Both the position numbers and the translations under genes were made by a program. The notes under the pieces were generated by a model. The model ran no database searches, was not told where the DNA came from, and worked only from the letters and a program-made list of their open reading frames with translations. From a virus: 40,877 bases of DNA. Shown piece after piece: positions 1 to 40,877 of the stretch (position 1 is the first letter of the stretch; each line of letters opens with the position of its first letter). The stretch lies in IMG/VR virus record IMGVR_UViG_3300025896_000055, positions 1 through 40,877 of that record; one strand, written 5' to 3'.

Positions 1-103
1 ACCAGCCCTCGTCAATGCCGTGGTCTGTTGCGCCAGCGTGCTTGAGATGCTTGACGACCATCGGGCCAATGAACCCACGATGGCCAACCACTAATGCTTT
101 CAT
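1..103 (-). CDS. NAD-dependent epimerase/dehydratase, N-terminal fragment (copy of 39872-40825)
   Basis: This is the start of the epimerase gene that is complete at 39872-40825, duplicated only because the contig ends overlap. It is cut by the window edge. The ATG (103-101) overlaps the TGA of the RmlD-like gene (102-100) as ATGA, so RmlD and the epimerase are one translationally coupled pair on the closed genome. A Shine-Dalgarno site, AAAGGA, lies eight bases before the ATG. It should not be counted as a second gene. Confidence 0.9.
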   Translation of the reverse strand, partial: MKALVVGHRGFIGPMVVKHLKHAGATDHGIDEGW

Positions 104-156
104 CGCTTGATCCTTTCTTCGGCACGAGGGCCGCTGATGTATTCTTGCATTGCCTC
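1..156. repeat. Terminal redundancy, left copy
   Basis: These bases match the last 155 bases of the window (40723-40877). There is one substitution (TGGTCTG here, TGGACTG at the right end) and one extra T near base 144. Such direct end repeats usually mean a contig read once round a circular or circularly permuted phage genome, giving about 40,722 bp. The small differences look like read error or population variation. A true short packaged terminal repeat is possible but cannot be told apart here. Confidence 0.9.
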
Positions 157-942
157 AGCCCACGTGCGGAAGCGCGGGAGCCGTGTATTAATTAGCGCAC
201 CATACTTCGGGCGCGTCTGGTCAAAGCGGAAGGAGCCTGTGATCCTCCCCTTGTTGCGTGCCATCTGTCGGGCAACGCGGGCAAACTCCATCCAGTTGGT
301 GGAGCCTTGGTTCACGAGGTGGTAGATGCCGTTGGACTGCGCCCCAGCCAAGTCGACCAGATGCTCCGCCATATCGGGGAGGTAAGTCGGGCTGAAGAAC
401 TGGTCAGTCGGCAGGTCAATCTTGTTATTGGTGGAGGTAATCATATCCACGAAGCTTGGCTTCATTGGCGATGGGTACACGCCCCACGGGCTGCTGATGC
501 GTGCCACCACGCCACCACGTCGCAGCGTCTCCGCCTCGCCCTGGAACTTGGTCTGCCCGTAGATGCTCAACGCACCGTGGGTCACGGCGTCTTCGGTGAG
601 CGCACGACCCTCTTCGTTCAGATCAAAGACATAGTCTGTGGAGATATAGACCTGCTTCGCGGCGTCGCCAATGATCTTTGGAAGTTCAACGTTCGCAGCG
701 ACAGCAAGCAGCGGTGTCCGTTCGCAAAGACCAATGTCCCGCAGCGCGGCACAGTTGATGACACCAGTCACATCGTCGTTCCGCAGTTGCTGGGCAATGG
801 TCTCAGGAGTATAAGACACAAAAACGCCCGCCTCAGCATCGGGCTGAAGCGAGCGCGTATAAACCTTGAACCGCGCATTGCGACGGCGCAGTTCAGCGAT
901 GACGTGTTGTGCGACCTGACCCGACCCTATGACCCCGTACAT
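100..942 (-). CDS. rfbD: dTDP-4-dehydrorhamnose reductase-like protein (RmlD/RfbD family)
   Basis: A 280-aa short-chain dehydrogenase of the extended RmlD type. Family members reduce dTDP-4-keto-6-deoxy-hexose with NAD(P)H as the last step of dTDP-rhamnose synthesis in the cytoplasm. Visible marks are an N-terminal nucleotide-binding loop (GVIGSGQVAQ), the family signature STDYVFD near residue 100, a YGQTK catalytic YxxxK about 30 residues later, and the C-terminal RPKYGALINT pattern typical of RmlD. Length is normal (280-300). The ATG follows GGAGGGTCGG, a leader also found at the glycosyltransferase at 6431. It is coupled by ATGA to the epimerase. Substrate specificity is inferred; related 4-keto-sugar reductases look alike. 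Confidence 0.8.
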   Translation of the reverse strand: MYGVIGSGQVAQHVIAELRRRNARFKVYTRSLQPDAEAGVFVSYTPETIAQQLRNDDVTGVINCAALRDIGLCERTPLLAVAANVELPKIIGDAAKQVYISTDYVFDLNEEGRALTEDAVTHGALSIYGQTKFQGEAETLRRGGVVARISSPWGVYPSPMKPSFVDMITSTNNKIDLPTDQFFSPTYLPDMAEHLVDLAGAQSNGIYHLVNQGSTNWMEFARVARQMARNKGRITGSFRFDQTRPKYGALINTRLPRFRTWAEAMQEYISGPRAEERIKR

Positions 943-965
943 CCGACCCTCCAGTTTACGTTAGA

Positions 966-2096
966 TTATTTTAGCACACTCTTCGGAGCGTAACGCTTGC
1001 CGCGCCACACCAACTCGGTGCCAGTCCACGACGCGAAGTCTGGCTGCCACGCCCCAGCCTGATCGCCCCACAGTTCAATGACTGCGAAGCCTGCCGACCA
1101 ACGGCTGACCTGATGCTGCGCGAGGTAGCCCAGCTCCGTCCGTCGGCACATCATCCCCGTGGAGATGGCGGCGGTGCGGCGAGCCTCGATGCCAGCGAAA
1201 CCGCCGATGGTCTCAAAGGCAACGCCCTGCGAGTGGTCGTGTCCGCCAACGACGGAGACGCCAGACGCCTTGACGATTGGCATAATGCTTGCCCCGCCAC
1301 CCGTCGTCCGCGAGTAGGTGCCGTGGGTAGCGATGAGGTCTGGAGCAATCTGGTAGTACGAACGGAGATGCTCTGGTCCAGAGAACGCTACGCCCTCAGA
1401 AATGCACGGCTGGATGTCCAGCGCGTCCAGTCGCAGCAAGTTGGCAAGCGACAGGATCTCGCGTCCCTCAGAGTCCGAGAGACCTACGAGATCAGGAGCC
1501 TTCTTTGCCAACCACTTGGAGAAGCGGGCTTCGTGGTTCCCATAAAGAAAAAAGATCTGTGCATCTGGCCCAGCCGATGCGCGGATCTCTGCGAGTCTCC
1601 GATGCGTGTGCGCTAACTCCTGCTGCACTGGCATCCCCAGACGCGGGTCCTTGTCGTAGGCGCTGACCGCCGTCAGGTCAAGGATGTCTCCTGTGAGGAC
1701 AATGCGATCTGGTCGCTCTGCCGCAAGGAATGTCAGGAACGAAGCGTACACCTCTGGGTCCTCAAAAGGAAACTGGAAGTCACCTGCTGCAACGACCAAC
1801 TCATTCGTTGACTCACGCCGTTCTCCAATCCTCTGAACATAATCCAAATGCAGAACATCGACCGATGTGATATAGTCCCCAGACGCTGGGGGGGTAGGGG
1901 GGGTTAAATCTCTCTTAACGAGTCCCCCTTCAGAGGAGGTAGATACTGGGGAGGGGGTATGGGGGAGGGGGCTAGAAAGCAGAAACTTCTGGTAACGCTT
2001 TTGCGCCTGGTCCTTGGTGAGACCGAGCCTCGCCCCAATAATTGAGAACGACATACCCTTTGATCGAAGCTCGTGAATGTCCAGATCTAGACTCAC
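966..2096 (-). CDS. Calcineurin-like metallophosphoesterase with N-terminal helix-turn-helix
   Basis: A 376-aa protein beginning with a helix-turn-helix-like segment (SFSIIGARLGLTKDQAQ, residues about 17-33), then a Pro/Ser/Thr-rich linker, then a metallophosphoesterase domain. Metal-site motifs in order are GDFQFPF (D106; the usual D-x-H is D-x-Q here), GDILD (D137/D140), GNHE (N187/H188), HGTYS (H258) and GHDHS (H286/H288). I start it at GTG 2096 because GGAGG lies four bases upstream and the GTG overlaps the TGA of the preceding gene. An ATG 24 codons earlier has no such support. Substrate unknown; phage members include nucleases and phosphatases. The DNA-binding-like N-terminus favours a nucleic-acid substrate, which is inference. 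Confidence 0.75.
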   Translation of the reverse strand: MSLDLDIHELRSKGMSFSIIGARLGLTKDQAQKRYQKFLLSSPLPHTPSPVSTSSEGGLVKRDLTPPTPPASGDYITSVDVLHLDYVQRIGERRESTNELVVAAGDFQFPFEDPEVYASFLTFLAAERPDRIVLTGDILDLTAVSAYDKDPRLGMPVQQELAHTHRRLAEIRASAGPDAQIFFLYGNHEARFSKWLAKKAPDLVGLSDSEGREILSLANLLRLDALDIQPCISEGVAFSGPEHLRSYYQIAPDLIATHGTYSRTTGGGASIMPIVKASGVSVVGGHDHSQGVAFETIGGFAGIEARRTAAISTGMMCRRTELGYLAQHQVSRWSAGFAVIELWGDQAGAWQPDFASWTGTELVWRGKRYAPKSVLK

Positions 2097-2335
2097 AGTG
2101 CCTCCAAGATTTTCATTATCAGAGTAATCAAGATGCCCACAGCGGACACAGTGATTCCCACTTTCCATCTTAGCGCAATACCCGTTTCCTTGCTGATCTC
2201 CTCCGCGGTGGAAGACTTTGCCACGGCGACCTCAACATCACGGAGGCGGCCATCAATGGCATCTAGGCGAGCAGAGATCTCCGTCCTAACCTCTTGGATG
2301 GATTGGAGGATATTGGCAAACTGGCTACCCGTCAC
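2093..2335 (-). CDS. Holin-like / XhlA-like membrane protein
   Basis: An 80-aa protein with an N-terminal coiled-coil-like helix (residues about 5-45, rich in E, R, D and I/L/V) and one C-terminal transmembrane segment (GITVSAVGILITLIMKI, about 60-76). This layout matches XhlA/haemolysin-type phage membrane proteins that help release endolysin, but also small tail-linked membrane proteins. It lies just after the tail genes, a common place for lysis genes. The GTG start overlaps the TGA of the Gp37-like gene, and its own TGA overlaps the next GTG. A separate, better lysis pair sits at 20873-21660, so its role is uncertain. Confidence 0.5.
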   Translation of the reverse strand: MTGSQFANILQSIQEVRTEISARLDAIDGRLRDVEVAVAKSSTAEEISKETGIALRWKVGITVSAVGILITLIMKILEAL

Positions 2336-3603
2336 GGCTTCTCTTTGCCCTTGCGGCCACGGTTTGAGAGGTGATCTGGACCACTGACGGTAGAAGGACC
2401 TTGGCGATTCTTGCCGCCAGCCTTCTTGATGTTAGAGTCTGACTTGTACGGGCTGACCTCAGTGTCTGCCTGGTTGCGGTTATAGAAGTCAAATGTTAAG
2501 GATTCTGAACCATCTTCCCGACCGACCCACTCCTGTCCACGTAGGGTAAGGTTGGTGTTGAGAGAGACAATGCCCCTATTGATGATGACCCGAATGTCAT
2601 CTCCAAGATTGTAGTCCTTGTACGGAACAACAGCGCCATCGCTGAGTGCAACTGTGAGTTCCTTGATCTTCTCTGGGCTGGACTCGTAGAGGTTCTGCGC
2701 CGCCTTCTTGGTGGCAGAGGCAGATGAGACAACATCCTGCTGGATGTCCAGCCGCTCAATCACGCCATAGGTTGCTAGAATTGCTGTAGTAGATGACGCG
2801 GTAACTGACCAGATACGCGAAGATGTTGAAACAAATTGGTTAGTGGAAATCAATAGGGCCTTGGTGCGAAGGCTCTTGAAGTTTGGGGTGTAGGAGAATC
2901 GCTTGACGTTGGCGCCGTAAGAGAGCGTCAACTTGTTGTTGATCGCAGTTGAGTAGTTCTGGTCAATAAAGAACTTGTTGTAGCTGGTAGTGTCCGTCTC
3001 AATCCGATTGCCGAAGACAGCCTTAGTGGTTGTTCCCTCTTGGGCAATAGCACAGACATTGCGGAGGAAGTCTGTTCGAGGCTCTCCAGCAGTGAAGATG
3101 TCATAGGTCGTTGCTGATCCGTTGATGGTGGACTCAACGCTGATGAATCCAAGGCGCGAGTTAGTGGCAGTTCGGGCGGCACTTAGTTCTGCCTGGACGA
3201 TATACCCAAGGGTCTTATTGTCGTAGGTGACCGTCGCTCCACCAAGCGCCGCCGTCGGGTCGGTCAGCGTCTGGTTGAGGACGGTCATATAGTCAATGCC
3301 ATAGAAGACGACCTCGTCATCAGTGGCGACATAGTCCTGAAGAATGCCGTTGCCAATGGTCCGATAGATGGAATCATCTTCGTCAAACCGCTCAACGCTA
3401 TAGTGCCGCTCTAGCGGAACGCACTCCGCGATCTGCGGATGATTGTATGGCAGAGTAAAGAACATCTCGCCGCCCTCATTGAGGTACGACGAGACGCCGA
3501 TATACTTCGCATCCTTGATGGTTGCGCGCAGGCTCCCGCGACCACGGCCTGTCCCAGTGGTGTCCCAGAGGGAGATGCGGAATGCCGATTGCGTGTATGG
3601 CAT
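2332..3603 (-). CDS. Minor tail protein, Gp37-like / tail-associated protein
   Basis: A 423-aa protein following the Dit-like gene. Its N-terminal half (GEMFFTLPYNHPQIAECVPL, then GIDYMTVLNQTLTDP) and its C-terminal DDIRVIINRGIVSLNTNL region fit the siphovirus Gp37-like / prophage tail-hub family, which caps the tail tube and carries fibres or lysins. The ATG (3603) shares its A with the TAA of the Dit-like gene (TAATG); a GTG three codons upstream is less likely. The extreme C-terminus is basic and Gly/Ser-rich (GGKNRQGPSTVSGP). No enzymatic domain is seen. The call rests on remembered family patterns and gene order. Confidence 0.6.
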   Translation of the reverse strand: MPYTQSAFRISLWDTTGTGRGRGSLRATIKDAKYIGVSSYLNEGGEMFFTLPYNHPQIAECVPLERHYSVERFDEDDSIYRTIGNGILQDYVATDDEVVFYGIDYMTVLNQTLTDPTAALGGATVTYDNKTLGYIVQAELSAARTATNSRLGFISVESTINGSATTYDIFTAGEPRTDFLRNVCAIAQEGTTTKAVFGNRIETDTTSYNKFFIDQNYSTAINNKLTLSYGANVKRFSYTPNFKSLRTKALLISTNQFVSTSSRIWSVTASSTTAILATYGVIERLDIQQDVVSSASATKKAAQNLYESSPEKIKELTVALSDGAVVPYKDYNLGDDIRVIINRGIVSLNTNLTLRGQEWVGREDGSESLTFDFYNRNQADTEVSPYKSDSNIKKAGGKNRQGPSTVSGPDHLSNRGRKGKEKP

Positions 3604-4574
3604 TAGTACCACGCCTCGGTATATGTCACAAGGATCTGCTCTGGGATACTTGCCCCAGTGTAGGTTGTCGTCATTGTGGTTGCCGAGTCGTCCGTTGGCG
3701 GGATTGCCCCGAAGAGATAGGTCGTGGTGTCAATGACATCCTGACGCAGACTCTTGACATAGGCTCCGCCAACCGCTGACCGAACCCCTCGACTCACAGT
3801 TTGGTTATCAAAGTCTATGTACCATCGGACCTCGCTACTTGCCGTCTTGGCTGGGAAGTCTAGGCTGTTCAACTTTAGCGCCACACTGTCAAAGGTAAAC
3901 GTCACCGAGGTAATCGTTGCCGAACTGTAGGTTGATGCGGTGGAGAAGACAATCTCAAACGATGGGTAGACAACTGCCGAGCCAAGGTGTGGGAATGATG
4001 TCGTTGCAGAAGATGAGGTAATCGTTATTGACCTCTCTGTCTGGCGGAACTTGTATGGCTTACGGGCAACGAAGGTAAGCTGCACATTGGCGGCAAAGCC
4101 CTTGGCCGATACACCAACAGATTGTGCTGAAGTTAACTGCACCGCTGGGATGGAGATTGGGCGGACCTTCATCTGCATAGGGATATAACCCGATGTAAAG
4201 TTAGTCGTGTCAATCGTTGCCTGCGAGAAGGCAAGGTTCCTGAACCCTTCGTCGGTCTGGTATTCTCGTGGGATTGGTCGTGAGGAATCAAGGAGCGCCT
4301 GCACCCTGTCGTGGAAGTCAGCGATGGACGAGCCGAAGACGCCGCACACGATGGAGAGCGTCTTGGTACCAAGGTAGGCATCTCCCGCGTCAACTCCGTC
4401 GTGGAGCGCACGCTTGTCTACATACCCTGTGAGCGCCACATCGCCAAACGTAGCGGACAGAACCTTATACCCACTGAGCGGGGACGAGGTCGTGACCTCG
4501 GACGCTGCAATGCTGTTGAGATTGATCGTGCTGGAGCCAGCGATCTGGTAGGTAATCGGAAGATTAAAATCCAT
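3603..4574 (-). CDS. Distal tail (Dit)-like protein
   Basis: A 323-aa protein with a two-part layout typical of distal tail proteins. The N-terminal half resembles a tail-tube-like domain (residues about 1-165, including FGSSIADFHDRVQALLDSSR). A jelly-roll-like C-terminal half includes VALKLNSLDFPAKTASSEV and the WYIDFDNQTVSRGV pattern seen in many Dit proteins. Dit forms the hub that joins tail tube to adsorption apparatus. Upstream is a connector protein and downstream a Gp37-like hub protein, the usual order. Start and stop both use TAATG couplings. No canonical tail-tube gene was recognised nearby. Confidence 0.65.
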   Translation of the reverse strand: MDFNLPITYQIAGSSTINLNSIAASEVTTSSPLSGYKVLSATFGDVALTGYVDKRALHDGVDAGDAYLGTKTLSIVCGVFGSSIADFHDRVQALLDSSRPIPREYQTDEGFRNLAFSQATIDTTNFTSGYIPMQMKVRPISIPAVQLTSAQSVGVSAKGFAANVQLTFVARKPYKFRQTERSITITSSSATTSFPHLGSAVVYPSFEIVFSTASTYSSATITSVTFTFDSVALKLNSLDFPAKTASSEVRWYIDFDNQTVSRGVRSAVGGAYVKSLRQDVIDTTTYLFGAIPPTDDSATTMTTTYTGASIPEQILVTYTEAWY

Positions 4575-5212
4575 TATCCGATCCTCCGAATGCGACGAAG
4601 CCGTGCCTCCTCGCGTCGGACCCGCGCCTGGTTAGAGAGCGCAATCTGGTTCATTGAGAGGGCAGAGACATCGGAGTTCCCCGACTGTACCTGCCACTGC
4701 TGGAAGGCAACGCGGTCAGAGAGGAGTCGATTGAACGCCTCTGCCTGCGCCCAGACGCGGACGGACGAAATGGCAGAGACATCCATATCCGTCGTTGCGG
4801 TGCTGGTAGAGAGCTGAACAAACCCAGAGTAGCCAAAGATCTTTAGCGTGGCTGGGGATACGAGTGAGTAATGCGGTGGGAAAAAGAGGATGTTGTTGTG
4901 AAGTTCCCAGCCAGAGTCTGGACCATCACCGCTTGATGGCAAGAGGCTCTCGCGGTACTGCCCTGAACTGTCGTAAACATCTACGCGGAACGGCCACGAG
5001 ACCGTCGTCAGGGCAATGGAGTTGACTGCGCCAGAGATTGGCTGCGTCACCGCTGTGGTCTGGATTGCTTCCTTTGGGTAGAACCCATTGACCCAGTCAA
5101 TGCCTGAGTTGATGAGGTCGTTGACCTCCGTGTCGCTCCACGTCGCCCCGTTAGGGTCGCGGAGATCTGACCGTACCGATGTCCTAAGTGCTGAGAGTGT
5201 CTCTCCTGCCAT
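4574..5212 (-). CDS. Head-tail connector/adaptor-like protein
   Basis: A 212-aa protein opening with LRTSVRSDLRDPNGATWSD, followed by a helix (VNDLINSGIDWVNGFYP), a beta-rich middle and a long basic C-terminal helix (NQARVRREEARLRRIRR). This matches phage adaptor proteins that dock under the portal (helical start, beta sandwich, helical tail). The position between the capsid block and the Dit-like protein supports this. The ATG lies 29 bases inside the 3' end of the preceding glycosyltransferase gene. Adaptor function is inferred from pattern and order. Confidence 0.55.
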   Translation of the reverse strand: MAGETLSALRTSVRSDLRDPNGATWSDTEVNDLINSGIDWVNGFYPKEAIQTTAVTQPISGAVNSIALTTVSWPFRVDVYDSSGQYRESLLPSSGDGPDSGWELHNNILFFPPHYSLVSPATLKIFGYSGFVQLSTSTATTDMDVSAISSVRVWAQAEAFNRLLSDRVAFQQWQVQSGNSDVSALSMNQIALSNQARVRREEARLRRIRRIG

Positions 5213-6431
5213 TCTTCCAAATCCCCTTATGCTCTACTGCCCACTTGAAGGCATCGGCCCATTCCTTGGCACGATCCTTATAATCGTATTCCTTGAGTAC
5301 CCGCTCCTTAGCGGCACCTGCGAGTTGTTCTCGTAGGTTTTTGCTTCTTACTAGACTCTTGACTGCGTCAAACCACTGCTGTCGACCACGGACGACGAGT
5401 CCGTCAACACCGTGGTTGACCATTGAGTACGGAGCATCTCCATACTTGAAGCCTTCACCAATGAATGCAGCTCCAACCATTGCATATTCCAGCCAATGGA
5501 GTTCTGATTTGCAGCGGTCAAAGTCATCGCCGCCGAGTGGCGCGATTCCAATGTCGCCGTGGCTCGCTGCGAGGGTCTCCGCAAACTGGCGAATGTTCTC
5601 AACGTAGGGATACGCTTCATCAAAGAACGGTGCAATGACGTGTTCTGTTCCTGGGTTTACTCCGATGAAGACATTCCAGAGTTCCTTGCGGAGGTCTTGG
5701 ATACCCTTGCCAGCGTATCCTCCTTCCCACTTGCCTCGTTCGTTTGGGAATCCGCCGTAGTCGCGCATCCGCGCCGTGCTGCCGTAATAGACCACGCGTG
5801 GCTTGTCACCGCCGTGTTCTGGGCGAGTGCGACTTGTCGTATAAATCGAAGGATCAATTGCATTTCTAATCACCCGAAGATTGCTGTTGAGATGTGAATA
5901 CGCATCCTTGATTGGACCCGTGCTGACGGTAACGAGGTCAGCCCTCCGTGCCATCCGCTCAATGAGCGGGATTTCCGCCTGGACATCTGGCCAGTAGCCA
6001 TTCCACTTGCGGATCTGGAAGTGGTTATCGTCGGTCTCATAGACCATTGCCTTGTTAAACATCTCTGACTCAAACGCTGGCCACATCCACTCGGTGACGG
6101 CATCGCGGAGTTCCATCTTGTGCGGGTGCGTAAGAATCTTTGCTTGATCCTTTGTCGCATCTCCGCAAGTGTTGCACTTAGCAGAGCAGTTGTAGTATCG
6201 GCGGAACATCACGAGGTCTGCCCACTCGATGTCGCTGGTATCTACCGAGAGTAGATTCCTTTTCATTGCTTCTTCTTGTGTCAAGCCCTGGGCGCCGTCT
6301 TTGGCGATGAAGTTGATCTTGTCAATGTGCCTGACATTGATGCCCATCTTCTTCCACTCTTCGTCATACATATGACCACGGAAGTAGGCGCAAGGTCCCT
6401 GCTCGGCAGTACCCCATACGAGAATGTTCAT
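5184..6431 (-). CDS. Glycosyltransferase, GT4/GT1-like
   Basis: A 415-aa protein with the two-Rossmann layout of GT-B enzymes. Visible are an N-terminal beta strand MNILVWGTAEQGPCAY, the interdomain region LRVIRNAIDPSIY (about 180-195) followed by RVVYYGSTARMRDYGG, and a C-terminal donor-site stretch GIAPLGGDDFDRCKSELHW with EYAMVGAAFIGE, resembling the EX7E-type donor site. A CSAKCNTCG cluster near residue 83 may bind metal. It transfers a nucleotide-activated sugar to an unknown acceptor. It lies directly after the major capsid gene, so virion glycosylation is attractive but unproven. The ATG follows AGGAGGGTCGG. It ends in TAG, 29 bases inside the connector gene. Confidence 0.75.
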   Translation of the reverse strand: MNILVWGTAEQGPCAYFRGHMYDEEWKKMGINVRHIDKINFIAKDGAQGLTQEEAMKRNLLSVDTSDIEWADLVMFRRYYNCSAKCNTCGDATKDQAKILTHPHKMELRDAVTEWMWPAFESEMFNKAMVYETDDNHFQIRKWNGYWPDVQAEIPLIERMARRADLVTVSTGPIKDAYSHLNSNLRVIRNAIDPSIYTTSRTRPEHGGDKPRVVYYGSTARMRDYGGFPNERGKWEGGYAGKGIQDLRKELWNVFIGVNPGTEHVIAPFFDEAYPYVENIRQFAETLAASHGDIGIAPLGGDDFDRCKSELHWLEYAMVGAAFIGEGFKYGDAPYSMVNHGVDGLVVRGRQQWFDAVKSLVRSKNLREQLAGAAKERVLKEYDYKDRAKEWADAFKWAVEHKGIWKNGRRDTLST

Positions 6432-6445
6432 CCGACCCTCCTGAG

Positions 6446-6461
6446 CGAGCCTAGAGGCTCG
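6446..6461. promoter_or_regulatory. Leader hairpin upstream of the glycosyltransferase
   Basis: CGAGCC-TAGA-GGCTCG gives a 6-bp stem with a 4-base loop, centred 14-30 bases before the ATG at 6431 on the minus strand and just upstream of the AGGAGGG ribosome site. On the minus strand the loop reads TCTA. It resembles the leader hairpin at 26766-26783 (loop CCTA) and could affect translation or mRNA decay. Confidence 0.45.
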
Positions 6462-6471
6462 TTTATTGGTG

Positions 6472-6492
6472 GGGTGGTACTAAGTGCCACCC
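6472..6492. repeat. Inverted repeat in the capsid-glycosyltransferase gap
   Basis: GGGTGGTAC-TAA-GTGCCACCC forms a 9-bp stem with one non-Watson-Crick position. It lies between the capsid terminator hairpin and the glycosyltransferase leader hairpin. A weak minus-strand GATAAT -10-like box sits at 6498-6503 with no good -35 partner. An operator or leader structure is possible. Confidence 0.35.
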
Positions 6493-6557
6493 TTGCTATT
6501 ATCGTGGCTCCTGGGGCTTCCTAGGTGCCTCTACGTCGATTCTAGCATACCCTACTC

Positions 6558-6583
6558 GCCCCACCCCCCGAAGGGGATGGGGC
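6558..6583 (-). terminator. UUCG-tetraloop hairpin after the major capsid gene
   Basis: On the minus-strand RNA this reads GCCCCAUCCCC-UUCG-GGGGGUGGGGC, an 11-bp GC-rich stem with one U-G pair and a C(UUCG)G tetraloop, starting 20 bases after the capsid stop codon. No U-run follows, so it may be a pause site, a 3' end stabiliser or a weak terminator that sets high capsid expression apart from the next gene. Confidence 0.55.
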
Positions 6584-6602
6584 TTTCAGGAATCCTTACG
6601 GA

Positions 6603-7574
6603 TTAGACAGAGACCGTGGCCTGTGTCTTCAGGATGCGATAGCGAGCGCCAGCCTCATCAAGGAGGAGGGAGCCGAAGCGCATCTTGTAACCCACGATTG
6701 CGCGCTGCGCGAGTGGGTCGGAGTGATCGCCACCTGGAGCCACGAAGTAGCTCTGAAGGGTCTGCGAGTCACCAATCGTGTAAGCGTCTGGTCCGAGGAA
6801 CAGCGCGTTGTACACGTTGCCTGCCGAGGCGCCTGCGGTCGCATAGACCTTGGCGTCTGACGAGACGATGAAGCGTACGCCAGCAAACTGACCAATCTCA
6901 CCCGTGAGAAGTGGCGTCTGGTTAGTGTACTTGTTTGCTTCGATCCAGCCGTTGACGCTGGTGTCTGACACAAGGTCATACTCCTGCGCAGGGTGGATGA
7001 TGCAGCGGTACGTGCCGTCAGCGAACTGAGGAACGTTGCTGCCCTTGAGGCGAGCAACCATCTGCTTGACGAACGCGCCCGTCAACACACCAGCAGCGGC
7101 AACAGCCGAGTTGGCAGTGTTCTGGGTAAGCGTTGCGGAAGCGGTTGCACCATAGACTGCAGCCGTTGAGGCCGAGCTATGGATGTTGTCGCGGACAAGC
7201 GTGTCCATTGAGCGAACGGCCTTGTAGGCAACACGCTCAGCAGCAATGCTGATGAGGTCGTGTGGCGAGTCAAGGTTGGCCAGGTCAGAGACCGCAACCG
7301 TTGCGCCGTACTGGGCAGCGGTGAAGTACTCAGACGAGATCGTTAGGGCATCGTCCGTTGGGGCGGTGCCTTCCGTCAGGGTTGCCGTGCTTACCGCTAG
7401 GTCAGCATAGCGAGCGTAGCGAAGGGTGTTCGTACCCTTGATGAAGCGAGCTGGGACATAAAGCCCAGGCATCGCGTGAACAGCACGAGCGCGCAGTTCC
7501 TCTTCGGCACGGGCAGCAACAAGCTGCGTGACGAGATCAGAAAAGTTCGTCGTGCTGGTAGTCGTGGTAGCCAT
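6603..7574 (-). CDS. Major capsid protein, N4-gp56-like
   Basis: A 323-aa capsid protein with an HK97-like fold of the N4-gp56 family. It has the helical N-terminus (FSDLVTQLVAARAEEELR), the LRYARYADL and AAQYGATVAVSDLANL stretches, a central helix (LVRDNIHSSAS), FVKQMVARLKGSNVPQF, YRCIIHPAQEYDLVSD, and the C-terminal RAIVGYKMRFGSLLLDEAG typical of this family. It builds the icosahedral shell. It directly follows the scaffold gene and is followed by a stable hairpin, fitting the most highly expressed virion gene. No cleaved delta domain is visible, in keeping with a separate scaffold. Confidence 0.85.
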   Translation of the reverse strand: MATTTTSTTNFSDLVTQLVAARAEEELRARAVHAMPGLYVPARFIKGTNTLRYARYADLAVSTATLTEGTAPTDDALTISSEYFTAAQYGATVAVSDLANLDSPHDLISIAAERVAYKAVRSMDTLVRDNIHSSASTAAVYGATASATLTQNTANSAVAAAGVLTGAFVKQMVARLKGSNVPQFADGTYRCIIHPAQEYDLVSDTSVNGWIEANKYTNQTPLLTGEIGQFAGVRFIVSSDAKVYATAGASAGNVYNALFLGPDAYTIGDSQTLQSYFVAPGGDHSDPLAQRAIVGYKMRFGSLLLDEAGARYRILKTQATVSV

Positions 7575-7586
7575 TTATGCTACTCC

Positions 7587-8147
7587 TTATCTATCAGCGA
7601 ATGGATTTCCCAACGCCTTAAGCGCATCAGAGATGCCCTTAGAGGTTGGCTTTTCTACAGGCGCGGCGGTTGCCCGACGCGCATTATTTGGATCCACTGG
7701 CGCTGGCTCCGACTCTTGCACCTGCTGAAGGGACGCCGCCTGCTTGAAGAAGTTTTCCAAGGCTGCCGCCTTGCCCGCTTCGTCTAGACTACTGGTGTCC
7801 TTCAGGAACTGGTGTGCGAGTGGGTATTCCCGTGCGAGGCGTTCCTGCTTCGCGTCCTGCTCCGCAGCCGCTGCCTTCTGCTCAAGTTCTCGAATCTTGG
7901 CTTGCGCCTTCTCGAACTCAGTCATCGAGGCCTGCTCCTGCTCTGCCTTCCACTTTGCAAGCTCTTCGGCCTTAGAACGGATCTCATCGAGTTCCTTCTT
8001 CGTTGCCGTCAACGCCTGATCCTTGCCTGCTAGGCGCTTCTTCCAAGTGGTGACATCCGCCTCGTTCTCAGTGGGAACAGCAGCAACCTCTGGGGCTACT
8101 ACCTCATCCGACTGCACTGGGGCGCTGTTCACGACTTCGTCAGCCAC
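7587..8147 (-). CDS. Capsid scaffold protein
   Basis: A 186-aa highly charged protein. It has an acidic, Pro/Val-rich disordered N-terminus (residues 1-30), a long coiled coil (about 33-105, rich in A, E, K and Q), and a C-terminal helix ending in GISDALKALGNPFADR, a common layout for scaffolds where the C-terminus docks on capsid protein. It lies immediately before the capsid gene, the usual order. It guides procapsid assembly and leaves or is degraded before packaging. No protease gene is fused or adjacent. Confidence 0.8.
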   Translation of the reverse strand: MADEVVNSAPVQSDEVVAPEVAAVPTENEADVTTWKKRLAGKDQALTATKKELDEIRSKAEELAKWKAEQEQASMTEFEKAQAKIRELEQKAAAAEQDAKQERLAREYPLAHQFLKDTSSLDEAGKAAALENFFKQAASLQQVQESEPAPVDPNNARRATAAPVEKPTSKGISDALKALGNPFADR

Positions 8148-8198
8148 AGCATTCTCCTTTTCCTAACTACTCCCCGACCCAATGTCAGGGTTATATAT

Positions 8199-11100
8199 TT
8201 ATGGATTGCGCAGATTTCCTAAGAGGCTTTCCTGAATCTGCGGTGCGACATTCTGAATGATTCCAGGAATGCCCTGCGTTACTGCGTTCTCAATCCCTTG
8301 GTTTAGATTAATATCTTGACCAAGGTTATTTCCTACATTAAGTACCCTTCCAGCTTGACCAGGAAGAGATCCATTCCATACGGTATCCTTAACCGTATTC
8401 AGCGAGTTGGAGAGATTATTTAGGGTCACATCCTGCCCAGCAAAACCAGGCTGAATTATATTCTGTCGGAGCGCAGTGGTGAATCCAAAGCCCATATCTT
8501 CAGCACCTGTTGGGAGCAAGCTACCCATCAAGAGCATCGCTGGCTCAGAGTTGAGAAGTTGACCAAGGAAGCCACTATTTGTATTTGCCTGATCGTTCAT
8601 ATACTCAGCAACCTGCTGATATTTAACATATCCCCAGCCTGGCATTACGATTCCACGAGGTCCAGGTGTCAAGAAGAGCATCTTCATCATTGATGGGATG
8701 GCTTTCTGCGTCATATAAGAGTATGGATAAAGAGCAAGGAATGGGTGGTTAATGCTTCGCTCAAACCAAGAGCGATAACTTGCAAAATACTGAGCCTGAT
8801 CTGCGGCCCTAGAGCCACGCTCAATTGCAATCTCATATGCGCCAACAACAGCGTTAGCGATCTCATTAGATAGCCGTGTCGCCTCTTGTGCTGCAGCCTG
8901 CTTAGTCATTCCCCTAGTCTTAACCAGTGACTCAGCAATGCCATCTCGGATAGCTTCTCCAGTAAGTGTTCGTGCAACTCCACCTTGGCGAGCAATAAGC
9001 TCCTTCATTAGTGCAGGTTCTGACTGCATAATCATTTCTCCAAGGACAAGTTCCATAACGTCATCTGCCTTGGTGACACCATAGTGGATAGCAAGCTCGT
9101 TAAAAATATCTGGTCGAGCCTTGTTGAGGAGTTCAATAACTTGACCAGCAGCGTATCGGTCGGCCATCATATCTCGTGCCGCCTGCTTTACGATCCTGAC
9201 GTGGTCAATGCTCTTGGCATTCTTCAGCTCCGTGCGAAGCCTCTGAATGATCCTACCTGCACTATTCCTGAATCCTGGAGCCTGCTCAGCAATTGTTGCC
9301 ACTGCTTCAGTCCTACGACGAAGATGATATACCATTCCGTCTGCGAACTCGCTTGTGAAGTTTGCTCGGTCGCGCATATTGCGCAGCAAAACAGTCCCAA
9401 CATTCTCATTCGCAAACTGATCTGAAACCTTCTTCCAGATGTTATTTGCAACAAGCTGGAACTGTGTCTCAATACGTTCAAGAATAAGGTTGAAGTATGG
9501 GTTTAACCTACCAAACCTAGATTCTCCCCAGATAATATCCGTCATAATAGTTATTGCTGGGGCAATTGCCTTGACCCTTCCAGTGAATCCACTGGTTAGT
9601 CCAGCAACTCTGTAGTCACCAGCAGCAGCAGAAATTATCTCCTTAATAGGAGTCGATCCGCTCTCAACAAGTCGACGGTACTCTGTTGGCGTCATACTAT
9701 TTGAGAAGATTTCTTCAACAATGCTGTTCTCTAGGAAGAGTGACTGTGGACGCTTATTAAGTTCCGCAGCCTTTGAGTTAACGTTAGAAAGAATCTCCCT
9801 TGCCTTGCGCACTGAGATACCAGTCTTGCCAACAAGTGAAGTGATGAACCGTTCCGTTGTGTTTGCCCGAGTTGTTTCTGATCCATACTTACGGGTAAAC
9901 ATATCCATAATCGATTCTAGTCGGCTGGGTTTAAGATTGATTCCTTCAAGTCCCTTGTCAAGCTTTGCAATATCAGTCACATCGAGGGTATCAACAAATG
10001 GTAGAAGTACGTTCTGCCACGCCTCACCTCCGTCACTAAGATGACGAAGTGTGCTTGCCTCGACGACTCCGCTCTTTGGTGCAAATCCCAGTCGATAGTC
10101 AGCCTGCGTAAGCTCATCAATATAATCGAGAAGATCCTTAAATACTTTTTCTGTCTTTGCTAGTCTGGTGATGATATTTAGTTCATCAGAAGTAATAGAC
10201 TGAACAGCATTTCCCTTTGCTGCCTTTACCCACTTAAATACATCGTCATAACCGTACTGACCAGCAAGCTTTTGAGCCTCAGATCCAATGCCTTCTGGTA
10301 CGGTCTTAGGAGCAAAGTTTGCAGAGGCATCATCAAACTTATAGACAACTTCATCAGCAAGGTTCTTCATTCCTTCTCGCGCAGCAGCAGCGGCAGCATC
10401 ATCCCCAGCCTCAATGGCCGCAGCTTCAGCAGCACGAAGTTCCGCTACTTTCTTTTCGATAACGGAAATATCTGCCTCTGTCAAGGTTCTTGCAGAGATG
10501 AGTGTCACACGACCAAACTTCTCGTTTGCCTTGTCCCCAAGCTCCTGAATCCTCTCGGCAATCTTGGCGCGGATAAGAGCAAGTCCTTCAACACGCCGTC
10601 CATAGTTTGCAGAACGGGCAATAGAAAGCGCATCAGCCAAACTATTAATATCCGCAGAATGCTTCTTCACAAGAGTAATGGCTGCCTGAACGGCATCCTT
10701 TTGCTGCATACCAAATCCATTGACAAGGTCTTTGATTAGTCCAGACGCAGCATTCTCAATGCTTTCCCCGCGGCCTACTGCGGCAATGATCCCCTGTGCC
10801 ACTGGAACCTGTTCAATCTTGGCATCGCTAAAGATCTTTGTTGCCTGCTCTGCGCCAATGCGAGCGTCTAGGTGTTCTCGAATCATTGAGGTTGCGCGCA
10901 TTGCTCCAGCCCGATCACGAACGTACCAGTTATTGTGACCCTTCGCAAAGTCTGATATAAAGTTTTGGACAGCCTCTGTTCGCAGGAGTTCATCGGCACG
11001 GGTTCCATTCTTAATCTCTGGACGAATAAGGTTAAGGAACTCATTCTGCTTCTCTGGGGCAATCCCAGACTTAGTCATAATCTCGCCAATGCTGACGGTC

Positions 11101-12284
11101 TGCTGTTCAAGCTTCTCAGTAAGGATTGATGCGTTATCCGCACCACCCCTAATCAATCCCTCAAAGTACGATACTGTACTCTTGGCAAGATTATCTGAAT
11201 TCATTCTTCGGATGCTTGATACAGCCCGAACGACACCAGAACGAACAGCTCCAGCAGCAGTAATTGCTACGTTCCTAAGACCTCGCTCTGCGTTGGCCCT
11301 GCCACCACCGCTAAAGAGTGTGACGGTATCAAGAACATCGTTAACAATCTTTGGAGGATGAACTCTCCAAATGGCACGGGTAATCTCTGTGGCATACTTT
11401 GGCGCAAGAAGACCCATCTTCCCCTTAAGCGCACCAACGGTCTGGTCATAAACCTTTCCAGCCCATCCCCACTTTTCAATGAATTGGCTTGCCTCAGTAA
11501 GTTTTGTCACTTCCTCAAGTCGTCCGCCAGCCTTAGCTGCCGCAATAGCAGCATCTGATGATGCAGCAATGAACTTAGTGAACTCAGATGCCTTTGCCCC
11601 AATAGCTAGGGCCTTGCCAGCACCTGGAGCAATAAGATTAATTGGGTCAATAACTAGAGACCACAGGAAGTTCTGTGCGCCGTCTGGAGTAAATGCTGCA
11701 TTTGATTCAACAAGTTTAAGTGCAGCCTCTTCAATAGATGCACCATTCTGCACAGCCTTAATTGCTGCCGCTTCTGGGGCTGGGAAGATTCGGATGAAGT
11801 CATTCGAAGAACCCTTGGCGTAACTCTGAAGTCGGGCCTTAGCAACCTCATTCTGGACAAATTGACCAGGTGCAGATAGAGCATCAAGACCCCACTTGAG
11901 TGGAGTTCCGACAGTCTCTAGCGCACCGACCGTTGCCTGGGCTAGATTAGAATCTCCAACCTTAAACCCCTCTGCCGCTCGAACGACAGTACCAAGTGTT
12001 GCGTCAAGAATTCCGCCAGTAAATCCAATGAGTGGCTTAGTAATACCACCGATAATTGGAAGGTTTTCTGCCAGGGATACAATTCCCTTACCCATTCCAA
12101 TAAATCCAGCAGTAAGATTCCCAGCGGACTTAAGCGCAGATCCGCCAAGGTCAGAAACCCCAACAGAAACCTTACCTATGTCTGTATTTACACTTCCAGA
12201 AACAGAGCTAGAAGCATACGGAATAGGATTAGCTGATCCGCTACTAGATGTACCAGAAAGGTTTGATAGATTAATATCAGACAT
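8199..12284 (-). CDS. Very large putative virion protein (1361 aa)
   Basis: A 1361-aa protein without a recognised enzyme domain. Residues about 1-45 are Ser/Gly/Asn-rich. Residues about 50-110 hold several Gly/Ile/Leu-rich hydrophobic helices (GFIGMGKGIVSLAENLPIIG) that could insert in a membrane. The rest is mostly alpha-helical and Ala/Glu/Arg-rich, with another hydrophobic region near 1210-1250. Its place between portal-917 aa and scaffold-capsid is unusual for a tape-measure protein and fits an internal head or DNA-ejection protein; either is possible. The TAATG start is coupled to the 917-aa gene. The stop is 52 bases before the scaffold gene, with an AT-rich spacer. Confidence 0.55.
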   Translation of the reverse strand: MSDINLSNLSGTSSSGSANPIPYASSSVSGSVNTDIGKVSVGVSDLGGSALKSAGNLTAGFIGMGKGIVSLAENLPIIGGITKPLIGFTGGILDATLGTVVRAAEGFKVGDSNLAQATVGALETVGTPLKWGLDALSAPGQFVQNEVAKARLQSYAKGSSNDFIRIFPAPEAAAIKAVQNGASIEEAALKLVESNAAFTPDGAQNFLWSLVIDPINLIAPGAGKALAIGAKASEFTKFIAASSDAAIAAAKAGGRLEEVTKLTEASQFIEKWGWAGKVYDQTVGALKGKMGLLAPKYATEITRAIWRVHPPKIVNDVLDTVTLFSGGGRANAERGLRNVAITAAGAVRSGVVRAVSSIRRMNSDNLAKSTVSYFEGLIRGGADNASILTEKLEQQTVSIGEIMTKSGIAPEKQNEFLNLIRPEIKNGTRADELLRTEAVQNFISDFAKGHNNWYVRDRAGAMRATSMIREHLDARIGAEQATKIFSDAKIEQVPVAQGIIAAVGRGESIENAASGLIKDLVNGFGMQQKDAVQAAITLVKKHSADINSLADALSIARSANYGRRVEGLALIRAKIAERIQELGDKANEKFGRVTLISARTLTEADISVIEKKVAELRAAEAAAIEAGDDAAAAAAREGMKNLADEVVYKFDDASANFAPKTVPEGIGSEAQKLAGQYGYDDVFKWVKAAKGNAVQSITSDELNIITRLAKTEKVFKDLLDYIDELTQADYRLGFAPKSGVVEASTLRHLSDGGEAWQNVLLPFVDTLDVTDIAKLDKGLEGINLKPSRLESIMDMFTRKYGSETTRANTTERFITSLVGKTGISVRKAREILSNVNSKAAELNKRPQSLFLENSIVEEIFSNSMTPTEYRRLVESGSTPIKEIISAAAGDYRVAGLTSGFTGRVKAIAPAITIMTDIIWGESRFGRLNPYFNLILERIETQFQLVANNIWKKVSDQFANENVGTVLLRNMRDRANFTSEFADGMVYHLRRRTEAVATIAEQAPGFRNSAGRIIQRLRTELKNAKSIDHVRIVKQAARDMMADRYAAGQVIELLNKARPDIFNELAIHYGVTKADDVMELVLGEMIMQSEPALMKELIARQGGVARTLTGEAIRDGIAESLVKTRGMTKQAAAQEATRLSNEIANAVVGAYEIAIERGSRAADQAQYFASYRSWFERSINHPFLALYPYSYMTQKAIPSMMKMLFLTPGPRGIVMPGWGYVKYQQVAEYMNDQANTNSGFLGQLLNSEPAMLLMGSLLPTGAEDMGFGFTTALRQNIIQPGFAGQDVTLNNLSNSLNTVKDTVWNGSLPGQAGRVLNVGNNLGQDINLNQGIENAVTQGIPGIIQNVAPQIQESLLGNLRNP

Positions 12285-15037
12285 TAACGTCCACCGCCGC
12301 CCTTGCCAGCAAAGACCATTGCATCAAATACTGGCGCAGCCTTTGGTGTTGATGTCATTACCGCTCCAAATCCTGGTGCGCCAACAATCTTAATTGCTGA
12401 CGGCTTTACTGCCAAAGGAATAGGAGCAACTGGCTTTGGCGCAGTTGCCTGAAGTCCAAGATAACTTGATCCCATCTGCTGCGGAGCAACAGGGGTTGTA
12501 TTCATATTCCTAAAGAATGTTCCACCTGGAGCCTGGCCATATCCACTGCGTTCGTAGGCACTGACTTGCGGTGCAGCAGCAGCAAGACCGCGAGCGTTAT
12601 CCGCGGCCTTCTGTTCCTGTGATCGCATATCAATTGTTGGCTGCGAGACGCCATTGATAAGCGTCTCACCAATTGCCCCAACGGTAAGCGCAGCACCACG
12701 AAGTGCTACAAGTGGAAGACTTAGTGTTTTGGTTAGAGGATCTTGACCGCTCCACCAATTTGACAACTGTCCAGCAGTATTTAGGAAGCCGTTTTCTCGC
12801 TGCGCATTAGCCTCGATAGGCTGCCACACGTTAGGAGAAACTTCCCTGTACGTAGGAGTCTCAAGTTGCGTCTTTAGGAAGTTGGAATAGTCTGCATTTC
12901 CAGATAGCTCCTGAATCTTGGAACGCTTTTCTAAATCCTTTGGATCAGTTGGAGTTGCCTGCAGCGCAGCAAGGGCCTTATCTTCTGCTGGGGCAACAAG
13001 AATATCATAAAGCTGTCCACTATTAAGAGAGTCTCCAAGGAGGATGTCCCTGAGAGCAGGATCGTATACCCCAAGAGCAATCTGTTCTGCGATTAGTCCG
13101 CTTGCCACCTTGAGATCATCTACATTTGCAAGGGCAGCATTTGGATCGGTGCTATCATATTTTCCGTCAATAATAAGTCCAGACTCTACGTCACGATATA
13201 CAATTCTAGATGCGAGTTCAAGCTTCTTGCTTGGTGTGTCTACTGTTGCATTGATGATATATCCGCCAGATCCAATTGGGCTGAACGCATCCTTGGCATA
13301 CTGAATTCCAGCAAGATCAACAAAGATCTGCTCTCCAGTCTCTGGATTGAATACTGAACGATACCCGCTATCTGATGTTTTTCCATTGGCATCAATAGAG
13401 ATAATTGGCTTTGCATCTATTGTACGTACTTCAGATACAAGTTGTCCCTCACCAAGTTTGGTGACGGATACATAGGTGAATTTTCCATTCTTTAGTCCGA
13501 GAGCAGTTCCTGGAGTTGGGTCCCACATCTGAGTCTGGGAGTTCCAAACGTTAGTTAGTTCGCCAGACTTGAGTTGGTCACCAATAACCCCAACCTGAGC
13601 AATCGTTGAAAGCCTGGTGCTGACTGCATCAAGATCAGACTGGCTTGTAATCCCAGCACCAGAGACCGTCTGCATACCCTGAACATATCCACCAGCAAGA
13701 GAGACTGCCTGATTGGCAACAAGCGTACGTTGGTATGGTGTGAGCATCCCAGCACCAGCATCGCTCAATGGGTTAGAATTTAGCTTGCCGTAATATGAGT
13801 CATCCCCTCGAAGGAACTTAGCATACTCGCCATCAAGATACTTTAGGAGTTGACCGTCTCCCTTTGCGTCCGACCTATTCTTCTGCCAAATATCATCAAC
13901 AGTCTTGATTGTCCTCCAGGCCGTTGAGGTTCCAGCGTTATGTTCTGCTGCATTCCAATATACTGCCTCTTTGCTACCAGAGCGTGCAGCGATATTTGTA
14001 CCAGTTGCAAGTAGATCGCCAAAGTAGGTAATCATTGCCTCGCCGCCGTCCTGGCCAGTTGCCTTCTTAATGAATGCAGGAATCTCTAGGTTTCCAGCAT
14101 CGATTGCGTTTGCATACTTCTGAAGCCACTCTGGGTGGATAGCAATTTCCTTAAGCAGGTCTGTCGTGCTTTGTCCTTCTCCTGGCCAGAATGAACCAGC
14201 GTCACCAGCATACTGTGCCTTAATCTGCTTCCAGATTCCAGCAAGTTCATTAGATGTATTTGTTAGCTTGACATTGCCAGGACCACCGCCAGCGGATAGC
14301 CCAGATGCTGCTGCCGCAAGGGCATCAAGATAGGTAGTATTTCCCTTAGTGAGGCCAGAGGAAAGCAATCCCTGGGCGAAGCTTTTTGCCCAAGAAGCAT
14401 ATCCAGATGCTGAAAGCTTGCCAATAGCAACAAGGTCTCGCTTCTTGTTATTCATAACTTCCCACTCAGATGCGAATGAATCAACAAGAATAGAGCTGCG
14501 CATTGGGTCCAATGGATCGAGGGAGCTGATGACATCGTCTACCATCGTGCGATATGTCGCCGCATTGATAATTCCGCCACGAAGATCATTGCTTCTAAAC
14601 GAGATGAAGTTCTGCGCCACGTTGCTAATGGCCTCATTATAGGTAGCGAGATGGTCCTGGTTTGTTGAGTCTTGCGCACGACCCTTTAGGAATGACATTA
14701 CTTCAGCAAAATTAGCGCCCTTGCTAGACTTGAACTCTGAAATGATATTACCATACTGATTGCTAATATCAACATTATTAGCCTGTTCAATCTTTTGCTG
14801 AACAAGGTTCCACTCACTAGTACCCTGATCAATCCCAGCAACGCTTGTATAGTTATTGTAGAATGCAATAACGTCAGCCATCGTTGGAATAGCTCCATTG
14901 TACTGAAGTCCGCCATAGAACGCATCCATCAGAGCCTTCTCGTCAGTTGCCCACTGCTGCTGCACAAGCGAGCGGATAGCGTCAGATAGGTTAGATGCTC
15001 CTGTTGCTGCTCGACCGAACTGTCCTTGTCGTGCCAT
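12284..15037 (-). CDS. Large putative virion protein (917 aa) with MARQGQFG start
   Basis: A 917-aa protein of unknown function. It is helix-rich in the N-terminal two-thirds (for example SLVQQQWATDEKALMDAFYG), with a Pro/Ala/Gly-rich low-complexity end (about 830-917, finishing GKGGGGR). The N-terminal MARQGQFG resembles MARKGRFG of the 252-aa protein at 20113-20871, suggesting a shared signal. Between portal and the 1361-aa gene, coupled to both by TAATG, it is probably a structural or ejection protein made in stoichiometric amounts with them. No catalytic motif was found. Confidence 0.5.
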   Translation of the reverse strand: MARQGQFGRAATGASNLSDAIRSLVQQQWATDEKALMDAFYGGLQYNGAIPTMADVIAFYNNYTSVAGIDQGTSEWNLVQQKIEQANNVDISNQYGNIISEFKSSKGANFAEVMSFLKGRAQDSTNQDHLATYNEAISNVAQNFISFRSNDLRGGIINAATYRTMVDDVISSLDPLDPMRSSILVDSFASEWEVMNNKKRDLVAIGKLSASGYASWAKSFAQGLLSSGLTKGNTTYLDALAAAASGLSAGGGPGNVKLTNTSNELAGIWKQIKAQYAGDAGSFWPGEGQSTTDLLKEIAIHPEWLQKYANAIDAGNLEIPAFIKKATGQDGGEAMITYFGDLLATGTNIAARSGSKEAVYWNAAEHNAGTSTAWRTIKTVDDIWQKNRSDAKGDGQLLKYLDGEYAKFLRGDDSYYGKLNSNPLSDAGAGMLTPYQRTLVANQAVSLAGGYVQGMQTVSGAGITSQSDLDAVSTRLSTIAQVGVIGDQLKSGELTNVWNSQTQMWDPTPGTALGLKNGKFTYVSVTKLGEGQLVSEVRTIDAKPIISIDANGKTSDSGYRSVFNPETGEQIFVDLAGIQYAKDAFSPIGSGGYIINATVDTPSKKLELASRIVYRDVESGLIIDGKYDSTDPNAALANVDDLKVASGLIAEQIALGVYDPALRDILLGDSLNSGQLYDILVAPAEDKALAALQATPTDPKDLEKRSKIQELSGNADYSNFLKTQLETPTYREVSPNVWQPIEANAQRENGFLNTAGQLSNWWSGQDPLTKTLSLPLVALRGAALTVGAIGETLINGVSQPTIDMRSQEQKAADNARGLAAAAPQVSAYERSGYGQAPGGTFFRNMNTTPVAPQQMGSSYLGLQATAPKPVAPIPLAVKPSAIKIVGAPGFGAVMTSTPKAAPVFDAMVFAGKGGGGR

Positions 15038-17361
15038 TATGCAGGTACCTCATTGGTCGCGGTTGGTGCTGGAACCAAGTTCTCCGCTCCTGGGGCCATA
15101 GCGTTCGCCGCATTGGCATCAGGTGGAAGCTGTGCTTGGTTCTCAGGCTGGTTCAATGACTGCGACCCTGGAACTCCTGGGTTAAGTGTTCGCTGGGCGT
15201 TTGCTGCCTGCGCCTGAGCGCCTGCCATCTGCGCCTGTAGCTGCTGCTGCTGCGCCTGCTGTGCAGCCTGCTGGTCAGCCATATTCATCTGCTTAAATGT
15301 CCCAATGACGTTAGCCATCGTTGCAACAGAGGCTGGGTTGAGCGTGGCGTCGGTTTGCTCATCACGGATGAGTTCCTTCTCGCCAATCGGATCTTCCACG
15401 CCCACGCGGTCCATCGCACGTTCAGCCGACCAGAGTCGGTTCTGTACGAGGTTGATCGCGGTGCTGGCAAGTTCCAGTGTGTCTCGTGGTGTAAGCTCAG
15501 GGGCAACGATCTCAATGCGGTATTCGCCAGCAATGAGGGACTTGACGCCTGGCTCCTTGGCCTCCCAGATGCGTGCGCACATCTCCCAGACCTGCTTCAT
15601 CCACGAATAGAAGACCTTGCGCTTAGGGGCAAGGCGCGACTCGTAGTTTGCAATGAGGGCGGCGATAGCGCGGGATGATCCAAGCACCTGTGCTGGGGCA
15701 AGTCCGAGGAGCAGGTCATTGAGTCCAGTCGCCACCGTCAACTCACGGTCAATGCGCTGGATGTACTGCTCAATCTGGAAGTTCGGGATGAACGGCTGGA
15801 TGGAACGAATCTCGTTGCCTGGTCCAGGGGCAGCCATTCGACCTGGCTTGGGTAGCGCGTTTGGTGGAATCTCGTCTGGCGCATCAGCACCAACCAACTG
15901 CCACATCTGCCCGCCGACGACGGACTGAATCATCTGCGCCATTGCAGTGATGCGCTCGTCCTTCTCGCGGAGGAGCTGCTCGGCATCGTAGAGCGCAGGC
16001 TTTCCGTATGGGCTACCTGGGATTTTGCCGTTAGGAAGGTGGATGTACGGGATCTTCCCGCCGTACTCTGGATGCGGGTCGTTCTTGACGAGCGTGTTGC
16101 CCACATAGATTGCGTTGTAGACGAGCGGCGCCTTGCCCTCGCCCTTTGGCACCTTGTACCAGTAGTCGTAGACTTCAATCTGCATCTGCTCGTAGGCGGT
16201 CTCGCGCTTAAGCGGGTTGCGCTCAAAGGCATTGGCCCAGACGTTTCCAATAGGGTCAGCGTGGTCGCCGTGGCTTGTGTACGGGAACCACTTCTCGCCC
16301 TGCTTTACTGGGATGACGTTGATGCCCCAGTCCTCCTGAATCGCCTGAGGTGACATACCATAGGTATAGAGCGCCCAGTCCATTCGGTTGTAGTCGCTGT
16401 TGCCGAAGCCGAGGTAGAGGTTCTCTGGTCGCTCGATAACGGTGACCTTTGGCACACGCTCAACTGGATCCCACCAGACCTTGGCAGCGGTGTGACCGTA
16501 CAACTCCTTGAGGAGCGCAGCCTGCTCGTGCTGAAGGTCCATATCGTTGGCTTCCCACCAACGGAAGTAGAGTTGCTCACGCATCTGTGCCATCTGACGG
16601 TCTTCCGTCTTCTGGCCAGTCGGAACATAGTTCACGATTGGTCGCACTGCCTGAATTGCGGCAGGGATCTGAACATAGGCGTGGTGAATGTTGACGGAGA
16701 CGTGGGCGCGACCAGCGAGTCGTGCGCTTGGGTCCTGTGACCAGTGGTCTGCACCACCGAGCGTCATCGTCTCTGGGTGGTAGAGGTTGTCCATACGGCG
16801 GAAGAGCGCCTTGAGGCGGTTCTGCTCTGGATCGACCAACTGCTTGCGACCAAGGATCTCCTGAAGCAAGACGAAGTCATCGTTCTGCTTTGGATCTTGT
16901 TCCTTGGCAACGAGCGAGGACTCAAGCATCTTCAGCGATGCGGCCTCTGTTTCTGTGAGCTTAGAGATGTCTGGCTGAATACGGAGGGTTCCACGTCCAC
17001 CACCAAGACCAGCCTTAAAGGCACCAGGAGCGCGAACGCTGCCCTTTGAGGTAGCATTCATCCCAACTGGGAAGTTGGCAACTGGAGCGCCACCGCTAAT
17101 CCCTACGTTTGGTGCGCCAGCAGGGGCACGGTTAGTGCCAGTGCCAGTGCTGTTCATCTTGACTGGAGCGTTAGCAAGTGGAGCAACACGTGGAAGTGGG
17201 GAGGCAATCTTCTCTCCACGGGCAAGTCGTCGTGCCTTGTCTAGCGCGGCGCCGATTGCTGCTACCTGCTCAGGTGTAGCGACATCGGGGTCGGTTGTAT
17301 ACTGACCTGGTACGCCTCGCGTACCCTCAAATGCCGCTGGGATCTTTCGTACCTTAGCCAT
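15037..17361 (-). CDS. Portal protein
   Basis: A 774-aa portal-like protein that would form the dodecameric DNA gate at one capsid vertex. A Gly/Pro/Asn-rich N-terminal extension (about 1-120) precedes a conserved portal core: HVSVNIHHAYVQIPAAIQAV, QLYFRWWEANDMDLQ, KVWWDPVERVPKVTVI, YIHLPNGKIPGSPYG, GLNDLLLGLAP and ALIANYESRLAPKRK. The C-terminus is Gln/Ala-rich (QQAQQQQLQAQMAGAQAQA), perhaps the barrel or crown. It follows large terminase directly. The ATG at 17361 overlaps the terminase TGA (TGATG); a TTG one codon earlier is possible. Confidence 0.8.
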   Translation of the reverse strand: MAKVRKIPAAFEGTRGVPGQYTTDPDVATPEQVAAIGAALDKARRLARGEKIASPLPRVAPLANAPVKMNSTGTGTNRAPAGAPNVGISGGAPVANFPVGMNATSKGSVRAPGAFKAGLGGGRGTLRIQPDISKLTETEAASLKMLESSLVAKEQDPKQNDDFVLLQEILGRKQLVDPEQNRLKALFRRMDNLYHPETMTLGGADHWSQDPSARLAGRAHVSVNIHHAYVQIPAAIQAVRPIVNYVPTGQKTEDRQMAQMREQLYFRWWEANDMDLQHEQAALLKELYGHTAAKVWWDPVERVPKVTVIERPENLYLGFGNSDYNRMDWALYTYGMSPQAIQEDWGINVIPVKQGEKWFPYTSHGDHADPIGNVWANAFERNPLKRETAYEQMQIEVYDYWYKVPKGEGKAPLVYNAIYVGNTLVKNDPHPEYGGKIPYIHLPNGKIPGSPYGKPALYDAEQLLREKDERITAMAQMIQSVVGGQMWQLVGADAPDEIPPNALPKPGRMAAPGPGNEIRSIQPFIPNFQIEQYIQRIDRELTVATGLNDLLLGLAPAQVLGSSRAIAALIANYESRLAPKRKVFYSWMKQVWEMCARIWEAKEPGVKSLIAGEYRIEIVAPELTPRDTLELASTAINLVQNRLWSAERAMDRVGVEDPIGEKELIRDEQTDATLNPASVATMANVIGTFKQMNMADQQAAQQAQQQQLQAQMAGAQAQAANAQRTLNPGVPGSQSLNQPENQAQLPPDANAANAMAPGAENLVPAPTATNEVPA

Positions 17362-18860
17362 CAATCACTCGCTCCATAATAGGTGAAGGTTGGATTCTCC
17401 AGTCCCTTCTCAGGATTACGCAATGCGTGTCGTACTGCGATTGCTAGTGCCATTACAGCATCTTGTTCAAGCTTCTTATCGTCCAGTTTATAGATCAGCA
17501 GTTGTCGCTTGAGTTCATCCCAAGGCCCACCCATTGGGAACTCAATCTGACCCTTGTCAATCACTGCCTTCAAGTCATTAAGAAGTTCTACCTTCTTAGA
17601 CTTAGTACCGCCGAAGTCAAATCCTCGGAGCGGTCTAATCATTGAGAACTCCTGCTGGAAGAGTCGTCCTCCAAGTCCAGTAGAGTCCACGATAGTGGTG
17701 CAGAATGCACCGTCTTGGCTGTAGAGGAGATGTCCCTCACGAACCATATTCACGACAGCGGAAATACTCTGCTTCCCGCCGCGCTTTCTAACACGCACAC
17801 CGCGCAACTTGCCGCGTTCTGTGATGTCTAGTGTGATGGCCCAGGTCGCGTCGTGTGAAATTCCTGGGTCTACTCCCTGAACATATCGGTGGCTCTTCGT
17901 TGGCTTCAGGTCATCTTCAAGCACCTTGTAGGATGCAAGGACGGACTGACTCCAGAAGAACGCATCGCGTGATTCAATAAAGAATCCGTCAATGTTCTGT
18001 GGAATAAGATATGCGGCTTGCTGGCGGACAACGTCATCAAAGTTGTCCTGCGTCAGACCGTAGCCAATGTTGTCGCGGGTGGAGAGTCGGAAGGAGATGA
18101 ACTTCTCATCCTTCGCTGGGTTCTCTGGGTTACCCCGTTCCCACAGCTCCGCGTAATCGTTGATGCCTTCGCTTGGTGTCCCAATGAAGTGGAGTGGTCC
18201 ACCAGTGGAGAGTCGTCGGAGGTTGAGTACCTCTTGGTAGATCATCACGAGATGCGGCTCAAACGCCGCTTCGTCAAATGAGACCCCGTTCATATCCTTA
18301 CCAAGGAGAGCCTTTGCTCGATCCTGTGTGGTGCGGAAGTGGATGCTTGCTCCACCGACCATTGGATTGAACTTTACCCAGGCATACTCACCGCGATACT
18401 TCTTCTGGGTATCTACGACCTTGCCGAGTTCCTTGATGATAGCACATCCGCGTCCACGTTGCGCTGGATGGGCGCCAGATAGGATGGTCTCAATCTCTCG
18501 GAAGACCAGCTCTGCGGTCTCCTGCTGGATTCCTACGTGGTACCACTCGTATGGGGTATCTAGCCACTTGCGGTAGGAGTCTGGATCGCCTGCTTGCGGG
18601 TTGGCTAGTCCTAGTTTATATAGCGCGTGGTGGAGACACACAACAGCCATAGCAAGAGTCTTTCCAGCACGGTTCCCTGCTGAGACAACGGTCGTGATGT
18701 ACCGTGGTCGATAACCCGTAGCGTCTCTCTCACTGCACGCCTTCCACCAGGCTACTTGCCCAGGATTTCCCTGAATACCCAACCAGCGAAGAGCAAAGAA
18801 TTCAATGTCCTCACGTCCGCGAGCAAGATCAATAGCGACATCATTTGTTAACTGCTTCAA
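17361..18860 (-). CDS. Terminase large subunit
   Basis: A 499-aa packaging motor: an ATPase that pumps DNA into the capsid fused to a nuclease that cuts it. The Walker A-like loop is SAGNRAGKT (residues 60-68) and the Walker B region is NGVSFDEAAFEP near residue 195. The C-terminal RNase H-like nuclease starts at GVDPGISHDATWAI (first acidic residue near 330), with FCTTIVDSTGLGG further on. Length is normal. The start appears to be TTG, overlapping the DUF6321 stop as TTGA, with GAGGAAG just upstream. Portal follows. The small subunit is not adjacent; the best candidate is at 21644. Confidence 0.88.
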   Translation of the reverse strand: MKQLTNDVAIDLARGREDIEFFALRWLGIQGNPGQVAWWKACSERDATGYRPRYITTVVSAGNRAGKTLAMAVVCLHHALYKLGLANPQAGDPDSYRKWLDTPYEWYHVGIQQETAELVFREIETILSGAHPAQRGRGCAIIKELGKVVDTQKKYRGEYAWVKFNPMVGGASIHFRTTQDRAKALLGKDMNGVSFDEAAFEPHLVMIYQEVLNLRRLSTGGPLHFIGTPSEGINDYAELWERGNPENPAKDEKFISFRLSTRDNIGYGLTQDNFDDVVRQQAAYLIPQNIDGFFIESRDAFFWSQSVLASYKVLEDDLKPTKSHRYVQGVDPGISHDATWAITLDITERGKLRGVRVRKRGGKQSISAVVNMVREGHLLYSQDGAFCTTIVDSTGLGGRLFQQEFSMIRPLRGFDFGGTKSKKVELLNDLKAVIDKGQIEFPMGGPWDELKRQLLIYKLDDKKLEQDAVMALAIAVRHALRNPEKGLENPTFTYYGASD

Positions 18861-19162
18861 GACTTCCTCGCCTGTAGGCGAGATGAGATGTTCTTAGCCT
18901 TGGAGCGAGCATCTGCCTTACTGCTGGCACCCCAGGCCTGAAGCGAAAGAAGGAGTCGGGTCGGCTTCCCCTTCGCATCGCGTTCAGGACCTGGAGTATT
19001 TCCCATTCGTGCGAGGAACGATGCGCGTCGCGGATTGTCTCCGCTCTTGACTGGCGCCTTCAATGTGCCGCCAGTCTGCGACTTGTACGAGGCCCGACCC
19101 GTTGCGTTGAGACCACCCTTTGGGTTCTGTCCCTCTTTACGCTGCCACGCTGCTGTCTTCAA
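18857..19162 (-). CDS. DUF6321-like small basic protein
   Basis: A 101-aa basic protein with the pattern MKTAAWQRKEGQNPKGGLNA, then GRASYKSQTGGTLKAPV, then RRASFLARMGNTPGPERD. This is the signature of a family I know as DUF6321, common in aquatic phages and often beside terminase. Function unknown; the richness in Lys, Arg and Gly and the place just before large terminase suggest DNA contact or a packaging role, which is inference. Start is TTG with GAGGTAAGA upstream, overlapping the GT2 stop as TTGA. Confidence 0.7.
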   Translation of the reverse strand: MKTAAWQRKEGQNPKGGLNATGRASYKSQTGGTLKAPVKSGDNPRRASFLARMGNTPGPERDAKGKPTRLLLSLQAWGASSKADARSKAKNISSRLQARKS

Positions 19163-19695
19163 TCTCTTACCTCATTGTGGAAATATAGTACTTCGTCGAC
19201 CCTTGTGATCTTTCCACCGTGACCCGCAAGACCGTTGATGAATGTTCCGTCTGCCTCGTAGTGGCGATCCTTGTATCCAACGCTACGAGCATAAGATGTC
19301 TTAACAATGTAATTGCCAGAGGTTGAACTTCCAAGCCTGAACTCTGGAGTGGAGGACTTGCTCCATCCGCAGAAGACAACATCGCTGTCTTCCTGCGCCA
19401 TCATCTTTTCGATGTAGGTCTTGTCGTACGAGTCGTCGTGGTTGAACCAGCCCGTGTAATCAGATGTCGCCAGGTCAAGCCCCTTGGCTCGCTTCTCGTG
19501 GCCCCAGTCGTTTCGGTTCGGTTCCGCATAGAATGTAGTTCCAGTGTAGAGCTTTCGCGCAATCTCACAAGGAGTGTCAGAAGCAAGTACAATGATTTCA
19601 TCAGGGGGTCTACTCTGAGCGAGAAGCGCAGCAACCGTCCGAATCATTGCCGCCTCGTTCTCGTGAACAGTCACAACCGCTGTGAACGTCGCCAC
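19159..19695 (-). CDS. Glycosyltransferase family 2-like protein
   Basis: A 178-aa compact GT-A enzyme. It starts with a beta strand FTAVVTVHENEAAMIRTVAA and PPDEIIVLASD, and has a DxD-like metal/nucleotide motif in GWFNHDDSYD, then DSDVVFCGW. It lacks the C-terminal extension of many GT2 enzymes. It would move a sugar from a nucleotide donor to an unknown acceptor. I place the start at GTG 19695 because GGGAGGG lies four bases upstream; this leaves an 86-base overlap with the cytidylyltransferase in another frame. An earlier ATG (19770) would add 25 residues unlike the family. Confidence 0.7.
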   Translation of the reverse strand: MATFTAVVTVHENEAAMIRTVAALLAQSRPPDEIIVLASDTPCEIARKLYTGTTFYAEPNRNDWGHEKRAKGLDLATSDYTGWFNHDDSYDKTYIEKMMAQEDSDVVFCGWSKSSTPEFRLGSSTSGNYIVKTSYARSVGYKDRHYEADGTFINGLAGHGGKITRVDEVLYFHNEVRD

Positions 19696-20113
19696 GGACC
19701 CTCCCAATAATGTCGCTTGTTGAAATACCCTTAGTGTATGGAATGTAGAGCATTGAGATGTCTCGCTCATCCAGCCATTCCTGGCTGATTCCCAACTGAT
19801 CTATGAGCGATGCTCCAGTCCAATCGTCTCCGTGAGCGATATACTTGACCTCCTTGTCACGGATTGTGTCAATCGTCAGACCGCTGTCTTCGTCTCCGAT
19901 GTTTGTGATGACATCGTCAACCCAGCGGCAGGAGCGAACCGACTCAATCCGCTCACCAAGCGTGAGGACTGGCTTTCTCTTGTATCGATCACAGAAGTCG
20001 TCGGTGTTGATTGCTACGATAACCTTGCCGTGCTGAGCGCATTGTTCAAGGAACCGTGCGTGTCCATAATGGAATAGGTCGAACGTCCCACCAACGTAGA
20101 CCCAGGAGTTCAT
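19610..20113 (-). CDS. Cytidylyltransferase, TagD/GCT-like
   Basis: A 167-aa nucleotidyltransferase of the glycerol-3-phosphate cytidylyltransferase type, which makes CDP-linked precursors from CTP. Signatures are GGTFDLFHYGHARFLEQC (HxGH at 15-18), the cytidylyltransferase stretch KPVLTLGERIESVRSCRWVDDV, and a C-terminal YTKGISTSDIIGR, where the usual RTxGIST Arg is Tyr. The family normally ends about there; the last 30 or so residues are read from DNA that also encodes the GT2 start and are probably non-essential. CDP-glycerol as product is inferred; ADP-heptose-type synthases look similar. Start ATG 20113 overlaps the upstream stop (TGATG). Confidence 0.75.
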   Translation of the reverse strand: MNSWVYVGGTFDLFHYGHARFLEQCAQHGKVIVAINTDDFCDRYKRKPVLTLGERIESVRSCRWVDDVITNIGDEDSGLTIDTIRDKEVKYIAHGDDWTGASLIDQLGISQEWLDERDISMLYIPYTKGISTSDIIGRVRGDVHSGCDCSRERGGNDSDGCCASRSE

Positions 20114-20871
20114 CAACCCTTAGCGAGTGCGCGGAGCTTCTTAAGGTTGGCTAGCTGCTTTGCACCAAGTGTCGTCCCGCCCTGCTTAAGATTCTTGAGT
20201 TTAGTGAGTCGTGCTGACTGAACTGCCGTTAGACCTTTCGTTGTGGATGCCATATTAAAATTTGCATTCTTTCCGAGTGTGTAGTTAATATTCTTACTAG
20301 TATCAATTCCTCCTGGAATGTCATTGCCATACTGATCGTATCCACGAAGTTTAGCAATGATCTCCATACCCTTTTCTGGCATACCAGCATTGGCCCAGTA
20401 TGATGCAATCTTACTTTCGTCCCATCCATAGTTTGCACCCTCTGATTTCCCTGTTCCAGTAAGTTTTCCACCAAGTGCAAAGAAACTTGTTTCAGCATTT
20501 CTCTGGTCTGGTGTAAGTTTTGCCATTGCTGCCGCTGATCTGCGAACCATCTGAGTCGCCTTTGCCTTATACTTAGCAGACTCGTTGGCCTTAGCAAGCG
20601 GAAGCAAGTTTAATGCGTTCTGTAACTTAAGAAAGTTTATTCTTGCCTGGTCATACGAAATTTTACCAGATAGAACTGGATCTTTAGCAATCTGCTCAGC
20701 AGTTAATGGAGCTGGGCGAGTCCTTGGAGTCCTTGTTTTTGGTGTAGTACCATCAGTAGTACCAGGTTCTGCTGCAGTATCACCAGTAGTGTTCATCTGG
20801 TTAATTTGCTTTAGCACATTACCAGCGTAGTCCGTCGGTGCCTGCTCTCCGAATCGTCCCTTCCGTGCCAT
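20113..20871 (-). CDS. Putative virion protein with MARKGRFG start
   Basis: A 252-aa basic protein of unknown function. The N-terminal MARKGRFG matches the start of the 917-aa virion protein. A Thr/Pro/Arg-rich linker follows (about 38-58), then Ala/Lys-rich helices, a Gly/Asn-rich patch (SEGANYGWDESKIASYWANAG) and a C-terminal basic helix (LKNLKQGGTTLGAKQLANL). No catalytic motif. It lies between the holin-like gene and the cytidylyltransferase, with a TGATG coupling downstream. A minor structural or internal head protein is the best guess. Confidence 0.45.
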   Translation of the reverse strand: MARKGRFGEQAPTDYAGNVLKQINQMNTTGDTAAEPGTTDGTTPKTRTPRTRPAPLTAEQIAKDPVLSGKISYDQARINFLKLQNALNLLPLAKANESAKYKAKATQMVRRSAAAMAKLTPDQRNAETSFFALGGKLTGTGKSEGANYGWDESKIASYWANAGMPEKGMEIIAKLRGYDQYGNDIPGGIDTSKNINYTLGKNANFNMASTTKGLTAVQSARLTKLKNLKQGGTTLGAKQLANLKKLRALAKG

Positions 20872-20872
20872 C

Positions 20873-21085
20873 TTATTCGCCCTTGTAGCCGAAGGCTACG
20901 TCGTTAGGGTTGAGCCAGCGAAGGATCACTGGGAGGAGTGCTGCGACGCCAGCGGAGATGATGCTCTTGGCAGCGTCGCCATTGAGGTCAAACGCTGACC
21001 CGCCAAGTGCGAGGAACTGCGCCACGCAGGCAGCAGCGAATGATCGACCCCAAGATGCGAGAAGTGCCTTCTGTTCCTTATTCAT
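20873..21085 (-). CDS. Holin-like two-segment membrane protein
   Basis: A 70-aa protein with two hydrophobic helices (SFAAACVAQFLALGG and SIISAGVAALLPVILRWL) separated by a short polar turn (SAFDLNGDAAK), a short charged N-terminus (MNKEQK) and a polar C-terminus. This fits a class II holin and resembles small putative holins often found in aquatic phages. It directly follows the cysteine peptidase, which could be the endolysin. I start it at ATG 21085 because AGGAG lies six bases upstream; an ATG 10 codons earlier lacks a site. Confidence 0.65.
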   Translation of the reverse strand: MNKEQKALLASWGRSFAAACVAQFLALGGSAFDLNGDAAKSIISAGVAALLPVILRWLNPNDVAFGYKGE

Positions 21086-21093
21086 AGTATCTC

Positions 21094-21660
21094 CTACTTC
21101 TTTACGATGATGCAACGCTTAAAGGGTGCATCACCCTTGCTGGAGGCGATTGCCTTCAGTTCCTTGTCCGTCACCGTGACGGCAAACTTTTCCTTACCCT
21201 TACCAGTGAATGTTGGGTCCGCGAACTGGAATCCCTGTTCCTCGGACCAAGCTGCGGCGGTCATATGACCATACGTCGCGCCAGCGTGCCTACCGATGTA
21301 TCGTTTGTGCCACGCGCTGATTGCCTGTGGCGGGTAGTTCTTTGCTGCGTCCACGTTGATGATGAGTGCTGCGCCCTTCTTGAGGCTTTCCACGCAGTCG
21401 TCCCAGTCCCTCGGATATCTGGCGTTGGCGCCAAGTACCTTGCAGGTCTTGATTAGATCCCATAGACTTGAGCCGTTGTCACTGACACCCTGCTTCTCCT
21501 TGAATCCAGTGGCCTTCTCTTTTGCTGCAATGCCCTCACCAGCGGTAATCTCCTTGCCGAGGACCCAGGAGGAAGCGCACGCTGCGCTAGACGGTCCACA
21601 GTCATCAAGTACGCCGCCAGCCTCTACGTGGTCAAGCTGTGACCTAACCTTCAATTGCAT
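21094..21660 (-). CDS. C39/papain-like cysteine peptidase, candidate endolysin
   Basis: A 188-aa protein with a plausible Cys-His-Asp site. DDCGPSSAACASSW holds Cys21 at the start of a helix, TYGHMTAAAW holds His132, and FQFADPTF holds Asp148, the order and spacing of C39-like or bacteriocin-type peptidases. Next to the holin-like gene it could cut peptide cross-links of peptidoglycan. No signal peptide or cell-wall-binding repeat is seen. A virion-processing protease is the alternative. It overlaps the upstream gene by 17 bases. Confidence 0.6.
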   Translation of the reverse strand: MQLKVRSQLDHVEAGGVLDDCGPSSAACASSWVLGKEITAGEGIAAKEKATGFKEKQGVSDNGSSLWDLIKTCKVLGANARYPRDWDDCVESLKKGAALIINVDAAKNYPPQAISAWHKRYIGRHAGATYGHMTAAAWSEEQGFQFADPTFTGKGKEKFAVTVTDKELKAIASSKGDAPFKRCIIVKK

Positions 21661-22129
21661 CAGGTGTCTCCTTGATCTCTGTTGCCTCTAGGAGTTGGTA
21701 GGTGGCGACTCCGCCGAGGATGCCTGCAAGGGTGAGTGCGATCTCTCGGTCAGCACCCTTTTCCTGGCGGCGGTCAATCATCTCCTGTGCGCGGAGTCCT
21801 TCAGCGAGAGTCGGAGTCATTAGACCCTCTTCAACTGCTGAGTGGACGTAGTCGCGGACCAGTCCTGCCAGATCACCGCTGCCCTTGATCGTCTTCTGCT
21901 GCTTCTGCATCACCTTGACGGCCTGCTGGCGAAGTCTCTCGTGTGGCTCGGTTAGATGTTCACGCTTATGCTTGCCGAGAGTTATTCGGCTAATGTACTG
22001 GGCGTTCTCTTCAAGCCATTCGGAGATTCTTTGATCGGGGACCTGGTCCCTCATTTTCTTATTAATCGTCTCCACCAGCGGGCTGCGGCAGACGTGGCAA
22101 CCAGTGAGGACAGGGGCAAGTTCTGTCAT
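21644..22129 (-). CDS. Zinc-binding/HTH protein, candidate small terminase or DNA-binding factor
   Basis: A 161-aa protein. The N-terminus carries CHVCRSPLVETINKKM followed by a helix-turn-helix-like segment (RISEWLEENAQYISRITLGKH) and KHKREHL, so C-x2-C and H-x3-H may bind zinc next to a DNA-recognition helix. The rest is helical with a hydrophobic stretch (IALTLAGILGGVATYQLL) near the end. This layout fits a small terminase subunit or a regulator; I cannot tell which. The ATG at 22129 forms ATGA with the 59-aa gene stop, supporting this start over a TTG seven codons earlier. Confidence 0.5.
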   Translation of the reverse strand: MTELAPVLTGCHVCRSPLVETINKKMRDQVPDQRISEWLEENAQYISRITLGKHKREHLTEPHERLRQQAVKVMQKQQKTIKGSGDLAGLVRDYVHSAVEEGLMTPTLAEGLRAQEMIDRRQEKGADREIALTLAGILGGVATYQLLEATEIKETPDAIEG

Positions 22130-22305
22130 TCTTCTTGGACTGGTGGCCAAACGATGGAACCATCATTTATACCATTGACAAAGCTAGATGCCCAGGCTTC
22201 TGCACCAGCGTGATCTTGCCAAGGACCAGGATTATCAATGGTATTACCATCCTGATCTTTAACAATCACTTTGAAGTCCTCTGTAATTTCATATGAGTAT
22301 GTCAT
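22126..22305 (-). CDS. Small 59-aa fibre-associated protein
   Basis: A 59-aa gene filling the gap between the fibre gene and the zinc/HTH gene. Its ATG overlaps the fibre stop as ATGA and its TGA overlaps the next ATG as ATGA, strong evidence that it is real. The product starts MTYSYEITEDFKVIVKDQDG and is acidic and Trp-rich (GPWQDHAGAEAWASSF). It resembles short proteins I recall next to phage tail-fibre genes, but I give no function. Possible roles are fibre chaperone or decoration. Confidence 0.75.
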   Translation of the reverse strand: MTYSYEITEDFKVIVKDQDGNTIDNPGPWQDHAGAEAWASSFVNGINDGSIVWPPVQEE

Positions 22306-23249
22306 CTGCTACTAATCGATGCCTTCCCAGCACCAAGAAGAATGTAGTTTCCATCAGTAGCCAAGATATATACATTTTCATTTGATATGCCAGTTGATGT
22401 AATTGCGCTTCCCGAAGTAAATGCGCTCGTTGGGAGCGAGGATGCGCTTTTACTGTATTTTACAGTTGTTACACTTAATGTTGCCTGAGCAATAATAAAT
22501 ACACCATTACACTTATTAATTGCAACACCAATTCCAGCAGTTAGGCCACTAGTAATTTGTGTCCAGGTAGTTCCATTTGATGAGTATGCAGCCTTTCCAT
22601 TGGCTCCAGATGCTACCCAATAAGAACTCTCTGTATCATACATTACAAAGTCAATATCGTCTGCACCAAATGAACTTGTCCTTGCTGTCCAGGTTAGACC
22701 ATCTGTTGTTGTTGAAAGGAGACCACCATCTCCAACTCCAACCATTGTGGTACCGTCTGTTGCAGCCCAATTAATACCATTGGTTGGGTACCCAGCAGCA
22801 TTGCTTACTGTTGTAAATGTTCCAGAAATTGACGATGAATAGCCATACTTTTTTATTGTTGAGTTAAGAAAAACATAGTATGTTGAACCAAAATAACACA
22901 TAGAACTTACTCTAGCTGTTGCTTCGAATACTGAACCGCTTGTTGGAGTTACTGATAAATCAGTAGAATATCTCCACGCTCCATCTGGGTCACCTGTTGG
23001 CAAAAAGTAATATCCATTCCAGTATTGTGGCTTAGAGTTAGGATTGGCTGATCCAGCATATGATGCTGTTGTCCAAGAAGATAAAATATTTGATTTGTAT
23101 ACTAGATTATCGGCTCCACCAAACCAGAATCCTCCTCCATAATTTAAATTTTGTGCCTTAGTTCCAGATGCTACAATTAGAATTTCAGTTACAGATGTGC
23201 CAATTGAACCCTGCTTTGCGCCAGCGGATGCAATGGTTCCGAATGGCAT
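22302..23249 (-). CDS. Tail fibre / propeller-like adsorption protein
   Basis: A 315-aa protein starting MPFGTIASAGAKQGS, with repeated short beta motifs of sialidase/BNR-like propellers: GGADNLVYKSN, TTDGLTWTARTSSFG, YSSNGTTWTQITSGLT and VKYSKSASSLPTS, each with an S/T-x-D/N-G-x-T/S-W-like turn about 40-60 residues apart. It probably forms the distal part of a fibre that touches host glycans; no catalytic Asp-box enzyme site is evident. It directly follows the tail-fibre gene, coupled by TAATG at 23249. A GTG nine codons upstream is less likely. Confidence 0.65.
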   Translation of the reverse strand: MPFGTIASAGAKQGSIGTSVTEILIVASGTKAQNLNYGGGFWFGGADNLVYKSNILSSWTTASYAGSANPNSKPQYWNGYYFLPTGDPDGAWRYSTDLSVTPTSGSVFEATARVSSMCYFGSTYYVFLNSTIKKYGYSSSISGTFTTVSNAAGYPTNGINWAATDGTTMVGVGDGGLLSTTTDGLTWTARTSSFGADDIDFVMYDTESSYWVASGANGKAAYSSNGTTWTQITSGLTAGIGVAINKCNGVFIIAQATLSVTTVKYSKSASSLPTSAFTSGSAITSTGISNENVYILATDGNYILLGAGKASISSR

Positions 23250-25009
23250 TAGGCAATGTCTCCGACAAGAATCCACGTATTTGTAGCGGTCTTAATGAGT
23301 GATGCTGATGACCACTGCGCACGAAGTGTAAGGCCATATGTCCTCTGGACCGTGACACCAGTACCAGCAGCAACCGTTAGAGTTCCAGTACCAGCCCTAA
23401 GAAGGTGGACTTGGTCGCCAATATTAAATGCAGCAGTTGAGTTTGGTGGAACAGTAATCACTAGATTTGATGCGGAGTTAACGTAGAGAAGGTCATCTTT
23501 GTCTGTCAACGCAATCGTTGTACTTGCAGTAATTGTTGTCACTGCAATAATTCCACCGCCAGCAGCTACGGAAAATGTTGCTCCACCAGATCCATTGGCA
23601 GTAAGAACCCAACCACTTGATCCACCAGTCGAATCAATTTTTGCAGTGTTTACCGCAGCGGCATTGATCTTCGCTGCAACTACCGCATTATCTGCTAGTT
23701 CAGCAGAAGCAACCGAGGCGTCAATGATCTGACTTGCGCCAACAGATGCTGCCGCAAGGTGTGTAGAGTTGACACTTCCAGTGGCAATAGCAGCAGACCC
23801 TACTGCACTAGCGGCAATGGAGGCCGAAACGACTGCTCCAGTTGCGAGGGCAGCAGAACCTACTGCACCAGCAGCGATCTTTGCTGCAACGACGGCATTG
23901 CTTGCAAGGGCGGCAGAGTCTACTGCTCCAGCAATGATGTCGCCAAGTGCAACAGCATTTGCAGAGATGTGAGTGGAATTAATAGCACCAGCGGCAATGT
24001 GTCCGCTCGTAACCTGTGATGCAGCAATCTTGGCAGAAACGATGGCGTTATCTGCAATGCCGACAGAGGTCAGTGCCTGGGCAACCCACCCAGAGGATGT
24101 GCTGCTGTAGACAAGTGGCAGGGCCGTGCTGACTCCGCCGACGAATACGTCGTGGAGTTCGTCAAGTTCATATCCATTCTGCACCTTGACCACGATTTCG
24201 CCTGTGCTGACGTTTGCCTTGGTGACGACTCCGAGGTAGACGCTGTGACTTGGCTCTGCTGGTGGTGCGTTAAAGACGTATGAGCCTGGGGTATTCCCAA
24301 GCCAGACCGATGATCCAGCAGATGCTGCTGATGTGTCGATGTTGGAGAGCTGACCATCCTTAATAACATATCCAAAGTCGTTATTTGTCAGCGTTGAGGC
24401 AAGGATTCCAAGGGTCTTGCTTGATGTTGCCTCAGTTGAGGCGGAGGATAGACCAATGAGGGCGTTTGTCCCGTCAGCACCAGTGACGTAGACCACTGAA
24501 CCCTTAGCAATCGTTGACCCAGAGGAATTCTTGACGTAGGATCGGAGGACTTCGGTGTTGGTTGCGCTCGTTGCCCCAGTGATTGCCGACTGGTCAATGC
24601 TAACAGAGACAGTACCACCAGAGATGGCGGCAGAGATCGGTGAGACGCCAATGACCGAGGTGAGGCTTGACGTAGATGCTGGGGTCCAGATTGTGCCACC
24701 AGTGCCATCTGCGGCAAGCAGATAGCCGTTTAGTGCCGTAGTGGACGATAACGAGATAGTCTTTCCACTGGTGGTCGTTGTAAGTGCAATCGGAAGTGAC
24801 GCAGAGAGCGTGGAGGTAGATACCTCATTCTCCAGCGTCTGGAACTCATTGGTGTCAATCCAGACAAGGGTAGGCTCTACTGGAGCGATGTCGGCATCAA
24901 ACTCCTCGTAGAGCTGGTCAGGGATGGAGAAGACAGTCTCCGCTGGACCCTGGATATCATATCCATTCCAGTGGAGGTCAATTGCTCGCCCAAACTTAAA
25001 TGTTGCCAT
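23249..25009 (-). CDS. Tail fibre protein with decapeptide repeats
   Basis: A 586-aa fibre. The N-terminal part (about 1-100, starting MATFKFGRAIDLHWNGYDIQ) likely anchors to the tail. The middle is Ser/Thr-rich. Residues about 316-457 form tandem 10-residue repeats of the type AAKIAAGAVG / SAALATGAVV, a beta-helical or coiled shaft. The C-terminus has a VITVPPNSTAAFNIGDQVHL domain and TGVTVQRTYG, common in phage fibre tips. It lies first in the adsorption block, followed by the propeller-like fibre. No peptidase or chaperone domain is seen. Confidence 0.75.
   Translation of the reverse strand: MATFKFGRAIDLHWNGYDIQGPAETVFSIPDQLYEEFDADIAPVEPTLVWIDTNEFQTLENEVSTSTLSASLPIALTTTTSGKTISLSSTTALNGYLLAADGTGGTIWTPASTSSLTSVIGVSPISAAISGGTVSVSIDQSAITGATSATNTEVLRSYVKNSSGSTIAKGSVVYVTGADGTNALIGLSSASTEATSSKTLGILASTLTNNDFGYVIKDGQLSNIDTSAASAGSSVWLGNTPGSYVFNAPPAEPSHSVYLGVVTKANVSTGEIVVKVQNGYELDELHDVFVGGVSTALPLVYSSTSSGWVAQALTSVGIADNAIVSAKIAASQVTSGHIAAGAINSTHISANAVALGDIIAGAVDSAALASNAVVAAKIAAGAVGSAALATGAVVSASIAASAVGSAAIATGSVNSTHLAAASVGASQIIDASVASAELADNAVVAAKINAAAVNTAKIDSTGGSSGWVLTANGSGGATFSVAAGGGIIAVTTITASTTIALTDKDDLLYVNSASNLVITVPPNSTAAFNIGDQVHLLRAGTGTLTVAAGTGVTVQRTYGLTLRAQWSSASLIKTATNTWILVGDIA
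23640..24060 (-). repeat. Tandem 30-bp units coding decapeptide repeats in the fibre shaft
   Basis: About fourteen imperfect 30-base units encode ten-residue repeats with small residues (A, G, S) and I, L or V at fixed places, for example SAKIAASQVT, THISANAVAL, AALASNAVVA and ASIAASAVGS. Such units expand and contract by slippage and can change fibre length. Confidence 0.7.
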
Positions 25010-25033
25010 TACTACCCCTTATGTGTATTGGTA

Positions 25034-25309
25034 TTAGGAAGCGCCGTACTTTTTGGTCTCAGCGACCTTCATCTTGCGCGTCTCGCCCTTCTCGTGCTTC
25101 TTCTGAGCAGCCTTGCTCATTCCGCGCTGATCCTTGGCTACGCCGCCCTTGACGACAACCTTACCCTTGCTCTTCACGTTCTTTCCCTTCGACTTGCCAG
25201 CAGAAGCAAGCGCCATCGCAATGGCCTGCTTCTGTGGATGACCTTTGTGCATCTCCATCCGAATATTCTCGGAGATGACCTTCTTAGATGAACCTTTCTT
25301 GAGTGGCAT
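25034..25309 (-). CDS. DUF6496-like small basic protein
   Basis: A 91-aa very basic protein starting MPLKKGSSKKVISENIRMEM and then HKGHPQKQAIAMALASAG. This is the pattern I know as DUF6496, frequent in phages and some bacteria. The C-terminal half is a Lys/Gly-rich low-complexity tail (KSKGKVVVKGG, KKHEKGETRKMK). Function unknown; nucleic-acid binding or an internal virion role is possible. The start shares its A with the stop of the 64-aa gene (TAATG). Confidence 0.65.
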   Translation of the reverse strand: MPLKKGSSKKVISENIRMEMHKGHPQKQAIAMALASAGKSKGKNVKSKGKVVVKGGVAKDQRGMSKAAQKKHEKGETRKMKVAETKKYGAS

Positions 25310-25503
25310 TAGTATCCTGCTTCCCTATTCATCTTGTTGGTTGCATCAAGCAAACGACGGCGATTGCCCTTTGGCTTGCTCCAGTCAGGAATGAACTTCT
25401 CTCCAAGGTTCTTCTTGCCCTTGAGCGCAGCAGCCTTCTTCTTTGCCGCGACCTTCAGGCGCTTATTTCCAGCAGCACTGTCTGGATTGAGCATCTTCGG
25501 CAT
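25309..25503 (-). CDS. Small basic protein, 64 aa
   Basis: A 64-aa, strongly basic protein (MPKMLNPDSAAGNKRLKV, then AAKKKAAALKGKKNLGE, ending LLDATNKMNREAGY). I place the start at ATG 25503, which overlaps the peptidase stop as TAATG and has GGAGA upstream; the longer frame has no support. Not recognised as a family. It sits with two other Lys-rich small proteins before the fibre gene, so a condensing or internal virion protein is possible. Confidence 0.6.
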   Translation of the reverse strand: MPKMLNPDSAAGNKRLKVAAKKKAAALKGKKNLGEKFIPDWSKPKGNRRRLLDATNKMNREAGY

Positions 25504-25892
25504 TACTTTTCTCCAAATGTTGGGAGTGGCAATAACTGTGCCACAACAGTTGAGAGCGAATCTGCTCCCCGTTCCGATTCTACGTCCCACACGTGGGACA
25601 GAATCTCAAACGCCGCACTCCCTAACGGCTTCTCCAGTGTATCCACTAGGCGCTCGACCCCTGCGTAGTGGCAATGGATTAACTCGTGGGCGACGACCCT
25701 TCTGATTTCTGTCGCCTTCTCCTTCCAGATATCTGGTGAGAAGCGAATGGTCGCCTTGTACAGGTTTTGGCTTACCTCGATGTCCGCCCAAGCGTCCTCC
25801 GATGCAGCTTCCTTAGATACCGTAAGTTCCCAATGGCCGAGTCCCATTAGCCTTGCACAGCGGTTGACGTATTCGGTTACCGCTGTCGGCAT
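25503..25892 (-). CDS. HExxH zinc peptidase-like protein (SprT/zincin-like)
   Basis: A 129-aa protein with VVAHELIHCHYAGVERL, a classic HExxH zinc site (H69, E70, H73), preceded by a beta-rich half (WADIEVSQNLYKATIRFSPD) as in small phage zincins and SprT-like domains. The third zinc ligand may be E96 or later (LGSAAFEILSHVWDVESE). It could be a maturation protease, a DNA-protein crosslink peptidase or a structural zincin; context among virion genes favours the first, by inference only. The ATG follows GAGGGGGTTCT. Confidence 0.6.
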   Translation of the reverse strand: MPTAVTEYVNRCARLMGLGHWELTVSKEAASEDAWADIEVSQNLYKATIRFSPDIWKEKATEIRRVVAHELIHCHYAGVERLVDTLEKPLGSAAFEILSHVWDVESERGADSLSTVVAQLLPLPTFGEK

Positions 25893-25926
25893 AGAACCCC
25901 CTCTTAAACGGTCGTTTTGTAACTAT

Positions 25927-26733
25927 TTAGCGTCCGCGCTTTGGTGTCTTATATTTAGCAAGTTTCTTTGCTACTTCAGATGCAGTCTTTACCCGATTCA
26001 TACCAGACCTAGTCTTTGATCCCTGAATCATAGTGTCAAGAAGGTTCTGACTCTTGAATCGACCAGCACCTTCATTCGTCAAGTCTGCATATTTGTCAAA
26101 CGTACGGATGTCCCTTGATCCACGAAGAAGGCTTAGCGCATCTCCACCTTTTGATGGTAGTCGTGGGAATACCGACTCGGATGAAACCCTTGCCCTCTGC
26201 CCAGAAGCAAGGGTCCTTGGGGAAAGGTTTGATGCCATCGTTGGCCCTCTTTTTCCAGCAAGGTTTCCAGCCCTAATTGAGCCAAGTTCCTTTGCTGCAA
26301 GTCGACCTTCAACTGCTTCTGCCATACGGAATTTTCCAGCGGCACGAAGGGCACCAGCAGCCTTCACGACCTTCCCAAGTGGAAGTGCCATTGCGAGGCC
26401 AAATGGATCGACCTTAATGCCCTTGCGGCTAACGTCAACGCCAGTGACCTCACGGACTAGACCACGAGCGGTCGCCCGTGCTGCCCTAGGAAGCTGTCGA
26501 TTGCGTGCGGCGAGACCAGCAACGCCCAACTGCTTGCGGGCGGCGTTCTCCTGCGCAACGTAGTCAGAGGTACCAGGCAGCATCTTTGCCTTGGAGGTCG
26601 TGATGCTGGTGTACTTCTTGGCAGCAACGTTGCCACCCTTACGACGAAGCTTAGCCGAGGCAGCCTTTGGGGCCACGGGCTTCTTCATCCCAGTATTCTT
26701 ATACCCTGACCCATAGCTCTTATCGACTGCCAT
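25927..26733 (-). CDS. Basic protein of unknown function, first gene of the minus-strand run
   Basis: A 268-aa very basic, Ala/Lys/Arg-rich protein starting MAVDKSYGSGYKNTGMKKP. It has a hydrophobic helix near residues 110-130 (FGLAMALPLGKVVKAAGAL) and basic helices after it. No known domain recognised. As first gene of the late run, with fibre and capsid genes downstream, an internal virion or DNA-binding protein is plausible. The ATG has a good site (AGGAGAAAGTA) and a leader holding two hairpins. Confidence 0.5.
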   Translation of the reverse strand: MAVDKSYGSGYKNTGMKKPVAPKAASAKLRRKGGNVAAKKYTSITTSKAKMLPGTSDYVAQENAARKQLGVAGLAARNRQLPRAARATARGLVREVTGVDVSRKGIKVDPFGLAMALPLGKVVKAAGALRAAGKFRMAEAVEGRLAAKELGSIRAGNLAGKRGPTMASNLSPRTLASGQRARVSSESVFPRLPSKGGDALSLLRGSRDIRTFDKYADLTNEGAGRFKSQNLLDTMIQGSKTRSGMNRVKTASEVAKKLAKYKTPKRGR

Positions 26734-26765
26734 TACTTTCTCCTATGAGGGTGTCCCTCTACTAA

Positions 26766-26783
26766 ACCAGCCTAGGGGCTGGT
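26766..26783. promoter_or_regulatory. Leader hairpin of the late run
   Basis: ACCAGCC-TAGG-GGCTGGT is a perfect 7-bp stem with a 4-base loop, 33 bases before the first minus-strand ATG (26733). A second small hairpin, GAGGG-TGT-CCCTC, lies between it and the ribosome site at 26747-26759. Minus-strand loop CCTA resembles the loop TCTA at 6446-6461. Confidence 0.45.
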
Positions 26784-26894
26784 ATGACGAACCCAGATTA
26801 AGCGTAAGACCGAATTCTAGGAGGTCGGGTTCGTTGCCCCCTCTTTGTCTCCCCCATATAACCACGAAAAGGGGGGTGTTTTGACAAAAGTTGC

Positions 26895-26916
26895 ATTATT
26901 AAGGTTTCTTAATAAT
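26895..26916. promoter_or_regulatory. Perfect AT-rich inverted repeat, possible operator
   Basis: ATTATTAAG-GTTT-CTTAATAAT: two perfect 9-bp arms and a 4-base centre in an otherwise GC-rich region. It sits between outward-facing TTGACA boxes at 26881-26886 and 26937-26942, where a repressor or activator dimer could act on both runs. Confidence 0.45.
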
Positions 26917-26942
26917 AGGGAGGAGGTCGACCAGCTTGTCAA
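26912..26942 (-). promoter_or_regulatory. Possible minus-strand promoter for the late run
   Basis: On the minus strand TTGACA (26942-26937) is followed after 19 bases by TATTAT (26917-26912). The -35 is consensus and the -10 differs at one position, but the spacer is two bases longer than ideal. It overlaps one arm of the inverted repeat and would start transcription about 170 bases before the first late gene. Confidence 0.35.
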
Positions 26943-27167
26943 GGGTTCTTTATCAGGGGGTTGGCCCGCCTTATCAGTGGGGTGTTCAGGTGCGGGAGGG
27001 CATTCCACCCCCAAACCGAACGCCCGTTCTATATGCTCGGGGGGGAGGGGTGGCACAAATTGTGCCATCGTGCGGATACTGGGGGGGAGTATACCCCGAT
27101 ACGCCCGAGGTGGGGGATAGTGGGCGAGCTGGTAGGGGATTATCGAGGGGGATAGCCCGAGCTATGA

Positions 27168-27183
27168 GGGAGGGGAGGGGGGG
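27168..27183 (+). other. G-quadruplex-like run
   Basis: GGGAGGGGAGGGGGGG has four or more runs of three Gs with one-base loops, a strong G4-forming pattern on the plus strand. A similar run, GGGGGGGAGGGGTGG, lies at 27039-27053. Immediately after 27183 the strand becomes C-rich. Confidence 0.45.
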
Positions 27184-27185
27184 CG

Positions 27186-27250
27186 ATACCCCCTAGCCCC
27201 TAGCTCATACCCCCTAGCCCGTACCCGTAGGCCATACCCCCCGAGCTAGG
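27186..27250. repeat. Short direct repeats, iteron-like
   Basis: ATACCCCCTAGCCC occurs at 27186-27199 and again at 27207-27220, with a degenerate third copy (ATACCCCCCGAGC) from 27234. Spacings are 21 and 27 bases. The segment CCCCTAGCTCATA between copies (27197-27209) is identical to sequence after the intergenic hairpins at 28543 and 29857. Replication iterons or relics of the intergenic cassette are both possible. Confidence 0.4.
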
Positions 27251-27367
27251 CCCGCACGCCGTAGGCCCCCCAACGCGCCACGCTACGCCCCGATGATCCA
27301 CGGCCCGCCCCGATACACCGCCCCGCCCCCTATCGGGCCGCTACGGGCCGCCCTAGGCCGTATATAT

Positions 27368-27386
27368 AATATTCATTATGAATATT
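27368..27386. promoter_or_regulatory. Perfect palindrome beside a TATAAT box
   Basis: AATATTCAT-T-ATGAATATT: 9-bp arms around one base, in an AT island within GC-rich DNA. TATAAT at 27365-27370 could be the -10 of a promoter for the plus-strand run, though I see no good -35 17 bases upstream. An activator- or repressor-controlled early promoter fits. Confidence 0.45.
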
Positions 27387-27400
27387 GGTAGGGTACTTGA

Positions 27401-27462
27401 CGAGCTACACGCGGCCCCTTAGTCTTACCCTAGCGGCCGAGCTATACCCTACGTGTAGCTCG
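27401..27462. repeat. Long-loop inverted repeat before the first plus-strand gene
   Basis: CGAGCTACACG (27401-27411) and CGTGTAGCTCG (27452-27462) are perfect 11-bp inverted arms separated by 40 bases; GGGTAC and GTACCC extend the arms further out with a 4-base offset. The structure ends 26 bases before ATG 27489 and could fold the early mRNA leader. Confidence 0.45.
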
Positions 27463-27488
27463 TACCCGCCGAGAATAAGGGGGACGCT

Positions 27489-27749
27489 ATGAATAAGGTA
27501 AGCGCATACGAGCTGGGCCGAGTAATGGGCGTAGCTCGTGGGCAATCAATCAACGGGGCCGCAACGCCCGCCGAGCTGGCCGCCGTCGAGGTCGCCACGC
27601 TCACGATGATCGAGGCCGTACGGGCCGAGGCCATCGGCGGCAATATCAACAACTACGAGGAGCACGAGGAGCTCGTGCGCGGCGTGCGGGACGGCCAGAA
27701 CTACGCAATGGGCCGAGCTACGAAGCTTGGCGAGGCCGCCCGCGCCTAG
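27489..27749 (+). CDS. Hypothetical protein, 86 aa, first early gene
   Basis: An 86-aa Ala/Glu-rich, mostly helical protein starting MNKVSAYELGRVMGVARGQS. No family recognised. The ATG follows AAGGGGGACGCT, the G-rich ribosome site used by the whole island. It ends in TAG and is followed by the first intergenic hairpin cassette. As first gene after the control region it may be an early host-takeover or regulatory protein. Very GC-rich; the reading frame is supported by the ribosome site and third-position bias. Confidence 0.55.
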   Translation: MNKVSAYELGRVMGVARGQSINGAATPAELAAVEVATLTMIEAVRAEAIGGNINNYEEHEELVRGVRDGQNYAMGRATKLGEAARA

Positions 27750-27758
27750 CGGGTACAC

Positions 27759-27785
27759 GGGGCGGGGCCGAGCTGGCCCCGCCCC
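27759..27785 (+). promoter_or_regulatory. Intergenic hairpin cassette 1
   Basis: GGGGCGGGGCC-GAGCT-GGCCCCGCCCC, a perfect 11-bp stem ten bases after a TAG stop, followed by CCTAGCATATGA and the ribosome site GGGGGA. No U-run, so it is not a classic terminator. First of four similar cassettes. Confidence 0.7.
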
Positions 27786-27806
27786 CTAGCATATGAGGGG
27801 GAAGCT

Positions 27807-28103
27807 ATGAGCTACGAGCTGGACGATATCAAGGGGGACGAGAATCTCATCGAGGCGATGGGCGAGCAATACGCGGGGGACGGCCGCACGTACGCGGACG
27901 AGCTAGCGGCGGCCGATACGTGGGCCGCCGTATATGAGGCCCTCGTGGGGGCGTGCGCGGTAGCACGTATGAGCGGGGACTATTGCGCCGCGGAGAATAT
28001 CCGCGAGGCCGTGGGCCGCTACCACGCCGAGCTCATCGAGGGGCGCACGTGCGCTATATACGCCCGCCAGCTCGCGCAATGGGTTGCGCACGCTACCCGC
28101 TAG
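27807..28103 (+). CDS. Hypothetical protein, 98 aa
   Basis: A 98-aa acidic helical protein starting MSYELDDIKGDENLIEAMGE, with AADTWAAVYEALVGACAVAR and RQLAQWVAHATR helices. No family recognised. It has the GGGGGA ribosome site at the end of cassette 1 and a TAG stop before cassette 2. It lies in the same frame as the previous gene, separated only by TAG with no other stop in the gap. Confidence 0.55.
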   Translation: MSYELDDIKGDENLIEAMGEQYAGDGRTYADELAAADTWAAVYEALVGACAVARMSGDYCAAENIREAVGRYHAELIEGRTCAIYARQLAQWVAHATR

Positions 28104-28121
28104 GGGTATGATCGAGGGGCG

Positions 28122-28144
28122 GGGGGGCCGCGTTGCGGCCCCCC
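28122..28144 (+). promoter_or_regulatory. Intergenic hairpin cassette 2
   Basis: GGGGGGCCGC-GTT-GCGGCCCCCC, a perfect 10-bp stem with GTT loop, then CCTAGCCCGATAGGATA and the GGGGGA ribosome site of the next gene. Loop and lower stem are nearly identical to cassette 3. Confidence 0.7.
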
Positions 28145-28169
28145 TAGCCCGATAGGATAGGGGGACGAT

Positions 28170-28535
28170 ATGGCAAGAATCAAGCTACCAGCGGCCTACG
28201 AGAATCGGGCCGCCTACGAGGATCGAGCGGCCGAGCTGGCCGCCGAGCTGGACGGCGGGGCGGGTGTATTGTGTGGGATTCTTACCCGCTACCTCGGCCC
28301 TACTAACAATAGAGGGAGCAGGATCGTAGCCGAGCTGGCGGGCGGCGCGGGCCGCCCTAGCGTAGCCGTAGGCTACCCGTACGCGCTCAACGAGCTAGGC
28401 CGCCACACGTTAGCGGCTATGGCCCTCGTGGACGCGCTCAACGAGCTAGACGGCCCCGATAGCCTCGATCATATGAGGATCAAGGGGGCGTGCGCTACGG
28501 CCGAGGGCTACGCGTTCACAATCGGGCGAGCATAG
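28170..28535 (+). CDS. Hypothetical protein, 121 aa
   Basis: A 121-aa protein starting MARIKLPAAYENRAAYEDRA, with Ala/Glu-rich helices, AVGYPYALNELGRHTLAAM and a C-terminal DHMRIKGACATAEGYAF. No known domain. Start chosen at the ATG six bases after GGGGGA; stop TAG precedes cassette 3. Its place just before the clamp gene suggests a replication-linked role, but nothing in the sequence proves it. Confidence 0.55.
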   Translation: MARIKLPAAYENRAAYEDRAAELAAELDGGAGVLCGILTRYLGPTNNRGSRIVAELAGGAGRPSVAVGYPYALNELGRHTLAAMALVDALNELDGPDSLDHMRIKGACATAEGYAFTIGRA

Positions 28536-28542
28536 CCGAGCA

Positions 28543-28565
28543 GGGGGGCCGCGTTGCGGCTCCCC
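28543..28565 (+). promoter_or_regulatory. Intergenic hairpin cassette 3
   Basis: GGGGGGCCGC-GTT-GCGGCTCCCC, a 10-bp stem (one G-U pair in RNA) with the same GTT loop as cassette 2, then CCTAGCTCATAGCACGAA and AGGGGGA before the clamp ATG. Confidence 0.7.
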
Positions 28566-28591
28566 TAGCTCATAGCACGAAGGGGGAGAAT

Positions 28592-29845
28592 ATGAGCAAC
28601 GGGACGCTATCGACGGCGGCGGGGGTCCGCCGCTATATGAGGGCCGTAGGGTCCAAAGCGGCACGGCGTAGCACGCCCGTGCTGGTGTATGAGGGCGAGC
28701 GGGGCTATGCGCTAGGGGCGCACGTAGCCGAGGGCGCGAGCGTATACGCTGGCGATACCGCAACGGCGCACGCCGCCGCTAGGGGGCTATTAGTCCCCGC
28801 GCGGGTTATTACGGGCGCACGTATCGACGCGCTACTATCGGCGGGCGGCGAGCTGGCCGAGCTGGTACGGGCGGCCGATATCGTAGGCGGCCGAGTTGAT
28901 GAGGCCACGCGGCCCGTTGAGCTGGCGGGCGCGTTGAGCGTTGAGCTGGTAGCGGGTCAAGGGTGGGGGATAGACGGCCTCACGTGGACGGCGCGGGCCG
29001 CTTCACGGGATACCGCCACGCGGCCGATTATGGCGGCCGTGGTAGTCGAGGCCTACGCGGGGCCGTTCGGGCTACGCCCGCGCTACGTTGCGGCGGATAA
29101 CTACCGCCTCCACGTATACGGGGACCGCGTACCAACGGCCGAGGCGACGGGGCTAGTACCCTACGCGCTGGCCGAGTACGTAGCCGAGCTGGCGGGGTCT
29201 ACACCCCGTGTACGGCGCGGCGATAGGGCAACGAGGCCGAGCGCGTGGATCGGGCGCGGGTCCGCTACGTGGTATGGCGAGCGGCACGGGTCCCTGCTCA
29301 TTGAGGCCGAGGGGGTAGCCGTGCGATCCGAGGATAGGGGCGCACGCTATCCCGCGTTCGAGTCCATTATCCCTAAGGGCGGCACGCATACGGCGCGGGT
29401 ATCGCTACCCTCGGCGGATATGGTCCACGCCCTACGGGGGACGCTGGACGCGGCCAAGCTCATCGCCGCACGGGCGGGGGATACGCTGGCCGAGCGGGCC
29501 ACGTACGCGCTAGGGCCTAACGGCCTAGCCGTAGCCGCCCTCACGGGGCGGCCCGCTACCGAGGGTGAGGCCGTCCACGTATGGCCCTACGGGCTACACG
29601 TTGAGGGTAGCGGCGAGGCCACGATGGCCGCCGAGTACGTGCTGGACGCGCTGGCGGATCGGCACGGGGCGCACGTTGAGCTGCTGCTACACGGCGAGTA
29701 TCGGCCCGTCATCATTAGCGGCCCGCTATCGGGCGGGGCGAGCGATTATACGGCCGTCATAATGCCCCTACGGGGGCTAAGGGATAGCCGCGCCGCCGAG
29801 CTGGCGGGTATCGAGGCCCGCGAGCTAGTAGCGGCGGGCGCGTAG
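28592..29845 (+). CDS. dnaN: DNA polymerase III beta-like sliding clamp
   Basis: A 417-aa divergent beta clamp that would encircle DNA and tether a polymerase. Best marks are in the second and third domains: RYVAADNYRLHVYG (about 165-178, matching the ATDGHRL-type clamp motif), YPAFESIIPK (about 252), SADMVHALRGTLDAAKLIA, YVLDALADRHG (about 350) and the C-terminal IMPLR, the clamp hallmark, followed by a 24-residue extension. Length fits (366-400 usual). Start ATG 28592 is eight bases after AGGGGGA; an upstream ATG (28490) lies inside the previous gene. Reading the gene I find no CAG and no GAA triplet in any frame, so all Glu codons are GAG. Confidence 0.75.
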   Translation: MSNGTLSTAAGVRRYMRAVGSKAARRSTPVLVYEGERGYALGAHVAEGASVYAGDTATAHAAARGLLVPARVITGARIDALLSAGGELAELVRAADIVGGRVDEATRPVELAGALSVELVAGQGWGIDGLTWTARAASRDTATRPIMAAVVVEAYAGPFGLRPRYVAADNYRLHVYGDRVPTAEATGLVPYALAEYVAELAGSTPRVRRGDRATRPSAWIGRGSATWYGERHGSLLIEAEGVAVRSEDRGARYPAFESIIPKGGTHTARVSLPSADMVHALRGTLDAAKLIAARAGDTLAERATYALGPNGLAVAALTGRPATEGEAVHVWPYGLHVEGSGEATMAAEYVLDALADRHGAHVELLLHGEYRPVIISGPLSGGASDYTAVIMPLRGLRDSRAAELAGIEARELVAAGA

Positions 29846-29856
29846 GGTATAGGGCA

Positions 29857-29878
29857 GGGGGCGGCGTTAGCCGCCCCC
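29857..29878 (+). promoter_or_regulatory. Intergenic hairpin cassette 4
   Basis: GGGGGCGGC-GTTA-GCCGCCCCC, a perfect 9-bp stem, then TAGCTCATAGCATA and GGGGGA before ATG 29903. The segment CCCCTAGCTCATAGCA is identical to that after cassette 3. Confidence 0.7.
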
Positions 29879-29902
29879 TAGCTCATAGCATAGGGGGATA
29901 CG

Positions 29903-30247
29903 ATGAGCGAGTCGATGAGCTGGCAGGATAGCGGCAACTGGATTGAGTGTACGTGCGGCAACGCCGTCCATACGGGGGGATTCTATCCCGCCGATAGCGC
30001 AACGGGGGCCGAGCTAGAACCAGACGCGGGAGGCCCGTGGGATCAACGCACGTACGTATGCGGCGGGTGCGGGGTGTACGGCGTACCAGCTACGCCCGCC
30101 GCTAATGCTAGGTGTTTTGAGTGCGGCAGGGTAGGCGGGTCGCTCGATGAATCGGCCTCACTATGCCGCGAGTGCGAGCGGGTAGTGTTTGATGATCGGC
30201 GCGGCGTAGCACGAGTGCGGCGCAACCCCGCCGAGGCTACCGAGTGA
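29903..30247 (+). CDS. Zinc-ribbon protein, 114 aa
   Basis: A 114-aa protein with four cysteine pairs: CTCG near 16, CGGCG near 53, CFECG near 71 and CRECE near 88, the spacing of two zinc ribbons. Between them are acidic and Gly-rich stretches. The C-terminus is basic (RRGVARVRRNPAEATE). Such small ribbons bind DNA, RNA or polymerase subunits. Not assigned to a family. The TGA overlaps the GTG of the RlpA-like gene. Confidence 0.55.
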   Translation: MSESMSWQDSGNWIECTCGNAVHTGGFYPADSATGAELEPDAGGPWDQRTYVCGGCGVYGVPATPAANARCFECGRVGGSLDESASLCRECERVVFDDRRGVARVRRNPAEATE

Positions 30248-30747
30248 AGCTCTACGCCTACGCCCTCACGCTGGGCCTCGTGGCGAGCGTTGCGTTGGGC
30301 CATATCTACGACGGGGGGCGGGTAGGGCCGTCCCCCGTACTCCTCTACGAGGACGCGGCCGCGCTCGTCCCTGACCCTACGCCTATGGCGTACGGCGTGA
30401 AGGGTCGAGCTACGTGGTACGCGGCCCGTTGCCCTGATGGCGTGAGCTTCTTAGGGCGCACCGATACGTGTCTGCCCTACGTCGCCAAGCGGGACGGCGG
30501 ACGGGGTGGCGAGCTGGTGTCCTATGCCGCCACGGGGTGGTATCGCTATGGTATGGCCCCAGTTGAGGCCATCGTATACTTCCACGCAACGGGCCGCTCG
30601 GTGCGGGTCGTAGTGCGTGATTATTGTGATGCGTGCGCGAAGGGTCGCGCCGTGATCGACCTATCGCCTACGGCGTTTTTAGCAGGGGGCTTGACGCTGG
30701 GGCAAGGGGTTGCTAGGGTGAGCGTGCGCTACTTAGGCGCACGATAG
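30244..30747 (+). CDS. Secreted RlpA-like double-psi beta-barrel protein
   Basis: A 167-aa protein with an N-terminal signal or anchor helix (MKLYAYALTLGLVASVALG) and a double-psi beta-barrel: GRATWYAARCPDG near residue 54, VRVVVRDYCDACAKG near 118, and VIDLSPTAFLAGGLTLGQGV near 138, the DLS-AF-LG pattern of RlpA/expansin-like domains. RlpA proteins cut or bind denuded peptidoglycan outside the membrane. It could aid lysis, block superinfection or alter the wall early. Cysteines near 63, 77, 123 and 126 may form disulfides after export. The GTG start overlaps the previous stop (GTGA). Last gene of the GC-rich island. Confidence 0.7.
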   Translation: MKLYAYALTLGLVASVALGHIYDGGRVGPSPVLLYEDAAALVPDPTPMAYGVKGRATWYAARCPDGVSFLGRTDTCLPYVAKRDGGRGGELVSYAATGWYRYGMAPVEAIVYFHATGRSVRVVVRDYCDACAKGRAVIDLSPTAFLAGGLTLGQGVARVSVRYLGAR

Positions 30748-30764
30748 TAGAGAAGGGGGAAGCG

Positions 30765-30905
30765 ATGAATAGCAAGCTGTTCGAGCATATCAAGAGGACG
30801 CAGAAGGAGAATAAGCGCCGCCTATTCTGGTGGCGTATGACGCTGGCGTGGCTGGCGTTCTCCATCTTTATGGCAGGGGTAGCAGTCGGGAGGATGTCGG
30901 TATGA
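30765..30905 (+). CDS. Single-span membrane protein, 46 aa
   Basis: A 46-aa gene with GGGGGA seven bases before its ATG, ending in ATGA overlap with the next start. The N-terminus is basic (FEHIKRTQKENKRRLFWWR) and followed by one membrane helix (MTLAWLAFSIFMAGVAVG), so it should sit with its basic end in the cytoplasm. Function unknown. Confidence 0.65.
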   Translation: MNSKLFEHIKRTQKENKRRLFWWRMTLAWLAFSIFMAGVAVGRMSV

Positions 30906-31132
30906 AGCTTAGCGAGGGGTTTGAGGTGTCGTGCGATGGTTGCGATACTATTCTTAACGATCCAGAGGATATCGTCGTGGGCTATTGGGACGGCGATTGC
31001 TTTATTGCCGAGGGCAACAACAGGGAGAGCAAGACATATTGCTTGTCGTGCGCTCCTTGTGAGTGCGACGATCACGAGAAGTATGCGCCGCATACTGCGG
31101 AGAATATTGAGAAGAAGGGGGTAAGTGTATGA
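30902..31132 (+). CDS. Small cysteine-rich protein, 76 aa
   Basis: A 76-aa protein with CDGC near residue 12 and a dense CLSCAPCECDDH cluster near 53, enough ligands for a zinc site. The middle is acidic (DPEDIVVGYWDGD). Start is fixed by the ATGA overlap with the 46-aa gene; a longer upstream frame overlaps that gene and lacks a ribosome site. The stop overlaps the next ATG. Not assigned to a family. Confidence 0.6.
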   Translation: MKLSEGFEVSCDGCDTILNDPEDIVVGYWDGDCFIAEGNNRESKTYCLSCAPCECDDHEKYAPHTAENIEKKGVSV

Positions 31133-31446
31133 GCGCAAGCGCAGAGGTTCATATTGCGGTAAGTCGTCCGTTTGACGACGACGCCGTGAGCAAGATTGTG
31201 GAGGACCATCTTTGCGATATCGGTATGTCCGATTGGGAGGTGGCTAGACTACAATCTGGCGCACTATGGGACAGCAAGGGCCATAGCGTTAGCTGGGACG
31301 TATTTGAGCAGAGCTGGGCTGATGGTCTGGTGAAGGCGATTTATGAGGTCGCACCAGAGGCAGACACGGAGGTCTACGTCTACAACCTAGAACGAGAGGC
31401 CGACGTGGTATCTCGTACGATTATGGTGAAGGAGGGGGCAGTATGA
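31129..31446 (+). CDS. Hypothetical protein, 105 aa
   Basis: A 105-aa acidic alpha/beta protein starting MSASAEVHIAVSRPFDDDAV, with SWADGLVKAIYEVAPEADTE and VYVYNLEREADVV. No motif recognised. The ATG follows AAGGGGGTAAGTGT, and both ends show ATGA overlaps, supporting a real gene in the early small-protein chain. Confidence 0.6.
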   Translation: MSASAEVHIAVSRPFDDDAVSKIVEDHLCDIGMSDWEVARLQSGALWDSKGHSVSWDVFEQSWADGLVKAIYEVAPEADTEVYVYNLEREADVVSRTIMVKEGAV

Positions 31447-31613
31447 GCAACAAGATCGAGGAAGGTCTGGTCTATCACGATTGTTTTGGTTGCGGCAAGG
31501 AGTTCAGGGAGGACGATGTATCGTGGGCAACCGAGGACGGCAACCTTACGATGATCAAAGGCAACCCGTACTGCGATTCGTGTTTGCCAGAGAAGGAGGA
31601 CGACGATGAGTGA
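31443..31613 (+). CDS. Small zinc-finger-like protein, 56 aa
   Basis: A 56-aa gene coupled to its neighbours (ATGA upstream; an 8-base overlap downstream). It has CFGC near residue 14 and CDSC near 44, a single four-cysteine zinc site, and an acidic tail (EKEDDDE). Function unknown; it belongs to the cluster of small CxxC proteins here. Confidence 0.6.
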   Translation: MSNKIEEGLVYHDCFGCGKEFREDDVSWATEDGNLTMIKGNPYCDSCLPEKEDDDE

Positions 31614-31818
31614 GGACTATGGTCTAGCCGTATCTTCCTGCTGCTATTGCGGGGAGTATGTGGTCGAGGGAGCAGACAACGCACGAGAGAACGACGAAGG
31701 TATGGTTCATACGTGGTGCTTTGATAAGTATAGCGAGGAGGCGAAGGCAGAGGCCTTTGCTTGGAGCGTAGAAGATGCTGCCATTGAGGCGGCACAAGAG
31801 AAGGAGGAGGCAGTATGA
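31606..31818 (+). CDS. Small CxxC protein, 70 aa
   Basis: A 70-aa acidic protein with CCYCGEY near residue 12 and HTWCFDKY near 35, so a C-x2-C / H-x2-C zinc site, followed by an acidic helix (EEAKAEAFAWSVEDAAIEAA). GGAGG lies upstream within the previous gene. The stop overlaps the next ATG (ATGA). Confidence 0.6.
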   Translation: MSEDYGLAVSSCCYCGEYVVEGADNARENDEGMVHTWCFDKYSEEAKAEAFAWSVEDAAIEAAQEKEEAV

Positions 31819-32003
31819 ACCCGAAGATCGCTGAACATAAGGATCACGAGTTGTCCGTTGCTTCGTATGGGCAAGGTGATGATACCTACAACATTGCGTT
31901 AGAGTGTGAAACTTGTTGGACGATTATCTTCGACAAAGATGTTTACTCATCAGACGAGGCCGATCAACTGGCAGATAAGTATAGGGAGGAAGCGGGACTA
32001 TGA
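31815..32003 (+). CDS. Hypothetical protein, 62 aa
   Basis: A 62-aa protein, MNPKIAEHKDHELSVASYGQ then YNIALECETCWTIIFDKD and a charged helix. One CxxC (CETC) with nearby histidines could bind metal. GGAGG precedes the ATGA-coupled start, and the stop overlaps the next gene as ATGA. No family recognised. Confidence 0.55.
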   Translation: MNPKIAEHKDHELSVASYGQGDDTYNIALECETCWTIIFDKDVYSSDEADQLADKYREEAGL

Positions 32004-32389
32004 AGACCGAGGAGTTCTATTGCTGGAACTGCGGGACGCAGTTTGAGGCAGAGGGATATCTACCTGGCAAGAGCTGGACGCGGGTCTGCCCTAACGAGGC
32101 GCAGCACGGCAACAGCCTGACCATTGAGGCGGCCGTACGCCTCATCAAGAAGTCAATGGGGAGGTTCTTCACCATCGCGTTTACCAAGCGCAGCACAGGC
32201 GAGCGACGGGTAATGACCTGCCGCCTCGGTGTACACAAGTACCTGAAAGGTGGCAAGAAGGCGTACGACCCTGAGAAGTTGGGGCTGATGATTGTATGGG
32301 AGCCGAAGTCGGCAGAGTACAAGTCGATCCCTACGGACGCCATCACGGAGCTTCGCTTCGCTGGAAGGAAGTATCAGGTGGTCAAGTGA
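32000..32389 (+). CDS. Zinc-ribbon plus SH3-like barrel protein
   Basis: A 129-aa protein with an N-terminal CWNCG and a later lone Cys before a second part: FFTIAFTKRSTGERRVMTCR, LGVHKYLKGGKKAYDP, LGLMIVWEP and a final ITELRFAGRKYQV. The second part matches a small phage family described as an SH3-like beta-barrel (RxGV-KxLKGG pattern). Likely binds nucleic acid or protein; function unknown. ATGA overlap upstream and GTGA overlap downstream. Confidence 0.6.
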   Translation: MKTEEFYCWNCGTQFEAEGYLPGKSWTRVCPNEAQHGNSLTIEAAVRLIKKSMGRFFTIAFTKRSTGERRVMTCRLGVHKYLKGGKKAYDPEKLGLMIVWEPKSAEYKSIPTDAITELRFAGRKYQVVK

Positions 32390-32469
32390 TTCAGGATTTA
32401 TGGTGGTTCGCAAAGGTCATACTATTTATTTTCATCATCGGTATTGTTGGCGCGGCAGGTGGGAGATGA
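32386..32469 (+). CDS. Membrane micropeptide, 27 aa
   Basis: A 27-aa gene: GTG start overlapping the previous TGA, and a TGA overlapping the next ATG. The product is almost wholly one membrane helix (DLWWFAKVILFIFIIGIVGA) with a GGR end. Stand-alone reality rests on the two exact overlaps; no ribosome site of its own is evident, as expected for coupled translation. Confidence 0.55.
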   Translation: MIQDLWWFAKVILFIFIIGIVGAAGGR

Positions 32470-32543
32470 GTGAGTTTGCGAAGGACTACCTTTGGTTCTT
32501 TCTGATTATCTTTATGATGGCTGCGTCATCGGCGGGTCAATGA
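32466..32543 (+). CDS. Membrane micropeptide, 25 aa
   Basis: A 25-aa gene (MSEFAKDYLWFFLIIFMMAA, ending SSAGQ) with one membrane helix. The ATG overlaps the 27-aa gene stop, with GGTGGGAG just upstream, and its TGA overlaps the ATG of the 202-aa gene. With its neighbour it forms a tandem of two tiny membrane proteins that could pair in the membrane. Confidence 0.55.
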   Translation: MSEFAKDYLWFFLIIFMMAASSAGQ

Positions 32544-33148
32544 ACGACATTGACTACGCCTACATCGTTGCGTCTAAGATCGTGGAGCGGGAGATGGCGT
32601 GCGCGGACGACCATTGGAACGACGAGATGGGGACGCGCCCAGATAGCGAGTGGCATACAGGGTTCCATCAGGAGGCTGGTGTCGTAGAGTTCTCTGGTCG
32701 TCCGTACCTGCCCGATAGGGATCATTGGGTGCGTGCCTACTTGGAGGCAGAGGCTGAGGTCATAGAAATGAGGGCAAGCGGACACGCTCGCGCTCGTGCT
32801 ATACTCGACCTCCCCTACGAGATGGCATTTACCTGCGACGACTGCCGCCTCTGGGCGTTCGTCGGGCATCGTGATACGAAGGACTCGTTCTCTGAGGAGG
32901 AGCGACACGGCCCGCTCTTTGAGGTGCGTAGCTGCGACCCCGACGCGGTGCGCAAGATTCACGGCAAGCCCTTTGACCCTAACGGAGCGTGGGATCGGGA
33001 GCCGATCATCTACGAGCAGGAGGTATCGGGAGAGGACTTGCGCAGGAAGCGCAGCGGGAAGTACAAGGCGGAATACAATGCCCAACGCAGGGCGAAGTAC
33101 GCAGCAGAGAAGGAGGCGCGACGTGCGGCAACCACCGAGGAGCGTTGA
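32540..33148 (+). CDS. Hypothetical protein, 202 aa
   Basis: A 202-aa acidic protein starting MNDIDYAYIVASKIVEREMA, with CDDCRLWAFVGHRD (a CxxC with a nearby His) and a very basic C-terminal helix (LRRKRSGKYKAEYNAQRRAK). The basic tail suggests nucleic-acid contact. No known domain. Start fixed by ATGA overlap. Its last 26 bases overlap the helicase gene, whose ribosome site lies inside it. Confidence 0.6.
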   Translation: MNDIDYAYIVASKIVEREMACADDHWNDEMGTRPDSEWHTGFHQEAGVVEFSGRPYLPDRDHWVRAYLEAEAEVIEMRASGHARARAILDLPYEMAFTCDDCRLWAFVGHRDTKDSFSEEERHGPLFEVRSCDPDAVRKIHGKPFDPNGAWDREPIIYEQEVSGEDLRRKRSGKYKAEYNAQRRAKYAAEKEARRAATTEER

Positions 33149-34427
33149 GGCGGAGGCTGGACTCATTGGCTCGTGCCTGATTGACGATGGCGTGATGACG
33201 TACGCTTCGGACATCTCGCCCGACGACTTCTCTAAGAACTCACACCGCCTAGTATGGAAGGCGATGCTGGCCTTGTCGTCGCGTGGCGACGTAATGGACA
33301 TCGTGTCTGTTGGCGAGGAGCTGGTGCGTCAGGGTACGCTTGACGACGTTGGTGGATACACGGCGTTGCCTGACCTTGTGGCGGCGACACCGACGAGTGC
33401 CAACGCGCAGCACTACGCCGACTCTGTCCGCACAAAGGCGACGCTACGGCGTATCCTCACGGCGGCGACCAAGATCGCGGAGATTGCCTACGCCGACCCT
33501 GCTGACGCTGACGAGGCGCTGGACAGGGCAGAGGCAGAGGTCTACGCCATCACCCGCACGATGAAGAAGAACGACTTCGCTGGGATGCGGACGCTGGTGG
33601 ACGATGCCATCAGCAAGTTGGACTGGGTACGACACAATCGAGGGACGGCGCAGGGCATCAGTTCTGGGCTGGCGCAGCTTGACGAGATGACGGGAGGGTG
33701 GCAGAGGTCTGACCTCACGATCCTTGCGGCTCGTCCGAGCGTGGGTAAGACGGCGATGGCGCTGAACATTGCGCAGCACGCTGCCATCAAGGAGGGCAAG
33801 CGGGTCGCCATCTTCTCACTGGAGATGAGCCGCGACCAGTTGGCTACTCGTCTGATGGCTGGTGTCTCTGGCGTGGACATCTTCCGCATCAGGCGCGGCG
33901 ACGTGGAGGGTATCAACCTTGCGCGTATCGCAGCGTCAGTCTCACACCTAGAGGCGGCGACCATCTTCATTGACGACTCCCCTGTGGCGTCGCCTGTGGA
34001 CTTGCGGTCAAAGGCACGTCGCCTATCATCAGATGGCGGGCTGGACCTCATCATCGTGGACTACCTACAACTGATGATGCCAACCAAGCAGACGAAGGAC
34101 GGCAATCGCGTGGTCGAGACGAGCGACATCAGCCGAGGGCTGAAGGCGATGGCGCGGGAGCTGAACGTTCCCGTGATCGCGCTGTCGCAGTTGTCTCGTG
34201 CCGCAGAGCATAGAGAAGGAGGTCAACCACGACTGGCTGACCTCCGAGACTCTGGTGCGATTGAGCAGGACGCTGACCTCGTGATGCTTCTATGGCGTCC
34301 CAACGGACAGGAACACGGACAAGCCAACGAGAAGATCAAGCTGTCCCTTGCGAAGCATCGCAATGGACCGACGGGTGAGATTGACTTGACGTTTGTCAAG
34401 GCTACGACCACATTCACGGAGGGATGA
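33123..34427 (+). CDS. dnaB: DnaB-like replicative helicase
   Basis: A 434-aa hexameric 5'-3' helicase that opens DNA at the fork. The N-terminal domain begins PRSVEAEAGLIGSCLIDDG, as in DnaB. The RecA-like C-terminal domain has Walker A RPSVGKTA (about 204-211), FSLEMSRDQL, Walker B LDLIIVDYLQLM (about 308-319), the LSQLSRAAE loop and DLRDSGAIEQDAD. Length is near 450, without a fused primase. Start is GTG 33123, six bases after AAGGAGG; frames starting earlier overlap the previous gene. No loader or primase seen nearby, so host DnaG probably primes. Confidence 0.88.
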   Translation: MRQPPRSVEAEAGLIGSCLIDDGVMTYASDISPDDFSKNSHRLVWKAMLALSSRGDVMDIVSVGEELVRQGTLDDVGGYTALPDLVAATPTSANAQHYADSVRTKATLRRILTAATKIAEIAYADPADADEALDRAEAEVYAITRTMKKNDFAGMRTLVDDAISKLDWVRHNRGTAQGISSGLAQLDEMTGGWQRSDLTILAARPSVGKTAMALNIAQHAAIKEGKRVAIFSLEMSRDQLATRLMAGVSGVDIFRIRRGDVEGINLARIAASVSHLEAATIFIDDSPVASPVDLRSKARRLSSDGGLDLIIVDYLQLMMPTKQTKDGNRVVETSDISRGLKAMARELNVPVIALSQLSRAAEHREGGQPRLADLRDSGAIEQDADLVMLLWRPNGQEHGQANEKIKLSLAKHRNGPTGEIDLTFVKATTTFTEG

Positions 34428-35368
34428 TGAGGCACGCATCATTCTTTAGCGGCGTAGGTGGTCTAGACCTTGGCTTTGAGCGAGCTGGAATCCGCACCGT
34501 CAGCGTCAGTGAGATTGACCCATACGCCAACGCGGTGTTGGCAGAGCGATTCCCAGACGCTCCGAATCTGGGAAGCATCACGGAGGTGGAAGCAAATGAC
34601 ATCCCAGAAGCAGACATCTGGTCAGGTGGGTTCCCCTGCCAAGACCTCAGCGTCGCAGGTAAGAGATCAGGATTTTCTGGTGATCGAAGCTCGCTTGCCT
34701 TCACATTCCTCAACCTTGTGGAGCAACGACGACCTCGGTGGTTGGTGCTGGAGAACGTCCCAGGTCTGCTCACTTCCAACGATGGACGAGATTTCCTCAG
34801 ACTCCTCCGTGAAATGGACGACATCGGGTATTATGTCTCGTGGAGAAGTCTCAATGCTAAATACTTCGGAGTCCCCCAAAGAAGGAATAGGGTCTTCGTT
34901 GTCGCGCATCTTGAACCAGGTCGCACCGAGCAGGTTCTATTTGAGTGCGAAGGCGGCTGCGGGCATCTTGCGCCGAGCAGCAAAGCGAGGGAAGAAACTT
35001 CCTCAAGCTATGCAAGAAGCACTTCAGGCGATCGATGGCTCACAAATATCGGTACCCTCATCGGTGCGGCGGCTAACGCCGACAGAGTGCGAGAGGTTGA
35101 TGGGGTGGCCAGACGGCTGGACGATAGCATCATCTCGTTTCCGTCAAGATACAGCAGGCAGCCGACAAAGTTCAACGATCAAACCGATCCGCTGACCATA
35201 GCTGCTGGCGCACCTGCGGTTGTCATTCCCCAACAGGGAGTGGGAGGAGATGATGCTGAACCAATCGGCCTAGACTCCAACCGATACAAATGCATTGGCA
35301 ACGGCGTGGTGGCTCCAGTCGCTGAATGGATTGGACGGCGCATTGTTGCCGTGGATATGCTAAAGTAA
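34427..35368 (+). CDS. dcm: C5-cytosine DNA methyltransferase
   Basis: A 313-aa enzyme that would add a methyl group to carbon 5 of cytosine using SAM. Motif I is FFSGVGGLDLGFERAG, motif IV GGFPCQDLS with catalytic Cys near 71, motif VI ENVPG, motif VIII GVPQRRNRVF, and motif X DSNRYKCIGNGVVAPVAEWI near the end. The expected motif IX (LTPTECERL-GWPDGWT) is absent from this frame and appears in the +1 frame at 35064-35123. The gene may be split, frameshifted or truly double-coding. Role: self-protection from host restriction. The start overlaps the helicase stop (TGATG), with GGAGGG upstream. Confidence 0.8.
   Translation: MRHASFFSGVGGLDLGFERAGIRTVSVSEIDPYANAVLAERFPDAPNLGSITEVEANDIPEADIWSGGFPCQDLSVAGKRSGFSGDRSSLAFTFLNLVEQRRPRWLVLENVPGLLTSNDGRDFLRLLREMDDIGYYVSWRSLNAKYFGVPQRRNRVFVVAHLEPGRTEQVLFECEGGCGHLAPSSKAREETSSSYARSTSGDRWLTNIGTLIGAAANADRVREVDGVARRLDDSIISFPSRYSRQPTKFNDQTDPLTIAAGAPAVVIPQQGVGGDDAEPIGLDSNRYKCIGNGVVAPVAEWIGRRIVAVDMLK
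34833..35195 (+). CDS. Overlapping +1-frame ORF carrying methyltransferase motif IX
   Basis: A 120-codon open frame inside the methyltransferase gene. It reads MLNTSESPKEGIG, SSLSRILNQVAPSRFYLSAK, AAAGILRRAAKRGKKLP and then VRRLTPTECERLMGWPDGWT, the motif IX consensus of C5 methyltransferases. From memory, the YLSAKA-GILRRA-RGK-LP stretch is itself a conserved part of many phage methyltransferases. Either it is the specificity part reached by +1 frameshift, or a separately started subunit, or the outcome of assembly indels. No strong ribosome site lies before ATG 34833. Confidence 0.45.
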   Translation: MSRGEVSMLNTSESPKEGIGSSLSRILNQVAPSRFYLSAKAAAGILRRAAKRGKKLPQAMQEALQAIDGSQISVPSSVRRLTPTECERLMGWPDGWTIASSRFRQDTAGSRQSSTIKPIR

Positions 35369-35398
35369 TCCCGACGGGCGGTCCCCCTGCCCGACTAA

Positions 35399-35439
35399 GA
35401 TCCCCTGATGGCTCCTCCCATCAGGGGATCATTCTTTTT
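35399..35439 (+). terminator. Rho-independent terminator between convergent runs
   Basis: GATCCCCTGATGG-CTCCTC-CCATCAGGGGATC forms a perfect 13-bp stem with a 6-base loop, followed by ATTCTTTTT: a textbook plus-strand terminator, 30 bases after the methyltransferase stop. The minus-strand gene ending at 35429 reads into the hairpin, which could also slow or stop the minus run; no T-run exists on that side. Confidence 0.85.
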
Positions 35440-35635
35440 CACACGCTGGACAAGTGCCGAAGTACTTCCCAGAGTGATCGTGCAGAGCTGAAAGCGGCAG
35501 GTCGGATGGCATCTCTCGACCAATCAGTGTCTCATAGACGATGCCGTTCTCACGACACCATCCGCGCAGGGACTTACCCTCTTTCTTTGCCGCCTCGCGG
35601 AAGAGTTCCCTGACCTTCTGATCGTCTTCGCTCAC
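35429..35635 (-). CDS. Hypothetical protein, 68 aa, last gene of the minus run
   Basis: A 68-aa protein starting MSEDDQKVRELFREAAKKEG, with a helix-turn-helix-like middle (LRGWCRENGIVYETLIGREM) and a C-terminal CPACEKE that may bind metal. GTG start with GGAGA seven to eight bases upstream. It overlaps the preceding gene by 62 bases. Not recognised; a small DNA-binding protein is possible. Confidence 0.5.
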   Translation of the reverse strand: MSEDDQKVRELFREAAKKEGKSLRGWCRENGIVYETLIGREMPSDLPLSALHDHSGKYFGTCPACEKE

Positions 35636-35807
35636 GGATCATCTCCAATGCTAGGTAAAGACCGAGTGCCACGAACTGGCGTTCGCCGTGGCTGAGTTGG
35701 GGTAGGACACCTGTCCCTATGGAAACGTGGCTCTCCGTGGCTCCTAGACCCTCTAGAAGCGATTCTACGGAGGCTTCTAGGGGGTCTGGATCAGTAAGAT
35801 TCCCCAC
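35574..35807 (-). CDS. Hypothetical protein, about 77 aa
   Basis: A small acidic helical protein (LEASVESLLEGLGATESHVS, then GERQFVALGLYLALEMIRE). The start is uncertain: GTG 35807 or TTG 35819 both lie inside the 3' end of the previous gene and neither has a clear ribosome site. The 3' end overlaps the next gene by 62 bases. Kept because it fills an otherwise empty slot in a tightly packed operon. Confidence 0.4.
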   Translation of the reverse strand: MGNLTDPDPLEASVESLLEGLGATESHVSIGTGVLPQLSHGERQFVALGLYLALEMIRERRRSEGQGTLPRGGKERG

Positions 35808-36138
35808 TGTCGGGGTCAAGTTCTAACTGCGACCACTCCTCTTCAATGAGGGAGACGAGGATCAAGCAGTAGTTGGCGGCGTCCATCAGGGCATCGCGGA
35901 CGGATGGGTGCGCCAGCTCGCGCTTAGACTCTGCCGACAGGACAATGCGACCCTTCACGACCTGACCATTAAGCGCCTTGCGAATGCGGCTCATCTTGTC
36001 ATCGTTGAGACGAGAGAAGACACCAGGGATGCCAAGGTTCTCAATGTTGCTCGGACCGTATTGACCCTGACGCTGGACAAGGATGTCCCGCGCTTCGTCG
36101 TAGAGTCCTTGGAAGTAGACCTCAAAGTCCTTCGTCAT
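35791..36138 (-). CDS. DUF1599-like / nucleotide-related protein
   Basis: A 115-aa protein with YFQGLYDEARDILVQRQGQY, then GPSNIENLGIPGVFSRLNDD, KMSRIRKALNG and a final VRDALMDAANYCLILVSLIE. This matches the DUF1599 pattern (also called nucleotide modification-associated domain 1) of phage proteins linked to nucleotide metabolism. A helical MazG-like fold would fit, with E and D residues placed to bind metal. Start ATG 36138 is four bases after GAGGAG; a longer frame to 36321 overlaps the zinc gene. Confidence 0.6.
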   Translation of the reverse strand: MTKDFEVYFQGLYDEARDILVQRQGQYGPSNIENLGIPGVFSRLNDDKMSRIRKALNGQVVKGRIVLSAESKRELAHPSVRDALMDAANYCLILVSLIEEEWSQLELDPDSGESY

Positions 36139-36328
36139 TATGCTCCTCGTAGATTCGTTCGAGCCACTTGGCCTTCGCTTGTCCGACGACAAACCAAGCG
36201 ACTGCAACTTTCTTGCGACATCGCTGGCATTGGAATACTCGTAGTGTGTATTCTCTAAGCGCCTGAGGAGGTCGTCGGAGCGGTCTGATCTCTCCTTCGC
36301 ACCTGTTGCACTTGAGTCCAAGGTTCAC
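36122..36328 (-). CDS. Zinc-ribbon protein, 68 aa
   Basis: A 68-aa protein with CNRCEGEIRPL near residue 7 and CQRCRKKVAVAW near 34, a four-cysteine zinc ribbon, and a charged C-terminus. GTG start overlaps the preceding TGA (GTGA), with GGAAGAA upstream. Possibly nucleic-acid binding. It overlaps the DUF1599-like gene by 17 bases. Confidence 0.55.
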   Translation of the reverse strand: MNLGLKCNRCEGEIRPLRRPPQALREYTLRVFQCQRCRKKVAVAWFVVGQAKAKWLERIYEEHNDEGL

Positions 36329-36528
36329 TTCTTCCGTTCTGCTGCGAGTACTGCGATGAGTCCAGCAGCGAGCGGACCAAACGGAACTGGGGCAAACGCA
36401 CCAAGAGCAGCGGCAATGCCATAGACCAAAACGATACGCGAGTTCTGCGTTGCCACTGGTGCGCTAATGATTTGACGAATCGTCGGCGGGATGATCTGCT
36501 CGTTGTCCTCGTTAGGTTGCGTAGCCAA
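36325..36528 (-). CDS. Small membrane protein, 67 aa
   Basis: A 67-aa protein with a polar N-terminal half (MATQPNEDNEQIIPP) and a hydrophobic second half (IVLVYGIAAALGAFAPV, then FGPLAAGLIAVLAAE), one or two membrane spans and a basic RKK end. I start it at TTG 36528 because AAGGAGG lies six bases upstream; the frame open to 36654 overlaps another coupled gene. Could be a holin-like or accessory membrane protein. Confidence 0.5.
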   Translation of the reverse strand: MATQPNEDNEQIIPPTIRQIISAPVATQNSRIVLVYGIAAALGAFAPVPFGPLAAGLIAVLAAERKK

Positions 36529-36685
36529 AGTCGACCTCCTTGATGATGGCGTTGGCGGCATAGGCTGCCAACTGTTCCTTGTTTGGTTGACCCTCAAGGC
36601 CATCCAATAGAAGCTTAAAGATATGGAGCCATACCTGCGAGACAAGTACGGCATCAGGCTTGCGCTTGCGCGCAGGGACTGCCAT
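36512..36685 (-). CDS. Hypothetical protein, 57 aa
   Basis: A 57-aa gene whose ATG shares its A with the RmlC stop (TAATG) and whose end overlaps the next gene by 17 bases. It starts MAVPARKRKPDAVLVSQVWL and is helical (HIFKLLLDGLEGQPNKEQLA). No family recognised. The exact coupling is the main evidence. Confidence 0.55.
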   Translation of the reverse strand: MAVPARKRKPDAVLVSQVWLHIFKLLLDGLEGQPNKEQLAAYAANAIIKEVDFGYAT

Positions 36686-37236
36686 TACTCTGACTCTAGT
36701 GTTCGGAGCAGGTCGTCGCCAGCACGCTTCCAGTTGGCAAGCGTCTCGCTTGTACCGTCCGTCTTGACTGATGGTGCAGCCTTGTCCTTGTCGCTGATGA
36801 TGAGCTGCGCTCGGATCTTCTCAAGGTCAGCCTCAATGTCTGGCAACCCGATGTAGGAAATACCGATCTCGTGTTCTGCTCGATAGATGTCGGTTGTTGC
36901 GTAGGTCACAGTGGTGTCCTCAAGTGCGAGGAAGCCACGGCCCCACCACCACGGGGCATAGAAGACCTTGCCGTCCCCAGCCTCCATCGTCTCAGAGATG
37001 ACCTTGCCATACAGGACAGAGGTTGGATCAAGGTTCACGGCATAGACGATAGCCTTGCCGCTGGCGATCCACATTGACTTGTCCATCAGGCGCTGGGCGT
37101 GGATGCCACGGAAGGTTCCGCCAAGCGACCACGACATATTGATCTGGCTGAAGTTGAATCCCTTGAGGACTTCGCTGAAGTAGCCTCGACTATCCTTGAA
37201 TACGTTTGCCTTAATGACTCGTGGCTCAAAGCTCAT
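36685..37236 (-). CDS. rfbC: dTDP-4-dehydrorhamnose 3,5-epimerase-like protein (RmlC family)
   Basis: A 183-aa cupin epimerase: family members invert carbons 3 and 5 of dTDP-4-keto-6-deoxy-glucose, the step before RmlD. Marks are DSRGYFSEVLKG, RGIHAQ (His46, the family base), GKAIVYAVNLDPTS and YATTDIY. The usual HGF segment is WWWGRGF here, replacing a conserved His. A C-terminal tail of about 50 residues is extra and charged. Start ATG 37236 has AAGGAG eight bases upstream. It pairs functionally with RmlD at 100-942 though 4 kb away; RmlA and RmlB were not found. A changed substrate is possible. Confidence 0.75.
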   Translation of the reverse strand: MSFEPRVIKANVFKDSRGYFSEVLKGFNFSQINMSWSLGGTFRGIHAQRLMDKSMWIASGKAIVYAVNLDPTSVLYGKVISETMEAGDGKVFYAPWWWGRGFLALEDTTVTYATTDIYRAEHEIGISYIGLPDIEADLEKIRAQLIISDKDKAAPSVKTDGTSETLANWKRAGDDLLRTLESE

Positions 37237-37597
37237 CGCTAGTCTCCTTCCCATAATGCTGGACAAAGTCGTCAAAATCTATAATCGCCAGCGCCCGACG
37301 ACGAGTACCTGCTCCTGGCGAATCACCAACCACAAGGACTGCCAACTGGTCAGCCTTTGGGTTAAGTTCTCTTAACCATTTATCTAGGCGTTCTGGGTAC
37401 GACAGGCCGACCTTACATTGGATCACAAAGTGTCGAGCCTCTACGTCGTTCTTGCCGCCATACATCCCTGTCCTTGTGCCGTTCAGCCGAGCAGCGACCT
37501 CGCGCTCAAAGCTATTGCCGCGCTGCCTAGCCCTGGCCCCGCGACGGGACCGCTCTGCATTCGCATCATCTATTGCCAAGTCCTTCATCTTACCCAC
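37226..37597 (-). CDS. PD-(D/E)XK nuclease, resolvase-like
   Basis: A 123-aa basic protein with GNSFEREVAARLNG (Glu31), GGKNDVEARHFVIQCKV (Asp51, then Q60-x-K62) and a C-terminal LAIIDFDDFVQHYG strand-helix. This is the PD-(D/E)xK core of archaeal-type Holliday junction resolvases and related small phage nucleases, with Gln in place of the second acidic residue. Next to annealing and exonuclease genes, a role in resolving recombination or packaging branches is likely. GTG start with GAGGG upstream. It overlaps RmlC by 11 bases. Confidence 0.6.
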   Translation of the reverse strand: MGKMKDLAIDDANAERSRRGARARQRGNSFEREVAARLNGTRTGMYGGKNDVEARHFVIQCKVGLSYPERLDKWLRELNPKADQLAVLVVGDSPGAGTRRRALAIIDFDDFVQHYGKETSDEL

Positions 37598-37880
37598 GCT
37601 TGACCCTCGCTAACTGGACAGTGCGCCTGCCCACTTCTACCTTGTCGCCAAGTTCTATTATTGCAGCGGCGATCAGTTCCTTGTTCAGGACTCGGTTCTC
37701 AATGGTCTCCCGAAGAAAGAACCAACCCTCTGGTGCAACTCCGCTATCATAGCGTACCGACAGACCAGCCCAGATCCTCCCGTACCGACCGTCAAGGAGG
37801 TAGCAGATGTCTCCGTTCTGGACAATGTCCAGATCATCGTCGATCACCCGCGCACTGCGGGTTACTTCGTATCTAAGCAC
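37590..37880 (-). CDS. Hypothetical protein, 96 aa
   Basis: A 96-aa beta-rich protein starting MLRYEVTRSARVIDDDLDIV, with GDICYLLDGRYGRIWAGLSV and a C-terminal helix plus basic strand (RRTVQLARVKRG). No family recognised. GTG start without a clear ribosome site, lying 19 bases inside the previous gene; 8-base overlap with the nuclease. Probably part of the recombination operon. Confidence 0.5.
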   Translation of the reverse strand: MLRYEVTRSARVIDDDLDIVQNGDICYLLDGRYGRIWAGLSVRYDSGVAPEGWFFLRETIENRVLNKELIAAAIIELGDKVEVGRRTVQLARVKRG

Positions 37881-38047
37881 TTCTTGTGGACCCAGCTATA
37901 CAAGCTAACCTTGCGCGGACCATCAAAGCTAATCGTCCGTAGCGCCGTGCCGTCAGCGTGCTTCTCAATCATTGAGTTGCATTTGGTGCAGTGCCGTGGC
38001 GCGAAGACCGCAATCTTCTTGCCCGACTGCTGCTGCTTTACTGCCAC
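37862..38047 (-). CDS. Small zinc-binding protein, 61 aa
   Basis: A 61-aa basic protein with CTKCNSMIEKHADG near residue 20 and WVHKKCLD at the end, together a C-x2-C / H-x2-C zinc site. GTG start with GGAG five bases upstream. It overlaps its neighbours by 10 and 19 bases. Function unknown; a nucleic-acid-binding accessory is possible. Confidence 0.55.
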   Translation of the reverse strand: MAVKQQQSGKKIAVFAPRHCTKCNSMIEKHADGTALRTISFDGPRKVSLYSWVHKKCLDTK

Positions 38048-38268
38048 ATTGACTCCATTGCACGCTGGCCATCCTGAGCTTCGTAGAGTCGGATGGCAAC
38101 GGCATTCGCGGAGTCGTCCATAAACACCGCCACCATCCGACAGAGTTCCCGTGGGTCAATCGCGCAGAACGGGCAGCCACCGTCGTGCTGACCTTGGGAC
38201 TTGAATGTTGAGATGCGAGCCAAAGCGCAGCCTGCTGCTGCCACTGCATCCTCTGGCTTGGTAATCAT
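38038..38268 (-). CDS. Hypothetical protein with CPFC motif, 76 aa
   Basis: A 76-aa protein starting MITKPEDAVAAAGCALARIS, with a GGCPFCAIDPRELCRM centre (CxxC plus further Cys) and a helical end. It may bind zinc. ATG overlaps the SSB-like stop as ATGA. No family recognised. Confidence 0.5.
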   Translation of the reverse strand: MITKPEDAVAAAGCALARISTFKSQGQHDGGCPFCAIDPRELCRMVAVFMDDSANAVAIRLYEAQDGQRAMESMWQ

Positions 38269-38684
38269 TCCTTGACTTCCATCGGCGTCCAGATCAACGG
38301 CGAGCAGTCGCGCACCGTCACATCTTCATACGCCTTGCCCTCGTACTCGCGTACGTTGCGGGACTCGCCCGTCACGTGAACGCTTGGGCGCTTGTCGCTT
38401 GGGTTCTTGGTGCGAGACTCCTGTGTCTTGTAGTAGATCTTGTAGAGATGCTCCTGCGTCTTCTTGTCAAAGACGGTGAGCGTCAGGTAGACATACTTGG
38501 CACCTGGCTCTTCGCCGCGTGTCTCCTTGTCCGCTGACTTCCACTGCTGGAACTCATTCGTGGAGCGGGAGGCGAAGAACTCGATGGCCTTCGTGCCAGT
38601 CTTGAACTCCTTCTCCTTTGGCTCCTTCTTGTCAGACAGCCATACGTTGTACGCTACCTGTGGACCTCGTGCAAATTCTGCCAT
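38265..38684 (-). CDS. Single-stranded DNA-binding-like protein
   Basis: A 139-aa protein starting MAEFARGPQVAYNVWLSDKK. Its beta-rich pattern (AKYVYLTLTVFDKKTQEHLY, KIYYKTQ, and VHVTGESRNVREYEGKAYED) resembles an OB-fold SSB core, though the classic acidic SSB tail is missing (it ends WTPMEVKE). It follows the ERF gene by one base, the usual partnership of annealing protein and SSB. SSB is inferred, not proven. I start it at ATG 38684; GGAG lies upstream. Confidence 0.5.
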   Translation of the reverse strand: MAEFARGPQVAYNVWLSDKKEPKEKEFKTGTKAIEFFASRSTNEFQQWKSADKETRGEEPGAKYVYLTLTVFDKKTQEHLYKIYYKTQESRTKNPSDKRPSVHVTGESRNVREYEGKAYEDVTVRDCSPLIWTPMEVKE

Positions 38685-38685
38685 C

Positions 38686-39201
38686 TTAGAACTCCAAATC
38701 ATTCAGGTCGGGCTTCTTGTCTGGGGCGGGAGCGACCTTCTCCATATCCCCAAAGATTGCTTTCGCTGATTCAGCTACGCGATACGGAGCAGCATCAACC
38801 TCTGGATCATCACCCGTTGGGATGAGGAACCCTGTGAGCAGCGCGTACTTCAGTGCGCCAGTCGCAGCCTTATATGCCGCCTTGTCGCCTGAGTCTGCGC
38901 CTGTGCCGATTGACTGGAATGAGAGGGTCTCGCCCGTCTCGCCATCCGTCAGCGTCCACGTGAAGCGAAGCGTTAGCAGCGCCTGCTTGCCGCTTGGCGT
39001 CACGCCCTCACTGATGACATCAATGTTGGTCGGCGTCATTGAGACGCTGAGCTTTGACAACTGCTCGCGCACCTTGTCGGCAACTGCCGATGCCTGCACG
39101 AACTTGTATCCTTGTGCTGAGTTAGTTCCTGTTTTCGCAACGTACCCGACCGCCTCCATAACCTTGGCAATCTTGGCTGCGAGTTTGACTGGCTGCGTCA
39201 T
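38686..39201 (-). CDS. erf: ERF-family single-strand annealing protein
   Basis: A 171-aa recombinase that anneals complementary single strands. ERF marks are SAQGYKFVQASAVADKVREQ, SVSMTPTNID, FTWTLTDGETGETLSFQSIG and GADSGDKAAYKAATGALKYA, then FLIPTGDDPE. The acidic C-terminal end (KPDLNDLEF) may recruit SSB. It lies between a Cas4-like exonuclease and an SSB-like protein, a complete strand-annealing recombination set. Length 171 is slightly short for ERF. ATGA overlap with the nuclease. Confidence 0.85.
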   Translation of the reverse strand: MTQPVKLAAKIAKVMEAVGYVAKTGTNSAQGYKFVQASAVADKVREQLSKLSVSMTPTNIDVISEGVTPSGKQALLTLRFTWTLTDGETGETLSFQSIGTGADSGDKAAYKAATGALKYALLTGFLIPTGDDPEVDAAPYRVAESAKAIFGDMEKVAPAPDKKPDLNDLEF

Positions 39202-39875
39202 CCTCTACACTCCTTCAACCACTGGCAACCCTTGCAGGGCCATTCCGCCTTCATATCCTTCCCCCTTCGGGACGGCAAGCGAGGCGGCTTGCGCTTGCTG
39301 AAGTATTGTAGCACCTTCAGGATGCGAAGGGCGCGGTCGCGCCAGCCACGGTCTAATCTGAACTCAAGGAGCTTGAAGTCCTCGGCGGCGGCGTAGATGA
39401 CACGCGCCTCGACTGGCTCGCCCAACTCCTTCTCTAGGATGTAGGCATAGACCGAAGCCTGAACCGCGTGTTCGGGCTTGACCTCACGGATGTACTGCAT
39501 CCCTCGGTTGGTTGTGGACTTATACTCCCAGACTTCGCGCCTGCCGTCAGGCCACTTGACCAAGGCATCTACGTTGCCAGAGAAGTTGAACTCTGGCAGC
39601 AGGACTGGCACCTCTTCTTGGAATTCCAGCAACTCGCCAGCGGCAAGGGCATCCTTGCCCGCCTTGTTCAGCACCTCAGCCACGGCGTGTCCGCGCTCAA
39701 AGATGCGGTAGAGATTATCTGGGAATGGATTGCTTGGCTCCACCTTCTCTGCGGCGTACCATTGCTGGCGCACGCAGGCACCAAGTAACGAGCCGCGCCA
39801 GCGGGCTACAGCAGGACGCCCAACCTCTGCCTTGCGGGCAAGATACCCGTCAAGAATAGCGGAGAAGTTGCTCAC
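39198..39875 (-). CDS. Cas4-like PD-(D/E)XK exonuclease with Fe-S cysteines
   Basis: A 225-aa RecB/Cas4-type exonuclease. Cysteines at 34, 214, 217 and 223 show the one-plus-three pattern that holds an iron-sulfur cluster in Cas4 and AddB. The nuclease core is GNVDALVKWPDGRREVWEYK, with a following Gln-rich QASVYAYILEKEL helix. It would resect DNA ends for the ERF annealing protein. No CRISPR array or Cas1/Cas2 is present, so a CRISPR role is unlikely. GTG start overlaps the epimerase stop (GTGA). Confidence 0.8.
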   Translation of the reverse strand: MSNFSAILDGYLARKAEVGRPAVARWRGSLLGACVRQQWYAAEKVEPSNPFPDNLYRIFERGHAVAEVLNKAGKDALAAGELLEFQEEVPVLLPEFNFSGNVDALVKWPDGRREVWEYKSTTNRGMQYIREVKPEHAVQASVYAYILEKELGEPVEARVIYAAAEDFKLLEFRLDRGWRDRALRILKVLQYFSKRKPPRLPSRRGKDMKAEWPCKGCQWLKECRG

Positions 39876-40825
39876 TCAAGTCCTTCTTTGTAGATCTCGG
39901 TGCGTGTGCGGAGGCTGCCCTCGTAGGAGAGCAGCGTCTGCTCGACCTGCGTAATCTCACGCGGGTCGCTGGTCTTCGCCAGTTCGCTATCCCGAATCTC
40001 AAAGTGGTAGAGTAGCCGACTATTGTCCATCCAGTAGTCACGCTTGTCGCCGTCGCTCCCAGTGTACGGGGAGACCTCGGCGCCAGTCGCGTTGCCGATG
40101 CGGTCAGCCAACTGCGTCACCGTGACGTTCTCCGAGCAGGCGTTGTAGATACCCTGTACCGCAGGGAGGATTGCGCCGAGCGAGATGATCCAGCCAGCGT
40201 CGTCCACGTTGAGGATCGGGCGCTTTGCTTCGGACTGTGGATGAATGTGCTTCTTGTGGATTGCTTCCCAGGTAAAGGCGTTGACCACCAAGTCGCGGCG
40301 CATATTCGGAGCGGAACCCCAGAGGGTGCCGAGGCGCAATGAGACCCAAGATCGCTCCTGCTGTGTCAGCCACTCGTCCATCTTGACCTTGCTCTTGGAG
40401 TAGGCGGTCAGCGGATCGGTTGCCGTGTCTTCCTTGGCAATGTCGCCGTTCGCGCCGTAGACCGATGCCGAGGAGATGTAGACGAAGCGACCGTTTGGGT
40501 TGCGATCCCAGAAGTCTTCTGCCTTCATCTTCGGCAGCTCGTAGTTAGACCAGTAGGTATCAAACTCATCAAGGTTGCCCATATGGTCGTTGCTCACGGC
40601 GGCAAGCCACACGATCACATCGTAGGTACCAAGCGCATCAATGTCAGCGAAGCGGGCGTTGTTGCCATTGCGCTCTGAGTGTGGGATATGCTCGGCGTTG
40701 AGACCACGGATGCTCTCATCGTACCAGCCCTCGTCAATGCCGTGGACTGTTGCGCCAGCGTGCTTGAGATGCTTGACGACCATCGGGCCAATGAACCCAC
40801 GATGGCCAACCACTAATGCTTTCAT
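39872..40825 (-). CDS. NAD-dependent sugar epimerase/dehydratase
   Basis: A 317-aa extended short-chain dehydrogenase. It has the NAD-binding GHRGFIG near residue 8 (GxxGxxG), a YDVIVWLAAVSNDHMG strand, the YISSASVYG loop with catalytic Ser near 118, and AYSKSKVKMDE (YxxxK near 142). WVSLRLGTLWG follows, as in GalE/RfbB-like enzymes acting on nucleotide sugars. It is the coupled partner of the RmlD-like gene across the junction (ATGA). Exact sugar unknown; epimerase, 4,6-dehydratase or reductase are all possible, and a missing RmlB function could be supplied here. Confidence 0.78.
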   Translation of the reverse strand: MKALVVGHRGFIGPMVVKHLKHAGATVHGIDEGWYDESIRGLNAEHIPHSERNGNNARFADIDALGTYDVIVWLAAVSNDHMGNLDEFDTYWSNYELPKMKAEDFWDRNPNGRFVYISSASVYGANGDIAKEDTATDPLTAYSKSKVKMDEWLTQQERSWVSLRLGTLWGSAPNMRRDLVVNAFTWEAIHKKHIHPQSEAKRPILNVDDAGWIISLGAILPAVQGIYNACSENVTVTQLADRIGNATGAEVSPYTGSDGDKRDYWMDNSRLLYHFEIRDSELAKTSDPREITQVEQTLLSYEGSLRTRTEIYKEGLE

Positions 40826-40877
40826 CGCTTGATCCTTTCTTCGGCACGAGGGCCGCTGATGTATTCTGCATTGCCTC
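40723..40877. repeat. Terminal redundancy, right copy
   Basis: Right-hand copy of the 155/156-base direct repeat that opens the window. It carries the first 34 codons of the epimerase gene, the 4-base overlap with the RmlD-like gene, and the last codons of that gene. Joining the two copies gives an uninterrupted minus-strand operon across the junction. Confidence 0.9.

Follow-up and report, generated by a model that had tools for sequence, protein, structure and literature searches.

The closest described counterparts of the element examined here are the start-associated sequences SAS and ESAS of cluster K mycobacteriophages and cluster EF Microbacterium phages, in which an inverted repeat is followed by a conserved ribosome-site segment (PMC3203893, PMC7302621). 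As those reports describe them, they are repeated, intergenic and placed just 5' of the starts of many non-structural genes of various families, all of which holds for our element too (PMC3203893, PMC7302621). The ESAS repeats of cluster K were judged by their authors not to keep base pairing (PMC3203893). Two other motifs of Microbacterium phages are also repeated upstream of starts: that of cluster EC is 18 bp long, begins with TAG and lies 21–30 bp before the ATG, and that of cluster EG is an 18-bp inverted repeat 14–22 bp before the ATG (PMC7302621). The EC motif, TAGaCTATaGG, resembles TAGGGTATAGGGC of our element; the passages of PMC7302621 that deal with it report no leader hairpin, and the EG palindrome is a fixed sequence with a 2-bp centre.

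Other counterparts are functional. A stem-loop at the 5' terminus stabilises mRNA, and how far it stands from the ribosome site makes a difference (PMC7509114, citing Emory 1992 and Sharp 2005). The leader stem-loops of E. coli ompA and of B. subtilis are likewise near the 5' end and at a set distance before the ribosome site (PMC7509114). These known stabilisers belong to single genes, whereas the device described below recurs before many early genes. The early RNase III sites of phage T7 are also intergenic hairpins of an early operon, but they are longer duplexes and have no promoter at each. The early region of phage phiC31 contains several similar intergenic promoters and is like the present group in that respect; a leader stem of the class defined below precedes none of its 18 early genes that follow a gap of 40 nt or more.

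How does the present locus compare with these systems? The window, by which we mean the whole stretch of 40877 nucleotides that was analysed, is a 40.9 kb uncultured virus record, whose minus strand carries a head/tail module and whose plus strand carries an early operon that includes genes for a clamp-like protein, a DnaB helicase and a cytosine methyltransferase. It has no close relatives among named phages, by DNA or by terminase; these gave distant capsid and helicase matches only, and scans of genome collections for a host returned no match. Its relatives are metagenomic IMG/VR records, in part fragments, with mechanical gene calls. L004 is a near twin (99.5%), and further relatives form groups A (L008, L009, L010, L014), B (L075–L079), C (L080–L087) and D (L088–L095). 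Several sugar-nucleotide epimerase- or glycosyltransferase-like genes lie at 100–6431, 36685–37275 and 39872–40825.

Positions 1–40877 contain no CATG and no CCGG, for expectations of roughly 145 and 120. Both are likewise missing from the available stretches of the close relatives L067 and L070–L072, and both occur in L073; group C (L080, L082–L087) lacks CCGG and has CATG, and group D (L088–L095) lacks CATG and has CCGG. Avoidance of these two restriction-type tetranucleotides is strong and lineage-dependent. Positions 26950–30250, the cassette region, have 67% GC against 52–57% in the flanks, and a word usage of their own in which CTAG, AGCT and CTGG are high and CTGA is zero.

Within this region the original prediction placed four copies of one cassette, each made up of a TAG stop, a hairpin (stems of 11, 10, 10 and 9 bp), a CCTAGC segment, a ribosome site and an ATG. 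The hairpins are where it placed them, with 10–11 bp in copy 3 and 9–10 bp in copy 4; the gene before each copy does end in TAG; and hairpin, CTAGC-containing linker, AGGGGGA and ATG follow one another in all four. All features are on the plus strand, and the ribosome-binding sites, each AGGGGGA, were read directly. Early gene 1 (27489–27749; 86 aa, no family found) ends in TAG at 27747 and is followed by copy 1, a hairpin of 11 Watson–Crick bp with loop GAGCT (27759–27785) and a ribosome-binding site at 27796–27802. Early gene 2 (27807–28103; 98 aa, no family found; TAG at 28101) precedes copy 2, whose hairpin (28117–28150) consists of a 10-bp core at 28122–28144 and an outer helix beyond a bulged A, with a ribosome-binding site at 28159–28165. 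Early gene 3 (28170–28535; 121 aa, phrog_3199, of unknown function; TAG at 28533) precedes copy 3, a hairpin of 10–11 bp with one G-U (28542–28566) and a ribosome-binding site at 28581–28587. Early gene 4 (28592–29845; 417 aa; TAG at 29843) encodes a product with a weak match to a DNA polymerase processivity factor (phrog_947, E=1e-7). Copy 4 has a hairpin of 10 bp with the A-T, 9 without it, and loop GTTA (29856–29879); its ribosome-binding site is at 29892–29898. Early gene 5 (29903–30247; 114 aa) is overlapped by the next gene, which has no element. Gene 4 is among the swapped small genes: it has a relative in L014 and none at this place in L008 or L009.

The sequence said to be common to copies 3 and 4 and the control region, CCCCTAGCTCATA, is present at 28562, 29875 and 27197. 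The CCTAGC segment is there too, and in copies 2–4 part of it forms the outer arm of the hairpin itself. Across the bulged A the outer arms read GGGC/GCCC in copy 2, GAGC/GCUC in copy 3 and GGGC/GCUC in copy 4, so that one outer pair is G-C, A-U and G-U in turn. The set of four was real but incomplete. Gene 1 has its own version of the element, spanning 27397–27488: a predicted promoter TTGACG-N17-TAGTCT (27397–27425; empirical p=0.002 among random positions), a leader hairpin CGAGCTATAC/GTGTAGCTCG (27438–27462; fold z=-3.0) and a ribosome-binding site (27478–27484). An operator-like palindrome, AATATTCATTATGAATATT, lies at 27366–27386, just 5' of this first early promoter. A fifth element (30691–30767) sits within the 3' end of a lytic-transglycosylase-like gene (30244–30747) and consists of a predicted promoter TTGACG-N17-TAGGGT (30691–30719; p=0.001), a hairpin CGTGCGCT/GGCGCACG (30723–30743), replaced at this place by a different stem in some relatives, and a ribosome-binding site (30754–30760) for the gene at 30765–30905.

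Are these hairpins more than a consequence of GC content? Against dinucleotide shuffles the fold energies of copies 1–4 give z = -1.8, -2.8, -3.7 and -4.3. The claim that composition alone does not explain them holds for the four copies as a set; copy 1, taken alone, could be composition. Elsewhere in the whole window, perfect stems of at least 9 bp with loops of 3–8 occur only at 26895–26916 and 35399–35430, without this layout. Taken together, the four cassettes are genuine and beyond chance. The hairpin at 35399–35430 is the strongest perfect one of the window (13 bp); it is followed by ATTCTTTTTC, lies close to where the rightward operon ends, and has the look of an ordinary terminator. 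On the minus strand, at 39275–39310, TACAAT is followed by a hairpin GCAAGCG/CGCTTGC and then by AGGGGGA and ATG; the stem reaches 11 bp in L008 and L009, and the hairpin leader design may serve a leftward gene too.

The recurrence in relatives that the original prediction called for is found in groups A, B and C, and group D is mostly without the element. We curated 44 elements of one layout by hand from 65 candidates, the window's four included; the small genes they stand between are largely different, and an objective filter, which kept 45, led to the same result. The end of the stem lies 14–30 nt (median 21) before the ATG in the 44 curated elements. A leader stem was defined as one of at least 7 bp with at least 6 G-C pairs, 12–32 nt before the start of a gene that follows a gap of 25 nt or more. 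Such stems precede 16 of 25 gap-preceded genes in group A and 23 of 37 in group C, against 0.2–0.25 for shuffled leaders, and 1 of 21 in group D; as the elements are related to one another, these counts overstate independence. Genes without an element often overlap the preceding gene. Across IMG/VR the strict cassette pattern occurs in 54 stretches, and its matches outside this phage group are without the hairpin or belong to other repeats.

What is kept among the elements is not the stem sequence. Stems vary in sequence and in length (GGCGGG, CGTGCGC, CTGCGGG, GTTGGC, GGGAGCC, GCGGCTGC and others), and in the syntenic leaders 3' of the transglycosylase-like gene different phages have the unrelated stems CGTGCGC, CTGCGGG, GTTGGC and CTGGC. 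There are 13 distinct six-base outer 5' arms, with GC, CG, TA and AT at the same pair; pairing in this count is complete by construction, and the diversity is its informative part. Base pairs were counted from the loop outwards because MAFFT on all elements, and alignments of subtype leaders, misplaced some arms. For the outer helix alone 37 of 40 cells are paired against 34.7 expected (p=0.09), a weak excess. With stems so variable in sequence and length, a profile of sequence plus structure would fit the window subtype alone. Judged by these comparisons, the element is an RNA structure that has been kept and not a single sequence-conserved RNA motif.

The original prediction recognised a repeated cassette kept while the genes change, but missed that the element often includes a promoter whose -10 box lies over the stop codon. 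In 32 of 45 elements TANNNT occurs 8–16 nt ahead of the stem, compared with 2–6 in neighbouring intervals of the same size, and TTG stands 16–19 nt upstream of the TANNNT in 22 of the 45. Since such a count starts from the hairpin, we also searched the loci blind to it, for TTGAC-N16-18-TANNNT with a ribosome site and an ORF behind it, which avoids choosing sites by hairpin. The blind search returned 41 sites, almost every one of them on the early coding strand; five local shufflings of the loci returned none. Behind 33 of the 41 there is a stem of at least 6 bp, against a mean of 11 and a maximum of 18 for shuffled leaders. Promoters of sigma-70 type, with TTGAC and TANNNT 16–18 nt apart and above chance, are thus a feature of the loci. 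Collection-wide, TTGACA-N16-18-TAGGGT followed by GGCGGG occurs in 19 stretches; 13 belong to this phage group and show the complete hairpin, and the remaining six appear to be chance matches. In group C (L083:510–545, L084:720–755, L087:5460–5500) GGGG...CCCC flanks some of the -35 boxes, and a small dyad with arms that change in step (CCCCGCTAGGGG, GCCGCTAGGC, GCCCGATAGGGC) lies in the promoter spacer.

TAGGGT is the common form of the -10 box, and its TAG in many cases also ends the upstream gene. Stop codons no more than 45 nt from a stem are TAG in 23 of 26 cases, as against 3 of 39 among the other genes of the window (2 of 30 on the minus strand, 1 of 9 on the right-hand side). We attribute the TAG ending of all four genes to a -10 box that contains the upstream stop. 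The overlap of box and stop codon would also place the hairpin at or near the 5' end of the mRNA; more than half of the elements have the predicted box 2–10 nt ahead of the stem.

In the window itself a sigma-70-type promoter is recognised only for gene 1, for copy 2 in the variant form TTGCGC-N17-TATGAT (28084–28112; p=0.008 in all loci, 0.006 in the GC-rich region), which spans the gene 2 stop codon (28101–28103), and for the fifth element. Copy 4 has a -10-like box TAGGGT (29843–29848), its TAG being the stop of gene 4, that scores p=0.002 alone and p=0.10 as a full promoter, the -35 being absent. Copies 1 and 3 have no -10 box and no recognisable promoter by matrix score (p=0.15 and 0.85); the matrix was trained partly on relatives it then scored, and the window copies were outside the training set. 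With the promoter absent at copies 1 and 3 and the -35 absent at copy 4, a 5'-end position is unsupported for three of the four reported copies. Moreover, predicted folds of several of these three copies pair bases upstream of the expected start site, and such an extended stem favours read-through transcription for the promoterless copies. On its predicted promoters the window is a mixture of promoter-plus-hairpin leaders and hairpin leaders within a longer message.

What might the cassette do? On balance we take it to be a transcribed leader module that serves a single small early gene as an expression adapter, and think this reading probable, if with some reserve. Its full form would comprise a -35 box, a TANNNT -10 box, a GC-rich hairpin near the 5' end of the mRNA, a short linker, a ribosome site and an ATG. 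A hairpin at the end of the message would block RNA decay that depends on the 5' end. It may also be a structural insulator, with its own bases tied up and the ribosome site some 10 nt downstream single-stranded, and the site would thereby be independent of translation of the preceding gene. The site is in fact free in most predicted folds. In copies 1, 3 and 4, which have no -35, hairpin and ribosome site would act in a message from upstream promoters, the first at 27397–27425. Finally, some 60 bp repeated between unrelated genes would offer homology for whole-gene exchange through an Erf-like annealing system, as a secondary role. Transcription start, decay protection, insulation and gene exchange are all inferred from sequence. 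Among the roles first proposed, RNA stabilisation or translational control appears to fit best, and recombination sites that shuffle early genes are plausible as a second role. By analogy, the element would be nearest in function to a 5' stem-loop stabiliser.

Could the order of these roles be reversed, the cassette being kept mainly because near-identical boundaries allow homologous or homeologous gene swaps? Between the window and L005 or L008 homology here is confined to the elements of about 60 bp, at 80–88% identity, and the flanking genes do not align; one window element matches three L005 elements between unrelated genes. Small gene families common to the groups occur in permuted order with elements at many of the joints, and about 27 nt upstream of the copy 1 hairpin are shared with L085:4700, coding in one and non-coding in the other. 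The window phage encodes an Erf-like annealing protein, a Cas4-like exonuclease and a RusA-like protein, and annealing proteins of the Erf type are described as recombining short diverged sequences (PMC2327257, PMC3945230). From this we infer that genes are exchanged at the elements. For a linker, however, sequence identity would be enough, and what these elements keep is structure, spacing and promoter, with stems of differing sequence; the shared pool also includes genes without an element that overlap a neighbour. As the primary explanation it seems to us unlikely.

Less probable again, though deserving consideration, is RNA processing of the type seen in the T7 early region, in which RNase III would cut the intergenic duplex to give single-gene messages. 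The position between genes of a co-directional early operon suits it, as does the lack of promoters at copies 1 and 3, and the stems of copies 2–4 extend across the bulged A, to about 15–17 pairs in copy 4. But the T7-type duplex is of about 20 bp; copies 2–4 reach about 15–17 only with bulges, most stems of the family, at 6–12 bp, are short for RNase III, and many lie directly behind promoters.

A DNA operator, with the inverted repeat as a protein-binding site, has been proposed for cluster K ESAS and for the 17-bp repeats of cluster O, and a repeated dyad near start codons is what it would look like; since it needs a conserved sequence, and stem sequences differ between our elements while pairing is kept, we consider it very improbable. 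Least credible is a translational switch, in which the G-rich 5' arm and the GGGGG ribosome site are alternative partners of the C-rich 3' arm and melting of the hairpin would therefore hide the site: CCCCCT and AGGGGG are complementary in the window copies, but the pairing is absent from relatives with AAGGAGG sites and from the fifth-element type, which has no C-run, and the freedom of the site in most predicted folds speaks against it as well.

Several identities were rejected outright. A T-run stands behind none of the 44 stems and the terminator scan of the window returned no cassette, which excludes intrinsic terminators; the RYYYAAC and GTTRRRY cores of integron attC sites occur in none of the 44 elements; the window has no Rfam 15 match at gathering score; and no tRNA was found. 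Nor is the element an SAS or ESAS. In place of a 13-bp SAS close to GGGATAGGAGCCC, linker and site read CATAGCATAGGGGGA, a different sequence in a broadly similar layout, and in place of imperfect 17-bp repeats of fixed consensus there are paired stems of 6–12 bp with 13 arms. Unlike ESAS, it keeps pairing with different sequences, its repeat sequence is another one, and it often has, ahead of the hairpin, a promoter that shares the stop codon of the gene before. The start-associated sequences of clusters K and EF are its closest named relatives in kind; the element occupies the same place and is not a member.

Start-associated repeats are known in several phage groups without an assigned function, and the present group is deep enough to reveal what is kept. 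It is RNA structure, often behind a promoter, rather than a protein-binding sequence, and this gives the repeat a testable function. We suggest, tentatively, that a single joint of 60 bp may combine the upstream stop, the -10 box, a 5'-end hairpin, the ribosome site and homology for gene exchange, so that genes would arrive with ready-made expression signals; we regard so complete a combination as possible rather than probable. A standard joint for dropping in and expressing foreign genes would be a concrete molecular basis for mosaic early regions.
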